Assembly: GCF_002176815.1 (NCBI RefSeq)
Contig: NZ_CP021648.1
Span: 2,054,001 to 2,118,000, forward strand
DNA: 64,000 nucleotides
Direction: 5' to 3'
Source: Acidovorax sp. T1
GTDB lineage: Bacteria; Pseudomonadota; Gammaproteobacteria; Burkholderiales; Burkholderiaceae_C
Shown: positions 1-64,000 of the stretch, in pieces
Layout: every line of letters starts with the position of its first letter
How positions within the stretch are numbered: position 1 is the first letter of the stretch
Notes under the pieces: model-generated
Told to the model about the DNA's origin: nothing
What the model saw: only the letters and a program-made list of their open reading frames with translations
Database searches by the model: none
Program-made: the position numbers and the translations under genes

Positions 1-1257
1 GTGAAAGCAGGCGGCACCAATGTGCTGGACACCCTGATCCAGCTGGCACAGGCCGTGCCGCACACCCACGGCGTGACCCTGGGCATCGGGGCAGGGAGTG
101 TGCTTTTTCTGTGGTTGGCGCGCAAATACCTTGCGCCATGGCTGGTCCGCGCAGGTGTCAGTCCCAAGCTGGCAGATATCGCCTCCAGGCTTGCCCCCAT
201 GCTGGCGGTGGTGGTGTCCACGGCGCTGGTGGCGGCATTGCGCTGGGATCAAACCGCTGGTGTCAGCATTGTTGGCGCCGTGCCGCAAGGCCTTCCCACG
301 CTGGCGCTGCCCAAGTTGTCGTTGCCTGCCATCGAGCAACTGTGGCTGCCGGCGTTGCTCATCTCTCTGGTGGGCTTTGTCGAGAGTGTTTCGGTGGCGC
401 AGTCTCTGGCCCTTCAACGCCAGCAGCGCATCAACCCCAACCGCGAGCTTCTGGGCTTGGGCGCGGCCAATGTCGCCAGCGCGTTGTCTGGTGGGTTTCC
501 TGTCACCGGGGGGTTTGCGCGGTCGGTGGTCAACTTTGCGGCGGGTGCCAATACTCCCCTGGCTGGCGTGATTTCTGCTGTGCTGATGGGCGTGGTGATT
601 GCCTCGTTGACCGGCCTGTTTCACTATTTGCCCCAAGCCGTGCTCGCGGCCACCATCATCGTGGCGGTGGTATCGCTGATTGACATACAGACCCTGCGTG
701 AGGCCTGGCGCTACGACAAGGCCGACGCCATGTCGCTGCTGGCCACCGCAGGGGGCGTGATCGCGTTGGGGGTGGAAGTCGGCATCTTGATGGGGGTAGC
801 GTTGTCGCTGGGCACTTTGGTCTGGCGCAGCAGCCATCCGCACATTGCGGTGGTCGGGCGCGTGCCGGGCACCGAACACTTTCGCAACGTGGCCCGCCAT
901 GCAGTCACCACCGAGCCCGGCCTGATCGCCGTTCGGGTGGATGAAAGCCTGTATTTCGCCAACTCGGATGCTTTGCTGGACCGTGTGGAGCAATTGGTGG
1001 CGGCCCAACCGGATACGCGCCATGTGCTTCTTGTGTGCTCAGCCATCAACCAGATCGACACGACCGCATTGGGCGTATTGACCGATCTGGAGCGCAGTCT
1101 GGCTCAGCGAGGGACTGCGTTGCTTCTCGCTGAAGTCAAGGGTCCTGTACTGGACCGGTTGCAGGGCACGGCATTGGGCCAGCGGCTGGAGGGGCGAATC
1201 TTCTTGAGCACCCATGCTGCCTTTGAACATGCTCGACAGGCTGCCAGCACCGTTTAG
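1..1257 (+). CDS. SulP-family anion permease with C-terminal STAS domain (5' end outside window)
   Basis: This is the C-terminal part of an inner-membrane SulP transporter, the family that moves sulfate, bicarbonate or related anions. The visible 418 codons start at the window edge; whole members run to about 500-600 residues, so the first membrane spans are missing and the GTG at base 1 is not evidence of a start. Several hydrophobic segments fill roughly residues 1-290, including a conserved stretch around GFVESVSVAQ. A cytoplasmic STAS domain follows at about 310-410, with the CSAINQIDTTALGVL region typical of that fold. The substrate cannot be told from sequence. No partner gene lies in the same orientation directly downstream; a 180-bp gap follows. 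Confidence 0.88.
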   Translation: MKAGGTNVLDTLIQLAQAVPHTHGVTLGIGAGSVLFLWLARKYLAPWLVRAGVSPKLADIASRLAPMLAVVVSTALVAALRWDQTAGVSIVGAVPQGLPTLALPKLSLPAIEQLWLPALLISLVGFVESVSVAQSLALQRQQRINPNRELLGLGAANVASALSGGFPVTGGFARSVVNFAAGANTPLAGVISAVLMGVVIASLTGLFHYLPQAVLAATIIVAVVSLIDIQTLREAWRYDKADAMSLLATAGGVIALGVEVGILMGVALSLGTLVWRSSHPHIAVVGRVPGTEHFRNVARHAVTTEPGLIAVRVDESLYFANSDALLDRVEQLVAAQPDTRHVLLVCSAINQIDTTALGVLTDLERSLAQRGTALLLAEVKGPVLDRLQGTALGQRLEGRIFLSTHAAFEHARQAASTV

Positions 1258-1437
1258 AGGCTTTGGATGCAGGTTTGTAATTTTACATAATATACATCGT
1301 ATCTAGTCACACGAGGGCTAAACCTGGCCCGCCACGACCCGTTTCGGGACAATAAAATTCTGGCATCTGGTCATCCAATCCCGCTGAATTTGCCAACCAC
1401 GGTAGCGCAACCGCCTGCGCCCGCACCACCGATCCGT

Positions 1438-2244
1438 ATGAAACTCCTTAAACCGACGACCTCATCTTCGATCCACTTCGGGCACAAAGACAAGGTTTGC
1501 ATCATCACCGGCGGTGCCCAAGGCATTGGCGAGGCCTGTGTCCGCCGCTTTGCGGCTGAAGGTGCCAAACTGGTGATCGTCGATGTGGACGATGTACGCG
1601 GCCAGGCCCTGGCGCAGGAACTGGGCGCGCTGTATGTGCGCTGCGATGTGGGCGATAAATCGCAGGTGGATGCACTGGTGGCCCAGACCCTGGCGGCCTA
1701 CGGGCGCATCGATGTGCTGGTGAACAACGCGGGCATCTTCCGCGCTGCAGACTTTCTGGACGTGACCGAGGCAGACTTTGACGCCGTACTGCGGGTCAAC
1801 CTCAAAGGCTCGTTCCTGGTCGGCCAGGCGGTGGCGCGGGCCATGGCGGCGCACCATGGCGGTCGTGGTGGCGGCGCCATCGTCAACATGAGTTCGGTTA
1901 ACGGCGTGCTGACCATTCCCAGCATCGCGAGCTACAACGTGAGCAAAGGCGGCGTGAACCAGCTCACGCGGGTGATGGCGCTGGCGCTGGCCGACAAGAA
2001 CATCCGTGTCAACGCTGTGGCCCCCGGCACCATCGCCACCGAGCTGGCCGCCAAGGCCGTGCTGACCAGCGACGAGGCCAAGCACAAGATCATGAGCCGC
2101 ACCCCCATGAAGCGGCTGGGCGAGCCGTCGGAGATTGCCGATGTGGTGGCCTGGCTGGCCAGCGACGCTGCCAGCTATGTGACCGGCGAAATCGTGACCG
2201 TGGATGGCGGGCGCATGACGTTGAACTACACCGTCCCCGTCTGA
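1438..2244 (+). CDS. SDR-family NAD(P)-dependent oxidoreductase
   Basis: A 268-residue classical short-chain dehydrogenase/reductase, cytoplasmic. The cofactor loop TGGAQGIG is at about residues 24-31, the structural NNAG motif at about 97-100, and the catalytic Ser near 151 with Tyr166 and Lys170 in YNVSK. The C-terminal VTGEIVTVDGG is also typical of the family. I chose the ATG at 1438; a TTG in frame at 1390 is open but adds a Pro/Ala-rich tail uncommon in SDRs. The substrate is not predictable. The gene stands alone between the SulP gene and a CR1 repeat, with convergent minus-strand genes beyond. Confidence 0.9.
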   Translation: MKLLKPTTSSSIHFGHKDKVCIITGGAQGIGEACVRRFAAEGAKLVIVDVDDVRGQALAQELGALYVRCDVGDKSQVDALVAQTLAAYGRIDVLVNNAGIFRAADFLDVTEADFDAVLRVNLKGSFLVGQAVARAMAAHHGGRGGGAIVNMSSVNGVLTIPSIASYNVSKGGVNQLTRVMALALADKNIRVNAVAPGTIATELAAKAVLTSDEAKHKIMSRTPMKRLGEPSEIADVVAWLASDAASYVTGEIVTVDGGRMTLNYTVPV

Positions 2245-2267
2245 TTCAGTCTGCAGAATACTACTGA

Positions 2268-2316
2268 ATTGATAGCTGCTAGCGCTTTCTGCATAAGCGT
2301 TAGCGGCCATTTTTAC
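2268..2316 (+). repeat. CR1 dispersed repeat, copy 1
   Basis: The first of the CR1 family: a TAGCTGCTAGCGCTT left part, a short spacer, then AAGCGTTAGCGG and a pyrimidine-rich end. It is imperfectly palindromic and sits between the convergent SDR and MATE genes. Confidence 0.75.
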
Positions 2317-2323
2317 CCTATTT

Positions 2324-3731
2324 TTATGCCTGCGGCATGCGCCGCAGCAAACCCGCCATGCTGCGCGGCCAGCCGACCGGGCCGAACCAGGCACCGCCCG
2401 CAACGGCCCAGGCGTTGACAGCGCCGTAGAGCACCAGGGCCACGCCCTGCGCCGCAAACACGGCCGCCAAGCCACTGCCCCAGCGCAGCGCCAGCCAGCC
2501 ACCGGTCACCGCAATGGCAAGCCGCACGATGTTGCCGATCACCGGCCAGAGCAGGCGCCCTGCCCCTTGCGAGGCAAAGTACAGCACCAGGCCCAAGCCG
2601 AAAAAGCCATACACGGGGCCGACGGTGCGCAGATACAGCGCGCCCGCCTCCAGCATGGCGGGGTCGCTGTTGAACAGCGACAGCCACGCGTTGGGAAAGG
2701 CCGCCGCCCACAAGCCAATCGCCTCGGCCATCACAAACGCCATGGCCGCGCCGATCCAGGTGGCGCGCAAGGCGCGTTCGCGCTGGCCCGCGCCGATGCA
2801 GGTGCCCACCATGGCCACCAGCGGCGCGCCCAGGCCAAAGACCAGCGGCACCAGCAGATATTCGAGCCGCGACGCCGTGCCATAGCCCGCGATGGCTGCC
2901 GTGCCAAAGCCGCCCACCAGCGCGGTGGTGACGCCAATCGCCAGGTTGGTGGCCACGGTAGAGACGGTGCCCACCAGCCCCACCCGCAAAATGTCCTTGA
3001 ACAACACCCACCGAAAACGGATGTGCGTCAACGACGGCCGCAGCAGGCTGCGCGGCGACCACAAATACGCCGCCAGCACCGCGCTGCCGACCAGGTAATA
3101 CGCCATCAACGCAATGGCCCCGCCGGCAATGCCCAGGCCGGGCATGGGGCCCCAGCCAAAGATGAGCAGTGGCGACAACGGTACCAGCACGAAGGCGCCC
3201 AGCACCGTCACATACGCCGGCACCGCCATGTTGCCCGTGCCCCGGATCACGGCCGACAGCGTGTTGAACAGCCACACCAAAAACGCGCTCGCAAACACCC
3301 AGTTGGAATAGACCAGCGCCGCGTCCAGCGCGCCGCCAGTGCCGCCCATGCGGGTGTAAAGCCAGCGCCCTCCTCCCACCACGCCCACGGTAAAGACCAG
3401 CGAAAACACCGCCGCAATCACCAACGCGTGTAGCACCAGCGCATCGGCATGCGTCCCGCCGTCGGGCCCCCAAAGCACGGGCGATGGCCGATGCGATGCC
3501 GCCGCCCATGGCGCCCGCAGAGGTCATCTGCATCAGCATGACCACCGGGAACACCAGCGCCATGCCCGCCAGCGCATCGGTGCCCAGCTGGCCAACAAAA
3601 TAGGTCTCGATAAGCCCGACGCCCGCCTGCGCCAGCATCACCAGCACATTGGGCGCGGCCAGCCGCAGCAGCGTGGGCGCGATGGGCGCCTCCAGCAGCA
3701 TGCGGGTGCGTGGGTTCAGTGCATCGGTCAT
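2324..3731 (-). pseudogene. MATE-family efflux transporter, broken by a 1-nt frameshift
   Basis: MATE transporters are 12-span inner-membrane Na+/H+ antiporters that export cationic drugs and metabolites. The first ~85 residues, including the conserved ETYFVGQLGTDALAG stretch, read from the ATG at 3731. The other ~380 residues, with the second half and all later membrane spans, read in another frame beginning near 3478. Removing one base from the C/G run around 3466-3474 joins the two into one ~468-residue protein of normal family length. The start overlaps the stop of the MaoC gene by 4 nt, so the two are probably co-transcribed. It could be a true pseudogene or a base-call error. Confidence 0.82.
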
Positions 3732-4246
3732 GCAGTCACCGCCGCTGCGCCAGGCCGACGCGGCACCACGATGCGCACGGTGGACAGCTGCAGCACATCG
3801 CCGTGCTGGTTGCGGGTCTCGCTGCGCACGGTGACCATGCCACGGTCCGGCTTGGATTTGGAGGGCTGGATCTGCACCACCTCGCTCACCACATGCAGCA
3901 CATCGGTGGCGCGCGTGGGCCGGGGCCAGCTCAGCTCGCCCCCGGCTCCGATGATGCCGCCCGCAATCGGCAGGCCGCTGGTCACCTGCAGGCGCATGGT
4001 CACGGCCGCCGTGTGCCAGCCGCTGGCGGCCAGGCCGCCAAACAGGGTGGCGCGGGCTGCGGTGTCGTCCAGGTGGAAGGGCTGTGGGTCGAACTGTGCA
4101 GCAAAGGAGATGATCTGCGCCTCGTCCATGGCGTACTCGCCACTTTTGAATCGGTCGCCCACCGTCAGGTCGTCCAGATAAATCAGCGGGTTGCCTGTCG
4201 TTGAGGTGCAGCTGGCGTGGGTATCCGTCATGTCATTGGCTTTCAT
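3728..4246 (-). CDS. MaoC-like hot-dog dehydratase/hydratase
   Basis: A 172-residue single hot-dog domain protein of the MaoC family, which hydrates enoyl-CoA or related thioesters. The FDPQPFHLDD segment carries the Asp and His of the hydratase motif, followed by FGGLAASGWHTAA, the usual active-site helix region. An internal ATG at 4231 is a possible alternative start. Its stop overlaps the start of the MATE gene (ATGA), and the MFS gene ends 25 bp upstream, suggesting a marR-MFS-maoC-MATE minus-strand unit. The substrate is unknown. Confidence 0.82.
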   Translation of the reverse strand: MKANDMTDTHASCTSTTGNPLIYLDDLTVGDRFKSGEYAMDEAQIISFAAQFDPQPFHLDDTAARATLFGGLAASGWHTAAVTMRLQVTSGLPIAGGIIGAGGELSWPRPTRATDVLHVVSEVVQIQPSKSKPDRGMVTVRSETRNQHGDVLQLSTVRIVVPRRPGAAAVTA

Positions 4247-4271
4247 TCAAGGGGATGGATGCCTTGTGGGC

Positions 4272-5531
4272 TCAGGCGGCGGTGGCTGCCGGGCGCACCG
4301 GGCGTGCTTCGCGGATGGGCAAATGGACCAAAGCGGCCCCCACGGCCAGCACGACGTCGATGTACCAGACCCAGTCATAGCTGCCCGTGGCCTGGAACAC
4401 GGTTCCGCCCAGATAGGCACCAAAAAAGCCGCCAATCTGGTGCGCCAGCATCACGATGCCGAACAACATGGCCATGTTGGCCGTGCCAAACATTTTGGCA
4501 ACCAGGCCGACCGTGGGCGGCACGGTAGACAGGAACGTCACGCCCATGACCGCCGCAAAGACCAGCACCACGGCGGGTGTCTTGGGCGCAAACAAGAAAA
4601 CGAGCACCGCCAGGCCGCGCGTGGCGTACAGCAGCGACAACAGCGACTTCATGCGCCAGCGGCCCACAGCCCAGCCCATGGCAAGGCTGCCGACGATGTT
4701 GAACAAACCAATCATGGCCAGTGACCACCCACCAATCTCGGGCGGCAGACCACACGCGGCGATGACACCCGGAAGGTGCGTGGCCAAAAACGCCACGTGA
4801 AAGCCGAACACCAAAAAACCCGCTGCCAGATAACGGTAGCTGGGCATGGCCAGCGCCTGGGCAATGGCTTCGCGCGCCGTCAGCGCCTTCTGGCCCGATG
4901 CGGCGGCAGCCTGCGCGGCCATGGCATTGGAGTTGCCCTTGAGCACCCACACCGCAGGCAGCGCCAGCAGCACCAGCACCCCCAGCCACTGCATCGCACT
5001 AGCCCAGCCCACTGCGGCTGTCAGGCCAATGGCGATGGGCGCCATCGCAAACTGCCCGAACGACCCGCCTGCGTTGACGATGCCGCTGGCCAAACCGCGC
5101 TTGCTCGCAGGCACCAGCCGCGCCGTGGCCGCCATCACCACCGACGGTCCGGCCATGCCCGCACCGCCAGCAGCCAGCACACCGATGGCAAAAATCAGGC
5201 CCGCCGTTGTGGTCATGTAAGGCGTTATGAACGTGCCCAAAGCCACCAGCGCAACGCCCAGCAGGATTACACGCCCCGTGCCAATGCGGTCGGCCACGGC
5301 GCCCGCAAAGGGCTGCGTCAGGCCCCACCAAAGCTGACCAAACGCAAAAGCCAGGCTGATGCTGCCAATGCCCAGCCCGGTGGAGGTGTTGAGCGACGAC
5401 AGGAACAGACCCATCGTCTGGCGCGTGCCCATCGTCAGTGCAAACGCGCCTGCGGCGGCCAGCAGCACCAGCCACAAGGTCCACGGTGCGCTGGATTTGG
5501 CTGCCGCTTGAGGGGTGTTGTCAGTCGTCAT
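4272..5531 (-). CDS. MFS transporter
   Basis: A 419-residue major facilitator superfamily permease with about 12 hydrophobic segments and a soluble loop in the middle. The loop between spans 2 and 3 holds GAVADRIGTGRVIL, a recognisable motif A. I chose the ATG at 5531 because it overlaps the end of the marR gene by 11 nt, a typical coupled arrangement; the frame stays open upstream to 5579 but without support. Being behind a MarR regulator suggests export or uptake of a small aromatic or acidic compound, which is inference. Confidence 0.87.
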   Translation of the reverse strand: MTTDNTPQAAAKSSAPWTLWLVLLAAAGAFALTMGTRQTMGLFLSSLNTSTGLGIGSISLAFAFGQLWWGLTQPFAGAVADRIGTGRVILLGVALVALGTFITPYMTTTAGLIFAIGVLAAGGAGMAGPSVVMAATARLVPASKRGLASGIVNAGGSFGQFAMAPIAIGLTAAVGWASAMQWLGVLVLLALPAVWVLKGNSNAMAAQAAAASGQKALTAREAIAQALAMPSYRYLAAGFLVFGFHVAFLATHLPGVIAACGLPPEIGGWSLAMIGLFNIVGSLAMGWAVGRWRMKSLLSLLYATRGLAVLVFLFAPKTPAVVLVFAAVMGVTFLSTVPPTVGLVAKMFGTANMAMLFGIVMLAHQIGGFFGAYLGGTVFQATGSYDWVWYIDVVLAVGAALVHLPIREARPVRPAATAA

Positions 5532-6021
5532 GGCCAGCGTCCTGCGCGGGCAATGCCGCCAGCAAGGCGAGCGAATCATCCACCAAGGCGTGCAAGGCCA
5601 TCACGCGCTCCACGCCCAGCGTTTCGTTCAGCGCAAGCTGGGCCGCCTTCCAGTGGCGCTGCGCCTCGGCACGCTTGTCGCGACCCGCGTCGGTGATGTG
5701 CACCAGGCGGCTGCGGGCATCAGCGCCCGCATCCAGCGTCACCCAGCCCGCATCGACCAAGGGGCGCAGGTTGCGGGTCAGCGTGGAGGCATCCATTTTC
5801 ATGGCCACCGCCAAGTCGCCGGGGCGGATCGGCCCCAGCTTGAGCACATGCGACAGCAGCGAATACTGCGTGGTCTTGAGCCCGCACTGCACCATTTCGG
5901 CGTCGTAGTGGGTCGCCACACGGCGCATCAGCTGGCGCAGCTTGAAGTTGGTACAGCCCTGCGGCAGCGCCTGGGTGGCGGTCGGTACGCCAGAGTCCAT
6001 GGTGGAGATGTTGGCTTGCAT
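5521..6021 (-). CDS. MarR-family transcriptional regulator
   Basis: A 166-residue winged-helix regulator. The recognition region reads LAVAMKMDASTLTRNLRPL, followed by the wing with DARSRLVHITDAG, both standard for MarR. It probably represses the MFS-MaoC-MATE genes behind it and perhaps the divergent thioesterase-gloA pair, because the 73-bp spacer contains two operator-like sites. MarR proteins usually release DNA when bound to phenolic or lipophilic ligands; the ligand here is unknown. Confidence 0.88.
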   Translation of the reverse strand: MQANISTMDSGVPTATQALPQGCTNFKLRQLMRRVATHYDAEMVQCGLKTTQYSLLSHVLKLGPIRPGDLAVAMKMDASTLTRNLRPLVDAGWVTLDAGADARSRLVHITDAGRDKRAEAQRHWKAAQLALNETLGVERVMALHALVDDSLALLAALPAQDAGHDD

Positions 6022-6029
6022 GGATTTGA

Positions 6030-6056
6030 TTGTATCTGCAACAATTGCATGTGCAA
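6030..6056. promoter_or_regulatory. Tandem operator-like sites between marR and the thioesterase gene
   Basis: Two 12-bp sites of the form TTGYATNTGCAA occur as TTGTATCTGCAA (6030-6041) and TTGCATGTGCAA (6045-6056). The second is a near-perfect dyad. Their place in the divergent promoter region makes them the likely MarR binding sites; this is inference. Confidence 0.5.
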
Positions 6057-6094
6057 CATATCCATTTCAACCACAACTGTGACCAGGACACCCC

Positions 6095-6646
6095 ATGACC
6101 CAACACAACCACCTCGAACACTGGCTGGCGCAGGAGCGCGACATCCTCGCCACCCTGGACGCAGGCCCCGGCCCGGGCGTGGCCAGCCGCGAGCAGATCG
6201 CCCACCTGAACGGCCTGCAGCAAATGCAGGCCATGCTGCGTGGCGAGCTGCCCTATGCCGCTATTGCCAAGACGCTGGATTTTTTGATCGTCGAAGTGGG
6301 CGAAGGCACCGCCATCTTCCAGGGCACGCCCCGCGCCGAGCACCTCAACCCCATGGGCACCGTGCACGGCGGCTGGTTTGCCACCCTGCTCGACTCGGCC
6401 CTGGGCTGCGCCGTGCACACGCGCATGGAGCCGGGGCGTGGCTACACCACGGCCGAGCTGGGCATCAACCTGGTCAAGGCCATTACGCCCAAGGTGCAGC
6501 GCGTGCGCGCCGAAGGCCGCGTGATCCACAGCGGGCGCCAACTGGCCACGGCCGAGGCGCGCCTGGTGGGGCCGGATGGCACGCTGTATGCCCACGCCAC
6601 CACCACCTGCCTGGTTTTTGACTTGCCGGCACAATCGAAAGGATGA
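6095..6646 (+). CDS. PaaI-type hot-dog thioesterase
   Basis: A 183-residue acyl-CoA thioesterase of the PaaI/hot-dog class. The motif [20 protein letters not shown] carries the conserved His-Gly-Gly of the family and the C-terminal half has the usual alternating strands. An AGGA lies ahead of the ATG. Its stop overlaps the start of gloA (ATGA), so the two are translationally coupled. The long N-terminal helix (about 60 residues) is common in PaaI members of this group. Substrate unknown. Confidence 0.85.
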
Positions 6647-7056
6647 AATTCCTCCACACGATGCTGCGCGTTGGCAACCTTCAACGCTCGATTGATTTCT
6701 ACACCCAGGTGCTGGGCATGCAACTGCTGCGCCAGTCCGAGAACCCCGAGTACAAATACTCGTTGGCGTTTCTGGGATTCGAGGGCGGCAACCCCAGCCA
6801 GGCCGAGATCGAGCTGACCTACAACTGGGGCACCGAGAGCTACGACCACGGCAATGCCTATGGCCATATTGCGCTGGGCGTGCCTGATGCCTACGCCGCG
6901 TGTGAAAAGATCCGGGCCGCCGGCGGTAACGTGACGCGCGAAGCAGGCCCGGTCAAGGGCGGCACCACGGTGATCGCGTTCGTGACCGACCCGGATGGCT
7001 ACAAGATCGAGCTGATCCAGCGCGCCGATGGCGCTGCCGGTGCGGGGCTGCGGTAA
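6643..7056 (+). CDS. gloA: Lactoylglutathione lyase (glyoxalase I)
   Basis: Glyoxalase I isomerises the methylglyoxal-glutathione hemithioacetal to S-lactoylglutathione in the cytoplasm. The 137-residue length is that of the bacterial Ni2+-type enzyme. All four metal ligands are in place: His5, Glu57, His75 and Glu123. The family signatures [16 protein letters not shown] and [13 protein letters not shown] are clear. The gene overlaps the upstream thioesterase by 4 nt and is followed by a CR1 repeat and a strong terminator. Confidence 0.96.
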
Positions 7057-7067
7057 CTGGTTACTAT

Positions 7068-7120
7068 TAATTAGATAGCTGCTCGCGCTTTATGGATAAG
7101 CGCTAACAGCGTATTTGACC
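7068..7120 (+). repeat. CR1 dispersed repeat, copy 2
   Basis: GATAGCTGCTCGCGCTTTATGG then AAGCGCTAACAGC, with the same layout as the other copies. It lies between the gloA stop and the terminator. Confidence 0.75.
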
Positions 7121-7123
7121 AAT

Positions 7124-7150
7124 AAAAAACCCGGCAATGCCGGGTTTTTT
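7124..7150. terminator. Bidirectional rho-independent terminator
   Basis: A run of six A, then CCCGGCAATGCCGGG, then six T. It can serve both the plus-strand gloA transcript and the minus-strand OmpA-like gene. Confidence 0.9.
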
Positions 7151-7169
7151 GGTAAAGGCAGGTTCGCGA

Positions 7170-7706
7170 TCACTGGGCGCTCAAGGCCACTTCCACGCGG
7201 CGGGCTTCGGCGTTGCTGCCGCTCGCCGTGGTTTCTTCGGGCTTCTTGAGCTCGATCTTGTCTTCGGCCACGCCCAGCGCTGTCAGGGCATCGCGCACGG
7301 CAAAGGCGCGCTGCTTGGCCAATTCGGCGTTCAGGGCCGCATCGCCGGTGGCGTCATGAAAGCCTGAGACGACTGCCTTTTTGCCTTCGGCCACACCCTT
7401 GACAACGTCGGCCAGGGCTTCGTTGGCGCCTGCAGCCAGGTCGGCCTTGGCGCTGGCAAAGTAGAACTTCACCACGCCGTTTTCCACGCGCACGCTGGCG
7501 CCATCGGTGACCACTGCGCCAGCGACGGGTGCTGCTGGCGCGTTGCTTGCTTCAGTGGTTGCGGCCAGCTTGGGCGCTGCGGGGCCGCGCACCTGCTTGA
7601 CCACCGCGGTGCCCACCACCACAGAGATCACCAACGCAATCAGTGCAAACAGAAAACCGAGGGCAAAACGTTGCTGGCTGTCGTTGTCCGAGCTCTTGAA
7701 AGACAT
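7170..7706 (-). CDS. OmpA-like domain protein with N-terminal membrane anchor
   Basis: A 178-residue protein with a short cytoplasmic head, one transmembrane segment (about residues 15-37), a flexible Ala/Pro-rich linker and a C-terminal OmpA-like fold (about 80-178). In the domain, KFYFASAKADLAAGA replaces the usual start of the peptidoglycan-binding domain and NAEARRVEVAL is its closing strand. It lacks a cleavable signal, so it probably faces the periplasm while held in the inner membrane. The ATG at 7706 has GGAG upstream. The exact role is unknown. Confidence 0.75.
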   Translation of the reverse strand: MSFKSSDNDSQQRFALGFLFALIALVISVVVGTAVVKQVRGPAAPKLAATTEASNAPAAPVAGAVVTDGASVRVENGVVKFYFASAKADLAAGANEALADVVKGVAEGKKAVVSGFHDATGDAALNAELAKQRAFAVRDALTALGVAEDKIELKKPEETTASGSNAEARRVEVALSAQ

Positions 7707-7765
7707 GGTGCAGAACTCCGTAAATAATGGTTTGCTGGATAAGGCCGCGATTCTAAAGTGTTGCC

Positions 7766-8359
7766 ATGACGATGCACCCCGTACCCCACCGTGACCCGGC
7801 ACCCATGCTTGAGCGCGCCCTGCAGGAATGGGGCGACCGCAGCGATCTGTGGGTGTTCGGCTATGCCTCGCTGATCTGGCGGCCCGATTTTGACTATGCC
7901 GAGCGCCGCCCCGCCACGGTCCACGGCTGGCACCGGGCGCTGAAAATGTGGAGCCGCATTAACCGCGGCACGCCCGAGTGCCCTGGCCTGGTGTTTGGCA
8001 TGCTGTCGGGCGGCAGCTGCCGTGGCATGGTGTTCCGCGTGGACAAGGCACATGCCCGACAGGTGATGATCAACCTGTGGCAGCGCGAGATGGTCACCGC
8101 CGTGTACGACCCGCGCTGGCTGGTGTGCCACACGCCCCATGGCCCGGTGCAGGCGCTGGCCTTCACCCTGTCGCGCAAAAGCCCCAACCACACGGGCGAG
8201 CTGCCCGACCACGAGGTCTGCCGCATTTTTGAGCAGGCCAGCGGGCGGTATGGCACGACGCGGGACTACGCCCAGGCCACGTACGACGAGTTGCGCAAGC
8301 ACGGCATTCACGACAGGGCTTTGGCCCGGTTGATCGCATTGGCAAAAAAAGACGCGTAA
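7766..8359 (+). CDS. ChaC-like gamma-glutamylcyclotransferase
   Basis: A 197-residue protein of the ChaC family, which cleaves glutathione to 5-oxoproline and Cys-Gly in the cytoplasm. The substrate-binding loop FGYASLIW near residues 31-38 matches the family FGYGSLIW signature with Gly to Ala. RPATVHGWHRAL and FTLSRKSPNHTGEL are further family stretches. It is transcribed away from the OmpA-like gene and is followed by sodC. Glutathione specificity follows from the family, not from anything tested here. Confidence 0.85.
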   Translation: MTMHPVPHRDPAPMLERALQEWGDRSDLWVFGYASLIWRPDFDYAERRPATVHGWHRALKMWSRINRGTPECPGLVFGMLSGGSCRGMVFRVDKAHARQVMINLWQREMVTAVYDPRWLVCHTPHGPVQALAFTLSRKSPNHTGELPDHEVCRIFEQASGRYGTTRDYAQATYDELRKHGIHDRALARLIALAKKDA

Positions 8360-8463
8360 TTCGCGACCGTCCCCGATACGATGGCGGTCACTGCAGGCAG
8401 GCATCGTCAACGATGTCCACGCCGTGCGGTGTTCTTCGGCATCTGTTCAAAGGAGTGTGGGTC

Positions 8464-8994
8464 ATGAATCCTCGTTTCACCCTGTCGATTCTGTCGTCGC
8501 TGGTGGCTGCTGTCGCCCTGGCAGGCTGCGCATCGCACCCCGCGGGCAACCGCGCCGCAGCCAAACTGGAGCCCACCCGCGGCAGCACGACCACCGGTAC
8601 CGTGACCTTTGTCCAGACCGGCGGTGGCGTGCAAGTGTCCGGGGAAATCCGCGGCCTCAAGCCCGGTGCCGAGCATGGCTTTCATATCCACGAAAAAGGC
8701 GATTGCTCCAGCGGCGACGGCATGAGCACGGGCGGCCACTTCAACCCCGGCGGCAAAGCCCACGGCCACCACGGCATGGGCGACCACCACACCGGCGACC
8801 TGCCCAGCCTCAAGGCCGACGCCAACGGCGTGGCCACGTTGAACTTTGAATCCAGCACCATCCGCGTGGGCAGCACCGACAACAACATCGTTGGCCGTGG
8901 CCTCATCGTGCACCGCGACCCCGACGACTACAAAACCCAGCCCACCGGCAATGCAGGCCCACGCCTGGCCTGCGCGGTGATTGCGGCCCAGTAA
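8464..8994 (+). CDS. sodC: Cu/Zn superoxide dismutase, lipoprotein form
   Basis: Periplasmic superoxide dismutase of 176 residues. The start at 8464 is preceded by AAGGAG at a good distance. A signal peptide ends in the lipobox LAGC, so the enzyme is predicted to be lipid-anchored. Metal-site motifs GFHIHEKGDCS and GGHFNPGGKAHGHHG are present, as is the C-terminal region with GPRLACAVI carrying the second Cys of the disulfide. A terminator follows immediately, shared with the convergent MobA-like gene. Confidence 0.93.
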   Translation: MNPRFTLSILSSLVAAVALAGCASHPAGNRAAAKLEPTRGSTTTGTVTFVQTGGGVQVSGEIRGLKPGAEHGFHIHEKGDCSSGDGMSTGGHFNPGGKAHGHHGMGDHHTGDLPSLKADANGVATLNFESSTIRVGSTDNNIVGRGLIVHRDPDDYKTQPTGNAGPRLACAVIAAQ

Positions 8995-9013
8995 GCCAAA
9001 CACCCATCTAACC

Positions 9014-9043
9014 AAAGCCGCTGCACCGTGCAGCGGCTTTTTT
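9014..9043. terminator. Bidirectional rho-independent terminator
   Basis: AAAGCCGCTGCACC pairs with GTGCAGCGGC, followed by a T run. It lies between the convergent sodC and MobA-like genes. Confidence 0.88.
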
Positions 9044-9624
9044 CATGGGCAGGATGAAAGAAGGCGTGCAGCCAACAACGCCTCAGCCCGCTCCAACGCC
9101 TGTACGGTGTCAATGTCCGTCACCACACCCTCGTCCTGCACCGGCACAGCCAGTCCCCGCCCCTGCCCCGCCCACTGGCGCACCACGGGCGCGGCCCCCT
9201 TTTCACCCTGCAGCGCCAATAAGTCAGGCAAGCAATCCCGCCCAAACGCCACCGGGTGCCCCCGCTCGCCCGCAAACTCCGGCCACGCCACCACGGCCCG
9301 CTGATCCAGCAGCACCTGCGCCATGGCCTGCAGCGTGGCGGGCTGCACCAGCGGCAAATCGCCCGGCAACACCATCCAGCCCGCCGCATCCGCTGATCGG
9401 GCCGTGTGGCGCACAGCGGCGGCAATCGAATCACCCATACCCGGGTGCTCAGCATCCTCCACATGCCACGGCAAGCCGCTGGCGCGCACGGCATCCAGCG
9501 TGTGCTGCAGCACAGGTTTGCCCGCCAGCAAGGCTTGCAGCTTGTGCACCGTACCGCCGGATGCTTTAAAGCGTTCGCCCCGGCCAGAGGCGAGGATGAG
9601 GACGGTGGGTGGTGTCAGTGGCAT
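9043..9624 (-). CDS. MobA-like NTP transferase (molybdenum cofactor cytidylyltransferase type)
   Basis: A 193-residue nucleotidyltransferase of the MobA/MocA superfamily. The N-terminal LASGRGERFKASGG is the nucleotide-binding signature. LPGDLPLVQP carries the metal-binding Asp, and GERGHPVAFGRD matches the later substrate loop. Related enzymes attach CMP to molybdopterin for xanthine-oxidase-type enzymes. The IorA/IorB genes, which need that cofactor, lie about 3 kb away, with the integron relic in between. This makes MocA-like activity plausible but not proven. Confidence 0.82.
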   Translation of the reverse strand: MPLTPPTVLILASGRGERFKASGGTVHKLQALLAGKPVLQHTLDAVRASGLPWHVEDAEHPGMGDSIAAAVRHTARSADAAGWMVLPGDLPLVQPATLQAMAQVLLDQRAVVAWPEFAGERGHPVAFGRDCLPDLLALQGEKGAAPVVRQWAGQGRGLAVPVQDEGVVTDIDTVQALERAEALLAARLLSSCP

Positions 9625-9662
9625 GGGTGTGGGAAAGGCTTGGTGCTGAAGCCAGCCGCATC

Positions 9663-9842
9663 ATGGCATCCCTACGCAGCAACGGCTGGGCCGTGACCGG
9701 TAAACTGCGCCGAGATCAGCCGGACATCTTTGCGCCTGGAGAGCTGCTGCACCACTTGCAGGACGCGATTTTGGAGGCGGTGAAAGAGGCGATGACGCGG
9801 GTGATGTTGGGGAAAGAGGTGCAATCTGCGCGGTTGAGATGA
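9663..9842 (+). CDS. Short uncharacterised open frame beside the intI remnant
   Basis: A 59-codon frame from an ATG at 9663, ending just where the intI remnant begins on the other strand. It has a plausible mixed amphipathic composition but no motif I recognise. It may be the debris of a gene cut when the integron region was rearranged, or chance. Nothing here decides its function. Confidence 0.25.
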   Translation: MASLRSNGWAVTGKLRRDQPDIFAPGELLHHLQDAILEAVKEAMTRVMLGKEVQSARLR

Positions 9843-10106
9843 AGTGATTACAGAGCAGCAAACGCGCCACCTCGTCTTTGGTTAACGCGCTGGCAATGCG
9901 GCGTTTTTGGGGGGGCGGTTGATGCCGTTCAGCCAGGGCAACTCAATAGCAAGCACTTTCCGGTAAAGAGCATGGCTCCTCCACGGCCCGACCAACGAAT
10001 GAAGAAGCGGACCAGTAGACATATACCTGCTCGGTGCTGAGGCTATAGTGCAGCGCAGCTGGTCCAGAACTCGGGTGGACTGCAGCACAGGGGTGCTGAG
10101 TTTCAC
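9843..10106 (-). pseudogene. intI: Remnant of an integron integrase (IntI), frameshifted and truncated
   Basis: Read from a GTG at 10106, the frames in turn give RVLDQLR, then LHYSLSTEQVYVYW, then RFFIRWSGRG, then LYRKVLAIELPWLNG, then RPPQKRRIASALTKDEVARL. Put in order these match the N-terminal half of integron tyrosine recombinases (the SAM-like core-binding domain and the link to the catalytic domain). About 45 codons are missing between the third and fourth pieces, at least three frameshifts are needed, and the catalytic domain with its Arg/His/Tyr residues is gone. One shift lies in a run of seven G at 9911-9917. The gene is therefore dead. It faces away from the cassette on the plus strand, as in a standard integron. 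Confidence 0.75.
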
Positions 10107-10206
10107 AGGTTTTTATAACTGGACATATATCCAGCATATTGAATAGCAAGCCACTTTCAGGAGGGACACATGACCAACTTATTTTGCTCTGGACATTGCG
10201 TTAGCG
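10107..10206 (+). other. Presumed attI region of the relic integron
   Basis: This is the ~95 bp between the intI start and the first cassette. It ends in GCGTTAGCG (GTTAGCG at 10200-10206), a five-of-seven match to the GTTRRRY recombination core. The same heptamer occurs at the end of the attC-like site near 23215. The position fits attI; the exact crossover point is inference. Confidence 0.45.
10119..10134. promoter_or_regulatory. LexA-type SOS box upstream of the intI remnant
   Basis: CTGGACATATATCCAG is a 16-bp perfect palindrome of the CTG-N10-CAG type, 13 bp upstream of the intI start. Integron integrase genes are known to be LexA-controlled in many bacteria. A possible outward promoter (TTCACA near 10102, TATATC near 10126) would overlap it; that part is weak. 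Confidence 0.6.
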
Positions 10207-10223
10207 GGATCGGAGATTACTGA
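10170..10223 (+). CDS. 17-codon mini-ORF with strong SD in the attI region
   Basis: ATG at 10170 is preceded by AGGAGG at 10159-10164, the best Shine-Dalgarno in the neighbourhood. The 17-residue product has no recognisable motif. It crosses the presumed attI/cassette junction and stops 30 bp before the cassette start. Short attI-borne ORFs in class 1 integrons are known to help translation of the first cassette, so it may act as a translational enhancer. It could also be a truncated leftover. Confidence 0.4.
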   Translation: MTNLFCSGHCVSGIGDY

Positions 10224-10253
10224 ACTTCCATTGCTAAAGAAAGGAGCACTATC

Positions 10254-10996
10254 TTGACCAAAGACCAAAGACCAAAGACCAAAGACCAAAGATTAATGTA
10301 CTGATTGCATCAGTACTTCTGAATATCCTGTTGGCGGGACTTCAATTCACCCACTACCCCACATCTTTCTATAACAAGTACGTTCTGAAGTCGGACCCAG
10401 AGATCAAGTACTCACTTGAACGCTTCACCTTTCACTATTTGCCAGAGACCAATAAACCTAGAATTGCGTTTCTTGGCGATTCTATTGTGGAAGCAGCCAA
10501 TCTCCCGGAATTGCTAGGGCGGAATGATATTGTCAACCGCGGGATTTCTGGTGATAATTCTATTTGGATGCAGAACAGAACGAAGTATCTCCTTTCTAAG
10601 AAGCCAAAGTATTTGCTAATTGAAGGGGGAATCAATGACATAAATCGCAAAACTCCGGTGAAAACAATTCTTGAGAGTAAAGTCGCAATTGTTGATTTCT
10701 GTAAGAAGAATGACATCATACCAATCCTAGTAGAAGTCATTCCTGTGACCAGAGAACCAAAGGCTAAGTTACCGGCAAGTTCCTCAGAAATCAACAACGA
10801 AGTGAAGCTTTTAAATCAGCTAATTGGTGAATATTCACTCAAAGAATCAATTCCACTGGTTCATATGACAAATGGTCTGTCTGATGGTGAATACCTAAAG
10901 ACCGAACTGTCTACAGATGGGGTTCATCTGAACACAGAAGGTTACGCATTCTTTCGAGAGAATATTTTGAAAGTACTAGCGAAACTTGGCGCCTAA
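10254..10996 (+). CDS. SGNH/GDSL-family hydrolase in a gene cassette, start currently out of frame
   Basis: The body is an SGNH esterase or acyl-hydrolase of about 230 residues. It has FLGDS with the Ser nucleophile, NRGISGDN with the Gly, EGGINDIN with the Asn, and DGVHL with the catalytic Asp/His. Upstream in the same frame lies a hydrophobic span (INVLIASVLLNILLAGL), so the protein should be membrane-anchored with the enzyme outside. No ATG, GTG or TTG precedes that span in frame. AAAGGAG at 10240-10246 points to the TTG at 10254, which is one frame off: with five GACCAAA units it ends after 16 codons, while six (or three) units would join it to the membrane span. Its low G+C, its place next to attI and the nearby attC mark it as a transferred cassette. 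The substrate is unknown. Confidence 0.72.
10256..10290 (+). repeat. Five tandem copies of GACCAAA
   Basis: Five perfect 7-bp units directly after the presumed TTG start of the SGNH hydrolase gene. Because 7 is not a multiple of 3, gain or loss of a unit changes the reading frame downstream. Confidence 0.97.
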
Positions 10997-11025
10997 TTGT
11001 GATGATTTTAGAAAAAGGACCAAGC

Positions 11026-12193
11026 TAATGTAGTGTTTGATTCTTAATGAAACTTAATTGAGCAACCACGCTCCAATGCTCTACTACGGTTTGCATTGGA
11101 GTGAAAAATTGCGAGTTGCCCCGACGATTGTGTTGACGGATGAAGAGGAAAGCGAGCTGAGCCGGCTGGCGCGCTCCAAGCGCACCAGCGTCAGATTGGC
11201 CCAGCGCGCCCAGATCGTGCTGCTGGCCGCGCAGGGGCTGCAAAACAAGGATATTGCCGAGCAGCTTGGCATTGGGCGCGTGCAGGTGGCGCGCTGGCGT
11301 GAACGCTACCTGCAATTGGGGCTGCAAGGTATCGAGCGCGACTTGCCGCGCGGCGCACCGCCGGTGAAGGTGGATGTGGCCAAGCTTGTGAAGCTAACCA
11401 CACAGACCAAGCCCGAGGCGGCCACGCACTGGAGCACGCGCACGATGGCCGCTGAGTTGGGCGTCAGCGCCAGCACCGTGATGCGCCATTGGCAGGCCCA
11501 CGGTCTCAAGCCTCACATCGTGCGCGGCTTCAAGGTCTCGCGCGATCCGCAGTTCGTGCAAAAGCTCGAAGACATCGTGGGGCTTTACATGTCGCCGCCC
11601 GAGCATGCGCTGGTGCTGTGCTGCGACGAAAAGAGCCAGGTGCAGGCGCTGGACCGAACGCAGCCCGGGCTGCCGCTCAAGAAGGGGCGCGCGGCCACCA
11701 TGACGCACGACTACAAGCGCAACGGCACAACCACCTTGTTCGCTGCGCTCAACGTGCTCAACGGTCAGGTCATCGGCCAGTGCCAGCAGCGCCACACCCA
11801 CATCGAGTGGCTGAAGTTCCTGCGTCAAATCAATCGGGAGACGCCCAAGGACAAGACGCTGCATCTGATCGCCGACAACTACGCCACGCACAAGCATCCA
11901 GCTGTGCAGGAGTGGCTGGCCAAGCACCCCAGATTCAACATGCACTTCACGCCAACCTCGGCATCGTGGCTGAACATGGTCGAGCGCTTCTTTCGCGACA
12001 TCTCCGAGAACCGGCTACGCCGCGGGGTGTTCACCAGCGTGCCCGAACTCGTCTCGGCCATCGATGAGTACATCGCGCATCACAACACCAACCCCAAGCC
12101 GTTCATCTGGACCAAGAACGCTCGCGACATCCTGCAAAAGGTCATCCGCGCCAATAGCCGATTAAGTTCCAAACAGAATGCAACACTACACTA
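11026..12193 (+). mobile_element. IS630-family insertion sequence
   Basis: About 1.17 kb with imperfect terminal inverted repeats. The left end TAATGTAGTGTTTGATTCT and the complement of the right end TAGTGTAGTGTTGCATTCT agree closely, and both arms also share AACTTAAT further in. Both ends fall on TA, the target that IS630 elements duplicate. It carries one transposase and sits inside the outer arm of the attC-like site. Confidence 0.88.
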
Positions 12194-12194
12194 A
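11109..12194 (+). CDS. IS630-family transposase
   Basis: A DDE transposase of about 361 residues with an N-terminal helix-turn-helix (residues ~25-60, with NKDIAEQLGIGRVQVARW). The catalytic Asp is in CCDEKSQ, the second Asp in IADNYATHK, and the Glu in SWLNMVERFF. I favour the TTG at 11109 because GGAG lies just upstream and the product would begin RVAPTIVLTDEE, as related transposases do. The frame stays open to 11058 with an ATG at 11076. The frame is intact, so the element may be active. Confidence 0.9.
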   Translation: MRVAPTIVLTDEEESELSRLARSKRTSVRLAQRAQIVLLAAQGLQNKDIAEQLGIGRVQVARWRERYLQLGLQGIERDLPRGAPPVKVDVAKLVKLTTQTKPEAATHWSTRTMAAELGVSASTVMRHWQAHGLKPHIVRGFKVSRDPQFVQKLEDIVGLYMSPPEHALVLCCDEKSQVQALDRTQPGLPLKKGRAATMTHDYKRNGTTTLFAALNVLNGQVIGQCQQRHTHIEWLKFLRQINRETPKDKTLHLIADNYATHKHPAVQEWLAKHPRFNMHFTPTSASWLNMVERFFRDISENRLRRGVFTSVPELVSAIDEYIAHHNTNPKPFIWTKNARDILQKVIRANSRLSSKQNATLH

Positions 12195-12284
12195 CATCTA
12201 GATCAACCTGACTTATTTGGCTGTCACGCCCCTTGCAAAGCAAGGGTCGCGCCAGCCAAAACGCAGGTTATCTAGGCGTTGAAC
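12191..12284 (+). other. attC-like recombination site (interrupted at its left core by the IS630 element)
   Basis: A long imperfect inverted repeat with CTAGAT, AACCTG, TTTGGCTG and CCCTTGC in the left arm, matched by the complements GCAAGGG, CAGCCAAA, CAGGTT and ATCTAG in the right arm, around an AAA loop. One extra C (12204) is unpaired in the left arm, like the extrahelical bases of attC. The right core GTTGAAC at 12278-12284 fits GTTRRRY. Joining the sequences across the IS gives AGCTAAC as the left core, 28 bp after the hydrolase stop. Together with the intI remnant this supports a cassette boundary. Confidence 0.62.
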
Positions 12285-12475
12285 GACTGCTTTCCCCTTT
12301 GAGCATCGACCGCTCCCGGTCGACAGGGAACGCTCGGAACGGACTTATCGACCGACAGCACCCACTACATTGCAGTCACCTCACCACAGTATTCCCAAGG
12401 ATCGAAATGGGTCAAAAGCTGCTCGCCTGAGCAATGCCCGGCACGCCAAACTCATGCCACTGAATCCGCCGCCAT
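12285..12475. other. Gap without a recognised gene
   Basis: About 190 bp between the attC-like site and the iorB terminator. It contains small palindromes around CGACCGCTCCCGGTCG but no convincing open frame. It may be the rest of a deleted cassette. Confidence 0.4.
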
Positions 12476-12509
12476 AAAAAAAGCGCCGGGCTTTTTCAAA
12501 CCCGGCGCT
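12476..12509 (-). terminator. Rho-independent terminator of the iorAB operon
   Basis: On the minus strand AGCGCCGGG pairs with CCCGGCGCT across a short loop and is followed by a T run. It lies 18 bp after the iorB stop. Confidence 0.85.
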
Positions 12510-12527
12510 CTCATTCCATCCAGTCCC

Positions 12528-14813
12528 TCAAGCCAACTTAAACGGCAACTCCCGTGGCGTCTTGCCCGTGATCTGGGCAATGGCATTCGCAAACGCCGGT
12601 GCCAGCGGCGGCACGCCGGGCTCGCCCATGCCCTTGGGCGGGTCGGCACTGGGCACGATGTGCACAGTCACCTGGGGCATGTCGGTGATGCGCGGAACGG
12701 GATAGTCGCCAAAGTTGCTTTGCTCCACCACGCCGTCCTTCAACGTGATGGCGGCGCCCGGCAGGCACATGCCCAGGCCCATCAGCGCCCCGCCCTGCAC
12801 CTGGGCCTCGACGCTTTTCGGGTTGACCGCCAGGTTGCAGTGCACGCCGGCTGTCACGCTGTGCAGCTTGGGCGTGCCGTCTTTGACGGACGCCTCGACC
12901 ACATAGGCCACCACCGACTCGAACGACTCGTGCACCGCCACGCCCCAGGCGCGGCCTGCGGCCAGCTTCTTCTTGCCGTAGCCCGACTGGGCCACGGCCA
13001 GTTGCAGGGCGGCCTTGTGGCGCGGGTGCTTGTCGCCTATCAGGGCCAGGCGGTAGGCCACCGGGTCTTGTTTCGTGGTGCGGGCCACTTCGTCGATCAA
13101 GGTCTCCATGGCGTAGGCCGTGTGGGTGGAGCCCACGCTGCGCCACCACAGCACGGGCACATTCACATCAGGGTGGTGCACCGACAGCTTCATGGGCACG
13201 TCGTAGGGCTCCTTCATGCCCTCGGTGGTCGTGGCGTCGATGCCGTTCTTGACCATGAAGGCCTCGAACGGCGAGCCCTTGGTGATGGACTGGCCGACGA
13301 TGGTGTGGTCCCACGCCAGGATTTTGCCCTGTGCGTCAAAGCCGATCTCGGCACGGTGCACATGCATGGGGCGGTAGTAGCCGCCCTTGATATCGTCCTC
13401 GCGGCTCCACAGCGTGCGCACCGGGGCGTTGATGCCCGCCGTGCGCGCCGCCTTGGCCACGCCGCAGGCCTCCACCACATAGTCGCTGGTGGGAATGGCG
13501 CGGCGGCCAAAGCCACCACCGGCCATCTGGACGTGTACCTTCACGTTCTGCGGCTGCAAGCCCAGCGTCTTGGCGGCGGCCATGGCGTCCAAGCCCGGCA
13601 TCTGGGTGCCCACCCACAGCTCGGCCTGGTCACCATCGAGTTTGACGGTGCAGTTCAGCGGCTCCATGGGCGCGTGCGCCAGATAAGGGAACACGAACTC
13701 GGCGCTGATCTTGTGGGCAGCGCCCGCCAGCGGCGCCATGTCGGCCTGCATGGCCACGTTGCCGGGCTTGGCGGCCAGCTCGCGGAACTGCGCCAGCAGC
13801 GCGGTGGAGTCGGGCTTGGAGACCGCGCTGGTGTCCCATTCCACCTTGAGCGCATCACGCCCCTGCTTGGCAGGCCAGTAGCCGTCGGCCACGATGGCGA
13901 CGCCCTCGCCGCCCCGGTCGGTGGGCACGCGCAGCACGGCTTTCACGCCCTTGATGGCTTTGGCGGCACTGTCATCCAGCGACTTCAGCTTGGCGCCGAA
14001 CACCGGCGGGTGCGCCACTACAGCCGTCAGCATGCCGGGCAGGCGCACGTCAATGCCAAAGGCCTGCTGGCCGCTTGACTTGGCCTTGGCATCGAGCCGG
14101 CCCGTGGGCTTGCCGATCAGCCGGAACTGCTTGGGGTCCTTGAGCGTGACCTTTTCGGGAACGGGCTGCTTCATGGCGGCTTCGGCCAGCGCGCCGTAGC
14201 CCAGCTTTTTGCCACCGGGGCCGACGACGAAGCCCTTGCTGGTGCGCAGCGCCGAGGCATCCACGCCCCACTGCGCGGCAGCCGCCGCCACCAGCATGGC
14301 GCGGGTGCGGGCGCCCAGCTCGCGGTATTGGGTGTAGGAGTTTTTGATGGAGTTGGAGCCACCGGTGAGGTGCATGCCAAACGCAGGATCGACATAGGCC
14401 GGCGTGGCATCGCCGTGCACGCTGCGCACCTTGCTCCAGTCGGCATCCAGCTCTTCGGCCAGGATCATGGGCAGGCCGGTTTGCACGCCCTGGCCAAACT
14501 CCAGCCGGTTGATGGTGACGGTGACCGTGCCATCGGCGTCAACGCGCACAAAGGCCGAGGGCTGCTCAAACGGCTTGAGACCTGCGGGCGCAGTGGTTGC
14601 CGCAGCGCTCTGCGCGCCAGCCACCAGTGGAAACGCGCCCAGCGCAAAGCCCGACGCTGCCGACAGCTTGAGAAAGGTGCGGCGTGCCACGCCGTCTGGC
14701 GCATCGAACGCTCCTGAATCAGTAGCGCCTTGCGCTTTCTCCATAAGCGCTTGAAGGTGTTTTGGCATGAAGCGGTGTGCCTGACCGTGCAGGGCGTTGG
14801 AATCGAAGTGCAT
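12528..14813 (-). CDS. iorB: Molybdopterin-binding subunit of an IorB-type oxidoreductase
   Basis: The large subunit (761 residues) of a xanthine-oxidase-family enzyme of the isoquinoline 1-oxidoreductase/aldehyde dehydrogenase type. It hydroxylates N-heterocycles or aldehydes in the periplasm. A Tat signal ([13 protein letters not shown]) lies near residues 44-56. Further in are the GGGFGRR loop, [17 protein letters not shown], and [11 protein letters not shown] with the probable catalytic Glu near the C-terminus. The ATG at 14813 has GGAG upstream. It follows iorA by 11 bp. Residues ~17-31, ahead of the Tat motif, are encoded by a CR1 repeat copy, an odd leader extension. The substrate is not predictable. 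Confidence 0.87.
14721..14765 (-). repeat. CR1 dispersed repeat inside the iorB leader
   Basis: On the plus strand it reads TAGCGCCTTGCGCTTTCTCC, then ATAAGCGCTTGAAGG. It is collinear with intergenic CR1 copies but lies in frame within the leader of iorB, before the Tat motif. Confidence 0.65.
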
Positions 14814-14824
14814 GGTTTTCTCCT

Positions 14825-15283
14825 TCAAGCCAGGGTTTTGGCAGCGTCGTGGATGGCGGCGCGGATGCGCACATAGGTGCCGCAGCGGCACACGTTGCCC
14901 GCCATGGCGGCGTCAATGTCGGCGTCGGTGGGCTTCTTTTGGCCTTTGAGCAGCGCGGTGGCGCTCATGATCTGGCCGCTTTGGCAGTAGCCGCACTGCG
15001 CCACATCGTGCTTCACCCAGGCTGCGTGCACGGCCTGGCCCACCTTGTCCTGGGCCACGGCCTCGATGGTGGTGATCTTCTGGCCCGCCGCCGCCGAGAT
15101 GGGCGTGATGCACGAGCGCACCGGCGCGCCGTTCAGGTGCACCGTGCAGGCGCCGCACAAGGCCTGGCCGCAGCCAAACTTGGTGCCAGTCATGCCCAAC
15201 GTGTCGCGCAAGGCCCAGAGGATGGGGGTGGATTCATCGGCGTCCACAGCCGTGTCTTTGCCGTTGATATTGAGGGTGGGCAT
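14825..15283 (-). CDS. iorA: [2Fe-2S] subunit of an IorA-type oxidoreductase
   Basis: A 152-residue small subunit that passes electrons from the molybdenum site. The plant-type ferredoxin cluster is bound by [12 protein letters not shown] and a following Cys at VRSC. The second cluster is bound by QCGYCQSG and NVCRCGTY. The ATG at 15283 has AGGAG upstream; the frame stays open further but without support. It lies 11 bp ahead of iorB, the usual order. No signal peptide is present, so it is probably exported with IorB by the Tat route. Confidence 0.9.
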
Positions 15284-15448
15284 CGTGGGTTCTCCTGGGG
15301 GAAAGAGGTAATTCATGGGGTGCACGCAGGGGCGCGCATTCAGCCAGCATGGCACATTACGCCTTTTGTGCATCCCTGCGCTCGCAGAAGGTTACTTGGT
15401 GCATCGGCTGGGCCGCCTGCCTGCACATGGGCGTGCACAATCGTGCCC

Positions 15449-16087
15449 ATGACCACTTCCATTGCCGACCTTCGCAAGAGCTACGAGCGCGCCGAACTCA
15501 ACGAAGACGCCTCGCACGCCGCCCCCCTGCAGCAGTTTGACCAGTGGCTGAAAGAAGCCATTGCATCCGAAGTGCCCGAGCCCAACGCCATGACCGTGGC
15601 CACCGTGGGCAGCGACCTGCGCCCGAGCACCCGCGTGGTGCTGATCAAGGGTTATGACGAGAGCGGCATCGTCTGGTTCACCAACTACGACAGCCGCAAG
15701 GGCCGCCAGATTGCCGGCAACCCGTATGTGGCGCTGCAGTTCCACTGGGTGGAGCTCGAACGCGTGGTGCGCATCGAAGGCCTTGTGGAAAAGGTCAGTG
15801 ACGAAGAAAGCGACGACTACTTTGCCAGCCGCCCGCTGGACTCGCGCATCGGCGCCTGGGCCAGCCCGCAAAGCCAGGTGATCGCTGGCCGGGGTGTGCT
15901 GGTGGCCAACGCGGCCAAATATGGCGCGCAATTCATGCTCAAGCCGCCCCGTCCGCCGCATTGGGGTGGCTACCGCCTGAAGCCCGACCAATGGGAGTTC
16001 TGGCAAGGCCGCAAAAGCCGCCTGCACGACCGACTGCGCTACCGCCAGGAAGGCGACGCCTGGGTGCGCGAGCGCCTGGCGCCCTGA
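15449..16087 (+). CDS. pdxH: Pyridoxamine 5'-phosphate oxidase
   Basis: FMN enzyme of 212 residues that oxidises pyridoxamine or pyridoxine phosphate to pyridoxal 5'-phosphate, the last step of vitamin B6 synthesis and salvage. It has the FMN-binding stretch [20 protein letters not shown] and the downstream [11 protein letters not shown]. The C-terminal [11 protein letters not shown] and the DRLRYR end are characteristic. The start is set by [12 protein letters not shown], standard for the family. The gene is alone on its strand between iorA and the convergent AEC gene. Confidence 0.96.
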
Positions 16088-16093
16088 ACCACA

Positions 16094-17041
16094 TCACAGC
16101 CGGGCCGCCAGCAGCAGCGCCACCGGCACCGTGACCAGCGCCAGCGCGGTGGACACGGCAATGCTGGCGGTGACCTCGTCCTGCGCCACCCCGTAGCGCT
16201 GGGCGAACAGGAACACATTGGCGCCCACCGGCAGCGCCGCCGTGGCCACCATCACGGCCAGCGACAGCCCCGACAGGCCCAACGCCCACCCCAATGCGCC
16301 CAGCAGCAGCGGGTGCACGATGTTCTTGACCAGCGCAATGCGCAGCGCGGCCTTGAAATGCGTGCCCACGGTGCTGAAGGCCAACGTCACCCCCACCAGC
16401 AGCAGCGCCAGCGGCCCCAGTGCCTGGCCCAGCAGTTGCAGCGGCTTGCCAATCACCTCGGGCACCACCAGCCCGGTCTGGGCAAACAGCAGGCCCACAA
16501 TGATGGGCAGCGGCACCGGGTGCACGATGCCACTGCCGATGGCCTGCAACACCGTGCGCAGCATCGAATGCTGCGGGCCTTCGCCCGATCGGGCGCGTTC
16601 GCGCGCCTGCGCCAGCTCGAACACCACCGTGGCGGCCGTCAGCAAAATCAGCGAGTGCACCGAAATCAGCGTGAACAGCGTCACCAGCCCCGCCTGGCCA
16701 AACACCAGCCCCACCAGCGGCACGCCGATCATGATGGTGTTGCTGAAGGTATTGGCCAGCCCCCGCGCTGCCGCCAGACTGCTGAAACCCAGCACCCCCA
16801 GCGTGGCGACAAAGATCAGCCCGGCGGCGGCGAAGTAAACGGCCACGGGGCCAAAGTCGAGGTCTTGCACCCGCACCGTGCTCATGGTGCGAAACAGCAG
16901 CGCGGGCGTGAGCACCATGAACACCAGGTTGGACAAGTCCTTGACCGATGTGGCCCGGATCCAGCCGCGCCGCCCCACAAAAAAGCCCAGCGCAATGAAC
17001 AAAATGACCGGGATCAGGGACGCAAAGACGGGAGAGTTCAC
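16094..17041 (-). CDS. AEC-family transporter (auxin efflux carrier type)
   Basis: A 315-residue integral membrane protein with about ten hydrophobic spans in two halves, as in AEC carriers such as the malonate transporter MdcF. N-terminal LIPVILFIALGFFVGRRG and the following SNLVFMVLTPALLFRTM are family stretches. It is single and convergent with pdxH. The substrate, probably an organic acid, is unknown. Confidence 0.85.
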   Translation of the reverse strand: MNSPVFASLIPVILFIALGFFVGRRGWIRATSVKDLSNLVFMVLTPALLFRTMSTVRVQDLDFGPVAVYFAAAGLIFVATLGVLGFSSLAAARGLANTFSNTIMIGVPLVGLVFGQAGLVTLFTLISVHSLILLTAATVVFELAQARERARSGEGPQHSMLRTVLQAIGSGIVHPVPLPIIVGLLFAQTGLVVPEVIGKPLQLLGQALGPLALLLVGVTLAFSTVGTHFKAALRIALVKNIVHPLLLGALGWALGLSGLSLAVMVATAALPVGANVFLFAQRYGVAQDEVTASIAVSTALALVTVPVALLLAARL

Positions 17042-17108
17042 GGTGTAGCGGGCGCGGTGCGCTGAAAACGACGGGATCAGCCCGGCACCCTGCGTGTGCC
17101 GTAACTAT

Positions 17109-17164
17109 TGTTTTGATAGCTGGTAGCGCTTATCCATCAAGCGCTAGAGGCTATTTTGACTCAA
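17109..17164 (+). repeat. CR1 dispersed repeat, copy 4
   Basis: GATAGCTGGTAGCGCTTATC, then AAGCGCTAGAGGC and TATTTTGAC. One of the best-preserved intergenic copies, between the AEC and chrA genes. Confidence 0.85.
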
Positions 17165-17167
17165 AAT

Positions 17168-18415
17168 TCACAACCACGCGGCCAACACGGCGCCGCCCAC
17201 ACCGCAGACCAGCACCACCGCCCAGGGCGGCGCGCGCCAGAACACCAGCGCCACAAACGCGGCCAGCGCCAGGCCAAAATCACCGCCGCTGTGGATGGCG
17301 CTGGTCCACACCGGGTTGTAGAGCGCCGCCAGCAGCAGCCCCACCACCGCCGCGTTCACGCCCCCCAGCACCGCCTGCGCATGCGGGCTGCGCCGCAGGG
17401 GCGCCCAAAACGGCAGGGCCCCGACCACCAGCAAAAATGACGGCACAAAAATCGCCACCAGGCACACCACCGCCCCCAGCCAGCCGCCCGGCCAGACCTG
17501 CATGGACGCGCCCAGAAACGCCGCAAACGTGAACAGCGGCCCCGGCACCGCCTGCGTGGCGCCATAGCCGGCCAAAAACGCATCGGCCGACACCCAGCCC
17601 GGCCCCACCACCTCGGCCTGCAGCAGCGGCAGCACCACATGGCCGCCGCCAAACACCAGTGCGCCCACGCGGAAAAACGCATCCACCATGGCCAGCAGCG
17701 AACCAGGCCACAGGCGCACGGCCAGCGGCAGCAGCACCAGCAAGGCCACAAACACGACAAGCAGCACCGCCCCTGTGCGCCGACGCAGCGGCACATGCAA
17801 GCCATCGGGTGCGTCGATGGGCGCTTGGGGCGCCGCCGCCCTGCCCCGCCCAAAAAGCCACCAACCGGCCACGCCCGCGGCCAGCATCACGCCCACCTGG
17901 CCCCACACACCGGGCACCAGCAGCACCGCGCAGCAGGCCAGCGCCATTAGCGTGACCCGCGCGCGCCCCACGCACAGGCTGCGTGCCATGCCCCACACTG
18001 CCTGCGCCACCACGGCCACCGCCACCACCTTGAGCCCATGGATGGCGCCTGCGGGCAAAACGGCATGCCCGCCCGCCAGCCCCAGGCCGAACAAGGCCAG
18101 CACCAGCGCCGACGGCAGCGTGAACCCCAGCCATGCGGCCAGCGCCCCCGGCATGCCCGCCCGCATCAGCCCCAGCGCCATGCCCACCTGGCTGCTGGCG
18201 GGGCCGGGCAAAAATTGGCACAGCGCCACCAGGTCGGCATAACTGTGCTCGGTCAGCCACTGGCGGCGTTGCACGAACTCATCACGAAAATAGCCCAGAT
18301 GCGCCACCGGACCGCCAAACGACGTGAGGCCCAGGCGCAAGAAAATCCAGAACACCTGCCAGGCACCGGTGTGGACAGGGGGCGTGGCGGCCGTTGCCGG
18401 CGGGTGTTGAGGCAT
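17168..18415 (-). CDS. chrA: Chromate efflux transporter
   Basis: A 415-residue CHR-superfamily membrane protein with two homologous halves. The N-half motif TSFGGPVAHLGYFRDEFV and the C-half FGGGHVVLPLLQAEVV, with YGATQAVPGP, are hallmarks of long-chain ChrA. These proteins export chromate, probably by anion antiport. I start at the ATG at 18415; the TTG at 18424 is less likely. No chrB-like regulator is next to it, so the substrate may be something other than chromate. Confidence 0.88.
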   Translation of the reverse strand: MPQHPPATAATPPVHTGAWQVFWIFLRLGLTSFGGPVAHLGYFRDEFVQRRQWLTEHSYADLVALCQFLPGPASSQVGMALGLMRAGMPGALAAWLGFTLPSALVLALFGLGLAGGHAVLPAGAIHGLKVVAVAVVAQAVWGMARSLCVGRARVTLMALACCAVLLVPGVWGQVGVMLAAGVAGWWLFGRGRAAAPQAPIDAPDGLHVPLRRRTGAVLLVVFVALLVLLPLAVRLWPGSLLAMVDAFFRVGALVFGGGHVVLPLLQAEVVGPGWVSADAFLAGYGATQAVPGPLFTFAAFLGASMQVWPGGWLGAVVCLVAIFVPSFLLVVGALPFWAPLRRSPHAQAVLGGVNAAVVGLLLAALYNPVWTSAIHSGGDFGLALAAFVALVFWRAPPWAVVLVCGVGGAVLAAWL

Positions 18416-18500
18416 GGTGGTCAATCAGAACCCTACCAATGCGCAATGCGCCGAGGGGGACACACGCCCATCGCACCCAGCATGGGCTGGGCCAGCGCGG

Positions 18501-19448
18501 TCAAGCCGCCACCTGAACCGTTTCGATCCGGTTTCTGCCGTTTTTCTTGGCCGCATAGAGTTGCTGATCCACGGCCTCGATGAAGCTGGAGGGTTTCATG
18601 TGGGCGCCTGGCGTGACGGTGCCAACGCCGATGCTGACGGTGATGCGCTGATCCAGCGGTGATTGCGCGTGCGCTATCGCTTGCTTGTCAATCTGCCGCT
18701 GGCAGCGTTCGGCGACTTTCAGTGCCACCGAGGCATCGGCTTGCGGCAACAGCACGACAAACTCTTCGCCACCAAAGCGCGCAACCAGGTCGCGCGGGCC
18801 ATCCAGCGCCAGGCTCAGCGTTTGCGCAATTTCGATCAGGGCTTTGTCGCCCCGCACATGCCCGTAGAGATCGTTGTATTGCTTGAAGAAATCGATGTCG
18901 AACAAGAGGATGGACAGCGGCTGCGCGTTGCTGCGTGCGCTTTCCCATTCCACTTCCAGACTCGCATCAAACCGGCGCCGGTTGGCGATGTTCGTCAACC
19001 CGTCCTTGAATGAAAGCGCCTCCAGCTCTTTTTGCAGAACGAGCAGCTTTTCCTCGGTTTTTTTGCGCTCGCTGATGTCGAACATGAAGCCAATCAGCGC
19101 CTCGGGTTCGCCGTTGTCCTTGCGCACCACATGCACCACATCACGCAGCCACACATAGCCGTTGTCCCTGGTCAGCGCGCGATAGTCGGCTTCATGATCG
19201 ATCCCAGCCTGGGACTGCGCGACACAGAAATTCACCACATATTCGCGGTCCTCGGGGTGCATGCGCATCGCCCAGTCTTCCACGGTCATCCAGCTTTCCG
19301 GGCTCCAGCCCAGCAGCGCTTCAATCTGGGGGCCGATGTAGGCAAACTTCTTGGTAGCCCAGTCGATCTTCCACGGGATGGCCTTGGTCGATTCCAGAAG
19401 TGTTCTGTAAACCGCGTCGTCGTTTCGGAGGTCACTCACGTCGGACAT
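18501..19448 (-). CDS. PAS-GGDEF diguanylate cyclase
   Basis: A 315-residue signalling protein. An N-terminal PAS domain (about residues 15-140, of PAS_3 type with EDWAMRMHPEDREYVV) is followed by a short coiled linker and a GGDEF domain (about 150-315). The active site reads GGEEF, so it should make cyclic di-GMP from GTP. The inhibitory I-site is absent: the position of RxxD reads GPRD without the first Arg. No transmembrane span is seen, so it is cytoplasmic. The start at 19448 has AAGGGA upstream. Confidence 0.9.
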   Translation of the reverse strand: MSDVSDLRNDDAVYRTLLESTKAIPWKIDWATKKFAYIGPQIEALLGWSPESWMTVEDWAMRMHPEDREYVVNFCVAQSQAGIDHEADYRALTRDNGYVWLRDVVHVVRKDNGEPEALIGFMFDISERKKTEEKLLVLQKELEALSFKDGLTNIANRRRFDASLEVEWESARSNAQPLSILLFDIDFFKQYNDLYGHVRGDKALIEIAQTLSLALDGPRDLVARFGGEEFVVLLPQADASVALKVAERCQRQIDKQAIAHAQSPLDQRITVSIGVGTVTPGAHMKPSSFIEAVDQQLYAAKKNGRNRIETVQVAA

Positions 19449-19529
19449 GCTCAATCCCTTCGGGGCCAATGGGCTGAAATTATTGTTTACCGTTGTGACA
19501 GCATCGTACAACTTCTGCTGCGGCCGATT

Positions 19530-20411
19530 TCAGGGATGCAAGGGACTGGCCCCCAGCCACATGCCGCTGCGCAGCCCCTCTGGCCGCTCGCGCGACCACA
19601 CCTGCGCGCTGGCCTCCCAGGTCTGCTGCTGCACATTCAGCCCGGCATACACGCCATAGCCCGGGCCCGCGCATATCTCGCCGCCCGCGCACAGGCTTTC
19701 GCCAGCCTTGATCGCGCCCTGGGTGTGAATGCTCTCGCCCGCCTTGATGCCCCAGCCCGCCTCCAGGTGCGCCACGCCGGCAATGGCCCCGCCCACCACA
19801 ATGCCCTGCCCCGCCCGCAGGCTCTCGGCCCCGGTCAGGTGGCCGCCCACGCGCAGGCCCTTGTCGCACTCCACCGGGCCATGCACGATGAGGTCTTGCC
19901 CCACAAAAGCACCGCCTTTGAGTTGCAACTTGCCATGGCAGACCACATCCCATGCAGCGCGCAGGTCGCCCGCACAGGTAATGTCGCCCTCTACCTCCAC
20001 GCCCCAATCGGCACGCACATCGCCGCCCGCCTGTAGCGTGCCCTGGCTGACGATAATGCTGCCCGCCACGCGAATGCCTTCCCCCGCCACAATGCCGCTG
20101 CCCGCCCGCAGACCGCCGCCCGCGCGAATCGACCGCCCGGCCTGGATCACCGTAGCCACATCGATGGAGCCACGCACCTCCACCGTGCCGGCAAACACAA
20201 TGGCCTCGGCCTCCAGCGCATCCACCGCCAGCACTGCATTGGTCGGCCCAAACTGCGCGAGCAGCCAGCACGCATCCTCCACCCGCCCGGCGTTGACCAG
20301 CGTGTCCAGCGCCTCCTGGTAGCCGGTGCCGTCCTCCACATGGCGGCTGAACCAGCGAAAGCCGTCTGCGCACGGGCTTTTTGCCCGCAAAAACTTCTTG
20401 GTGAATTCCAT
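19530..20411 (-). CDS. Uncharacterised protein with Gly-rich beta-helix-like repeats
   Basis: 293 residues. A globular N-terminal part (about 1-65) is followed by roughly ten imperfect 16-20-residue repeats. They have the pattern G-x-I-x-A-G-x-x-I-x-A-G-G, for example VIQAGRSIRAGGGLRAGSGI. Such spacing of Gly and small hydrophobic residues suggests a beta-helix or bactofilin-like stack. No signal peptide is seen. The ATG at 20411 has GGAG eight bases upstream. I do not recognise the family and give no function. Confidence 0.7.
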   Translation of the reverse strand: MEFTKKFLRAKSPCADGFRWFSRHVEDGTGYQEALDTLVNAGRVEDACWLLAQFGPTNAVLAVDALEAEAIVFAGTVEVRGSIDVATVIQAGRSIRAGGGLRAGSGIVAGEGIRVAGSIIVSQGTLQAGGDVRADWGVEVEGDITCAGDLRAAWDVVCHGKLQLKGGAFVGQDLIVHGPVECDKGLRVGGHLTGAESLRAGQGIVVGGAIAGVAHLEAGWGIKAGESIHTQGAIKAGESLCAGGEICAGPGYGVYAGLNVQQQTWEASAQVWSRERPEGLRSGMWLGASPLHP

Positions 20412-20919
20412 CGCCATCACTCCGTGCGCAGCGCGGCGACAGCGGCGGCTACAAAACGCTGGGAAGAAATGGTGAACGAGGCGCAGATGGACGTGGTGCC
20501 ACCGGCAAGGTTTTGGGGGTACATGAGCACGCATCTCCTGAAGGAGCGGCCCGGCGTGCGCTACCACAAAGTCACCGGCCGCCATCGCGCTGGGCGGGTG
20601 CCCGGCGATGGATGTTCTGCGCAGATGTGAGGGAAAGAAGGTTTATCGCCGGGCGGAGGAATGTGCGACCGGCTTGTAGGGCCAGATCTCACGCACCACG
20701 GCGCCCCCGCCCACGCACAGGCAGCCGCGCAGCGGGCCTGGGTGGAACAAGGTGGGGGACTGGAAAGTCATGGGGGCGAATGGTAACAGTGCGTGGGTAT
20801 CGCACTGAAATGGATGGGTTTGTTGGGGTTGGGACACTGCGCCTTATGCGGTTCAGAGCAAGTTACGGAATGGCGGGCATCGGACAAGCACGGCACAGTA
20901 CCAACTATAGAGACCGGGC
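20412..20919. other. Intergenic region without a supported gene
   Basis: About 500 bp. A plus-strand frame ends at 20630 and a minus-strand frame runs 20643-20837, but neither shows a motif or a ribosome site. The right part moves from high G+C to the AT-rich island. Confidence 0.4.
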
Positions 20920-20999
20920 GTTTAACGTCGGAGTTAACCGGCGGTCAGTACGCGATGAGGCCCGTCGATAGGACGTCCGTATCAAACAACCTGTTACGT
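20920..20999 (-). other. attC-like site closing the AT-rich island
   Basis: On the minus strand it runs from ACGTAAC (20999-20993) to GTTAAAC (20926-20920), the latter a perfect GTTRRRY core. Before that core, GCCGGTTAACTCCGACGTT closely follows the conserved right end of many attC sites (TTAACTC, a few bases, CGTT). Its centre holds a GATACGGAC/GTCCTATC hairpin. It starts about 40 bp after the stop of the 21296-21039 gene, as expected in a cassette. Confidence 0.45.
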
Positions 21000-21038
21000 C
21001 GCATTTTCCCGAACTTAACGTGGAGCCCTCTTGTACTC

Positions 21039-21296
21039 TCAACCTATTCCTACGTATCCAAGTGAGAGTTTTTTTCGTATGACTGCGAAGCCAACGCAGA
21101 ACACAGCACCTACACCGGCGAACACCAGTGCGTCAGCGAGAGTGGGGGTGATGATATCAATCCACATTTCTTCACCTGGCGTGAGTATGCCGATGATTAC
21201 AAAAAAGGCAACTGCCAGCGAAATGGTTGTGTAGATACCGATGATAAAAATGACCATCGTGCAGATAAATCGAAGAAGCCAGAGAATAAATTTCAT
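21039..21296 (-). CDS. Small uncharacterised membrane protein
   Basis: An 85-residue protein with a long hydrophobic N-terminal region (about residues 4-38, probably one or two spans) and a second span near 55-72 before a basic tail. There is no recognised family. Its low G+C, and an attC-like site right behind the stop, suggest it is an integron cassette gene. Confidence 0.55.
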   Translation of the reverse strand: MKFILWLLRFICTMVIFIIGIYTTISLAVAFFVIIGILTPGEEMWIDIITPTLADALVFAGVGAVFCVGFAVIRKKLSLGYVGIG

Positions 21297-21386
21297 GTTG
21301 GATCTGGTTGAATTGCGACTTGCGCTAGGAACGTTAACTTTAGTGGCGCCTCTGGGCGAGCATTGAAATAAGGAGGCGAGGCCTTA

Positions 21387-22013
21387 CTAGAAGTCTACCG
21401 CCTTGGACATGATTTCAGCCTCCAATGAAATTAGACGTTGTTGAAGCGATATTCTATTTGCCCTGTGACTCTCGTCGTAGTTCGTAACTATGACGTCAGA
21501 GACATCACCTGCTTCACCAATGGCCGCGCTCACAACCGCGTCAACGCTCGAAATGCTCTCGTCCCACATAACAACATCGCACTCATAATTGAAATCTTTA
21601 ACCTCGCCGAAGGCTCGCCGAGTTACGTTACTACTCCCGATAATGCCGACAACAGGCTTTCCCGCGGCTTTTGCCAAGAATACCTTTGCGTGCCAACCCA
21701 TGCTGGGGATTCGCTTCTGAATGGCCGTAAAACTCGGGCTTGCATTTTTTGCTTGAATCTGCGAGAAGAATGTAGAGTATTGTGCTTTCCAAGTGTACGC
21801 ATATAAACCGAGCGTGGTTAGCTTTAGCGGCGTACCAGAACGGTAAGTTATTAAATCGAAGTCCGCACCCGTGGAGTACTTTGCATCGTCTTGGAAGAAC
21901 CCACTGCAAAGTAGAGCCTCGTCGACCATGCTCATGCGTAGTGCGCCTAGGACTGTTCGACGAAACTTGTTCGTGCCACCGTTTTTTCGGAGAAAAATCG
22001 CGATTCGTTTCAT
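21387..22013 (-). CDS. Phospholipase D-like domain protein
   Basis: A 208-residue protein with one PLD-type motif: WHAKVFLA (the HxK part) followed after about ten residues by GSSNVTRRAF, the Gly-Ser-Asn strand seen in PLD nucleases and lipases. Single-HKD proteins of this kind work as dimers, and the group includes restriction-type nucleases such as BfiI/NgoFVII relatives. An Asp/Glu six residues after the Lys is not obvious, so activity is uncertain. It is AT-rich compared with the chromosome and lies in the presumed cassette island. A nuclease or defence role is a guess. Confidence 0.6.
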   Translation of the reverse strand: MKRIAIFLRKNGGTNKFRRTVLGALRMSMVDEALLCSGFFQDDAKYSTGADFDLITYRSGTPLKLTTLGLYAYTWKAQYSTFFSQIQAKNASPSFTAIQKRIPSMGWHAKVFLAKAAGKPVVGIIGSSNVTRRAFGEVKDFNYECDVVMWDESISSVDAVVSAAIGEAGDVSDVIVTNYDESHRANRISLQQRLISLEAEIMSKAVDF

Positions 22014-22109
22014 TAAACCTGCTGTGATTTATTTTAATGCTATATCACTAGTGAGACAGGAATTTGGTGGGCATCGGAATTTCTAATATCACATTGAGAT
22101 CGCACCTCA

Positions 22110-22394
22110 TTAACTGCCGATCTTGCAACCTGCCAAATATTCGAGACCTTGATATATCACTCCAAATCTCATTTTGGTCTTTATGAGACTCGCAATTTGA
22201 GGGTCGCTAGGGCAAATCACTACGAATTTTCCATTAAATCCTTGCGACAAAACACTAATTACACCCGAATAGAAAGTATGTTCTTGGCCGCATGCGCATT
22301 TAAAAATGTCACCGTCAAAGGTCGAAAGGTCGCGAACCAAAGGGATCATCTTGCCGCAGGCCTTCTCAAAGGCAATCTCACTTAGAATGTTCAT
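22110..22394 (-). CDS. Small uncharacterised protein with a CxCG motif
   Basis: 94 residues, no signal peptide or membrane span. FKCACGQEHTFYSG resembles half of a zinc-binding knuckle; no second Cys pair is visible. The rest is predicted mixed alpha/beta. It overlaps a short upstream open frame (22587-22378) by 17 bp. No function can be given. It belongs to the AT-rich minus-strand island. Confidence 0.55.
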   Translation of the reverse strand: MNILSEIAFEKACGKMIPLVRDLSTFDGDIFKCACGQEHTFYSGVISVLSQGFNGKFVVICPSDPQIASLIKTKMRFGVIYQGLEYLAGCKIGS

Positions 22395-22587
22395 GGATTT
22401 TCTTAATTATTCGCGTTCGAGCAGTTGTCTTAGGCGGTTTTTGGGGTTTTGGTGGTTGACCAAATGCCGATTTATGACCACACCAAGCGACTAGTTTCCT
22501 GCCAAGCCAAAAAGGCGCTGATTTCGATATAAGGATTCCTAAAGCAACAGACTGCTGAGTTAATGCAGACACCGGGCGTAGGCACAC
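22378..22587 (-). CDS. Doubtful 69-codon open frame
   Basis: A frame with a basic C-terminus (several Lys/Arg/Pro) that overlaps the start of the next gene. Its first codons fall in a segment rich in TAACTCAG, which may itself be a decayed attC. It may be chance; listed only because it fills the gap. Confidence 0.2.
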   Translation of the reverse strand: MCLRPVSALTQQSVALGILISKSAPFWLGRKLVAWCGHKSAFGQPPKPQKPPKTTARTRIIKKIHEHSK

Positions 22588-22687
22588 GACCTTCGCTCAT
22601 GGCAATTACCAATTATATTTGCATTATGCTTAGTACCTCCCTTGATAAACATGTTATAAGATAATTTTTCTAGAGAATTCACTATGC

Positions 22688-23095
22688 TCAAATGACGCCA
22701 TGTTTTGTTAATTTTTCATGCCACAAATTCATAATATGCATGACATATTGAGTTCTATAAAACGGGAAATTATCAAGAAAAGAATCGACCATAACATAGA
22801 ATTGAAGAGAGTGACGCGGGTTAAGTTCAGAATTATCCGTCGCCTCAAAAATTAGATGGGCAAATTCATGCATATACAAATCTGCCGCACCAAAACCTGC
22901 CAACTCATCAGAGCGCATATAATAGTCGTCGTAGGCGCGACGAAGCATTTCCTCTTCGCCACTTGGGTCAATATGACGAATTATTCCGGAAAATCGACTG
23001 CCAAATAGTACCAATTCTTCATTGAATTGCTCGTCTTTTGTTGGCAACCTAAGACTAGAAGTCGTTGTAGATTTTTTCTTAAATAAATCAAACAT
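22688..23095 (-). CDS. Uncharacterised protein with an HEFAH motif
   Basis: 135 residues from the ATG at 23095 (weak GAGAG upstream); the frame stays open to 23167. The middle has DLYMHEFAHLIFEA, which fits the HExxH zinc-protease helix with hydrophobic flanks. A third ligand cannot be named with confidence. No signal peptide. It is AT-rich and lies about 120 bp from the attC-like site at 23215-23281, so it would be the first cassette gene of the island. A metallopeptidase role is possible but unproven. Confidence 0.55.
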   Translation of the reverse strand: MFDLFKKKSTTTSSLRLPTKDEQFNEELVLFGSRFSGIIRHIDPSGEEEMLRRAYDDYYMRSDELAGFGAADLYMHEFAHLIFEATDNSELNPRHSLQFYVMVDSFLDNFPFYRTQYVMHIMNLWHEKLTKHGVI

Positions 23096-23214
23096 ATTTC
23101 TCTCAATTTGGTTTGTTGTTAATTTAGCGCGCAGTAATTTCTTGTCGATTTTTATGATGCAATGCATCTACAGTCTTCATAAATATATTTGATTTTGTAA
23201 CGCCCTGCGGGCGG

Positions 23215-23281
23215 CGCTAACAACGTGACTGCCGGTTAAAAATTTTCACACGATATTAGTCAATCGGTGTCAATGTAATCA
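23215..23281 (-). other. attC-like site opening the AT-rich island
   Basis: On the minus strand its right core is GTTAGCG (23221-23215), preceded by CCGGCAGTCACGTT, close to the conserved ACG...TTGTTAG ends of attC sites. TGACTGCCGGTT (plus strand 23226-23237) pairs with AATCGGTGTCA (23262-23272). The left core is poor (TGATTAC). GTTAGCG is also the heptamer at the presumed attI crossover at 10200. Confidence 0.38.
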
Positions 23282-23483
23282 AGAAAATTGACTCCGTCGC
23301 GCACCCGCTCTAACTCCAATCTGTGACCCTCTGAAAGGAATCCAGCCTTACTGTAACAGCTTGCTACAGCATCCGTTTGCGCTTGCCATGAGTCGAAAGC
23401 CGCGGCCTCACCCAAGATTCACTATTCAGGTAGGCTGGGACTTTCGCCCTTGCCAGTCAATCCGCTTCACAAGCTCCGTCGCA
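23282..23483. other. Intergenic gap
   Basis: 200 bp between the cassette island and the end of the TonB receptor gene. I see no gene, terminator hairpin or clear promoter. Confidence 0.4.
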
Positions 23484-25568
23484 TCAAAACGCCACCCTCA
23501 CCCCCACCGTCACATTGCCCCCCATCAGCGGCGCGGCATTCTTGATGAACGAGGTGTGCGCATACGCCAACCGGTCCGTCAGGTTGTTCGCCTTCAGATA
23601 CACCTGCCAAGGCGTGCCGCTACTCAGTTGGCCGCTGTAGCTCACCCCCAGGTTCAGCATGCCGTATCCGGGCGTGGCACTTTCAAACTCTGCCACGCGG
23701 TTCTGACGGGCCACTTGGACCCATTCGACCTGGCCTTCCCACGCATTCCAGTGGGTGTCCAGCCGAATACCGGCGCGGGTAGCGGGGATGCGCGGCAGCA
23801 GTCCGCCGCCGTTGTTGAGCTTGGCGCGCACGGTGTCGCCAAACAGAGTGACGCCCAGGTTACGCGCGATGCGCTGGCGCACCTGGCCTTCGATGCCGGT
23901 AAAGGTGGCGTCTGCCTGGCTGTACTGCAGCAGTTGCAGGCCATCCACTTCATCGAGCGTGCGGCCGTAGATGTAGTTGCTGATGCGGTTCTTGAACACG
24001 CTGACGCCAAAAGTGGTGTCGCCACTCGTCTTGCGCAGGCTGACGTCGATGTTCTGCGAGGTTTCGGAGCGCAGGTCGGCATTGCCGTGTTCATAGGTGC
24101 TGGTGGCCATGTGCAGGCCACTGGCGTACAGCTCTTCGGCCGAGGGGGCGCGGCTGGCGCGGGTGAACGAGGTGCCCACCTGGTAGCCGGGCGTGAACTT
24201 CCACACGGCGCCCAGCGATGCGGAGGTGCCGTTGTGGCTGCGTTCGATACCGCTGGCCTGTGCTTCGGCGGTCTGGCGGTCGTGGCGCAGGGCCGCCTCG
24301 AAACGCCAGTCGCCCAGGCGGTATTCCTCCAGCATGAACAGGCCGGTCTTGCGCGTGATGGTGCGCTGCACATAGGCTTCGGCGCCCTCGGCGCTGAACT
24401 TGCGCTGCGATGTTTGCAAGCCGATCACGCCTTTGAAGCCTGCAATGGGCTCGTGCTGCAGCTCGATACGGGTGTCGTAGGCTTTGTTCCTGAAGGTGGT
24501 GCTGATGGCGCCTTCTTCGACCTCGTCGTGCCGGTAGTCAGTAACACCCGCGCGCAGGCGCAGGGCCGAGAAGCCCGTGAACGGGTTGCGCAGCTCGCCC
24601 CTGATGTCGAGGCGCTCGCTGCGCAGGTCGACCACGGGCATATCGCCATGCTCTTCGGCGCCGTGGTCGTGGCCGTCTTCCTCTCCTTCGTGGGCACCGC
24701 AATGCAGGTGGCTGCCGTGGGGGTGGCAGTCCTCAAAGCTGTGGTTGTGGCCCGGCAGGCCGTATTTGGCGGTCTGGCGGGTGTAGGCCGCGCCCAGATA
24801 ACCCCGGTCGCCCACCCACGACAGGCCCACGCTGCCGGTGTCGGTGCGGTTGAAGCTGCCCGGCACCTTGTTGCCACCCGTCCAGCCTTTGCCCACGCGG
24901 AAGTCGCCCGCGTCGCGCGCCACGCCTTCCACATGCACGGCGAGGTTGCCCGCGCCGCCGGTCAGCGAGAAGGCCCCTGCCCCCTCGCCCGCGCCGGTGT
25001 TGGCGCGCAACTCGGCGCTGCCTTCAACGCCTTTTTGCGGGATGGCGGTGGGCACCTTGCCGTCGAGCACATTGACCACGCCGCCCACGGCGCCGTTGCC
25101 ATAGACCAGGGCCGAGGGGCCGCGCAACACCTCGATCTGCGTGGCCAGCATGGGCTCGGAGACCACGGCGTGGTCAGGGCTGATGGTGGATGCGTCGTGC
25201 AGCTCGGCGCCGTCGCTCAGCACCTTGACGCGCGGGCCGTCCATGCCCCGAATGATGGGGCGGCTGGCGCCGGCACCAAAGTGGCTGCTGGTGATGCCGG
25301 GCTCGCTGCTCAGCGTTTCGCCCAAGGTGGCCTCGCGGCGGCGCACCAGTTCGTCGCCCTCCAGCACGGTGACGGGCGTGGTCATGTCATTGGCGCCCAG
25401 TTGCAGGCCGCTGGCAGACACGGTAACGGGGGGCAGGCTGGCGGCCGGTGCGGCCACGGGGGCGGTGTCTGCGGCATGGGCCAGGCTGCTGCCAGCCAGG
25501 GCCAGCCAGGCGGCAAGGGCCACGGGGTGACGTGCGTAAAGGTGGAGGGATGCAGAAATAGCAGTCAT
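23484..25568 (-). CDS. znuD: TonB-dependent outer-membrane receptor, zinc (ZnuD) type
   Basis: 694 residues: a signal peptide ending near SSLAHAA, a plug domain (about 45-170, with GEDTL-like TLGETLSSEPG and GGVVNVLDG) and a 22-strand barrel ending in Phe. An extracellular loop near residues 270-320 is packed with His, Asp and Glu (HNHSFEDCHPHGSHLH, then HEGEEDGHDHG), the feature of ZnuD zinc receptors. The gene would import zinc across the outer membrane using TonB energy. A small His-containing protein is encoded just upstream on the same strand. I found no clear Zur box. Confidence 0.88.
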   Translation of the reverse strand: MTAISASLHLYARHPVALAAWLALAGSSLAHAADTAPVAAPAASLPPVTVSASGLQLGANDMTTPVTVLEGDELVRRREATLGETLSSEPGITSSHFGAGASRPIIRGMDGPRVKVLSDGAELHDASTISPDHAVVSEPMLATQIEVLRGPSALVYGNGAVGGVVNVLDGKVPTAIPQKGVEGSAELRANTGAGEGAGAFSLTGGAGNLAVHVEGVARDAGDFRVGKGWTGGNKVPGSFNRTDTGSVGLSWVGDRGYLGAAYTRQTAKYGLPGHNHSFEDCHPHGSHLHCGAHEGEEDGHDHGAEEHGDMPVVDLRSERLDIRGELRNPFTGFSALRLRAGVTDYRHDEVEEGAISTTFRNKAYDTRIELQHEPIAGFKGVIGLQTSQRKFSAEGAEAYVQRTITRKTGLFMLEEYRLGDWRFEAALRHDRQTAEAQASGIERSHNGTSASLGAVWKFTPGYQVGTSFTRASRAPSAEELYASGLHMATSTYEHGNADLRSETSQNIDVSLRKTSGDTTFGVSVFKNRISNYIYGRTLDEVDGLQLLQYSQADATFTGIEGQVRQRIARNLGVTLFGDTVRAKLNNGGGLLPRIPATRAGIRLDTHWNAWEGQVEWVQVARQNRVAEFESATPGYGMLNLGVSYSGQLSSGTPWQVYLKANNLTDRLAYAHTSFIKNAAPLMGGNVTVGVRVAF

Positions 25569-25663
25569 GGTTTTTTATGTGTCTCAAGGCATGGCGCCAC
25601 CCGCTTGGCAGGCATGGGGCGCTGCATACCGTTTTGCGCACAGGGCGCAGGATATGAATGAAA

Positions 25664-25706
25664 AGTGCCCTTAGCGCTTTATAGTTAAGCGCTAGCAGCT
25701 ATGAAA
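25664..25706 (-). repeat. CR1 dispersed repeat, copy 5 (inverted)
   Basis: Reads as the complement of the other copies: TTAGCGCTTTATAGTTAAGC then GCTAGCAGCTAT. It separates the znuD-like gene from the small gene upstream. Confidence 0.8.
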
Positions 25707-25786
25707 TAAGGAGTGATTGGCGCGTTGGGCACGCGCAGTGCGCCGCCCACGCAGCAGCAGGCGTCGGCGTGCAGTGGCGCGCTGGA

Positions 25787-26218
25787 TCAGCCCACCAGGG
25801 CCGGTTGCCCCCGGGCCTGGAACAGCGCGACATGCCGCACCGCCCAGCGCTCGGGCGCGGGTGCGCTGGGCGCCACGGCCGGGGCAGCCGCAGGCAGCAC
25901 CGGCGCACTACAGGGCAATGCCGTGCCCAGGGCTAGCTGGTCGAGCAAGAGGCAATCGATGGGCGCATGGCCCGAGAACAGCGCTGCCAGCAGGCTGGGT
26001 GCGTGGGCGGCTGCGGTGGCGTGGGCAGAGACGCGCGCCCCGCCGTCATCGTGCAGCGCGACAACGGCCGACGCCGGGGTGGCGTGCAACACCTGGTGCC
26101 AGCGGCCCAGCGCGGGCGCGAGCACCAGGGCCAGCAGCAGGCCCCACACCGCAGCGCGGCGCACTGCGGCAGGCAGAGTCACGAAGGTGTTGTGTGAGGT
26201 GGAGGGTGCGGGCGGCAT
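25787..26218 (-). CDS. Small uncharacterised protein upstream of the TonB receptor
   Basis: 143 residues with one N-terminal hydrophobic segment (about 22-38) that could be a signal anchor. An exported Ala-rich part follows with scattered His and a conserved-looking HAPIDCLLLDQL segment. It resembles the small His/Cys proteins that accompany metal-uptake receptors in this bacterial group, though I cannot name the family. It is on the same strand as the receptor gene, 218 bp upstream, with a CR1 repeat in between. Confidence 0.6.
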   Translation of the reverse strand: MPPAPSTSHNTFVTLPAAVRRAAVWGLLLALVLAPALGRWHQVLHATPASAVVALHDDGGARVSAHATAAAHAPSLLAALFSGHAPIDCLLLDQLALGTALPCSAPVLPAAAPAVAPSAPAPERWAVRHVALFQARGQPALVG

Positions 26219-26318
26219 GACGTGGGGGCAGCGCAGAGCACTGCAAAAGCGCCCCTATCGCAAGAGGGCTGAATTGTGCCCTGCAAAACCCCGCGTTGCA
26301 GCAATGCCGGGCGTTGAA

Positions 26319-26858
26319 TCAATCGGGCTTCAGGTAGCGCGCAAAGGTCTTGCGAAACTTCTCCACCTTCGGCCCCACCACAAATGCGCAGTAACCCGCG
26401 TGGGGGTTGTTCGCAAAGTAGTCCTGGTGGTAGGCCTCGGCGGCGCTGTAGTTGGCCAGCGGCTTCACCTCGGTGGTGATGGGCGCGCCAAACAGCTTGT
26501 CTTGCGACATCTGGCGGATCATGTCGTTGGCGATGTCGCCATGCTCGGGGTTCTCAAAATAGATGCCGCTGCGGTATTGCGTGCCCACGTCGTTGCCCTG
26601 GCGGTTGAGGGTGGTCGGGTCGTGGGTGTGGAAGAAGATTTCCAGAATCTCCTGCAGGCTGATTTCGTCGGCATCGAAGGTCAGGCGCACCACTTCGGCG
26701 TGGCCGGTGTCGCCCTGGCAGATCTGTTCGTAGCTGGGGTTCAGCGTGTGGCCGTTGGTGTAGCCGCTTTCCACATCGGTGATGCCGCGCACGCGGTCAA
26801 ACACCGCTTCGGTGCACCAGAAGCAGCCGCCTCCCAGGGTGATGGTTTGCTGTGCCAT
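26319..26858 (-). CDS. msrA: Peptide methionine sulfoxide reductase A
   Basis: A 179-residue cytoplasmic repair enzyme that reduces methionine-S-sulfoxide. The active-site GGCFWC holds the nucleophilic Cys near residue 12, followed by EAVFDRVRGITDVESGYTNG and YHQDYF near the C-terminus. The resolving Cys may be in HAGYCAF. The ATG at 26858 has GGAAA upstream. It is divergent from the TetR gene across about 100 bp. Confidence 0.95.
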   Translation of the reverse strand: MAQQTITLGGGCFWCTEAVFDRVRGITDVESGYTNGHTLNPSYEQICQGDTGHAEVVRLTFDADEISLQEILEIFFHTHDPTTLNRQGNDVGTQYRSGIYFENPEHGDIANDMIRQMSQDKLFGAPITTEVKPLANYSAAEAYHQDYFANNPHAGYCAFVVGPKVEKFRKTFARYLKPD

Positions 26859-26932
26859 GGATGTTTCCTTGCCAAGGTGGATGTTGTGCATCGCCGCATT
26901 ATGAATTGACGACGGTGAGGGCGCTCGCTACA

Positions 26933-26954
26933 TTACTAACCAGTCAGTCATTAA
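26933..26954. promoter_or_regulatory. Imperfect dyad, possible TetR operator
   Basis: Just before the TetR start, TTACTAACCAG and TCAGTCATTAA form a partial dyad of the form TTAnTnAC-N6-GTnAnTAA. It is well placed for autoregulation of the efflux operon. Confidence 0.4.
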
Positions 26955-26956
26955 AA

Positions 26957-27637
26957 ATGCAAGTACCAACCTCTCCTCCTCCCACCACTGCGGCCAAGCG
27001 CGAACGGCGCAAGGAGGCGCGCCCCGGCGAACTCATCGAAGCCGCGTTGGAGTTGTTTGTCGAGAAGGGCTTTGCAGCCACCCGGGTGGATGAGGTGGCG
27101 GCGCGTGCGGGGGTGTCCAAAGGCACGCTGTTTCTGTATTTTTCCAGCAAGGAAGAGCTGTTCAAGGCCGTGGTGCGCGAAAACATCGCGGGCCGGTTTG
27201 CCGAATGGACGCTGGAGCTGGACGTTTTTGAGGGCAGCACGGACGATCTGCTGCGCTATTGCTACAAGGTGTGGTGGGAGCGCATTGGCAGCACCAAGAC
27301 CTCGGGCATCACCAAGCTCATGCTGAGCGAAGCGCACCATTTCCCCGAGATCACCCAGTTCTACCAGCACGAAGTGATGCGGCCTGGCCAGGCGCTGATC
27401 CGCCGCATCCTGCAGCGGGGCATGGACCGCAACGAGTTCCGGCCGGTGGACATGGACTACGCGGTGTATCTGGTGCTGGCCCCGATGATTTTTCTGATGC
27501 TGTGGAAACATTCCATGGGCGCATGCGTGCCGGATGCCCTCGCACTGGACCCCGAAAAATACCTGGCCATGCAGGCCGACAACATCCTGCATGGTCTGTA
27601 TGGGGCTGCGCCATCATTCCCCCCTTCACCCGCCTGA
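26957..27637 (+). CDS. TetR/AcrR-family regulator of the efflux operon
   Basis: 226 residues. The helix-turn-helix lies near residues 25-70 and reads FAATRVDEVAARAGVSKGTLFLYFSSKEELF, very typical of AcrR-like repressors. The C-terminal ligand domain is of the TetR_C type with several Trp and Met. The ATG at 26957 starts a product beginning MQVPTS. It lies 4 bp ahead of the membrane fusion gene, so it is the first gene of the operon and presumably represses it. Confidence 0.9.
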   Translation: MQVPTSPPPTTAAKRERRKEARPGELIEAALELFVEKGFAATRVDEVAARAGVSKGTLFLYFSSKEELFKAVVRENIAGRFAEWTLELDVFEGSTDDLLRYCYKVWWERIGSTKTSGITKLMLSEAHHFPEITQFYQHEVMRPGQALIRRILQRGMDRNEFRPVDMDYAVYLVLAPMIFLMLWKHSMGACVPDALALDPEKYLAMQADNILHGLYGAAPSFPPSPA

Positions 27638-27641
27638 CACC

Positions 27642-28829
27642 ATGAAACGCTGGATTTTCTGGGTGGCTATTGCCATTGCCGTCGTGCTGGTGGGCGGCGG
27701 CGTCTGGCGCGCGCTGGCCGCGCGGCAGGCGCAGCAAAAGGCCTTGGCTCAATCCAGTGCGCAAATCAAGGAAACCACTTTGGACCTGGCGCCAGGTGAG
27801 ATGGTCACGGTGCAGCGCCACAGCTTGGCCCTGGCCGTGCCGGTGTCTGGCGCGCTGCGCGCCGTGGAATCGGCCATGGTCAAGGCCCGTGCCGCCGGCG
27901 AACTGCAGGGCCTGACCCTGCGCGAGGGCGACAGCGTGCGCGCCGGGCAAGAAATCGCCCGCATCGACAGCACCGAGGCGCGTGCCCGCCTGCGCCAGGC
28001 CCAGCAGCAGGCCGATGCGGCAAAGGCCCAGGTGGACATCAGCCAGCGCCAGTTCACCAACAACCGCGCGCTGGTGGACCAGGGATTCATTTCTGCTACG
28101 GCACTGGCCACCTCGCAGGCCAGCCTGGAGGCCGCGCAATCGACTTACCAGGCGGCGCTGGCCGCTGCCGATGTGGCGCGCAAGTCGCTGGACGACACCG
28201 TGCTGCGCAGCCCGCTGGCGGGCCAGGTGTCGCAGCGGTTCGTGCAGCCCGGTGAGCGCGTAGCCCTTGACGCCCGCATCGTCGAGGTGGTGGACCTGTC
28301 CCGGCTGGAGCTTGAAGCATTGCTGAGCCCGGCCGATTCATTGGCCGTGCGCGTGGGGCAAAAGGCCAGCCTGCGGATCGAGGGCGTGGCCACCCCCATC
28401 GAGGCCACGGTGGCCCGCATCAACCCCAGTGCCCAGGCCGGCAGCCGCACCGTGCCGGTGTACCTTGTCATCGAGCAAGGCGCAGCGACATCGGTGCTGC
28501 GCCAGGGCCTGTTTGTGCAGGGCACGCTCGACACCGGCCACGCCGATGTGTTGGCCTTGCCGCTGGATGCCGTGCGCACCGACAAGCCAGCGCCCTATAT
28601 GCAGGCGGTGCAGAACGGCCGTGTGGTGTATTTGCCGGTGAAAACCGGCGCCCGTGCCGTGGTGGCAAGCGACACGCTGGTGGCCATAGAGGGCGTGCCT
28701 GAAGGCACGGCAGTGGTGACCGGGCGCATGGGTTCGCTGCGCGAGGGCACGCCGGTACGCATCCAGAACAGCGTGCCAGCCATGCCTGCCGCAGCCGCAA
28801 CCCCTGCAGCATCGCGCACTGCGCCCTAG
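27642..28829 (+). CDS. RND efflux periplasmic adaptor (membrane fusion protein)
   Basis: 395 residues with a single N-terminal membrane anchor (about residues 4-24). A lipoyl-like half (about 75-105, RAAGELQGLTLREGDSV) and a helical hairpin with heptad spacing (about 110-165) follow. The other lipoyl half lies at 180-205 (LRSPLAGQVSQRFVQPGE) and beta-barrel domains fill the rest. It bridges the inner-membrane pump and the outer-membrane channel encoded behind it. The Ala/Pro tail is probably disordered. Confidence 0.9.
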   Translation: MKRWIFWVAIAIAVVLVGGGVWRALAARQAQQKALAQSSAQIKETTLDLAPGEMVTVQRHSLALAVPVSGALRAVESAMVKARAAGELQGLTLREGDSVRAGQEIARIDSTEARARLRQAQQQADAAKAQVDISQRQFTNNRALVDQGFISATALATSQASLEAAQSTYQAALAAADVARKSLDDTVLRSPLAGQVSQRFVQPGERVALDARIVEVVDLSRLELEALLSPADSLAVRVGQKASLRIEGVATPIEATVARINPSAQAGSRTVPVYLVIEQGAATSVLRQGLFVQGTLDTGHADVLALPLDAVRTDKPAPYMQAVQNGRVVYLPVKTGARAVVASDTLVAIEGVPEGTAVVTGRMGSLREGTPVRIQNSVPAMPAAAATPAASRTAP

Positions 28830-28835
28830 CCCGCC

Positions 28836-31800
28836 ATGTGGTTCACCCAGGTCAGCCTGAAGAACCCAGTGTTCGCCACCATGGTGATGCTCGCCATCGT
28901 GGTGCTGGGGTTGTTTTCGTACCAGCGCCTGAAGGTGGACCAGTTTCCCGACATCGATTTTCCGGTGGTGGTGGTCACGGTGGACTACCCCGGCGCTTCG
29001 CCCGAAATCGTGGAGAGTGAAGTCACCAAGAAAATCGAGGAAGGCGTCAACTCCATTGCGGGCATCAACGCCCTCACCTCGCGCAGCTACGAGGGCACGG
29101 CCGTCGTCATCATCGAGTTTCAGCTGCACATTGATGGGCGCAAGGCCGCAGAAGACGTGCGCGAGAAGGTGGCCATTGTTCGCCCCACGCTGCGCACCGA
29201 GGTGAAAGAGCCGCGCGTGCTGCGCTTTGACCCGGCCAGCCGCGCCGTGTGGTCGCTGGCGGTGCTGCCGGATGACAAGGCCGGGGCAACAGAGCGCAGC
29301 GTGAGCGCCGCCGTACCGCCCCAAGGCGCGAAGGTCCCCTCGGGGGGCAGCGAACCACGCGCAGCGGGAAGCGTGGGGGTTCCCTCTGCAGTGGAGCTGA
29401 CCACATGGGCCGAACAGATTCTCAAAAAACGGCTCGAAAACGTGCGTGGCGTGGGCGCTGTCAACCTGGTGGGCGCCACCAAGCGCGAGATCAACATCTA
29501 CCTGAACCCGCAGGCATTGGAAGCCTTTGGCGTGACCCCCGACCAGGTGGCCGCTGCGGTGCGCAACGAGAACCAGGACTTGCCCGTGGGCGCCATCCGC
29601 TCGTTGGCGCAGGAGCGCGTGGTGCAGATCGATGCGCGCATGCAGCGGCCCGAAGACTTTGGCCGCATCATCGTGACGCGCAAGAACGGCGCGCCCGTGC
29701 GGGTGGAGCAGCTGGCCCGCGTGCAGGATGGCGCGCAAGAGGTGGAGAGCCTGGCGCTTTACAACGGCCAACGCACGCTGCTGCTGTCGGTGCAAAAGTC
29801 GCAGGGCGAAAACACCATTGAGGTGGTGGATGGTCTGAACGCTGCCGTGCTTGAGTTGCGCGACCAGTTGCCGCCCGGCGTGCGCCTGGAGACCATTGGC
29901 GACAGTGCCCGCCCGATTCGCGTGGCCGTCAACAACGTGCGCCAGACCCTCATCGAAGGTGCTTTGCTCACGGTGCTGATTGTTTTTCTGTTCTTGAACT
30001 CGTGGCGCTCCACCGTCATCACGGGTCTTACGCTGCCCATTGCGCTGATCGGCACGTTTTTGTTCATGAACATGTTCGGCTTCACCATCAACATGATCAC
30101 GCTGATGGCCCTGAGCCTGTGCGTGGGTCTTTTGATCGACGACGCCATCGTGGTGCGCGAGAACATCGTGCGCCATGTGCAGATGGGCAAAGGTGCCTAC
30201 CAGGCAGCCATGGACGGCACGCAGGAGATCGGCCTGGCCGTGCTGGCCACCACGCTGTCCATCGTGGCGGTGTTCATGCCCATTGGTTTCATGGGCGGCA
30301 TCATCGGCAAGTTTTTTCACGAGTTCGGTATCACCATCGTGGCGGCGGTGATGATCTCGATGTTTGTCAGCTTCACGCTCGACCCCATGCTGTCGAGCAT
30401 CTGGCACGACCCCACCATCCACGCGCACGGGCAGCGCACCGAGCCCGTCACTTTTTACGACAAGACCATCGGCCGTGTCACCGGCTGGTTTGACCGCGCC
30501 ACCGATGCCCTGGCCGAAGGCTACCAGGGCATCCTGCGCTGGTCGCTGGTACACAAGCTGTCCACGCTGGGCATTGCGCTGGCCATCTTCGTGCTGAGCG
30601 TTTTCATGGTGCCGCTGCTGGGCACCGAGTTCGTGCCCAAGGCCGATTTTTCGGAAACCACCGTCAACTTCTATACGCCCGTGGGCTCGTCGCTGGAGGC
30701 CACCGAGGCCAAGGCGCGGCAGGTGGAAGGCATCCTGCGCGAGTTTCCCGAGGTGCGCTACACGCTGTCCACCATCAACACCGGCAGCGCGCAGGGCAAG
30801 ATGTACGCCAGCATTTATGTGCGCCTGGTCGACCGCAAGGACCGCAGCCGCAGCGTGGATGCCATGTCGGGCGTGCTGCGCGAGCGCCTCAAGCAGGTGC
30901 CGGGCATTACCGTGACCCATGTGGGCCTGCTGGACCCGGTGGGTGGCCAAAAGCAGGTGGAGTTCTCGCTGCAGGGGCCTGATCTGCAGGAATTGGAGCG
31001 CCTGACCCGCATCGTCAACGAGAAGATCCGTGATCTTCCGGGCCTGGTGGACCTGGATACGAGCGCCAAGCCAGACAAGCCGGTGATTGCGCTCGATGTG
31101 CAGCGTGATGCAGCGTCCGACCTGGGGGTTTCCGTGGCCCAGCTGGCCGCATCGCTGCGCACGCTGGTGGCCGGCACCACGGTGGGCAATTGGCGTGCAC
31201 CCGATGACCAGACCTACGACGTGAATGTGCGCCTGGCGCCGGAAGCCCGCACCACCCCACAAGACCTGGAGCGCCTGCCCTTTGCCCTGACGGCGGCCGA
31301 CGGCAGCACGCGCATCGTGCGACTGAACCAGGTGGCCCGGGTGACGGAGTCCACTGGCGCCAACCAGATCAACCGCCGTGACCTCACGCGCGAGGTGGCA
31401 GTCACCGCCAACGTGGCCGACCGTTCTGCGGGCGAGGTATCCAACGACATCAAGAAGGCGCTCGACAGCGTGGTGTTTCCACCGGGCTACCGCTACCAGT
31501 TTGGTGGCTCCACCAAAAACATGGCCGAGTCGTTTGGCTATGCCATCTCGGCGCTGGTGCTGGCCATCGTGTTCATCTACATGATCCTGGCCAGCCAGTT
31601 CAAGAGCTTCTTGCAGCCGCTGGCGCTGATGACCTCGCTGCCGCTCACGCTGATCGGTGTGGTGCTGGCGCTGCTGATGTTCCGCTCCACGCTGTCGATG
31701 TTCTCGATCATTGGCGTGGTGATGCTGATGGGCCTGGTCACCAAGAATGCCATTTTGCTGGTGGACTTTGCCATTCGCGCCCGCGAAGACCACGTTGACG

Positions 31801-32123
31801 AGGCCGGCCACACCGTGCCCGGCTTGCCCCGCGCCGAAGCCCTGTTGCTGGCCGCCCGCGTGCGGCTGCGCCCCATCCTCATGACCACGCTGGCCATGAT
31901 CTTCGGCATGGTGCCGCTGGCGTTTGCGCTGTCCGAGGGTTCGGAGCAGCGCGCGCCCATGGGCCAGGCCGTGATCGGCGGCGTCATCACCTCGTCGCTT
32001 TTGACGCTGGTGGTGGTTCCGGTGGTGTATTGCTACATGGATGATCTGGCCCGCTGGGCACTTGCCCGCATGGGCCGCGGCCAGCCCGCGCCCGTGCCCC
32101 CTAAAATCAAGGGTTTGTCCTGA
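28836..32123 (+). CDS. RND-family multidrug efflux permease
   Basis: 1095 residues, a proton-driven inner-membrane pump of the HAE1/AcrB-MdtB kind. Twelve spans are visible: one at residues ~10-30, five around 370-520, and six in the matching second half. The proton-relay motif lies in [18 protein letters not shown], with two Asp. A CR2 repeat inserts about 23-30 residues at about 160-190, in the first porter domain just before ELTTWAEQ, making the protein longer than its relatives. It stays in frame. Substrates are unknown. Confidence 0.92.
29316..29385 (+). repeat. CR2 dispersed repeat inside the RND pump gene
   Basis: It opens with CCGCCCCAAGG, has TCGGGGGGCAGCGA in the middle and ends AGCGTGGGGGTT. 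Translated it gives [15 protein letters not shown] and then SVGV. A second copy in prpE is read in the same frame. Confidence 0.8.
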
Positions 32124-32147
32124 CCCGCCTTCCCCTGGAGAGATTCC

Positions 32148-32861
32148 ATGAACATGCCTTTGAACACGTCCGCCAACATCAGCGACCCTATTGAACAGGC
32201 CCGCTACAACATGATCGAGCAGCAGATCCGCCCGTGGAATGTGCTGGACGCAGACGTGCTGGAGCTGCTGGCTGTGGTGCACCGCGAAGACTTCGTGCCC
32301 CCGGCCTGCCACAGCATGGCGTTCATGGACATCGAAATCCCCCTTCTGGGCACCGATGCCGAAGAGGCTGTGCGCCTGGGCCACAGCATGCTGCAGCCCC
32401 GCGTGGAGGCCCGCATGCTGCAAGACCTGAAGATTGTGCCCACCGACCGCGTGCTCGAAATCGGCGCGGGCTCGGGCTACATGGCGGCGCTGCTGGCCCA
32501 CCGCGCACAAAGCGTGGTCTCGCTCGAAATCGTGCCCGCACTGGCCGACATGGCGCGCGACAACCTTCAGCGGGCCGGCATCACCAACGCCCATGTGCGT
32601 CTGTCAGATGGCTGCCGCGATGCCGTGCCCGAAGGCCCGTTCGACGTGATTGTGCTCAGCGGTTCTGTGGCTGAAGTCCCGCAAAACCTGTTGTCGATGC
32701 TGCGCGAAGGTGGCCGCCTGGCCGCCATCGTGGGCCAGGAACCCGTCATGCGCTTCACGCTGGTGCGTCGCACCGGCGACCGTTTTGAAACCACCCAGCC
32801 CTGGGACACCATGGCGCCGCGCCTGGTCGGTTTTGCCGAACCCTCGGGCTTTTCCTTCTGA
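32148..32861 (+). CDS. Protein-L-isoaspartate O-methyltransferase-like protein
   Basis: 237 residues of the Pcm superfamily. MIEQQIRPWNV at the N-terminus and the SAM-binding VLEIGAGSGYMAALL (about residues 100-114) are typical, as is FDVIVLSGSV after it. In this bacterial group such a gene usually precedes rhodanese and tolC genes, as here. True L-isoaspartyl repair activity is uncertain because the family signature around the substrate Ser/Thr is not exact. Confidence 0.85.
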   Translation: MNMPLNTSANISDPIEQARYNMIEQQIRPWNVLDADVLELLAVVHREDFVPPACHSMAFMDIEIPLLGTDAEEAVRLGHSMLQPRVEARMLQDLKIVPTDRVLEIGAGSGYMAALLAHRAQSVVSLEIVPALADMARDNLQRAGITNAHVRLSDGCRDAVPEGPFDVIVLSGSVAEVPQNLLSMLREGGRLAAIVGQEPVMRFTLVRRTGDRFETTQPWDTMAPRLVGFAEPSGFSF

Positions 32862-32882
32862 TTTGGCACCACGGAGTTCTGC

Positions 32883-33224
32883 ATGATCGACCACGTCCGC
32901 CCCGCACAGCTGTCCGCCTGGTTTGCGGATGCATCGGCCGAAGGCCAGCCCCTGGTTCTGGACGTGCGCGAGCCCTGGGAGCTACAGACCGCCAGCGTGC
33001 GGGCAGACGGGTTTGAACTGGTGGCGATTCCCATGGGTGAGCTGCCCGGCCGACTGAGCGAACTGGACCCGTCGCGCCCCCTGGCCTGCCTGTGCCACCA
33101 CGGCGCCCGCAGCCTGCGCGTGGCGGCTTTCCTTGCGCAGCAGGGTTTTGGAACGCTGGCCAACATCACGGGCGGCATCGATGCCTGGTCCCGCGAACAC
33201 GATCCCCGCGTGCCACGGTACTGA
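32883..33224 (+). CDS. Rhodanese-domain sulfurtransferase
   Basis: A 113-residue single-domain rhodanese. The active loop is CHHGARS, with the Cys that carries the persulfide near residue 61. VLDVREPWE near 24-32 is the entry strand. It lies 21 bp behind the Pcm-like gene in the efflux operon. The link to efflux is by position only. Confidence 0.9.
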   Translation: MIDHVRPAQLSAWFADASAEGQPLVLDVREPWELQTASVRADGFELVAIPMGELPGRLSELDPSRPLACLCHHGARSLRVAAFLAQQGFGTLANITGGIDAWSREHDPRVPRY

Positions 33225-33284
33225 ACCGAAGCCGACCGCCGTGTTCCTACCCCCCTTGCGCGCTGAACGATCTAAAGGACCACC

Positions 33285-34613
33285 ATGACCCCGCTTCGGC
33301 TGCTTCCCCTGACCCTGGCACTCACTGCCGCCCTCTGCGCGCCGGCGCAGGCTCAAAGCCTGTCGCAACTGGTGGAAGCAGCGCGCAGCTACGACACGGT
33401 CTGGCAGGCGGCCAGGCTCCAGCTGGATGCGGCCTCCAGCCGCGCCGAGCAGGCCCGCGCAGGGCTGCTGCCCAGTGCCGGGCTGACAGCCGGCGTGTCC
33501 CGATCCAACACCGAAGTCACCCGCCCCCCGGTGGACTTCAACGGCAGCACGCAAAGCGTGGGCGTCAGCGCCTCGCAACCGCTGTACCGCCCGGCCAACC
33601 GCATCAATTATCAGCAAGGCCAGCGCGGCATCGACGTGGCCCGCGCCCAGCTGGACGCCGCCACGCAAGACCTGCTGGTGCGCGTCAGCCAGGCTTACTT
33701 TGACGTGCTGGCAGCCCAGGACACACTGAGCTTTGTGCAGGCGCAAAAAACGGCGGTCTCCGAGCAACTGGCCTTTGCCAAGCGCAACTTCGAGGTGGGC
33801 ACCTCCACCGTCACCGACCAGCGCGAGGCCCAGGCCCGCTACGACCTGGTCATCGCCCAGGAAATTGCCGCCGAGAACGACCTGCGCGTGAAAAAGCTGG
33901 CGCTCGACCAGCTGGTGGGCATCACCGGCACCCAGCCCCTGCCGCTGGCCCAGCCGGTGCAGTTGCCCGCCGTGCAGCCCGACGACGTGACAGCCTGGGT
34001 GCAAACGGCGCAAGACCAGCAGCCAGCCGTGCGCCAGGCTCAGATCGCACTCGACATTGCGCGCCTGGAAACCCAGAAGGCCAACACCGGCCACTTGCCC
34101 ACGGTGGACCTGCAGGCCGGCTACAACATTGCGCGCAACCCTAGCGGCACCGTCACCGCGCCCGGCATGAACAGCCGCACCAACAACGCCAGCGTGGGCG
34201 TGGCATTCAACCTGCCGCTGTTTGCCGGCTTTGCCGTGCAAAACCGCATCAAGGAAACGCTGGCTCTCGAAGAAAAAGCCCAGGCCGACCTGGAAACCAC
34301 GCGTCGCAACGTCGCACAGACCACGCGGTCGGCTTTCTTTGGCGTGCAGTCCGGCCAGGGCCAGGTGCGCGCCCTGGAGGCCGCCGAAGCCTCCAGCCAG
34401 AGCGCGCTCGACGCCAACAAGCTCGGCTACCAGGTGGGTGTGCGCATCAACATCGACGTGCTCAACGCCCAAAGCCAGCTCTACCAGACCAAGCGCGACC
34501 TGGCGCAGGCGCGCTACAACGTGCTGCTGGGCAGCCTGAAACTGCGCCAGGCGGCGGGGGTGCTGACGGATGACGATGTGGGGGCGGTGAATGGATTGCT
34601 ACGGCAGCCGTAA
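33285..34613 (+). CDS. tolC: TolC-family outer-membrane channel
   Basis: 442 residues with a signal peptide (about 1-21, ending AQA) and two tandem outer-membrane efflux repeats of long helices plus short strands. YFDVLAAQDTL and RINIDVLNAQSQLYQTKRDL are the repeated family stretches. It would complete the tripartite pump with the adaptor and RND permease encoded upstream in the same operon. Confidence 0.9.
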   Translation: MTPLRLLPLTLALTAALCAPAQAQSLSQLVEAARSYDTVWQAARLQLDAASSRAEQARAGLLPSAGLTAGVSRSNTEVTRPPVDFNGSTQSVGVSASQPLYRPANRINYQQGQRGIDVARAQLDAATQDLLVRVSQAYFDVLAAQDTLSFVQAQKTAVSEQLAFAKRNFEVGTSTVTDQREAQARYDLVIAQEIAAENDLRVKKLALDQLVGITGTQPLPLAQPVQLPAVQPDDVTAWVQTAQDQQPAVRQAQIALDIARLETQKANTGHLPTVDLQAGYNIARNPSGTVTAPGMNSRTNNASVGVAFNLPLFAGFAVQNRIKETLALEEKAQADLETTRRNVAQTTRSAFFGVQSGQGQVRALEAAEASSQSALDANKLGYQVGVRINIDVLNAQSQLYQTKRDLAQARYNVLLGSLKLRQAAGVLTDDDVGAVNGLLRQP

Positions 34614-34656
34614 GAGCGTTGGTATGGTGGGGATCGGAATCCGGGAAATTGGAATC

Positions 34657-34690
34657 TGACCCCAATTACTCCATGACCCCAATTACTCCA
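34657..34690 (+). repeat. 17-bp perfect tandem duplication
   Basis: TGACCCCAATTACTCCA occurs twice in a row between tolC and the HPP gene, preceded by GGAAATTGGAATC. The motif resembles short dispersed sequences in related genomes. Confidence 0.8.
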
Positions 34691-34769
34691 GGGCAGGCGC
34701 CCGGCGTATCCCACCGAGACATGGTGCGAATATTGATGTAGTTTGCGGCTGCATCCGCGTTTTTTCTTT

Positions 34770-35969
34770 ATGCCCTCTTCACCCTCCGAATTTTCCCCTT
34801 CGTCGTCACGCCCACCATTGGCTGCGCGCCTGGCCGAATGGCTCCGGCATTTCTGGCCCGCTCCACTGGGCATCGATGGCAAAGAGCACCTGCGCTTTGC
34901 GGTTGGCGCAGTGATTGGTGTGCTGCTCACGGCATGGCTCAGTCGATGGTGGGCCGAGGGCACTGGCACCGGCCCGTGGATGGTGGCGTCGTTGGGGGCC
35001 AGTGCCGTGCTGGTGTTCGGCATGCCCTCCAGCCCGCTGGCCCAGCCCTGGCCCGTGTTGGGTGGCAGCACTCTGTCGGCGCTGGTGGGCGCTGTCTGTT
35101 CTGCGGTGATTTCGGACAAGGCCTTGGCGGGTGCCATTGCCGTGGGCCTGGCCATTGCGTTGATGGTGCCGCTGCGTTGCCTGCATCCTCCGGGTGGGGC
35201 CATGGCGTTGTACGTAGTGCTGACCTCAGGCGATGGGTGGCACCTCGCGGCCTTCCCGGTGTTGTTCAACGTGGTGCTATTGTTGATCGCCGCAGTGGTC
35301 TACAACGGTCTGACGGGCCGACGCTACCCACACCCTCAGCGCGTCGCGCCGCGGGTGGCAACCAGCCAGGGCGCTTTCACTGCATCGGACGTGGATGCGG
35401 CGCTGGCCCACTACAACCAGGTGCTCGACGTGAGCCGGGCGGATCTGGAGGGGCTGCTGCACCTGGCGGGCCGCGCGGCATTCCAGCGGACCCTGGGAGA
35501 GTTGCGCTGCGTGGACATCATGTCCAGCCCGCCTTACGCTGTGGAGGCCGGAGTGTCGCTCAAGGAGGCTTGGGCATTGATGCGGCTGCAGCAAATCAAG
35601 GCGCTGCCGGTGGTGGATGCCCAGCGCCAGGTGATTGGTATCGTGACGATGGCCGACTTCATGCGGCTGGCCAATCTGGACACCCACGAAGGGCTGGGGC
35701 AGCGGTTGCGCACACTGGTCATGGGGCGGCGCGGCGGGCAACCCCAGGCAGTGGGCGAGATCATGTCCCACCCGGTTCAGGTGGCGCGTTCGGCGCAGCA
35801 TGCGATGGACCTGGTGCCGCTCTTTTCACAGGGCGGGCACCATCACATTCCTATCGTGGATGACGTGGATCACCTCGTGGGCATCATCACCCAGACCGAC
35901 CTGGTGCGCATCCTGGCCTCGGCGGTGCACTCTGGCAGCTCTGCTGGGCCGAGGGGGGGATCTGGTTGA
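34770..35969 (+). CDS. HPP-family membrane protein with two CBS domains
   Basis: 399 residues. Four to five hydrophobic spans (about 35-180) contain the HPP signature RCLHPPGGAMALY. A linker follows, then a pair of CBS domains (about 240-385, with VDIMSSPPYAVEAG and DDVDHLVGIITQTDLVRIL). HPP proteins have been linked to nitrite or nitrate transport, and CBS pairs bind adenine nucleotides. Start chosen at ATG 34770; a TTG at 34743 is also open. Confidence 0.85.
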   Translation: MPSSPSEFSPSSSRPPLAARLAEWLRHFWPAPLGIDGKEHLRFAVGAVIGVLLTAWLSRWWAEGTGTGPWMVASLGASAVLVFGMPSSPLAQPWPVLGGSTLSALVGAVCSAVISDKALAGAIAVGLAIALMVPLRCLHPPGGAMALYVVLTSGDGWHLAAFPVLFNVVLLLIAAVVYNGLTGRRYPHPQRVAPRVATSQGAFTASDVDAALAHYNQVLDVSRADLEGLLHLAGRAAFQRTLGELRCVDIMSSPPYAVEAGVSLKEAWALMRLQQIKALPVVDAQRQVIGIVTMADFMRLANLDTHEGLGQRLRTLVMGRRGGQPQAVGEIMSHPVQVARSAQHAMDLVPLFSQGGHHHIPIVDDVDHLVGIITQTDLVRILASAVHSGSSAGPRGGSG

Positions 35970-36248
35970 GCGGGGTGCCGTGCACAACCCGTGCGTACTG
36001 GCCAACATCCACCGTAACCGCGACGCCATCCATGCCGCCTGACCCGCGCGCCTTTTTTGTGGGATGTGCGCGAGTCCGCACATTTGATAGCAGTCAACGC
36101 TTGCTGCATAAGCGCGAGCGGCTGATTTCCTCAAGACAACCGAGTTATTCCATTTCTCAATCACCCATGTCGTTGTTGCTTCGCCTTGTCGTGCTGCACA
36201 GCACTGCCTGCGGCTTTGCGCCTGGACACGAATGATTTGGAAACTGAA
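35970..36248. other. Intergenic gap with a CR1 copy
   Basis: About 280 bp. A CR1 copy lies at 36082-36132. I see no gene in the rest. Confidence 0.5.
36082..36132 (+). repeat. CR1 dispersed repeat, copy 6
   Basis: TTTGATAGCAGTCAACGCTT, then GCATAAGCGCGAGCGGC; more diverged than most copies. Confidence 0.65.
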
Positions 36249-38939
36249 CTACAGCGTTTGCGTGACCAGCCTGAAATCTGCGTCTTCCGGATAAGGCTTG
36301 ATCACAAAGCCCAGGCTGCGCATCAGCTTGAGCATGTTGGGGTTATTGGCCAGCACCAGGCCTTCCATCTCGGCCAGGCCTTTGTCGCGGGCCGCGTCCA
36401 TGATGCTGAGCATCAGGCGCGAGCCCAGGCCCTTGCCGTTGAAATCGTCGGCCACCACCAGCGCAAACTCGCAGCTCGACTGGTCGGGGTTGGTGACATA
36501 GCGCGACACGCCCACGATGCGCTCGGTTTCCGTCACCTCGCCGTCGGCGCCCACGGTGCGCTCGCGGAACACGGCCACCAGCGCCATTTCGCGGTCATAG
36601 TCGATCAGGGTGAAGCGGGCCAGCATCGAGGCCGGCAGTTCGACCATGGATGAGATGAAGCGGAAATACCGGCTTTCGGGCGACAGGTGCTGCACCAGCC
36701 CCTGCAGCATCTGCGCGTCGTCGGGGTGGATCGGGCGCACCAGGTATTCGCCGCCCCCGCGCATGGGCCACAGCTGCTCGTAGCGTGCGGGATACGGCAG
36801 GATGGCCAGGTGGCTGAAGCTGTCGGCCCGCCCGCCCGAGGTGTTGGCCGCGTGGTCGATGGCAATGCGCGCATCCACCGCCACGGCGCCGTGCTCGTCC
36901 ACGATGAGCGGGTTGATGTCCATCTCGCGCAGCTGGGGCAAGGCGCACACCATTTCCGACACGCGCAGCAGCACCTGTTCCAGCGCATCGTGGTTGACCG
37001 CGCTGGCGCCACGCCACTCACCCAGCGTTTCGGCCACGCGCGAGCGCTCGATCAGCTGGCGTGCCAGAAACTGGTTGAGCGGGGGCAGTTCCATGGCGCG
37101 GTCGTTGATGAGCTCGATCATGGTGCCGCCCGCACCGAAGGTGATCACCGGGCCGAACGGGGCGTCGGTCACAAGGCCGATGCAGATCTCGCGCCCGCGC
37201 CGGGCGCCCGCCATGTTCTGCACCGTCACCCCGTTGATGTGCGCATCCGGTTGCAGGCGCGCCACGCGCTGGACCATGTCGGTGTAGGCGTCGCGGGCCG
37301 CGGTGCCGCTGTGGATGTTGAGGACCACGCCGCCCACGTCGGACTTGTGGCTGATGTCGGGCGAGTCGATCTTCAGCGCCACCGGAAAACCCATCTGCGT
37401 GGCGATCATCATGGCCTCGTGCGCATTGCGCGCAAGGATAGTCTTGGTGACCGGAATATGGAACGCCGCCAGCAGCGTTTTGGACTCCATTTCGGTGAGC
37501 ACCTTGCGCCGCTCGGCCAGCACGCTTTCGATGACCAGGCGCGCGCCTTCGATGTCGGGCTTGGCCAGCGTGGACAGCGGCGGTGGCGTTTGCTGCAACA
37601 GCTGCTGGTTCTGGTAGAACGAAGCGATGTTGCCAAAGGCGCCCACGGCCGCCTCGGGCGTGCGAAAGCTCGGGATGGCGGCGTCGCGCAAAATGGCGCG
37701 CGCCGGCACCACCGAGGCGTCCCCCATCCAGCAGGCCAGCAGCGGCTTGCCCATGCGCTGCTTCACCTCGGCCAGCACGGTGGCCACGGCACAGGAGTCC
37801 GCGCCGACTTTGGGTGAAAAGATGGCCAGAACACCATCCACCTGCCGGTCTTTGCTGGCCGCCTCGATGGCCAGGCGATAGTGCTCGGGGCCCGCGTCTT
37901 CCGACAGGTCGATCAAATCCGACAGAGACGCCAGGGGCGGCAATTGGGGCGCCAGCGCGCTCGCCGAATCGGGCGACAGCTTGCCCAGGTTGAGCAAAAT
38001 TTCATTGACCCAGTCGGCCGCCAGCACACCGGGGCCGCCGCCGTTGGTGACGATGGCCAGGCGCTTGCCCACCGGCCGGTAGCGTGACGCCAGGCACTTG
38101 GCGGCCGAGAACAATTCGACAAACGAGCGCACGCGCACCGCGCCCGCCCGGCGCAGGGCCGAGTCGAACACGTCGTCGCTGCCCACGATGGTGCCGCTGT
38201 GCGTCTGGGCGGCCTCGTTGCCTGCGGGCTTGCGCCCCGCCTTGAGCACCACCACCGGCTTGGCGTTGGCGGCCGAGCGCAGCGCACTCATGAAGCGGCG
38301 CGCGTTGGAGATGCCCTCCATATAGACGACGATGCTTTGTGTGCGCGCATCGTGGGCCAGAAAATCGAGCACCTGGGCAATGTCCACGTCCGTGTTCGGC
38401 CCCAGCGACACCACCGCAGAAAAACCCACGGCGTTGTTGCGCGCCCAGTCCAGGATCGACGCCGTGAGCGCGCCCGACTGGCACACCAGCGCCAGCGAGC
38501 CATCGCGGGCCAGCGGGCCGGCCGCACTGGCATTGAGCTGCAGGTGCGGGCGCTGAAACCCCAGCGAGTTGGGGCCCAGCAAATGCAGCCCCTCGCGGCG
38601 CGCTATTTTTTTGAGGTGGGCTGCCTGGTCGGCGTCCATGCCGCTCGACAGCACGAGTGCTGCACGGCAGCCAATGCGCCCCGCCACCTCCAGCGCGGCG
38701 GGCACTTCGGCGGGCGGCAGCGCGATGATGGCCAGATCAGACTTTCGCTGCGCCAGATCGGCCAGCGTGCCGCTGGTGTGCGTGTCCACAAACTGCAGGC
38801 TGCCGGCAAAGCGCTGCGCCCGCAGGGCCGGATGCAAGGCTTGCGCATACGCGGTCAGCGTTTCGGGTTCATCGGCCTGGCCCGCCAGAACAGCAATGGA
38901 GGCAGGCGCAAAAAGCGGCGTGAGGTAGTGTTTGTCCAT
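36249..38939 (-). CDS. Acyl-CoA synthetase (NDP-forming) fused to a GNAT acetyltransferase
   Basis: 896 residues, of the Pat/YfiQ type that acetylates lysines of metabolic enzymes such as acetyl-CoA synthetase. A CoA-binding Rossmann domain (about 10-130) leads, followed by succinyl-CoA-ligase-like domains (about 150-450, with VSLGPNTDVDIAQVLDFL). An ATP-grasp-like domain lies at about 480-700 (GFPVALKIDSPDISHKSDVGGV). A C-terminal GNAT domain at about 730-896 has the acetyl-CoA loop NGKGLGSRL. The His used by true ATP-forming synthetases could not be placed with confidence. Confidence 0.9.
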   Translation of the reverse strand: MDKHYLTPLFAPASIAVLAGQADEPETLTAYAQALHPALRAQRFAGSLQFVDTHTSGTLADLAQRKSDLAIIALPPAEVPAALEVAGRIGCRAALVLSSGMDADQAAHLKKIARREGLHLLGPNSLGFQRPHLQLNASAAGPLARDGSLALVCQSGALTASILDWARNNAVGFSAVVSLGPNTDVDIAQVLDFLAHDARTQSIVVYMEGISNARRFMSALRSAANAKPVVVLKAGRKPAGNEAAQTHSGTIVGSDDVFDSALRRAGAVRVRSFVELFSAAKCLASRYRPVGKRLAIVTNGGGPGVLAADWVNEILLNLGKLSPDSASALAPQLPPLASLSDLIDLSEDAGPEHYRLAIEAASKDRQVDGVLAIFSPKVGADSCAVATVLAEVKQRMGKPLLACWMGDASVVPARAILRDAAIPSFRTPEAAVGAFGNIASFYQNQQLLQQTPPPLSTLAKPDIEGARLVIESVLAERRKVLTEMESKTLLAAFHIPVTKTILARNAHEAMMIATQMGFPVALKIDSPDISHKSDVGGVVLNIHSGTAARDAYTDMVQRVARLQPDAHINGVTVQNMAGARRGREICIGLVTDAPFGPVITFGAGGTMIELINDRAMELPPLNQFLARQLIERSRVAETLGEWRGASAVNHDALEQVLLRVSEMVCALPQLREMDINPLIVDEHGAVAVDARIAIDHAANTSGGRADSFSHLAILPYPARYEQLWPMRGGGEYLVRPIHPDDAQMLQGLVQHLSPESRYFRFISSMVELPASMLARFTLIDYDREMALVAVFRERTVGADGEVTETERIVGVSRYVTNPDQSSCEFALVVADDFNGKGLGSRLMLSIMDAARDKGLAEMEGLVLANNPNMLKLMRSLGFVIKPYPEDADFRLVTQTL

Positions 38940-39110
38940 GGGCTTGCAGCGGCGCGGGACCGCCCATCAATGATTAACCAGCAGATGGGTGTGACTGTGG
39001 CACAGCTCGGGGGCCATCGCAAAAAAGCCAAGTACCTGAGGTGACATTGTCAGCGCGGAACCGGAATGGGGCCCGGGCGCGGGCCTGAAATTTGCGCCCC
39101 TGCGGCCCGT

Positions 39111-40472
39111 TCAGGGCGCAGCGGCCATGCCCAGCAGCGCCGCGATGGCGGCTGCGGTCTGCAGCGCGGCGCCCCGGTGCTGCTGCATGAACGCCTGGGT
39201 CAAGCCACGGGCGGCGGCCAGCCGGGGCGTGTCGGTTGCCAGATCGCAGGCCCGTTTCAGCCCCTGCCCGATATCGGCCACGCGGTGGGCCACGCCCTGC
39301 TCGCAGGCCAGCGCGGCCGCCTCGGCAAAATTGAAGGTGTGTGGCCCCAGCACCACCGGGCAGCCACAGGCAATGGCCTCAATCAGGTTCTGCCCGCCCA
39401 GCGGGGCAAAGCTGCCGCCCAGCAAGGCCACGTCGGCCAGGCCGTAATACAGCACCATCTCGCCCAGCGAGTCGCCCAGCCAGACATCGGCGGGCTCGGG
39501 GCCGTCGGCCCACTGGCTGCGGCTCGATACGGTCAGGCCGGCGCTGCGCAGCAGTTGCTGCACTTCGCCAAAACGCTGGGGGTGGCGTGGCACCACCAGC
39601 CACTGTACGGGGCCATCCGTTGAAATTGCTTCATTATTGATAGCTGCTTGCGCTTGTCCATCAAGCGCTACAGGGCTTTTTGGCTTCAAGGCAGCCAGCC
39701 ACATCGCCTCTTCACCTTCGCGGCTGCTGGCGAGCATCACCACCGGCCGGGTGCTGCCTGCGCGCCATGTGCGCCCGCGCGCCAGCTGCGCGGCATCGGG
39801 CACCACGTCGAACTTGAGGTTGCCAAACACGCCCCGCACCGGCGCGCCGATGGATCGCAGTCGCTCGGCATCGGCCTGGGTCTGCGCCCAGACGGCTGTC
39901 AGGCCGCCATAGGCCGGGCGGGCCAGCGCGGCCAGGCGCTGGGATTTGCGCAGTGATTTTTCATTGAACCGGGCATTGGCCAGCACCAGCGGTATGCCGC
40001 GCTGCCGGCAAGCGGCCACCAGATTGGGCCAGACCTCGGTTTCCATGAGGATGCCGATGGCGGGGCGAAACTGGCGCAAAAAACGGCGCACCGCGCCCGG
40101 TGTATCCCAGGGCTGCCACACCTGCACATCGCCCGGTATCAGCAGTTTTTCGCCCTCGGCCCGGCCCGTGGCGGTGCCGTGGGTGAGCAGCAGGCGCATG
40201 CCGGGCAGCTGCTGGCGCAACTCGGCCAGCAAAATGGCGGCGGCCCGGGTTTCGCCCAGTGATACGGCGTGAATCCAGACAAAGCTGCCCAGCGGGTCCG
40301 TGCTGCTTGGGGGGATCAGGCTGTCCAGGGGCCGCGCGTAGTGGCCAAAACGCTCGCCCACCGCGTGGGCATAGCCAGGCTCGGCCAGCGCGCGGCGGCG
40401 CAGCTTGCGCAGCAGCAGCGGCTGGGCGGCCCAGGTCAGGGCGGAATACAGCCAGAGTGCGGCATGTGCCAT
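39111..40472 (-). CDS. waaA: 3-deoxy-D-manno-octulosonic acid transferase
   Basis: Kdo transferase of lipopolysaccharide core synthesis, at the inner face of the inner membrane. The N-terminal anchor (about residues 1-20) and WIHAVSLGETRAA with the catalytic Glu near 74 are clear. So are METEVWPNLVAACRQRGIPLVLANAR, PRHPQRF and GGSFAPLGGQNLIEA. At 453 residues it is about 25 longer than usual. The excess is a CR1 repeat read in frame at about residues 261-283, between ASSREGEEAMWLAAL and TDGPVQWLVVPRHP. The gene follows the phosphomannomutase gene by 19 bp on the same strand. Confidence 0.94.
   Translation of the reverse strand: MAHAALWLYSALTWAAQPLLLRKLRRRALAEPGYAHAVGERFGHYARPLDSLIPPSSTDPLGSFVWIHAVSLGETRAAAILLAELRQQLPGMRLLLTHGTATGRAEGEKLLIPGDVQVWQPWDTPGAVRRFLRQFRPAIGILMETEVWPNLVAACRQRGIPLVLANARFNEKSLRKSQRLAALARPAYGGLTAVWAQTQADAERLRSIGAPVRGVFGNLKFDVVPDAAQLARGRTWRAGSTRPVVMLASSREGEEAMWLAALKPKSPVALDGQAQAAINNEAISTDGPVQWLVVPRHPQRFGEVQQLLRSAGLTVSSRSQWADGPEPADVWLGDSLGEMVLYYGLADVALLGGSFAPLGGQNLIEAIACGCPVVLGPHTFNFAEAAALACEQGVAHRVADIGQGLKRACDLATDTPRLAAARGLTQAFMQQHRGAALQTAAAIAALLGMAAAP
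39626..39690 (-). repeat. CR1 dispersed repeat inside waaA, in frame
   Basis: GATAGCTGCTTGCGCTTGTC, then ATCAAGCGCTACAGGGC and CTTTTTGGCTTCAA: a full-length CR1 copy read as about 22 extra residues of WaaA. Confidence 0.88.
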
Positions 40473-40491
40473 GGGCAGCTAAAAGCGGCGC

Positions 40492-41880
40492 TCAGTGTGC
40501 TGCGCTGCCCACCTGGGCGTCGGGCTTCACGCGGTGCAACAGGGCCAGCATGGCCGCCTCGATGCGCTCCAGCGCCTCGGGCGTGTGGCCTTCAAAGCGC
40601 AGCACCAGCACGGGCGTGGTGTTGCTGGCGCGGATCAGGCCAAAGCCGTCGGGCCAGTCCACGCGCAGGCCGTCGATGGTGTTGATCTGCGCCGGGGCGG
40701 CAAAGGTGTCTGCCGCCAGGGCCTGCAGCTCGGCCGTGAGGCGGTGCGGCTCGCCCTCGGCACAGGCGACGTTGAGTTCAGGCGTGCTGAAGCTGGTGGG
40801 CAGGCCGTTGAGCACGGCGCCGGGGTCGGCGCTGCGGCTCAGGATTTCGAGCAAGCGGCAGCCGGCGTAGGTGCCGTCGTCAAAGCCGAACCAGCGCTCC
40901 TTGAAGAAGATGTGGCCGCTCATCTCGCCGCCCAGGGGCGAATCAAGCTCTTTCATGCGCGCCTTGATGAGCGAGTGGCCGGTTTTGTACATCACCGGCT
41001 GGCCGCCCGCCGCCGCAATGGCCGGCGCCAGGCGCTGGGTGCATTTCACGTCGAACAGGATGGGCGCGCCCGGCACGCGGCTGAGCACGTCCTGCGCAAA
41101 CAGCATCATCTGGCGGTCGGGGAAGATGTTGGTGCCATCGCGCGTGACGATGCCCAGGCGGTCGCCGTCGCCATCAAAGGCCAGGCCCAGCTCGGCGTCG
41201 CTGGCCTGCAGGGCGGCAATCAGGTCGCGCAGGTTTTCGGGTTTGCTGGGGTCGGGATGGTGGTTGGGGAAGTTGCCGTCCACCTCGGAAAACAGCTCGA
41301 TCACCTCGCAGCCCAGCGCGCGGAAGATGGCCGGGGCCGATGCGCCGGCAATGCCGTTGCCGCAATCGACCACGATTTTCATGGGGCGGGCCAGCTTGAC
41401 GTCGCCGGTGATGCGCTGCGCATAGGCGGGCAGCACATCCACCGTGCGCACGCTGCCGCCGGGCAGCAGCTGCCAGCTTTCGGCCTCCATGGTGCGGCGC
41501 AGGGCCTGGATTTCGTCGCCGTAGATGGCACGGCCGTTCAGCACCATCTTGAAGCCGTTGTAATCGCGCGGGTTGTGGCTGCCTGTGACCTGGATGCCGC
41601 TGGCGCACAGCGTGCTGGCCGCGAAATACAGCAAGGGCGTGGTGACCAGGCCCACGTCGATCACCTCGATGCCCGCTTCAATCAGGCCCTGCACCAGGGC
41701 GCTGCTGATGGCGGGGCCGGACAGCCGGCCATCGCGCCCCACCGCCACGGTGGTCTGGCCTTCGGCGCGGGCTGCCGTGCCAAAGGCCCGGCCCAGGCCC
41801 AGGGCCACGGCTTCGTTCAGGGTGGACGGCACAATGCCGCGGATGTCGTAGGCCTTGAAAATAGCGGGTGTGGTTTGCAC
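40492..41880 (-). CDS. Phosphomannomutase/phosphoglucomutase
   Basis: 462 residues of the AlgC/ManB-type phosphohexomutase family, interconverting hexose 1- and 6-phosphates for surface sugar synthesis. The phosphoserine loop is TGSHNP (Ser near residue 106). The metal site is AFDGDGDR, the sugar loop GGEMSGH, and the phosphate-binding end RASNTTP. The GTG at 41880 gives the standard QTTPAIFKAYDIRG start; the frame is open to 42009 but without support. It precedes waaA on the same strand, consistent with lipopolysaccharide synthesis. Confidence 0.92.
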   Translation of the reverse strand: MQTTPAIFKAYDIRGIVPSTLNEAVALGLGRAFGTAARAEGQTTVAVGRDGRLSGPAISSALVQGLIEAGIEVIDVGLVTTPLLYFAASTLCASGIQVTGSHNPRDYNGFKMVLNGRAIYGDEIQALRRTMEAESWQLLPGGSVRTVDVLPAYAQRITGDVKLARPMKIVVDCGNGIAGASAPAIFRALGCEVIELFSEVDGNFPNHHPDPSKPENLRDLIAALQASDAELGLAFDGDGDRLGIVTRDGTNIFPDRQMMLFAQDVLSRVPGAPILFDVKCTQRLAPAIAAAGGQPVMYKTGHSLIKARMKELDSPLGGEMSGHIFFKERWFGFDDGTYAGCRLLEILSRSADPGAVLNGLPTSFSTPELNVACAEGEPHRLTAELQALAADTFAAPAQINTIDGLRVDWPDGFGLIRASNTTPVLVLRFEGHTPEALERIEAAMLALLHRVKPDAQVGSAAH

Positions 41881-42003
41881 GGAAAGGTCTTTCGCGGGGA
41901 AGAAGGGCAAATATCCGCTGCATTGTAGGGGGCGCTCCAGCCCCACCGCAGGGCACAGGCACAGGTCCGAAAACGGCCAGTGCGGCGGCACCGGCGGCCT
42001 ATC

Positions 42004-43590
42004 ATGCATGCCATGACGCCGCGCAACTCGCCTTCTGCTGCACCGGACGACCTTTCATCCGACGACGGCTGTTACCGCGCCCTGCAGGCCCGGGATGCGC
42101 GTTTTGACGGGCGGTTTTTCACCGGCGTCACCTCCACCGGCATCTATTGCCGCCCAGTGTGTGCGGTGCGCACGCCCCGGCGCGAGAACTGCCGGTTCTT
42201 CACGCTGGCCGCGCAGGCCGAGGGCGCGGGCTTTCGGCCCTGCCTGCGCTGCCGGCCCGAGCTGGCGCCGCAGGCACTGGTGTGGTCGGTGCAGGACGCC
42301 AGCGGCATTCTGGTGCAGCAGGCCGTGCGGCTGCTCGACGCCCCCGATGCGTGGTGCACCGGCGACGAACGCACGGCCACGGTGGCCCGGCTGGCGGCCC
42401 GTCTGGGCGTGAGCGACCGGCACCTGCGCCGCATCTTCGAGGCGGCACTGGGGGTGTCGCCGCTGCAATACCTGCAGACCCGGCGGTTGTTGACCGCCAA
42501 GCAGTTGCTGACCGACACGCCCATGCCCGTCACGCAGGTGGCCCTGGTCAGCGGTTTTGCCAGCGTGCGCCGCTTCAACGCCGCTTTTGCCCAGCACTAT
42601 GGCCTGAACCCGACCCAGCTGCGCCGTGGGGGCGAAACGCCCGCCGGCGCTCAGGCGGCCACGCTGCGGCTGGCTTACCGGCCGCCGCTGGACGTGCCCG
42701 CCTTGCTGGCCTTTTTTGCCCGCCGCCAGTTCCATGGCGTGGAGTGGGCGGGCGATGCCGCCACCCCTGCCCTGCGCCGCACGGTGCGCCTGCAAAGCCC
42801 GGGGGCTGCCGGGCCGCAAGATCACACCGGTTGGCTGAGCGCGCGCTTTGATCCCACCCGCCACCAGGTGCTGGTGCAGACCAGCGACAGCCTGTACCCC
42901 GTGCTGCCGCAGGTGATTCGCCGCGTGCGCGCCATGCTGGATCTGGACGCCGACCCGGCGGCCATCAATGCCGTGCTCCACCCCAGTTTTCCCGAGGGCG
43001 ATGGCCTGCGTGTGCCCGGCGCTTTCGATGGCTTTGAGCTGGCCGTGCGTGCCGTGCTGGGCCAGCAGATCACCGTGGCGGCCGCACGCACCCTGGGGCA
43101 GCGGCTGGTGGAGCGCTTTGGCGAGCCCATCGCCACGCCCTGGCCCGAACTCACGCGGCTGTTTCCCGCACCGGCCGTGCTGGCGCAGGTGCCGGGCGAA
43201 GCGCTGGGGCAGCTGGGCATCGTGCGCCAGCGCCAGGCGGCCATCGTGGCGCTGGCGCGAGCGGTGGATGCGGGCCAGTTGCCGCTGCAGGCGGGCGCGG
43301 ACGTAACCGCCACCACGGCGGCGCTGTGCGCCCTGCCCGGCATTGGCGACTGGACGGCGCAGTACATCGCCATGCGCGTGCTGCGCTGGCCAGATGCGTT
43401 TCCGGCCGGTGACGTGGCTTTGCAAAAGGCCCTGGGCGTGCAGGCGCAGCCCCATCCTGCCCGTGCGGCCACCGAAGCCTCGCGGGCCTGGCAACCCTGG
43501 CGCAGCTACGCCGTGGTGCGCGCCTGGGCGGCGGGCAGCATGGCCGACACCGGCCAAGGAGCAGCTGCACATAAGCTATTAAAAAAATAG
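42004..43590 (+). CDS. Ada-AlkA fusion: DNA-3-methyladenine glycosylase with Ada and AraC domains
   Basis: 528 residues. An Ada-type zinc domain (about 20-95, with CRPVC, then CRFF and PCLRCRPE) takes methyl groups from phosphotriesters. An AraC helix-turn-helix follows (about 100-200, with RLGVSDRHLRRIFEAALGVSP). An AlkA_N and HhH-GPD glycosylase part closes the protein, with LPGIGDWTAQYIAMRVLRWP and the catalytic Asp in PAGDVALQKALG. It both senses and repairs alkylation damage. The stop codon and last few codons lie in a CR1 copy, so the original C-terminus may have been replaced. The ogt gene follows. Confidence 0.9.
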   Translation: MHAMTPRNSPSAAPDDLSSDDGCYRALQARDARFDGRFFTGVTSTGIYCRPVCAVRTPRRENCRFFTLAAQAEGAGFRPCLRCRPELAPQALVWSVQDASGILVQQAVRLLDAPDAWCTGDERTATVARLAARLGVSDRHLRRIFEAALGVSPLQYLQTRRLLTAKQLLTDTPMPVTQVALVSGFASVRRFNAAFAQHYGLNPTQLRRGGETPAGAQAATLRLAYRPPLDVPALLAFFARRQFHGVEWAGDAATPALRRTVRLQSPGAAGPQDHTGWLSARFDPTRHQVLVQTSDSLYPVLPQVIRRVRAMLDLDADPAAINAVLHPSFPEGDGLRVPGAFDGFELAVRAVLGQQITVAAARTLGQRLVERFGEPIATPWPELTRLFPAPAVLAQVPGEALGQLGIVRQRQAAIVALARAVDAGQLPLQAGADVTATTAALCALPGIGDWTAQYIAMRVLRWPDAFPAGDVALQKALGVQAQPHPARAATEASRAWQPWRSYAVVRAWAAGSMADTGQGAAAHKLLKK

Positions 43591-43632
43591 CTGCTTGCGC
43601 TTGTGCATCAAGCGCTACAAGCCAATTTCATC
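43571..43632 (+). repeat. CR1 dispersed repeat, copy 8, at the end of the Ada-AlkA gene
   Basis: CTATTAAAAAAATAGCTGC opens it, then TTGCGCTTGTGCATCAAGCG and CTACAAGCC follow. The gene stop TAG is the one within the repeat's own ATAGCTGC. Confidence 0.85.
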
Positions 43633-43647
43633 TAATATTCTCTGACC

Positions 43648-44196
43648 ATGCAATACCACCCTTCCACCGTACAGACAAGCACCTCGACCCACCTGGGCAC
43701 CGTGCGACTGGCCGCTTCTCCACGGGGTCTGGCCGGCCTGTGGTTTGACGGCCAGCGCCATTTGCCCGCGCAACTCGACGGGCCCCATGCCTGGCCGCAC
43801 GACCCGCAGCACCCGGTGCTGGTTGCCGCCGTCGGGCAACTGCAGCAATACCTGCGCGGCGAGCGCACCCGGTTCGAGCTGCCGCTGGACCTGGCAGGCG
43901 GCACGCCGTTCCAACAGGACGTGTGGCGTGCGCTGCTGTCCATTGGTTGCGGCCACACCACCAGCTATGGGGCGCTGGGCCAGCAACTGGGCCGCCCGAC
44001 GGCCGTGCGCGCCGTGGGGGCCGCCGTGGGGCACAACCCGATCAGCGTGGTCGTGCCCTGCCACCGCGTGCTGGGCAAGGATGGCGCCCTGACGGGCTAC
44101 GCCGGCGGCCTGGAGCGCAAAAGCGCGCTGCTGCAACTGGAAGGCGCTGCGCTGCGCCCGGCGCGGGCACAGGCACAGGGCGAGGTGGGCGCATGA
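43648..44196 (+). CDS. ogt: Methylated-DNA-protein cysteine methyltransferase
   Basis: 182 residues. It removes O6-alkyl groups from guanine by self-methylation. The acceptor Cys is in VVPCHRVLG (about residue 138). FQQDVWRALLSIGCGHTTSYGALG is the helix-turn-helix that flips the base. It lies next to the Ada-AlkA gene, forming a small alkylation-repair cluster, and its stop overlaps the EamA start (ATGA). Confidence 0.94.
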   Translation: MQYHPSTVQTSTSTHLGTVRLAASPRGLAGLWFDGQRHLPAQLDGPHAWPHDPQHPVLVAAVGQLQQYLRGERTRFELPLDLAGGTPFQQDVWRALLSIGCGHTTSYGALGQQLGRPTAVRAVGAAVGHNPISVVVPCHRVLGKDGALTGYAGGLERKSALLQLEGAALRPARAQAQGEVGA

Positions 44197-45101
44197 ACGC
44201 CCCCGCGCCCCAACCCGTGCCGGCCTGGCTGGGCGAGTTTGTGCTGCTGGCAGCCCTGTGGGGCGCATCGTTTCTGTTCATGCGGCTGGGGGCCGCCGAG
44301 TTCGGGCCGCTGCCCACGGCCGGGCTGCGGGTGGCGCTGGCCACGCTGTTCCTGTGGCCCATCCTGCTGCAACAAGGGCAGTGGCCGGCGCTGCGCAAGC
44401 ACTGGAAGCCAGCGCTGCTGTCGGGCGTGGTGAATTCAGCCATTCCATTCGCCCTGTACTCCTGGGCTGTACTGCACATCACCACAGGTCTGGCTTCCAT
44501 CCTCAACGCCACGGTGCCCCTGTTCGGCGCCCTGGTAGCCTGGGTGTGGCTGGGCGACCGCATCAACCGCCTGCGCTGGCTGGGCTTGGGCATAGGCTTC
44601 GTGGGCGTGGCGCTGCTGGCCTGGCGTGCACCGGGGGGCGCGGGCCTCCAATCGGATGACGCGCCCTGGGCTATCGCTGCCTGCCTGGGGGCCACCACCT
44701 GCTATGCCATCGCAGCCAGCTTTGCCCGGCGCAACCTGGTGGGAGTGCCGCCGCTGGCCGCCGCCACGGGTAGCCAATTGGGTGCAGCGCTGGGTTTGTT
44801 CGTACCCATGCTGTGGTTCTGGCCCGCGGTCATGCCGGGGCCGCGCGCCTGGGCGGCCATCGTGGCCATTGCCATCCTCTGTACGGGCATTGCCTACATC
44901 CTCTACTTTCGCCTGATTGCCCACGCCGGCCCCAGCCGCGCCCTGGCGGTGACGTTTCTGGCGCCGGTGTTTGCCCTGCTGTATGGCGCGGTGTTTTTGC
45001 ACGAGGCCATCACGCCGTGGATGATCGGCTGCGGGCTCATCATCGTGTGCGGAACGATGTTGTCAACAGGACTTATCGGGACGTCGCCCACTCGGCGGTG
45101 A
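44193..45101 (+). CDS. EamA/DMT-family transporter
   Basis: 302 residues with about ten membrane spans in two EamA halves (about 10-140 and 155-290). LLAALWGASFLFMRLG and the second-half FLAPVFALLYGAVFLHEAIT are the usual motifs. Translation is coupled to ogt through an ATGA overlap. The substrate is unknown; many relatives export amino acids or metabolites. Confidence 0.88.
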   Translation: MNAPAPQPVPAWLGEFVLLAALWGASFLFMRLGAAEFGPLPTAGLRVALATLFLWPILLQQGQWPALRKHWKPALLSGVVNSAIPFALYSWAVLHITTGLASILNATVPLFGALVAWVWLGDRINRLRWLGLGIGFVGVALLAWRAPGGAGLQSDDAPWAIAACLGATTCYAIAASFARRNLVGVPPLAAATGSQLGAALGLFVPMLWFWPAVMPGPRAWAAIVAIAILCTGIAYILYFRLIAHAGPSRALAVTFLAPVFALLYGAVFLHEAITPWMIGCGLIIVCGTMLSTGLIGTSPTRR

Positions 45102-45128
45102 GTCACGGAACGGGCCTAAACTCGGCGC

Positions 45129-48100
45129 ATGGATCTTGTGCCGGACCTCAGAAATCACCTCGCCGCCGAGCAGCAGGCCAACCGTGATTTGCGCCAGCGC
45201 GATCAGCAAATGCGCCTGGCGCTCGATGCCCTGGGCGGCGGGCGCTGGGAATGGGACATTTCGCGCCAGAAGCTGGCATGCCATGGCCGCTTTTATGCCG
45301 CCTTCGGCATGGAAGCCGCCGACACAGAGGACGCCTGGGAACGCTGGCACACGCGCAAGCATCCGGCCGATGCCGCACGCCTTGCCGACAAGATGGATCG
45401 CGCCATGCGCGGGCAGCTCGACACCTACGAAGCCGAGTTCCGCATTCTGGACACGGCGGGCCGCTGGCGCTGGGTGATATCGCGCGGGCTGGTGGACGAG
45501 CGCGATGCCGACGGGCGCCCGCTGACGCTGCTGGGCATGGACGTGGACATCACGGCCCAGCGCGAGGTCGAGGAGGCGCTGCGGGCCTCGGAAGCCAAAT
45601 ACACCACCATCTACCAGACGCTGCCCGACCCCGCGGGCATTTCGCGGATATCGGACGGGCGCTATCTCGACGTGAACCCGGCCTTTTGCGAGTTGCTGGG
45701 TGAAGGGCGCGACGCCGTGCTGGGACGCACATCCACAGAACTCAACATCTGGGCATCGCCCACTGAGCGCGCACGCATGCTCGAAACCTACCAGCGCGAA
45801 GGCCGGGTGGACCGCCTGCCCATGGTGGCGCAGCGCAACGGGGAGCGCGTACCGGGCCTGATGTCGGCGCGCCGCATCGTGGTGGAGGGGGAAGACTGTT
45901 TCTTGTTCGTCTTTCACGACATGACCGAGGCGCAGCGCATCAGCGACGAGTTGCGGGCTCTGAACAACCTGCTGCAGCAGGCCGGTCGCATGGCGCGTCT
46001 GGGCGCATGGGAGAGTTCGCGCACACGGGGCATGGTGTACTGGTCGGATGTCTGCTATGACATCCACGGCCTGCCCCAGGTGCCCCGCTGGCGGGTGACT
46101 ACATCGAACGTTTCGTGGCGCCCGCGTGGCAGGACGCGGTGCACCGCGCATCGCACGACTGCATCCACCGCCGAGAGGAATGGAGCCTGGAGGTCGAAAT
46201 CGTCCGCACCGATGGCCGCCACGCCTGGGTGCGCACAAGCGGCGCGCCGGTGCTGCAGGACGGCGCCGTCACCGGCATGCGCGGCGTGCTGCAGGACATT
46301 GACGAGGCCAAGCGCGCCGAGCAGCGGTTACGCCAGTCGGAAGACCGGTTTTCACGCATCTTTCACCTGATGCCCTACCCCATGGGCATGACGCGGCAAA
46401 GCGACGGCGCCCATGTGGAAGTGAACCCCGCGTGGGAGCAGGTGCTGGGCTTCACGCGCGAGCAGGCGGTGGGCAGCTCGGCCATCAAACTGGGCATTTT
46501 TGAGGCGCACGATCGTGCCCGCTTGATTGACGTGGCCCGGCAGGCCGGCCAGCTCGATGCCTACGAGGTCAAGATCATCACGCGCAGCGGCGAGAAGCGC
46601 ACCGTGCTGCAGTCCATGCGCGCCACGGAGTTCGATGGCGAAGCGTGCTGGCTGTTCGCGCTGCAGGACATCACCGACCGCAAGCGCAGCGAAGAGCAGG
46701 TGCGCGAGCGCGAAGCGCTGCTGTCGCTCACCATTTCGGCCGCCGCGCTGGGGCTTTGGGACTGGGATCTGCAAACCGGCATGGTCCATGGCGATGCGCG
46801 CTGGCGCACCCTGCGTGGCGCAGGCACCGACGATGCGGCCGCGCCCGCCGTGCACTGGACGACTGGGGTGGCCGCCGACACGCTGCCCGGCATTTCAGCG
46901 GAAGTCGCGCGCCACACCGCCCATCCTGCCACCCCGTTCGACGCTACCTGGAAAGTGACGCTGCCCCAGGAAGGGACCCGATGGATTCGCAACCTGGGCA
47001 AGATCATCAGCCACGACAGCGCCGGCCAGCCCACGCGCATGCTGGGTGTGTCCATTGACGTCACGCCGCAGCGCGAGCAGGAAGAGCTGCTGCAAAAACT
47101 GGCCCACTACGACGCACTGACGGGCTTGCCCAATCGCGTGCTGCTGGCGCACCGGCTGCAGGACGGCATGGCCCAGGCCCGTGCCCAAGGCACCCAGCTG
47201 GGCGTGGCCTACCTGGACCTTGACGGCTTCAAGCCCGTCAACGACCGCCTGGGCCATGGCGCGGGCGACCGGCTGCTGGTGGTGGTGGCGGGCCGGCTGT
47301 CGCGCGCGTTGCGCCCGCAAGACTGCGTGGCCCGCCTGGGCGGCGACGAGTTCGTCATCCTCATGCCGGGTCTGGCAACGCACGGCGATGGCGAACGCCT
47401 GCTGCAACGCGTGATGGAGAGCATTTCTTCGCCCTACACGCTGGACACCGAGCGCGTGGCCGTAACGGCCAGCATCGGCTACACGGTGTTCCCCTCGGAC
47501 GACGCGGACGCCGACACCCTGCTGCGCCACGCAGACCAGGCCATGTATGCCGCCAAGCAGGCGGGGCGCAACCGATTTCACCAGTTCGACGCTGCGCAAG
47601 AGCGCGCCCAGCGCGAGCAACGTGAGCAGGGCCTGCGCCTGCGCGAGGCCCTGGCGCAGGCGCAGTTCGTGCTGTTTCTGCAGCCCAAGGTGGTCATGCA
47701 AACAGGTCAGGTGGTGGGGGCCGAGGCGCTGGCACGCTGGCAGCACCCCGAGCGCGGTCTGCTGCCACCGGGCGCTTTTTTGCAGCTGCTGGACGGCACC
47801 GAGCTGGAGATTATTTTTGGCCAATGGGTGGTCGAAGCCGCACTGGCACAGCTCGAGCAATTGCTGGATGCAGGGCTGAACCTGCCCGTGAGCGTCAACA
47901 TCTCGGCCCAGCAACTTCAGCAACCCGGTTTTGCCGAGTGGATGGTGCAGTGCCTGGCCCGCCACCCTCGGGTGGCGCCCTGCCTGCTGGAGCTGGAAAT
48001 CACCGAAAGCGCGGCGTTGTACAACCTGGCGGCGGTCGCCGAGACACTGGCCACGCTGCGCGCGCTGGGCGTGGTGGTTTCGCTCGATGATTTTGGCACC

Positions 48101-48430
48101 GGCTATTCATCGCTCACCTACCTGCGCCGCCTGCCGATGGACACGCTCAAAATCGACCAGAGCTTCGTGCAGGGCATGATGGCCGACCCGGGAGACCGGG
48201 CCATCGTGCAAGGGGTGATCGGGCTGGCGCAGTCGTTTGGCTACCAGGTGATTGCCGAGGGCGTGGAAACCATCGAACAAGGGCAATTGCTGCTGCAGCT
48301 CGGTTGCGCCAAGGCCCAGGGCTATTGCATTGCGCGGCCCATGCCCCTCGGTGCCTTCATCGACTGGACCCGCCACTGGCGACAACCCACGGCGTGGCAG
48401 CACCAGCACGTCGCAGAATATTTGATCTAA
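45129..48430 (+). pseudogene. PAS-PAS-PAS-GGDEF-EAL protein interrupted by a 1-nt frameshift
   Basis: Together the two frames give about 1100 residues: three or four PAS/PAC units, then a GGDEF domain with the intact active site LGGDEF and an intact I-site (RPQD), and an EAL domain with GAEALARW and DDFGTGYSS. It would make and break cyclic di-GMP. The first frame is good up to DVCYDIHGLPQVP. The second begins naturally at PLAGDYIERFVAPAWQ. Dropping one C from CCCC at 46083-46086 joins them. No membrane span is seen. The lesion may be real or a base-call error; the catalytic half could still be made from internal starts such as GTG 46115. Confidence 0.85.
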
Positions 48431-48480
48431 AAACGGCTGCAGCGCTTATCCATAAAGCGCGAGCAGCTATTGTTTTTGAC
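48430..48480 (-). repeat. CR1 dispersed repeat, copy 9 (inverted)
   Basis: AAACGGCTGCAGCGCTTATC, then AAAGCGCGAGCAGCTATT, between the convergent EAL and prpE genes. Confidence 0.75.
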
Positions 48481-48508
48481 ACGGCTTGTGCCGCGTCGAG
48501 CCCGGCGG

Positions 48509-50488
48509 TCAGGGGCCGACCAGGTCTTTGACCTGCTGCAGCGCGGCCGGGTCGTCCATGGTGGTCAGATCGCCCGGATCGCGGCGCTCGGCCACGGCCT
48601 GCAGGGCGCGGCGCAGCAGCTTGCCGCTGCGTGTCTTGGGCAGCACGGTCACAAAGTACACGCGCGAGGGCCGGGCCACGGCGCCGAGCTGGCTGTCCAC
48701 CTGCTTCATCACCTCGCCTTCGAGCTTCAGGCGCGCGGCGTCGTCGGTCAGGCCCGAGGCATCGCGCGGCACGGCAAAGGCCATGGCCACCTGGCCCTTC
48801 AAGCTGTCGGCCACGCCCACCACGGCCACCTCGGCGATGTTGGGGTGCGACGAGATGGACTCCTCGATCTCGCGGGTGCCCAGGCGGTGGCCGGCCACGT
48901 TGATCACGTCGTCGGTGCGGCCCAGGATGAAGTGGTAGCCGTCGGCATCGCGAATGCCCCAGTCAAACGTGCTGTAGATCAGGCGGCCGGGAATGCTCTT
49001 CCAGTAGGTGTTGACAAAGCGGTCGTCGTCGCGCCACACGGTTTGCATGCAGCCGGGGGGCAGCGGCCCTTCGATGGCCACCACGCCCTTTTGGTTGGGT
49101 ACCGTCAGTTCTTCGCCGTTGCTCTCATCGATCAGCTTGACGTGGTAGCCATACATGGCCTTGCCAGGGCTGCCAAAGCGCGTGGTCTGCTGCTCCACGC
49201 CGTTGGCCAGCGTGAGGATGGGCCAGCCGGTCTCGGTCTGCCAGTAGTTGTCGATGATGGGCACCTGCAGGGCGTCGCTGATCCACTGCGCGGTGGGTTC
49301 ATCGAGCGGCTCGCCGGCCAGCCACAGCGCCTTGAGGGTGGAAACGTTGTACTTCTTGAGCCAGCTGGCGTCCTGCTTTTTGAGCACCCGCACCGCCGTG
49401 GGCGCCGAGAACATGTGCGTGACCTGGTATTTCTCGACAATGCTCCACCACACGCCCGCGTCGGGCCGCGTGGGCAGGCCTTCGTACATGATGGTGGTCA
49501 TGCCGGCGATCAGCGGGCCATAGATGATGTAGCTGTGCCCCACCACCCAGCCGATGTCGCTGGTGGCAAAAAAGACCCCCACGCTCCGCCGCTCGCGCGG
49601 GTCGCTGCCCCCCGGGGGGGCCGCGTTTTCACCTTGGGGCGGCCCGGCGGTGAAAACCTCATCGCCCGCCTTGGCATCGAAGATGTGCTTCATGCTGGCG
49701 GCCAGCGCCACGGTGTAGCCCCCCGTGTCGCGCTGCACGCCCTTGGGTTTGCCGGTGGTGCCGCTGGTGTAGAGCGTGTAGCTGGGGTGCGTGGATTCGA
49801 CCCATTCGCAGGGCACGGTGGCGTTCAGGTGCCGGGCGCGCAGCGCGGACCAGTCGTGGTCGCGGCCGGCGCGCATGGCCATGGGCGCCAGGCCCCGGTC
49901 CACCATGAGCACGGCGGCCGGCTTGTGTTTGGACAGCACAATTGCTTCATCCAGCAGCGGCTTGTAGGGCACGCTTTTGCCGCCACGCGAGCCAGCATCG
50001 GCGCTGACGATGGCCACGGGCTCGGCATCCTCGATGCGCGAGGCCAGCGAGCCCGAGGCAAAGCCGCCAAACACCACCGAATGCAGCGCGCCAATGCGCA
50101 CACAGGCCAGCATGGCAAAGGCGGCCTCGGCGATCATGGGCATGTAGATGAGCACGCTGTCGCCCTTCTTCACCCCCAGGCTTTGCAGCACGGCGGCCAT
50201 GCGCTGCACTTCGGCGTGCAGCTCGGCAAAGCTGTAGCTGCGCTCGGTGTCGGTTTCGGTGGAGATAGCGACCAGCGCCGGCTGGCTGGCGCGGTCTTTC
50301 AGGTGGCGGTCGATCGCGTTGTGGCACAGGTTGGTGGTGCCGCCGACAAACCACTTCGCAAACGGCGGATTGCTGTAGTCGCAGATCTGCTGGGGTGGCG
50401 TTTTCCAGTCAATCAGCTGGGCCTGCTCGGCCCAGAAGGCGTCGCGTTGGTCGATGGACTGGCGATAAAAGTCGGCGTAATTGGGCAT
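48509..50488 (-). CDS. prpE: Propionyl-CoA synthetase
   Basis: 659 residues. It activates propionate to propionyl-CoA in the cytoplasm, the entry to the methylcitrate cycle. The adenylate-forming motifs YTSGTTGKPKGV, STFDWGIRDADGY and the acylation Lys in RSGKLLRR are present. The ATG at 50488 has AGGAG upstream. Relatives are about 630 residues; the extra part is a CR2 repeat in frame at about residues 279-305. It lies between AGDEVF and ATSDIGWVVGHSYI, next to a normally conserved core. Whether it still folds is open. No other prp genes are in the window. Confidence 0.93.
   Translation of the reverse strand: MPNYADFYRQSIDQRDAFWAEQAQLIDWKTPPQQICDYSNPPFAKWFVGGTTNLCHNAIDRHLKDRASQPALVAISTETDTERSYSFAELHAEVQRMAAVLQSLGVKKGDSVLIYMPMIAEAAFAMLACVRIGALHSVVFGGFASGSLASRIEDAEPVAIVSADAGSRGGKSVPYKPLLDEAIVLSKHKPAAVLMVDRGLAPMAMRAGRDHDWSALRARHLNATVPCEWVESTHPSYTLYTSGTTGKPKGVQRDTGGYTVALAASMKHIFDAKAGDEVFTAGPPQGENAAPPGGSDPRERRSVGVFFATSDIGWVVGHSYIIYGPLIAGMTTIMYEGLPTRPDAGVWWSIVEKYQVTHMFSAPTAVRVLKKQDASWLKKYNVSTLKALWLAGEPLDEPTAQWISDALQVPIIDNYWQTETGWPILTLANGVEQQTTRFGSPGKAMYGYHVKLIDESNGEELTVPNQKGVVAIEGPLPPGCMQTVWRDDDRFVNTYWKSIPGRLIYSTFDWGIRDADGYHFILGRTDDVINVAGHRLGTREIEESISSHPNIAEVAVVGVADSLKGQVAMAFAVPRDASGLTDDAARLKLEGEVMKQVDSQLGAVARPSRVYFVTVLPKTRSGKLLRRALQAVAERRDPGDLTTMDDPAALQQVKDLVGP
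49573..49652 (-). repeat. CR2 dispersed repeat inside prpE, in frame
   Basis: On the minus strand CCGCCCCAAGG opens the copy, CCCGGGGGGCAGCGA is in the middle and AGCGTGGGGGTC ends it. It translates to PPQGENAAPPGGSDPR and then SVGV, in register with the RND copy. Confidence 0.8.
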
Positions 50489-50600
50489 GGAGCGTCTCCT
50501 CGGCATCTCTTGTCCTGCAGGGGATGCAGGTTTTGAATTCATAATTATTCATAACGGGCTTGCGGCAAGCTGACGCACCGAAGTATTCGCTATGCTATTT

Positions 50601-50656
50601 ATTCAATAGCTACCAACGCTTTATAAATAAGCGCTAGAGGCCAAAAAGACCCAAAA
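50601..50656 (+). repeat. CR1 dispersed repeat, copy 10
   Basis: TTCAATAGCTACCAACGCTTT, then AATAAGCGCTAGAGGCC and CCAAAAAGACC, between prpE and the isochorismatase-like gene. Confidence 0.8.
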
Positions 50657-50676
50657 TCACCAAAAAACCAGCGGCG

Positions 50677-51282
50677 CTATTTCACCAGCGCCAGAACGTC
50701 CTTGAACACCGGGTTTTCGCAGGTGCGCAGCCATTCAAACGCCACCATCTCGGTGGTCACCAGTTCGGCCCCCGCTCCGGCCAGGCGGTCGAAGGCGGCA
50801 TCGCGGTTGCGTTCGGTGCGCGAGCTGCAGGCGTCGGTCACCACCCACACCTCGAACTCGTCTTCAATCAAGTCGAGCGCGGTCTGCAGCAGGCATACAT
50901 GGGCTTCGCAGCCGGCAATCACGATGGTGCCGCGCTCGGGGGCCTGCTGGGCGGGCTTTTGCAGGTGCTTGGGCAGGCTGCGGGCATTGCCGCCCTGCTG
51001 GGGTTTGGCGGGCGGGCGCAGCCATTCACCCAGGCCTTCTTCGGCGGCGCTGAAATGCATCTTGGCCAGGGTGTTGTGGCACAGGGCGCGCAGCGCGGCA
51101 TCGTTGCCCCCCAGGCGCGAGGGATTTTGCTCGGTGCCCCACACGGGCACGTCCATGAGCTGGGCCATTTTGGCCAGACGCAGCGCATTGGCCAGCACGG
51201 CAGGGCCCTCAAAGATGGCGGGCATCAGGCGTTCCTGGTAGTCCACCAGAACGAGTTGGGATTCAGAGGCGTCGAGCAGCAT
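50677..51282 (-). CDS. Isochorismatase-family hydrolase
   Basis: 201 residues, cysteine hydrolase fold. The catalytic Asp is near residue 14 (LVDYQERL), a Lys lies in LAKMHFSA, and the nucleophile Cys is in IVIAGCEAHVC, giving the Asp-Lys-Cys triad of the family. A Gly/Pro/Gln-rich insert at about 90-115 is unusual. The substrate is unknown; relatives are nicotinamidases and YcaC-like hydrolases. Confidence 0.87.
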   Translation of the reverse strand: MLLDASESQLVLVDYQERLMPAIFEGPAVLANALRLAKMAQLMDVPVWGTEQNPSRLGGNDAALRALCHNTLAKMHFSAAEEGLGEWLRPPAKPQQGGNARSLPKHLQKPAQQAPERGTIVIAGCEAHVCLLQTALDLIEDEFEVWVVTDACSSRTERNRDAAFDRLAGAGAELVTTEMVAFEWLRTCENPVFKDVLALVK

Positions 51283-51339
51283 GGTGTCTTTCGAAAGCGG
51301 TCAGTGGCACGCGGAAGGCACTGATTGTCGCAGCCCAAG

Positions 51340-52260
51340 TCATGCAGGCAACAGCGAACGAAGCGCACCCGCCAGGGGTTCCGCCATGGGCACGGCGTTG
51401 CTGGCGTGGGGAATGCAATCGGTGCTCCACACCTCGCCCACCCCGGCATCGTGCAGGGCCTGCAAGGCATCGCCGGCAAACAGCGCATGGGTGACGGCCA
51501 CGTCCACCGACGCCGCGCCCGCCGCCCGCAGCAGCCGGGCCGCCTGGGCCAGCGTGCGGCCGGTGCTGGCCATGTCGTCGAGCAGCACCACGGTGCGCCC
51601 CTGGGCGTTGATCGGCGGCAACTCGATGGTCACATCGCGGTCGCCGTGGCGCACCTTAGTGCACACGGCACGGTCAAAACCATGGCGTGCGGCCGCCTGG
51701 GCAATCCACTGGGCCGACTCGCCATCGGGCCCCACTAGCAAGGCACCCGGGCGCCGCTGCGCGATCAGGTCGGCCAGCGGCTCGGCGCCGCTGAGCACGA
51801 CGGCCTGCGGCACGGCAATCGCCTCTTTCAGCGACGCCACGCGGTGCAGGTGCGGGTCCACCGTGATGACGGCATCGACCAACCCGGCCAGAAACCCGCC
51901 GACCACCTGCTGGCTGACCACTTCGCCCGGCGTGAAGGCCATGTCCTGCCGCATGTAAGCCATATAGGGCGCCACCAGCGTGATGTGCCGTGCACCCAGG
52001 GTGCGGGCGGTGCGGGCCGCCAGCAGCAACTCCACCAGCTTTTCGTTGGGATCGTGCAGGCTGCGCAGCAGCACCACATGGGGTGGCAGGCGCCCTGCCC
52101 CATCCACCGGCAGCCGCAGCTTGAGCTCGCCATCGGGGAAACGGTGGCGGTCGATCGTCTTCACGGGCAACTGCGCGGCCTGCCCGAGGCGCCGGGCGGC
52201 ATCGGTCTCGTCCGCAAAATGCAGCAGGCAGGCCTGCGGGGGAGCGAGCTGCATGGTCAA
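51340..52260 (-). CDS. Ribose-phosphate pyrophosphokinase-like protein
   Basis: 306 residues of the PRPP synthetase family with both phosphoribosyltransferase-type halves. The N-half has [11 protein letters not shown] and [10 protein letters not shown], and the second half has [13 protein letters not shown], which binds the pentose phosphate. The usual PRPP synthetase FDH...HA loop is replaced by ITVDPHLH, so it is a divergent paralogue. Its start overlaps the stop of the phosphorylase gene (ATGA), indicating a coupled operon and a joint role in nucleotide-ribose handling. Confidence 0.82.
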
Positions 52261-53855
52261 AACTCCACAAACACCTGGGGCACGGCGTCGGCAGCACCCA
52301 GGCGGTAGCCAATATCGCGCGCACTGGCCTGCCGGGCAAATTCGAGGTCGGCGGGGTAGCCGGCATGCACGCGGTACAGCACATCGCCCTGCGCCACCGT
52401 GGCGCCCAGCTTGTGCATGAGGTCCACGCCCGCGCCCTGCACCTTGGGCGCGCCGGCCAGCCGCGCCACCCGGGCGATCTGGAAGTTGTCGATGCCCACC
52501 ACCGTGCCGCTGGTGGGTGCGCAGACCTCGAAGGTCAGCGGTCCCAGTTGCGGGTGCAGGTGATCGAACCCCTTGCTGCCTTGCGCGTTGATGATGTCCT
52601 CCATGCGCCGGAGCGCCCGGCCCGAGTCAAGAATGTCACGCGCAATGGCATAGCCGTCACCGCCGCGCACGTCGGGGTCGCATTCGATCAGGCGACCCGC
52701 CAGTCGCAAGGCCTTTTGGCGCAGGTCGTTGGGCGCGTCGGGGTCGTTTTGCAGCACGCGCATCACGTCACGCGCCTCCAGCACCGGGCCAATGCCGTTG
52801 CCCACGGGCTGGCGGCCATCGGTAATGACCACGTCCAGCGACAGGCCCATGCGCCGCGCCACATATTCAAACAACCGGCGCAGGCGCTGGGCCTCGGGCA
52901 TGGAACGCACCTTGGCCGTGGGGCCGATGGGGATGTCGAGCACCAGATGGGTGGCGCCGGCAGCCACCTTTTTTGACAGGATGGAGGCCACCATCTGCCC
53001 GGGCGAGTCGATCGACAGCGGGCGCTCCACCGAAATCAGCACATCGTCGGCGGGCGACAGATTGGCCGTGCCGCCCCAGGCGAGGCAGCCGCGGTAGTCG
53101 CGCACGATGTCGGCCAGCTGCTCGAAGGGCAGCTCCACATTGGCCAGCACCTCCATGGTGTCGGCCGTGCCTGCCGGCGAGGTGATGGCGCGCGACGATG
53201 TCTTGGGGCACAGCATGCCGTGCGCCGCCACGATGGGCACCACCAGCATGGTCGTGCGGTTGCCGGGAATGCCGCCGATGCAGTGTTTATCGACCACCAG
53301 CGGCTCGTGCCAATCGAGCCGTCGACCGCTGGCCACCATGGCGTCGGTCAGGAAGAACACTTCTTCGCGGTCAAGCTCGTCGCGGTTGCAGGCCACGACA
53401 AAGGCCGTCAGCTCGATCTTGGAATAGTGGTGGCCGGCAATGTCGCGCACGATAGCGGCGTAGTCCGCCCGTGTCAGGCGCTCGCCGGCAATTTTGCGAA
53501 ACAGCGCACCCATGGATTCGGGTGGCTCTGCCTGCGTTACCGAGACGGTGTGGCCGTTTTCCACATCCAGCTGGGCAAAGGCGTCTTCCGACAGACCCAG
53601 TTCGTTGCACCCGACGATGGCGGCGTCGTCCACCACATTCACGGTGGCCAGGATGTGGCGCCCGTTGGCGCGCACCTCGATCTTGGAAAGCGCCTGAAAG
53701 CCCTCGGCCCGGTACACCGCGCAATCTCGGTGCAGGTAGGCGACGTTTTCTCGCCAGGTGTCGATGGCTACACGGCGCAGCGCCAATTGCGAGGGGATCT
53801 GGCTCGAAACGGGTACAGCGGGAATGTCCTGCGGTTCGCTGGTCTCAATGTGCAT
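52257..53855 (-). CDS. Thymidine/AMP phosphorylase family protein
   Basis: 532 residues, longer than bacterial DeoA (about 440). The N-terminal extension (about 1-100) and the motif set ([43 protein letters not shown]) fit the archaeal-type AMP phosphorylase subgroup. That subgroup releases the base and ribose 1,5-bisphosphate from nucleotides. A C-terminal lobe ([16 protein letters not shown]) is present. It is coupled with the PRPP-synthetase-like gene, which suggests a nucleotide salvage pair. The true substrate (AMP or thymidine) is not decided by sequence alone. Confidence 0.85.
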
Positions 53856-53972
53856 GGGCAGCAGACTACACCGGAAACGCCGCTGCCAAAACAGGAAAAC
53901 AATTCAAATCAACGACTTGCGCAGAACCCCGGATTCCAGGCCTGTAAGAATTGCGTGTTACCCTTCGCACCC

Positions 53973-54536
53973 ATGTCCCGTTGGTTCATTGCCTTACTCA
54001 TCACCTGCGCCTCTGCCGCCCAAGCTGCCCCTTCAGCGGCATCCCCCGAGGACATCGAGCGTTTTCTGGCCGAAAGAAGGTTGATTACCCAGCTCGATGA
54101 AGTGCGCCATTCCGTCGCAGACAAAGCCCATGTGGTCGCAGACCGTACCGCGGATCTGATCGGCAACGCCATGGGTTTCATCGGCGTGCCCTACCGCCGG
54201 GGCGGCACCAGTGCCACCACCGGGTTTGATTGCAGCGGCTTCGTGCGCGCTGTGTACGAAAAAACCGTGGGCATGGTCCTGCCCCGCAAGGCCGACCAGC
54301 AAGCCGCCAGCACAGAGGTCATTGACAAGAAAGAGCTGCAACCCGGCGATCTGGTGTTCTTCAACACCATGCGCCGCGCCTTCAGCCATGTCGGTATCTA
54401 CGTGGGCGACGGCAAATTCATCCATTCACCGCGCACAGGCAGTGAGGTGCGGGTGGAAGACATGCGCCTGTCGTACTGGCAGCACCGCTTTGACGGTGCC
54501 CGCCGTGTGACGGTGGAAGCCAAGACCCAGCCCTGA
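53973..54536 (+). CDS. NlpC/P60-family cell-wall peptidase
   Basis: 187 residues with a signal peptide (about 1-18, ending AQA), so periplasmic. The catalytic Cys is near residue 87 (FDCSGFV), the His near 139 (SHVGIYVG) and the third polar residue in FIHSP. These enzymes cut the stem peptides of peptidoglycan. It is monocistronic and divergent from the phosphorylase gene. Confidence 0.92.
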   Translation: MSRWFIALLITCASAAQAAPSAASPEDIERFLAERRLITQLDEVRHSVADKAHVVADRTADLIGNAMGFIGVPYRRGGTSATTGFDCSGFVRAVYEKTVGMVLPRKADQQAASTEVIDKKELQPGDLVFFNTMRRAFSHVGIYVGDGKFIHSPRTGSEVRVEDMRLSYWQHRFDGARRVTVEAKTQP

Positions 54537-54583
54537 ACTGGCGCCAGCAGCGCCGCCGTCTCGTGCAGCGCCGCCCAAACCGG

Positions 54584-54958
54584 TCATGGTGTGACCGTCG
54601 TCACTGTTTCAGTGCTTCGTATCGGACCACCCGTGATATTCACGGGGCCTAGATGGGGGTTGGTGCGCATGGCGCGTGCATTGGCCATGTCCTGCTGGTA
54701 GCGAGACCGGGCATCCGCCTCACAACCCTTGCGTTCCTTGCCCTGGGGCATGGCCCGGCACTCCTCCAGGCTAATTTTCAGCCCGCCTCCCGCCTCGCGG
54801 ATGGCTGACTGGTAGCGTTGCTGGGCGGTGGTGTCCGGAATAGCACCACGCGTCAGCGATGCTTCTTCGCCGCCCTGGGCAAAAGCGGGCGCCGAAAATA
54901 CACCTGCCACCACCCACGCCACGGCGGCCAACAGGCCAGAAGCCGAAAAGTTCTTCAT
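54584..54958 (-). CDS. Uncharacterised secreted protein
   Basis: 124 residues with a clear signal peptide ending AFAQ (about residue 28). The mature part is small and charged, with two Cys (ECRAMP and KGCEAD) about 14 residues apart that could form a disulfide. No family recognised. It stands alone on the minus strand between the NlpC gene and the GlsB-like gene. Confidence 0.65.
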   Translation of the reverse strand: MKNFSASGLLAAVAWVVAGVFSAPAFAQGGEEASLTRGAIPDTTAQQRYQSAIREAGGGLKISLEECRAMPQGKERKGCEADARSRYQQDMANARAMRTNPHLGPVNITGGPIRSTETVTTVTP

Positions 54959-55227
54959 GCGATTTCCTTAAGAGTCCATCAGTAGCTGAAACTTTAGGCG
55001 CGCGGCAGGGTTGCACCCATAGTCCCGCTCCCACGCAATGCGCAGGCGCGCAGCGCGCTGGCATGTCGGACAAGGCCGATATGCATTTCTCTTGCCGTCC
55101 GCGCCATGCCGCGGCAGCCATCCTTAAAAAAATCTTCCCGTCCGAATGCACAAGGCCTTGTCTGACACACGCGTCTGGTGAATTTGCCATACAGTGGCAC
55201 CCATCTTTGTTCTTACCAGGTGTACCC

Positions 55228-55479
55228 ATGCTCTCAATCCTCGGAACCCTCATCGTCGGACTCATCGTTGGCTTCATTGCACGGGCAATCAAACCGGGCG
55301 ACGACAAGATGGGCTGGATCATGACGGCTTTGCTCGGCGTGGCGGGCTCGTTTTTGGCGAGCTACGTGGGGGCTGCCATGGGCTGGTACACCCAAGGCGC
55401 ACCGGCAGGATGGATCGCCTCGGTGGTCGGCGCCGTGATCTTGCTGGCAATTTACAGCCTGGTCAAAAGCAAGACCTGA
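55228..55479 (+). CDS. GlsB/YeaQ/YmgE-family stress membrane protein
   Basis: 83 residues with three hydrophobic spans. GFIARAIKPGDDKMGWIMTAL and GVAGSFLASYVGAAMGWY are hallmarks of the transglycosylase-associated protein family, small inner-membrane proteins induced by stress. Their function is unclear. The start at 55228 follows from the family-typical MLSILGTLIVGLIVG. Confidence 0.9.
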   Translation: MLSILGTLIVGLIVGFIARAIKPGDDKMGWIMTALLGVAGSFLASYVGAAMGWYTQGAPAGWIASVVGAVILLAIYSLVKSKT

Positions 55480-55521
55480 TCGCCGACACCCTCACAGCAC
55501 TGCAGGCAAGGCGCCGCACCC

Positions 55522-56025
55522 ATGCCATCCGCCCGGCAAATGGCCGCTGATCACCCGGAGCTGGCTGCGGCCGTGCAGCGCAGCCGCCGCCTGCTGCACC
55601 GGCGCGCCTTGGTGGCGGCGGCGGCCAGCGCGGTGCCCGTGCCAGGGTTGGACTGGGCGGTCGATGCCGCCCTGCTCTCGCGCCTGCTGCCGCAAATCAA
55701 TGCCCAGTTTGGCCTTACCCCCGAGCAACTCGACCAGCTCGACCCCCAAAAGCGCGAGCAGGTGCAAAAAGCGGTCGCGCTCGTCGGCTCGGTGCTGATC
55801 GGCAAGTTCATCACCAAGGAACTCGTGCTGCGCGCCACCCGCACGGTGGGCCTGCGCCTGACCACCAGGCAGCTGGCCAAATACGTGCCACTGGCAGGCC
55901 AGGTGGTGGCGGCAACGGTCGGCTATGCCACCTTGCGCTATCTGGGTGAACAGCATCTGCGCGACTGCGTGCAAGTTGTGCAACAGGCCCGGTTGCGTTT
56001 GCCGGCCCCGCCAGAACGCTCCTAA
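55522..56025 (+). CDS. Uncharacterised protein, possibly membrane-associated
   Basis: 167 residues. It begins with a charged helix, then VPVPGLDWAVDAALLSRLLPQIN, a hydrophobic span near 85-100 and a further one near 130-150. This vaguely resembles DUF697/YcjF-like proteins but I am not sure. It lies behind the GlsB-like gene with a 42-bp gap, so the two may be co-transcribed. Confidence 0.6.
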   Translation: MPSARQMAADHPELAAAVQRSRRLLHRRALVAAAASAVPVPGLDWAVDAALLSRLLPQINAQFGLTPEQLDQLDPQKREQVQKAVALVGSVLIGKFITKELVLRATRTVGLRLTTRQLAKYVPLAGQVVAATVGYATLRYLGEQHLRDCVQVVQQARLRLPAPPERS

Positions 56026-56029
56026 AAAA

Positions 56030-56081
56030 ATAGCTATCCCCGCTGATGGCATAAGCGCGGAACGCGGTTTTCTCTATATAC
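56030..56081 (+). repeat. CR1 dispersed repeat, copy 11
   Basis: AAATAGCTATCCCCGCTGAT, then GCATAAGCGCGGAACGCGG; a diverged copy between two plus-strand genes. Confidence 0.65.
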
Positions 56082-56170
56082 ACGGCGCATTCCAGGTTGG
56101 CGCCCGGCGTTTTACCCGCACCGCCAACTGGCAATATCCGGCACCCGGCCGCAAGGCAAAATTGCAGCCC

Positions 56171-58993
56171 ATGGCTACCGCTGGCAACAACGCCCCTTTC
56201 TCCCCCGGCCCCTATCCTGCGGCGCGCGAAAAGGCCGTGGCGATGTGGCTTCAGGCACTGCGCAGCCATGCCGATGCCGCCACCCTGAAAACGCTCACAC
56301 CGCTGTCGGGCGCGGAAGCCGCCCGCGTCATGGCCTTGCTGCGCGAGGAAACGCCGCAAGCGGCGCTGCCTGCCCTTGCGCCAGAGCCCACCGCCACGCC
56401 CGCGCTGGCGCACGGGAGGTTCTGCCCCCGCATCACCCTCATGACCCTGGGCCGTGGCGATGGCCTGCTGGGCCTGCAACCGCAAGGTAAGCTGGGCCCG
56501 CGCGGCGACAGCGTGACGCTGGTGCGGATCGACTGGACCTACCGCACCGACAGTGGTGCCACCTGGCAGACGCCCGCCCCCGCCTCCATCCTCAACGCGC
56601 GCCCGGCCCCGGTGCAAGACCTGTTCGACACCGGCGGTCCCGTGGTGCGCATGCAGCGCAATCTGGCGGCTGAATCCGACGCCATGGACCGCATGTGGGA
56701 CCTGGGCCTGATCCCCGTGGACGCCACCAAGCTGCAATGGCGCCACCGCGCTGCCGCCGCCACGCTGGGCCCCGTGTGGACGCTGGCGCAGGAGGCGCAC
56801 TTTGGCGACTTCTGGGCCGAGCAGATCCCGCAGCTGCGCGCCGAGGGCTGGAGCGTGGTGGTGCACCCCGGCTTTGCGCACGAAAGCGTGCCCGTACAGC
56901 GCTGGAAGCTGCTGATCGCCCCCGACACCGGTGAGCTGCTGGGCAAGGAAGTAGATGGACCCTTGGCCGCACGCGAACGCCCCGTGCAAAAGCTCATGCT
57001 GCCCGAGCGCGAAGGCGCCTGGCTGCTGAGCCTGGGGATCGAGATCGACGGCCAGACGCTGGACCTGGCCCCCATGCTGGCCGACCTGCTGCGCCGCGAC
57101 GCCCGCTGGCTCAACGCCCAGCAAATGGCCGCCATTGACGACATCGCCATCATTTCTCTGCGCGCCCCGGGCGGCAAACGCATCGAAGCACCCGCCGGCC
57201 CGCTCAAGGCCATCGTGGGCGCCATGGTGGATCTGCTGACCGACCCGACACGGAATCAGCGCAAAGACGGCGACCCGCTGCACCTGGGCGCCTGGGAAGC
57301 CCGTCGCATCGAGGCGCTGCGTGCCGGGCTGGTGCAGGCCCACCGCGTGGGCACGGTCAACGGCTGGAACAACGACTGGCAATTGCAGGGCGACGCGGGC
57401 CTGGCGCAGCTCGCCCAGCGCCTGCGCACCATCGGCACCCCGCAGCCGGTGGCTGCACCGCAGGGCCTGCAGGTGCAACTGCGCCCGTACCAGCTTGAAG
57501 GCCTGGCCTGGCTGCAATACCTGCGCGCCCAGGGTCTGGGCGGCATCCTGGCCGACGACATGGGGCTGGGCAAAACCGCGCAGGCCCTGGCCCATGTCCT
57601 GGCCGAGAAGGAGGCCGGGCGCCTGAAGCGCCCTGCCCTGGTGGTGCTGCCCACCTCGCTGCTCTTCAACTGGCAGGCCGAGGCCGCGCGCATGGCTCCC
57701 GGACTGCGCGTGCTCGCGCTGCATGGCGCAGACCGTGGCAAACGCTACCTGCAGGTGGCCGACCACGACCTGGTGCTGACCACCTACCCGCTGCTCTGGC
57801 GCGATGTGGACGCGCTGGCGGCCCAGCCGTTTCACCTGCTGATCCTGGACGAAGCCCAGATGGTGAAAAACGCCGGCAGCCGCAGCGCCCGCGCACTGCG
57901 CAAGCTGCAGGCGCCGCACCTGCTGTGCCTGACCGGCACGCCGCTCGAAAACCACCTGGGTGAGCTGTGGGCGCAGTTCGACTTTTTGATGCCCGGTTTT
58001 CTGGGCGATGTGCGCAGCTTCAACGCCCGCTGGCGCAAGCCCATCGAAGAAAACGGCGAAACCCTGCGCGCCCAGCTGCTGGCGCAGCGCGTGCGCCCCT
58101 TCATCCTGCGCCGCCGCAAACAGGACGTGGCCACCGAACTGCCGCCGCGCACCGAAACCATCTTGCGCGTGCAGTTGCAGGGCAAACAGCGCGAGTTGTA
58201 CGAGGCCGTGCGCACCACCGCCGACAAGCAGGTGCGCCGCGCGCTGGAGCGGCAAGGCTTCGAAGGCTCGCAAATTGCCATCCTGGACGCCCTGCTCAAG
58301 CTGCGCCAAGTCTGCTGCGACCCCCGATTGGTGAAAGGAACCACGAAGACGGCCCACGCCATGGAGCGCGCCAAGCTGGAACTGCTGGCCGACCTGCTGC
58401 CCGCCCTGGTCGATGAAGGCCGCCGCGTGCTGGTGTTTTCGCAGTTCACCGAAATGCTGGCGCTGGCGGCCGAGTTGCTCGACACCCTGGCCCTGCCCTA
58501 CCTCACGCTCACCGGCCAGACGCCGCCCCGCCAGCGCGGTGCAGTGGTCAAGAGTTTTCAGGCACAGGACGAAACCAGCGCCCCCATCCTGCTCGCCAGC
58601 CTCAAGGCCGGCGGTCTGGGCCTGAACCTCACCGCCGCCGACACCGTGATTCACCTCGACCCCTGGTGGAACCCCGCCGTGGAAGAACAGGCCACCGCCC
58701 GCGCCCACCGCATCGGGCAAGACCAACCAGTGTTTGTCTACAAGCTGGTGGTGGAAGGCAGCATCGAAGAGCGCATGCTGGAGCTGCAGGCCCGCAAGGC
58801 CGCGCTGGCCCAGGGCGTGCTGGGCCATGATGCCGAGGGCGCGGTGAAATTCAGCGCGGCCGACCTGCACGCGCTGCTGGCGCCGCTCACCGAACCGGCC
58901 AACAACCCGTTGGGCATTCCGGGCGAAGACGCGCTGCGCTGGGGCGGCACGGGCAAACGGCGGCCAAGGCCATTGCACGCCCCCGAGGTTTGA
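56171..58993 (+). CDS. SNF2-family DEAD/DEAH-type helicase
   Basis: About 940 residues from the ATG at 56171. A long N-terminal part (about 1-420) resembles the accessory region of bacterial SNF2 proteins. The ATPase follows with ADDMGLGKTAQAL (Walker A), LLILDEAQMVKN (Walker B), CLTGTPLENHLGELW, LVFSQFTEML and AHRIGQDQPVFVYKLV. No SWIM zinc finger is visible at the N-terminus. It probably remodels protein-DNA complexes. The frame is open upstream to 55925 but without support for an earlier start. Confidence 0.88.
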   Translation: MATAGNNAPFSPGPYPAAREKAVAMWLQALRSHADAATLKTLTPLSGAEAARVMALLREETPQAALPALAPEPTATPALAHGRFCPRITLMTLGRGDGLLGLQPQGKLGPRGDSVTLVRIDWTYRTDSGATWQTPAPASILNARPAPVQDLFDTGGPVVRMQRNLAAESDAMDRMWDLGLIPVDATKLQWRHRAAAATLGPVWTLAQEAHFGDFWAEQIPQLRAEGWSVVVHPGFAHESVPVQRWKLLIAPDTGELLGKEVDGPLAARERPVQKLMLPEREGAWLLSLGIEIDGQTLDLAPMLADLLRRDARWLNAQQMAAIDDIAIISLRAPGGKRIEAPAGPLKAIVGAMVDLLTDPTRNQRKDGDPLHLGAWEARRIEALRAGLVQAHRVGTVNGWNNDWQLQGDAGLAQLAQRLRTIGTPQPVAAPQGLQVQLRPYQLEGLAWLQYLRAQGLGGILADDMGLGKTAQALAHVLAEKEAGRLKRPALVVLPTSLLFNWQAEAARMAPGLRVLALHGADRGKRYLQVADHDLVLTTYPLLWRDVDALAAQPFHLLILDEAQMVKNAGSRSARALRKLQAPHLLCLTGTPLENHLGELWAQFDFLMPGFLGDVRSFNARWRKPIEENGETLRAQLLAQRVRPFILRRRKQDVATELPPRTETILRVQLQGKQRELYEAVRTTADKQVRRALERQGFEGSQIAILDALLKLRQVCCDPRLVKGTTKTAHAMERAKLELLADLLPALVDEGRRVLVFSQFTEMLALAAELLDTLALPYLTLTGQTPPRQRGAVVKSFQAQDETSAPILLASLKAGGLGLNLTAADTVIHLDPWWNPAVEEQATARAHRIGQDQPVFVYKLVVEGSIEERMLELQARKAALAQGVLGHDAEGAVKFSAADLHALLAPLTEPANNPLGIPGEDALRWGGTGKRRPRPLHAPEV

Positions 58994-59000
58994 GGGCGAT

Positions 59001-59050
59001 TTTGGCCTGCAGCGCCCGCCAGATAAGCGCTTACAGCTATTAAATTAAAA
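59001..59050 (-). repeat. CR1 dispersed repeat, copy 12 (inverted)
   Basis: TTGGCCTGCAGCGCCCGCCAG, then ATAAGCGCTTACAGCTATT, between the convergent SNF2 and methyltransferase genes. Confidence 0.75.
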
Positions 59051-59107
59051 GCAACTCGCGAAATGGCGCACCCTGCCACCGGGCAGTGCTTCCTTCACCC
59101 GCGCCCT

Positions 59108-60082
59108 TCACCCGCCCTGGCCGGGCAGCTCAGGCGCCTGGTACACCAGCACCTTCAGCGCCCTGCCCTCGTCCACATCGGCAAACACGGGCGGGTTGGC
59201 CACGCGCTCCACAAAGCGCAGTTCGGGCGCCAGCTCGCGCATCTGGTCTTGCAAAAAGGCCAGGCCCAGCTCGGGCGCATTGAGGCACAGCAGTGCGTGG
59301 CCGCCGGGCGCCAGCAGGTCGGGCAGGCGGCGCATCAGGCGGGCGTAGTCCTTGGTGGCGACAAAGCTGCCCTTTTGGTAGCTGGGCGGGTCCACAATGA
59401 CCAGGCCGTAGGGGCCGCTGCGGTTGATCTTGCCCCAGCTGCTGAAGATGTCGTGCGGCAAAAAGGCGGCACCCGTGGCAATGCCGTTGAGCTGGTGGTT
59501 CTGCTGCCCGATGCCGATGGCGCCGTGGCTCATGTCCACATTGACCACCTGTTTGGCCCCCGCCTGCAGCGCCACCACCGAAAACGCGCAGGTGTAGGCA
59601 AACAGGTTCAGCACCTTCAGGCCATAACGGTCGGCGCGGCGCGCGGCAGCGTAGTCATGCACCCAGCGGCGGCCCGCCGCCATGTCCAGGAACAGGCCGT
59701 GGTTCTGGCCGCGCAGCACATGCACCTTGAACTGGGCGCCGTGCTCTGTCACGACATGCGGGTCGGGCACGCTGCCGGCCATCAAGCGCGTTTCGGTGCG
59801 GCCCTGGGTGCGCAGCGCCTCGTTGCGGCACTGGAACACCCAGTTCAGTGGCTGCCCTGGCGCCAAGGCCTCCCACCGCTGGGCCAGTGCGGCGCCGATG
59901 GCGGCCAGTTGCGCCTCTGTCTCGTCGCCTGCAGGCAAAAAACTGGTGAGCACGAAAACGGGCGGGTAGGCATCGAGCGTCCACTGCTCGCAGCCAGGAA
60001 AGCGCCCGCCACGGCCATGAAAAATGCGCCTTGCATCGGTGGGCAAAGGCATGGCGGCTATGGCGTCAAGGAGGGCTTGCAT
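59108..60082 (-). CDS. RlmI-like class I SAM-dependent rRNA methyltransferase
   Basis: 324 residues. The SAM site is KVLNLFAYTCAFSVVALQAG (about residues 155-174), with IVDPPSYQKGSF further on. Both are typical of the RlmI/RlmK family, which makes m5C or other marks on 23S rRNA. No PUA domain is present at the N-terminus, unlike RlmI, so the target is not certain. Confidence 0.83.
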   Translation of the reverse strand: MQALLDAIAAMPLPTDARRIFHGRGGRFPGCEQWTLDAYPPVFVLTSFLPAGDETEAQLAAIGAALAQRWEALAPGQPLNWVFQCRNEALRTQGRTETRLMAGSVPDPHVVTEHGAQFKVHVLRGQNHGLFLDMAAGRRWVHDYAAARRADRYGLKVLNLFAYTCAFSVVALQAGAKQVVNVDMSHGAIGIGQQNHQLNGIATGAAFLPHDIFSSWGKINRSGPYGLVIVDPPSYQKGSFVATKDYARLMRRLPDLLAPGGHALLCLNAPELGLAFLQDQMRELAPELRFVERVANPPVFADVDEGRALKVLVYQAPELPGQGG

Positions 60083-60142
60083 GCAAAAAGGCTTCCGACA
60101 AGAAAATCAGAGTGAAAACAACAGAATGCGCTAGTCAATCAT

Positions 60143-60172
60143 GGCCGAGCAGCTATTGATTCAATAGCACGA
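60143..60172 (-). repeat. Partial CR1-like copy 13
   Basis: GAGCAGCTATTGATTCAATAG is the AGCTATT end of an inverted CR1 copy. The rest is not clear. Confidence 0.4.
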
Positions 60173-60231
60173 GGGAATGATCGCTGGCGGTACAGCGCAG
60201 CGCGGATGTGCACCCATGCTGGGCGCACCAC

Positions 60232-60256
60232 AAAAAAAGCCCGCTCACGGCGGGCT
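60232..60256 (-). terminator. Rho-independent terminator of the aspartate kinase gene
   Basis: On the minus strand AGCCCGCCG, a GTGA loop and GCGGGCT are followed by a T run. Confidence 0.85.
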
Positions 60257-60304
60257 CTGGTTCGGGCGCAGGAAGCCGCAAAGCGCTGCCCTGCCACGCT
60301 CGCG

Positions 60305-61726
60305 TCAGACACGCGGAACCGGCGTCCCCGAGTTGACGCACAGCGCCATGTTCAGCGCCTTGATGGCGGTCTTGTAGTCTTCGCGCTCGATCACGAACTG
60401 CATGTTCACCTGGCGCAGGGTTTGCGACACGCAGTTCACATTGACATGGACATCGGCCAGCGCCTGCGCTGCCTTGGCCAGCACGCCGGGGATGCCGATG
60501 TTGGAGCCAATGGTGCAAACAATTGCGCTGGGCTTGATCGTCACGACCTGGTAGGCGTCTTGCAGCTCCGCCACCAGCTCGGACGTGACCTGGTTGTCCC
60601 ACACCAGATGGGCGATGGAGTTGGCGTTGGTCGCCTTCAGGATGTAGCTCACGTCGTGCTTGCAGAACACGTTCATCAGGCCCGCATCAAAGCCCACGGT
60701 GCCCACCATGCTGGGGTCGTGAATCTCGATCAGCGTGACCTTGTCGGTGCCGGTGACGATTTCCACACGGGCGCGCTCGCCCACAAAGTCCTTCGTGATG
60801 AGTGTGCCGGGGTGGTTGGGCTCAAAGGTGTTCTTCAGGCGGATGGGAATGCCGGCCAGTTCCATCGGCTTGGAGGCCTTCGGGTGGATGGCTTCCATGC
60901 CCACGTCGGCCAGCTGGTCGGCCACGTCGTAGTTGGTGGCGCCCACCACGATGGCGTTTTCCAGGCCCACCAGGTTGGGGTCGGCGGACGACAGGTGGAA
61001 TTCCTTGTGGATCACGGCCTCGGCGGGGCGCACTTCCACGGCGATCTTGCTGAAAGTCACCTCGGAATAGCCCCGGTCAAACTCGCGCATGATGCCTTCG
61101 GTGCCCTTGGTGTAGCCAGTGGCCACCACGACCTTGTCGCTCAGGTCCAGGTCCTTGAAACTGTGGGCAATGCGCTCGTCAATCGTCCATGCTTCGCTGT
61201 CGTTGAAACCGGCCAGGTCCATCAGGATGGCATTGACGCCATTGGCCTTGAGGATCTCGACCGAATTGAACGCGCTGTGCGACTCGCCAATGGAGGCCAG
61301 CACTTCGCGCGCCGCCAGCAGCACATCCTTGCGGCTGAGGTAACCGCTGGCCAGCACATGCTGCATGGCGTTCAGGTATTCGCGCGCCTGGCCGATACGC
61401 TGGTCGATGAAGGCATCGGCCACATTGAGCGGCAAACCCAGGTCGGCGTAACCCGCGTTCAGCTTTTTCAGGCTGGCGGCCAGTTGGGTCAAGGCGTCCT
61501 GGTAGCCCTTGCCTTCAGCAAACAGGGCGTAGATGCCGCGCTCGCCCGTCTTCTTGTGCTCCAGCAGCTGGTTGGTCACCCCAGAGTAGGCGGACACCAC
61601 ATAGATCCGGCCGTAAATGCGTTGGGGATCGTGCAGCATGATGTGGCGCAGCACATCGCCAAAGGCGGTCATGGAAGTGCCGCCGATCTTCTCGACAGAG
61701 ATCTTGGAGTTTTGAACGTCTTGCAT
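60305..61726 (-). CDS. Aspartate kinase, Ask_Ect-like group
   Basis: 473 residues. It phosphorylates aspartate, the first step to lysine, threonine, methionine and ectoine. The N-terminal VEKIGGTSM and VVSAYSGVTNQLLEHKKTGERG are closer to the ectoine-linked Ask subgroup than to common LysC. Two C-terminal ACT domains for feedback control are visible (about 330-473). No ectA, ectB or ectC is in the window. The start at 61726 is family-typical, although the Shine-Dalgarno is weak. Confidence 0.9.
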   Translation of the reverse strand: MQDVQNSKISVEKIGGTSMTAFGDVLRHIMLHDPQRIYGRIYVVSAYSGVTNQLLEHKKTGERGIYALFAEGKGYQDALTQLAASLKKLNAGYADLGLPLNVADAFIDQRIGQAREYLNAMQHVLASGYLSRKDVLLAAREVLASIGESHSAFNSVEILKANGVNAILMDLAGFNDSEAWTIDERIAHSFKDLDLSDKVVVATGYTKGTEGIMREFDRGYSEVTFSKIAVEVRPAEAVIHKEFHLSSADPNLVGLENAIVVGATNYDVADQLADVGMEAIHPKASKPMELAGIPIRLKNTFEPNHPGTLITKDFVGERARVEIVTGTDKVTLIEIHDPSMVGTVGFDAGLMNVFCKHDVSYILKATNANSIAHLVWDNQVTSELVAELQDAYQVVTIKPSAIVCTIGSNIGIPGVLAKAAQALADVHVNVNCVSQTLRQVNMQFVIEREDYKTAIKALNMALCVNSGTPVPRV

Positions 61727-61854
61727 GGACAGGCTCAGGGGAGCAAAAAGGTGGAAAACCGGGGCGGGTGCAGCACCCCAAGGGGCGGCAGCAAGCCCGC
61801 TATTTTCCACGAGTTTTTGGAGGTGCTTTTCACCTTGTTTGCTGAGACGCGCAC

Positions 61855-62279
61855 TCAGGCCAATCGCGACTCAATAAAACTATCAAATTGAACTCCGGGC
61901 ACCTTGGCTCGCACAATGTTCCAGAAGTCTGGCGTGTGATTCGACTCCAACAGATGCGCCAACTCATGCACGATGACGTAGTCAATCACCGACAAAGCGT
62001 CTTTCACCTTCGGTGATTTGGCCTCTACCACCACCACCGGGATACCGTTCACAAACAGCACTACGTCGGGAACGATGTGGTGCTCTGTGCCCAAAATACG
62101 CACCTTGAACTGGCACACCGCAATGAAACGGTTGTTGCTCACCTTGTCAAAATCGATGAACCGCACCGTGGAGCTTTTTTCGCCCGTCGCGCGGTTTTCA
62201 CTCACGCTGGTGCCATCAGTCAGCAGGCGAAACACATGCGCTCGTCGAGTTTGATTTGTTGCTGGCTCAGCTTGCTCAT
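61855..62279 (-). pseudogene. Chimeric relic: hsdR N-terminus joined to a YgjP-type metallopeptidase C-terminus
   Basis: The ATG at 62279 overlaps the stop of the preceding gene (ATGA). The first codons (SKLSQQQIKLDER) are out of frame by one base with the rest. From 62235 the frame gives VFRLLTDGTSVSENR, and then the HsdR-type nuclease core PDVVLFVNGIPVVVVEAKSP. After about residue 84 it switches to DYVIVHELAHLLESNHTPDFW, the zinc motif end of a YgjP/DUF45 metallopeptidase, and stops. A large in-frame deletion between the start of hsdR and the end of a following ygjP-like gene explains this. Both are common members of type I restriction loci. Confidence 0.8.
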
Positions 62280-63337
62280 GGCCTGTCCTTGTTAAGCCAC
62301 TGCCTCCCTAGGGCAGTCAATTGGTATTTTTGGAGCCGACTGTTCGGCTTCTCTGGCACGGTCATTTGCACAAGCCCAGCACCCAACGCGGGCCGCACAT
62401 ACAGCGCCATAAAGTTGGGTCGGTGCACCAAGCCCAATGCCTGCATCAGCGCTTGCAAGCTCAGTGTTTGATCGCCCAGCACATTCATCAGGCGCTCGAC
62501 TTGTTCGGTGACTTGTTCGGTGACTTGTTCGGTGACTTCGGGGGCAACCAGGACTTCGACTTGTTCGGCCTGCTTTTGCCCAGCCCGCAGCACCTTCAAA
62601 TACGCCGGGTCAAACGCAAACTCCAGCCACATATCGTTGGGCTCATAGCGCAGCACCGGTTTGGGCGACCCCGCTGCTTCGCAGGCCGCAAAAATCCGCT
62701 CCACCCCACGGCCCCAGGCCTCAATCTCGCCCGCCCTGAAAAAAGCATTCGCCAGCGCCGGGTTGTAGGGGCTGGACGAATGCGCGCCCAGCAGCGTGTC
62801 CATCGTCCAGCCCTCGGGCAGCACCGCCGGGTTCCATAGGCGCAAGCGGTCTTCGTACACCCGAATTTGCACCGGTGCGGTCACCGCATAGTCGCGGTGC
62901 ACCAGTGCGTTCAGCACCGCCTCGCGCAGCGCTGCACGCGGCACGGGGAAGGTCTCCACACGCACAATGCCCTCGTATGAAATCACCGCTTTCAGGTACT
63001 TGGTCAGCAGCAAATCCAGCGTGGTCTGGGCCTGGTGGAACAAGTCGCCCTCTACCTCGTCGTGGTACAGCAGCTCGGTCTCGGTCTGGAAATACCCTAC
63101 CTTCACAAACGCCCCAGTCACAAAGCGCTGCGGGTCTGCCGCAAACAGCAAGGCGGTGGCCCTTTTGAAATAAGCGCCGTCTTTCAGGCGCAGCTTGTCC
63201 AGCAAATTAGCATCGCTCTCGGCCAGCGTCTCGGCATCCAGCCGCCCACTGCGCTGGGCCAGCTGGCGAAACCGCGCCATGGCCGGGTGCGACACCCCGA
63301 TGGCCAGGTCAAATTCCCCCACCCTTGGCCACCCCAA
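62276..63337 (-). pseudogene. ATP-binding AlbA_2-type protein, 5'-truncated by an IS21-family element
   Basis: The last ~335 codons show the HATPase-like FPVPRAALREAVLNALVHRDYAV and GWTMDTLLGAHSSSPYNPALA, with WGRGVERI further on, as in proteins with an N-terminal AlbA_2 domain often found in restriction loci. That N-terminal domain (about 150 residues) is missing; the coding sequence becomes recognisable from about 63287, where the IS end begins. Three TEQV repeats (12 bp each) join the domains near 62498-62533. A winged helix closes the protein. It overlaps hsdR by 4 nt. Confidence 0.8.
62498..62533 (-). repeat. Three 12-bp tandem repeats (TEQV linker)
   Basis: GACTTGTTCGGT is repeated three times on the plus strand, giving three TEQV units in the truncated ATP-binding protein. 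Being in steps of 12 bp it does not alter the frame. Confidence 0.9.
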
Positions 63338-64000
63338 ATTCCCCCAGGCAGGACGGTCGGATTATGACGACTCGGGTGTGATGGCGATGCGTGCAGCGGC
63401 CTCCTTGAGGCGGTAGCTCTTGCCCTCGAACTCCAGCATCGCGCAGCGGTGCATGAGGCGATCCAGGATGGTGCTGGCCATGGTGGCGTCGCCGAGGTAT
63501 TTGCCCCAGTCCTGCACCACGCGGTTGGACGTGATGAGAACAGCGCGGCGCAGCTTGTAGCGCTGGTGCACGATGGCCTGTAGGACTTCAGCGGCATGCT
63601 CGCTGATGCGTCTGGCCAGGAACAGGTCATCGAGGACGAGCAGGTCCGGCGCGACCCAGTCCTTGAGCAGCTCGGTGCGCTCTGCCGTAGTGGCCAGCGC
63701 GTAACGGGCGAACTCGGTGTCGGCTTCCAGGTAACGCACGTCATAGCCCTGCAGCGTGGCCTGGTAGGCCACGGCCTTGGCCACATGGCTCTTGCCGGTG
63801 CCCGGCTTGCCGATGATCAGCGCGTTGGCCCCCTCGCCGATGAACTTCAGGGTGTGCAACTCGAAGCAGGCGCTGCGCGGCAGCTTCGGGTTGAAACGCC
63901 AGTCGAAGTCAGCCAGCGAGGGGCGCTCATCCAGACCCGAGCGCTTGAAGCGGCGCTCGGTCAGGCGAGAGCGCCGGCGGTCCAGCTCGTCTTGCAGCAT
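63288..64000 (-). mobile_element. IS21-family element (partial, runs off the window)
   Basis: The end begins TGCGACACCCC on the plus strand. Two copies of CAAATTCCCCCA, each about 12-15 bp after a TGGCCA, follow (near 63308 and 63337). Such multiple terminal repeats are typical of IS21-type elements. It carries istB and cuts the ATP-binding gene next to it. Confidence 0.75.
63362..64000 (-). CDS. istB: IS21-family transposition helper ATPase (5' end outside window)
   Basis: 212 codons visible. The Walker A GKPGTGKSHVAKAVAYQA is followed by a Walker B with LLVLDDLFLAR and the SNRVVQDWGKYLGD region, as in IstB. Whole members are about 250 residues and start with a small helical domain, so the ATG at the window end is probably internal. 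It helps the IstA transposase, which would lie further left on this strand, outside the window. Confidence 0.9.
   Translation of the reverse strand: MLQDELDRRRSRLTERRFKRSGLDERPSLADFDWRFNPKLPRSACFELHTLKFIGEGANALIIGKPGTGKSHVAKAVAYQATLQGYDVRYLEADTEFARYALATTAERTELLKDWVAPDLLVLDDLFLARRISEHAAEVLQAIVHQRYKLRRAVLITSNRVVQDWGKYLGDATMASTILDRLMHRCAMLEFEGKSYRLKEAAARIAITPESS

Follow-up and report, generated by a model that had tools for sequence, protein, structure and literature searches.

A heptanucleotide repeat at the head of an integron-borne gene in Acidovorax sp. T1 probably works as a translational frame switch. With somewhat better than even confidence, we read it as a NeuO-type switch on a membrane-anchored SGNH esterase, with the five-unit copy sequenced here in the OFF state. 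By analogy, it would be a heptamer frame switch of the known NeuO kind on another enzyme fold and another carrier. The gene lies in a 64,000-nt stretch of contig NZ_CP021648.1 (positions 2,054,001 to 2,118,000, forward strand; hereafter the window). Coordinates are window positions and features lie on the + strand unless stated otherwise.

Results

A perfect GACCAAA array begins at the last base of a candidate start codon. In the sequence, a Shine-Dalgarno-like AAAGGAG (10240-10246) lies 7 nt 5' of TTG 10254, and the first unit starts at the G of that TTG (10254-10256). The array (10256-10292) comprises five full units plus GA, or 5.3 copies over 37 nt at 100% match. The TTG-started frame (10254-10304) runs for 16 codons and ends at TGA 10302-10304. 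The frame of the membrane span and the PF13472 domain (10292-10996, 234 codons plus stop) is out of frame with TTG 10254 at five units; it is open from 10238 to 10996, and its first in-frame ATG, GTG or TTG is TTG 10331. In-silico translation of versions with 1-12 units gave a full-length product at 3, 6, 9 and 12 units only, and at every other number the TTG 10254 frame ended within 30 codons. The three-unit version encodes 242 aa, starting (M)TKDQRPKINVLIASVLLNILL. A preliminary description had reported the AAAGGAG, the TTG and the five units, a TTG frame ending after 16 codons, an enzyme frame open across the repeat with no start of its own, and restoration of frame at three or six units; all of this was confirmed.

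Chance accounts poorly for both the array and the open frame. Among perfect arrays of at least four copies with a unit of 4-11 nt, GACCAAA was the sole one in the window and only one arose across 100 Markov-1 simulated windows, so we rejected a chance origin. At a threshold of at least three copies of a unit not divisible by three, the window held four arrays, GACCAAA included, against 208 in 100 simulated windows, which is near chance. The openness of the enzyme frame is not fortuitous, since 0 of 2000 shuffles stayed open. Three consecutive GACCAAA units occur at a single place in the 4.42-Mb genome, the array itself, and a search of that genome for two units with one mismatch allowed found no further place. 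Canonical -1 frameshifting over the array was rejected, as no X_XXY_YYZ site was visible by eye, and 9900-10253 yielded no sigma-70-like promoter. Elsewhere in the window are a perfect 12-mer repeat, GACTTGTTCGGT, with 3.4 copies at 62498-62538 and a unit divisible by three, and a perfect tandem duplication of the 17-bp TGACCCCAATTACTCCA (two copies, 34657-34690).

This arrangement suggests a switch. Translation would begin at TTG 10254, and the G of this codon opens the array. When the unit number is divisible by three, the array would be read as TKDQRPK heptapeptides, giving the protein a cationic head before its membrane helix. Under the positive-inside rule such a head suggests an N-in topology with the enzyme outside, and in the ON state the catalytic domain would thus be displayed outside the inner membrane. 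With any other unit number the ribosome would halt early, five units giving the OFF state after 16 codons. Changes in unit number would presumably occur by slippage in living cells.

Judged by its protein sequence, a metagenomic relative seems to represent the ON state with three units. Our search of 5.8 billion proteins returned 60 matches to the window enzyme. The nearest besides the window's own was P0004 (76% identity, 98% coverage), a metagenomic protein from ENA represented by 2 contigs, the longest of 2040 bp. Its sequence reads MTKDQRPKTAILVASLLLNALL and its N-terminus is MTKDQRPK; three GACCAAA units spell TKDQRPK if the first of them shares its initial base with the end of the start codon. 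Like the three-unit version of the window gene, P0004 has 242 aa, and it is colinear with the window frame, with no relative gaps after residue 1. Its N-terminus, length and colinearity together indicate that a relative begins translation at the equivalent of TTG 10254, in the three-unit register. Read back from seven residues of protein, the DNA under this head would hold three heptamer units, and P0004 to that extent supports the start codon in the NeuO-type reading.

Other relatives mostly share the anchored layout and lack the repeat-coded head. A second search, with P0004 as query, gave 8 matches at E <= 1e-20, P0004 and the database form of the window protein (P0003) included, and added six relatives, five of them with 41-46% identity and the sixth with 35%. 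P0005, P0006 and P0064-P0067 have a short head followed by a hydrophobic stretch; in P0064-P0067 that head consists of MRK and a few more residues, and the membrane span follows. P0063 has 11 additional residues in front of the short head, and in P0068 the hydrophobic stretch comes almost at once after the start. The TKDQRPK head itself is present in 2 of 10 aligned rows only, those of the window and P0004. The P0004 N-terminus and its colinearity with the three-unit product, along with relatives that mostly keep head and span, lend strong independent support to the earlier proposal that translation starts at TTG 10254, that multiples of three are ON and that the window copy is OFF.

These relatives also bear on where translation really starts. 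The protein-database record P0003, from a cluster of 2 members, begins at TTG 10331, the first standard start codon in the enzyme frame, and describes a 221-aa ORF (10331-10996). Were this the true start, the product would be a soluble cytoplasmic enzyme and the repeat would be 5' untranslated sequence only. Such a start deletes most of the membrane span that relatives keep, and P0004 aligns gap-free from the codon after its own start, in the three-unit register; we regard it as highly improbable. Because most close relatives keep a short head before the span, the 221-aa call looks truncated.

A start just 3' of the array is also conceivable. A perfect 8-bp inverted repeat (10298-10316, GTACTGAT-TGC-ATCAGTAC) directly follows the array and spans the OFF stop codon; it could aid slippage or impede ribosomes. 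At the same spot a CTG (10301-10303), in the enzyme frame, overlaps TGA 10302-10304 as CTGA. Low-level re-initiation at this CTG would yield anchored enzyme at five units, and the repeat would then tune output with no off switch. CTG starts are rare and P0004 starts upstream, before its repeat-coded head, and we give re-initiation little credence.

The encoded enzyme is an SGNH hydrolase by both profile and conserved residues. It matches PF13472 at 66.8 bits (cut-off 32.9, E 4.5e-18), and S76, G96, N127, D221 and H224 are unchanged across all 14 aligned rows, which comprise the window sequence and 13 hand-chosen matches of the 60 from the protein search. We take these five residues to belong to the SGNH blocks. 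An AF2 model built from this alignment and the in-frame translation from 10256 had a mean pLDDT of 84.6 and a pTM of 0.76, with a helix at residues 10-32 and pLDDT below 50 at residues 1-6 and 33-48. The best profile match among solved structures was the sialate O-acetylesterase of Phocaeicola vulgatus (7pzg, E 5.1e-47). Fold comparison ranked a designed scaffold, 9hi6, first overall, and the best natural match was again to P. vulgatus sialate O-acetylesterases (PDB 7pzg, 7pzh and 6njc; TM on target 0.80-0.84). The SGNH fold is common to these and the window enzyme, whereas identity in the fold alignments is 24-29%. The resemblance to sialate O-acetylesterases is one of predicted fold and profile, and the likely substrate is an O-acyl group carried by a surface sugar. 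The preliminary description had spoken of an acyl-modifying surface enzyme; the fold agrees with this, the nearest natural solved structures being sialate O-acetylesterases, while substrate and surface location remain putative.

The AT-rich SGNH gene is an integron gene cassette, a carrier that the preliminary description had missed. On the - strand at 9857-10120 (ends approximate) lies a decayed intI remnant with deletions and frameshifts, recognized because its DNA aligns with the intI region of G024, a second genome of the genus, whose integrase matches TIGR02249 integrase_gron at 459 bits (cut-off 265). What is left of intI in the window is a set of fragments spread over several frames, and a large part of its interior has been deleted. 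Next to it, an attI remnant (10170-10206), aligned to G024 and to a further genome, G022, ends in the core site GTTAGCG (10200-10206). By alignment, we place the join of cassette and attI between G10200 and T10201, and the junction bases pair with R'' of attC. The cassette (10201-12278) measures 912 bp once an inserted element and its duplicated CTAA are subtracted, with the attI junction on its left and attC on its right.

The attC call rests on fold energy and R''/R' pairing. Its left end, AGCTAA, lies at 11023-11028, with R'' completed by C12195 after rejoining; its right part (12195-12284) ends in R' GTTGAAC (12278-12284). Rejoined in the circular form, the 96-nt attC folds at -33.9 kcal/mol on the bottom strand (z -9.8) and at -27.0 kcal/mol on the top strand (z -6.6). 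R'' GCTAAC pairs over six bases with GTTAGC, formed by G12278 plus the attI-junction bases, and pairs more poorly with the adjacent R' box. Given the usual recombination point of such sites, we read this pairing as a trace left by integration of a circular cassette at attI. Chromosomal integron cassettes in general have an attI junction, a single gene and a folded attC, and the window cassette shares all three: it was inserted at attI beside an intI remnant, and its attC has a bottom-strand fold in which R'' and R' pair.

Base composition and surrounding genes delimit the integron remnant. GC in 200-base windows is 38-44% at 10100-11099, against 62-71% at 8500-9799 and 63-67% at 11100-11799; intermediate values (49-61%) occur at 9700-10199 and beyond 11700. 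Flanking the remnant are a MobA-like NTP transferase gene and genes with molybdopterin-binding and 2Fe-2S domains (9043-9624 and 12528-15373), which may once have formed a single cluster. Between the intI remnant and attI, positions 10119-10134 read CTGGACATATATCCAG. The G024 counterpart, CTGTGCATAAACACAG, looks to us like a LexA box; relative to it, both outer ends of the window sequence have changed and the inverted outer bases are kept.

An IS630-family element has split the attC. The element (11029-12190, 1162 bp) has inverted repeats and a family transposase (ORF 11058-12194; NF033545, 276 bits, cut-off 100), and it is flanked by a TA-containing target duplication, CTAA, at 11025-11028 and 12191-12194. 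Four further copies in the genome are 99.8-99.9% identical and are flanked by CTAG, as against CTAA at the cassette. Insertion of the element as the cause of the frameshift was rejected, since it starts 32 bp 3' of the enzyme stop codon.

Decay of the integron makes a frozen frameshift the main rival to the switch. The repeat would have gone from an in-frame number to five units, leaving the gene permanently off in a cassette that decays with its integron. The integron is dead here, with intI broken and attC split by the IS; the array is short, and a single allele is known, as only one genome holds the gene at the DNA level, with five units. Against permanence, no stop interrupts the 234 codons of the enzyme frame and its invariant residues are preserved, in contrast to the wreckage of intI next door, so a frozen loss would have to be recent; a perfect array, moreover, can in principle slip back. 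We therefore judge a recent frozen frameshift unlikely, though a serious contender. Five units is short, yet NeuO alleles from 2 units upward are reported in the available text of PMC3046976. Likewise, 42 of 64 complete K1 genomes with neuO are OFF by repeat number according to the available portion of PMC13001214, and by that measure an OFF genome sequence would be ordinary for a switch gene of this kind.

Outside this gene, GACCAAA arrays occur where no frame is evidently switched. A genus-wide repeat family was unsupported, with the two-unit pattern present in 3 of 47 genus genomes and its backwards control in 4 of 47. Of 399 genomes sampled across the family, two had the three-unit pattern: the window genome and G020, a different species of the genus. 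The G020 array (L005:1495-1546) has 7.4 copies, lies between genes and is unrelated to the window array; it adjoins the 3' end of an apparent Lrp-type regulator gene. Four stretches with the heptamer were found in viral contigs, and in none did the surrounding context show an evidently switched gene start: L031 (reverse complement, 2610-2658) has seven units shortly 5' of the ATG of a long ORF, with no apparent frame switch, and L030, L032 and L033 have three copies each, the last two in identical contexts. Since such arrays exist without a switched frame, the array by itself is no proof of a switch.

The genome collections searched gave few or only remote matches to the enzyme. A DNA search, which could miss a diverged copy, found no match in the other 46 of the 47 genus genomes; six of them matched the array, the intI/attI region or the IS end only. 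An intI match at E <= 1e-30 was present in 20 of the 47, window genome included. Across nine stretches beside intI genes in eight genus genomes, no short array with a unit not divisible by three was found; the two short arrays there have units of 9 and 6. With P0004 as query, overlapping samples of the order, class and phylum returned only the window genome (1 of 399, 1 of 369 and 1 of 398; E <= 1e-20 or 1e-25), and the single window protein as query recovered 3 remote relatives at 29% from genome contigs. Plasmids (11 records) and phages (8 records) gave remote SGNH-like matches only, none above 31.4% identity, and no relative of the window enzyme was found in viral contigs.

Discussion

The window gene resembles NeuO, the polysialate O-acetyltransferase of prophage CUS-3 in E. 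coli K1, in the logic of its repeat. In the parts of PMC3046976 available, the neuO heptanucleotide starts two nucleotides after the start codon and restricts full translation to multiples of three; each set of three units encodes an RLKTQDS heptad, reported copy numbers range from 2 to 93, and activity increases with heptad number. The window gene likewise has a heptanucleotide array right after its start codon, would be full length only at multiples of three, and encodes a charged heptapeptide per three units, TKDQRPK in place of RLKTQDS. Both are horizontally acquired genes for acyl-group enzymes. NeuO is a left-handed beta-helix transferase, whereas the window enzyme is a PF13472 SGNH hydrolase with a membrane anchor and no homologue of NeuO. 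The carriers differ, a prophage for NeuO and an integron cassette here, and so do the unit numbers, 2 to 93 as against 5; switching is demonstrated for NeuO and proposed for the window gene. The oafA gene of Haemophilus influenzae, which to our knowledge is not on an integron, provides a second comparison. As described in the available text of PMC9558356, it shares phase-variable acylation of a surface sugar and differs in encoding an AT3 membrane acyltransferase and using a tetranucleotide repeat.

Published accounts offered no close precedent for a switch inside a cassette. Searching titles and abstract starts of the open-licence literature, we found no phase-variable integron cassette among the matches listed (20 of 77 for the broadest query) and no paper joining integron gene cassettes with an SGNH hydrolase. 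Integron cassettes are usually viewed as controlled externally, by position and promoter, and no cassette among those matches was found to have a frame-switch repeat of its own, in contrast to the putative switch of the window gene. Slippage reported in the accessible part of PMC11023631 inactivates an integrase rather than a cassette; further mentions of integrons and repeats are a reference title in PMC11868660 and general remarks in PMC9607633, as far as their accessible text goes.

We tentatively suggest, at a little less than even confidence, that integron cassettes can carry a built-in phase switch. The GACCAAA head would have arrived with the cassette, and a contingency locus would move between integrons and switch a surface esterase wherever it lands, independent of cassette order and integron promoter. 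If so, a slippage switch built into the start of a cassette would add stochastic control that the cassette itself carries. It would also be an independent parallel to NeuO, with equal heptamer logic and a similar charged head, on an enzyme whose probable role is the editing of acyl groups. The database entry for the window gene is a 221-aa protein that starts internally, so similar cassettes may hide as shortened or broken genes. The same genome holds a second integron integrase gene (G000:C1:2242628-2243623; L042, L061, L062), 58% identical to that of G024 and with one TAA reported inside; adjoining it, L062 includes a possible cassette array of about 4 kb with 49-57% GC.
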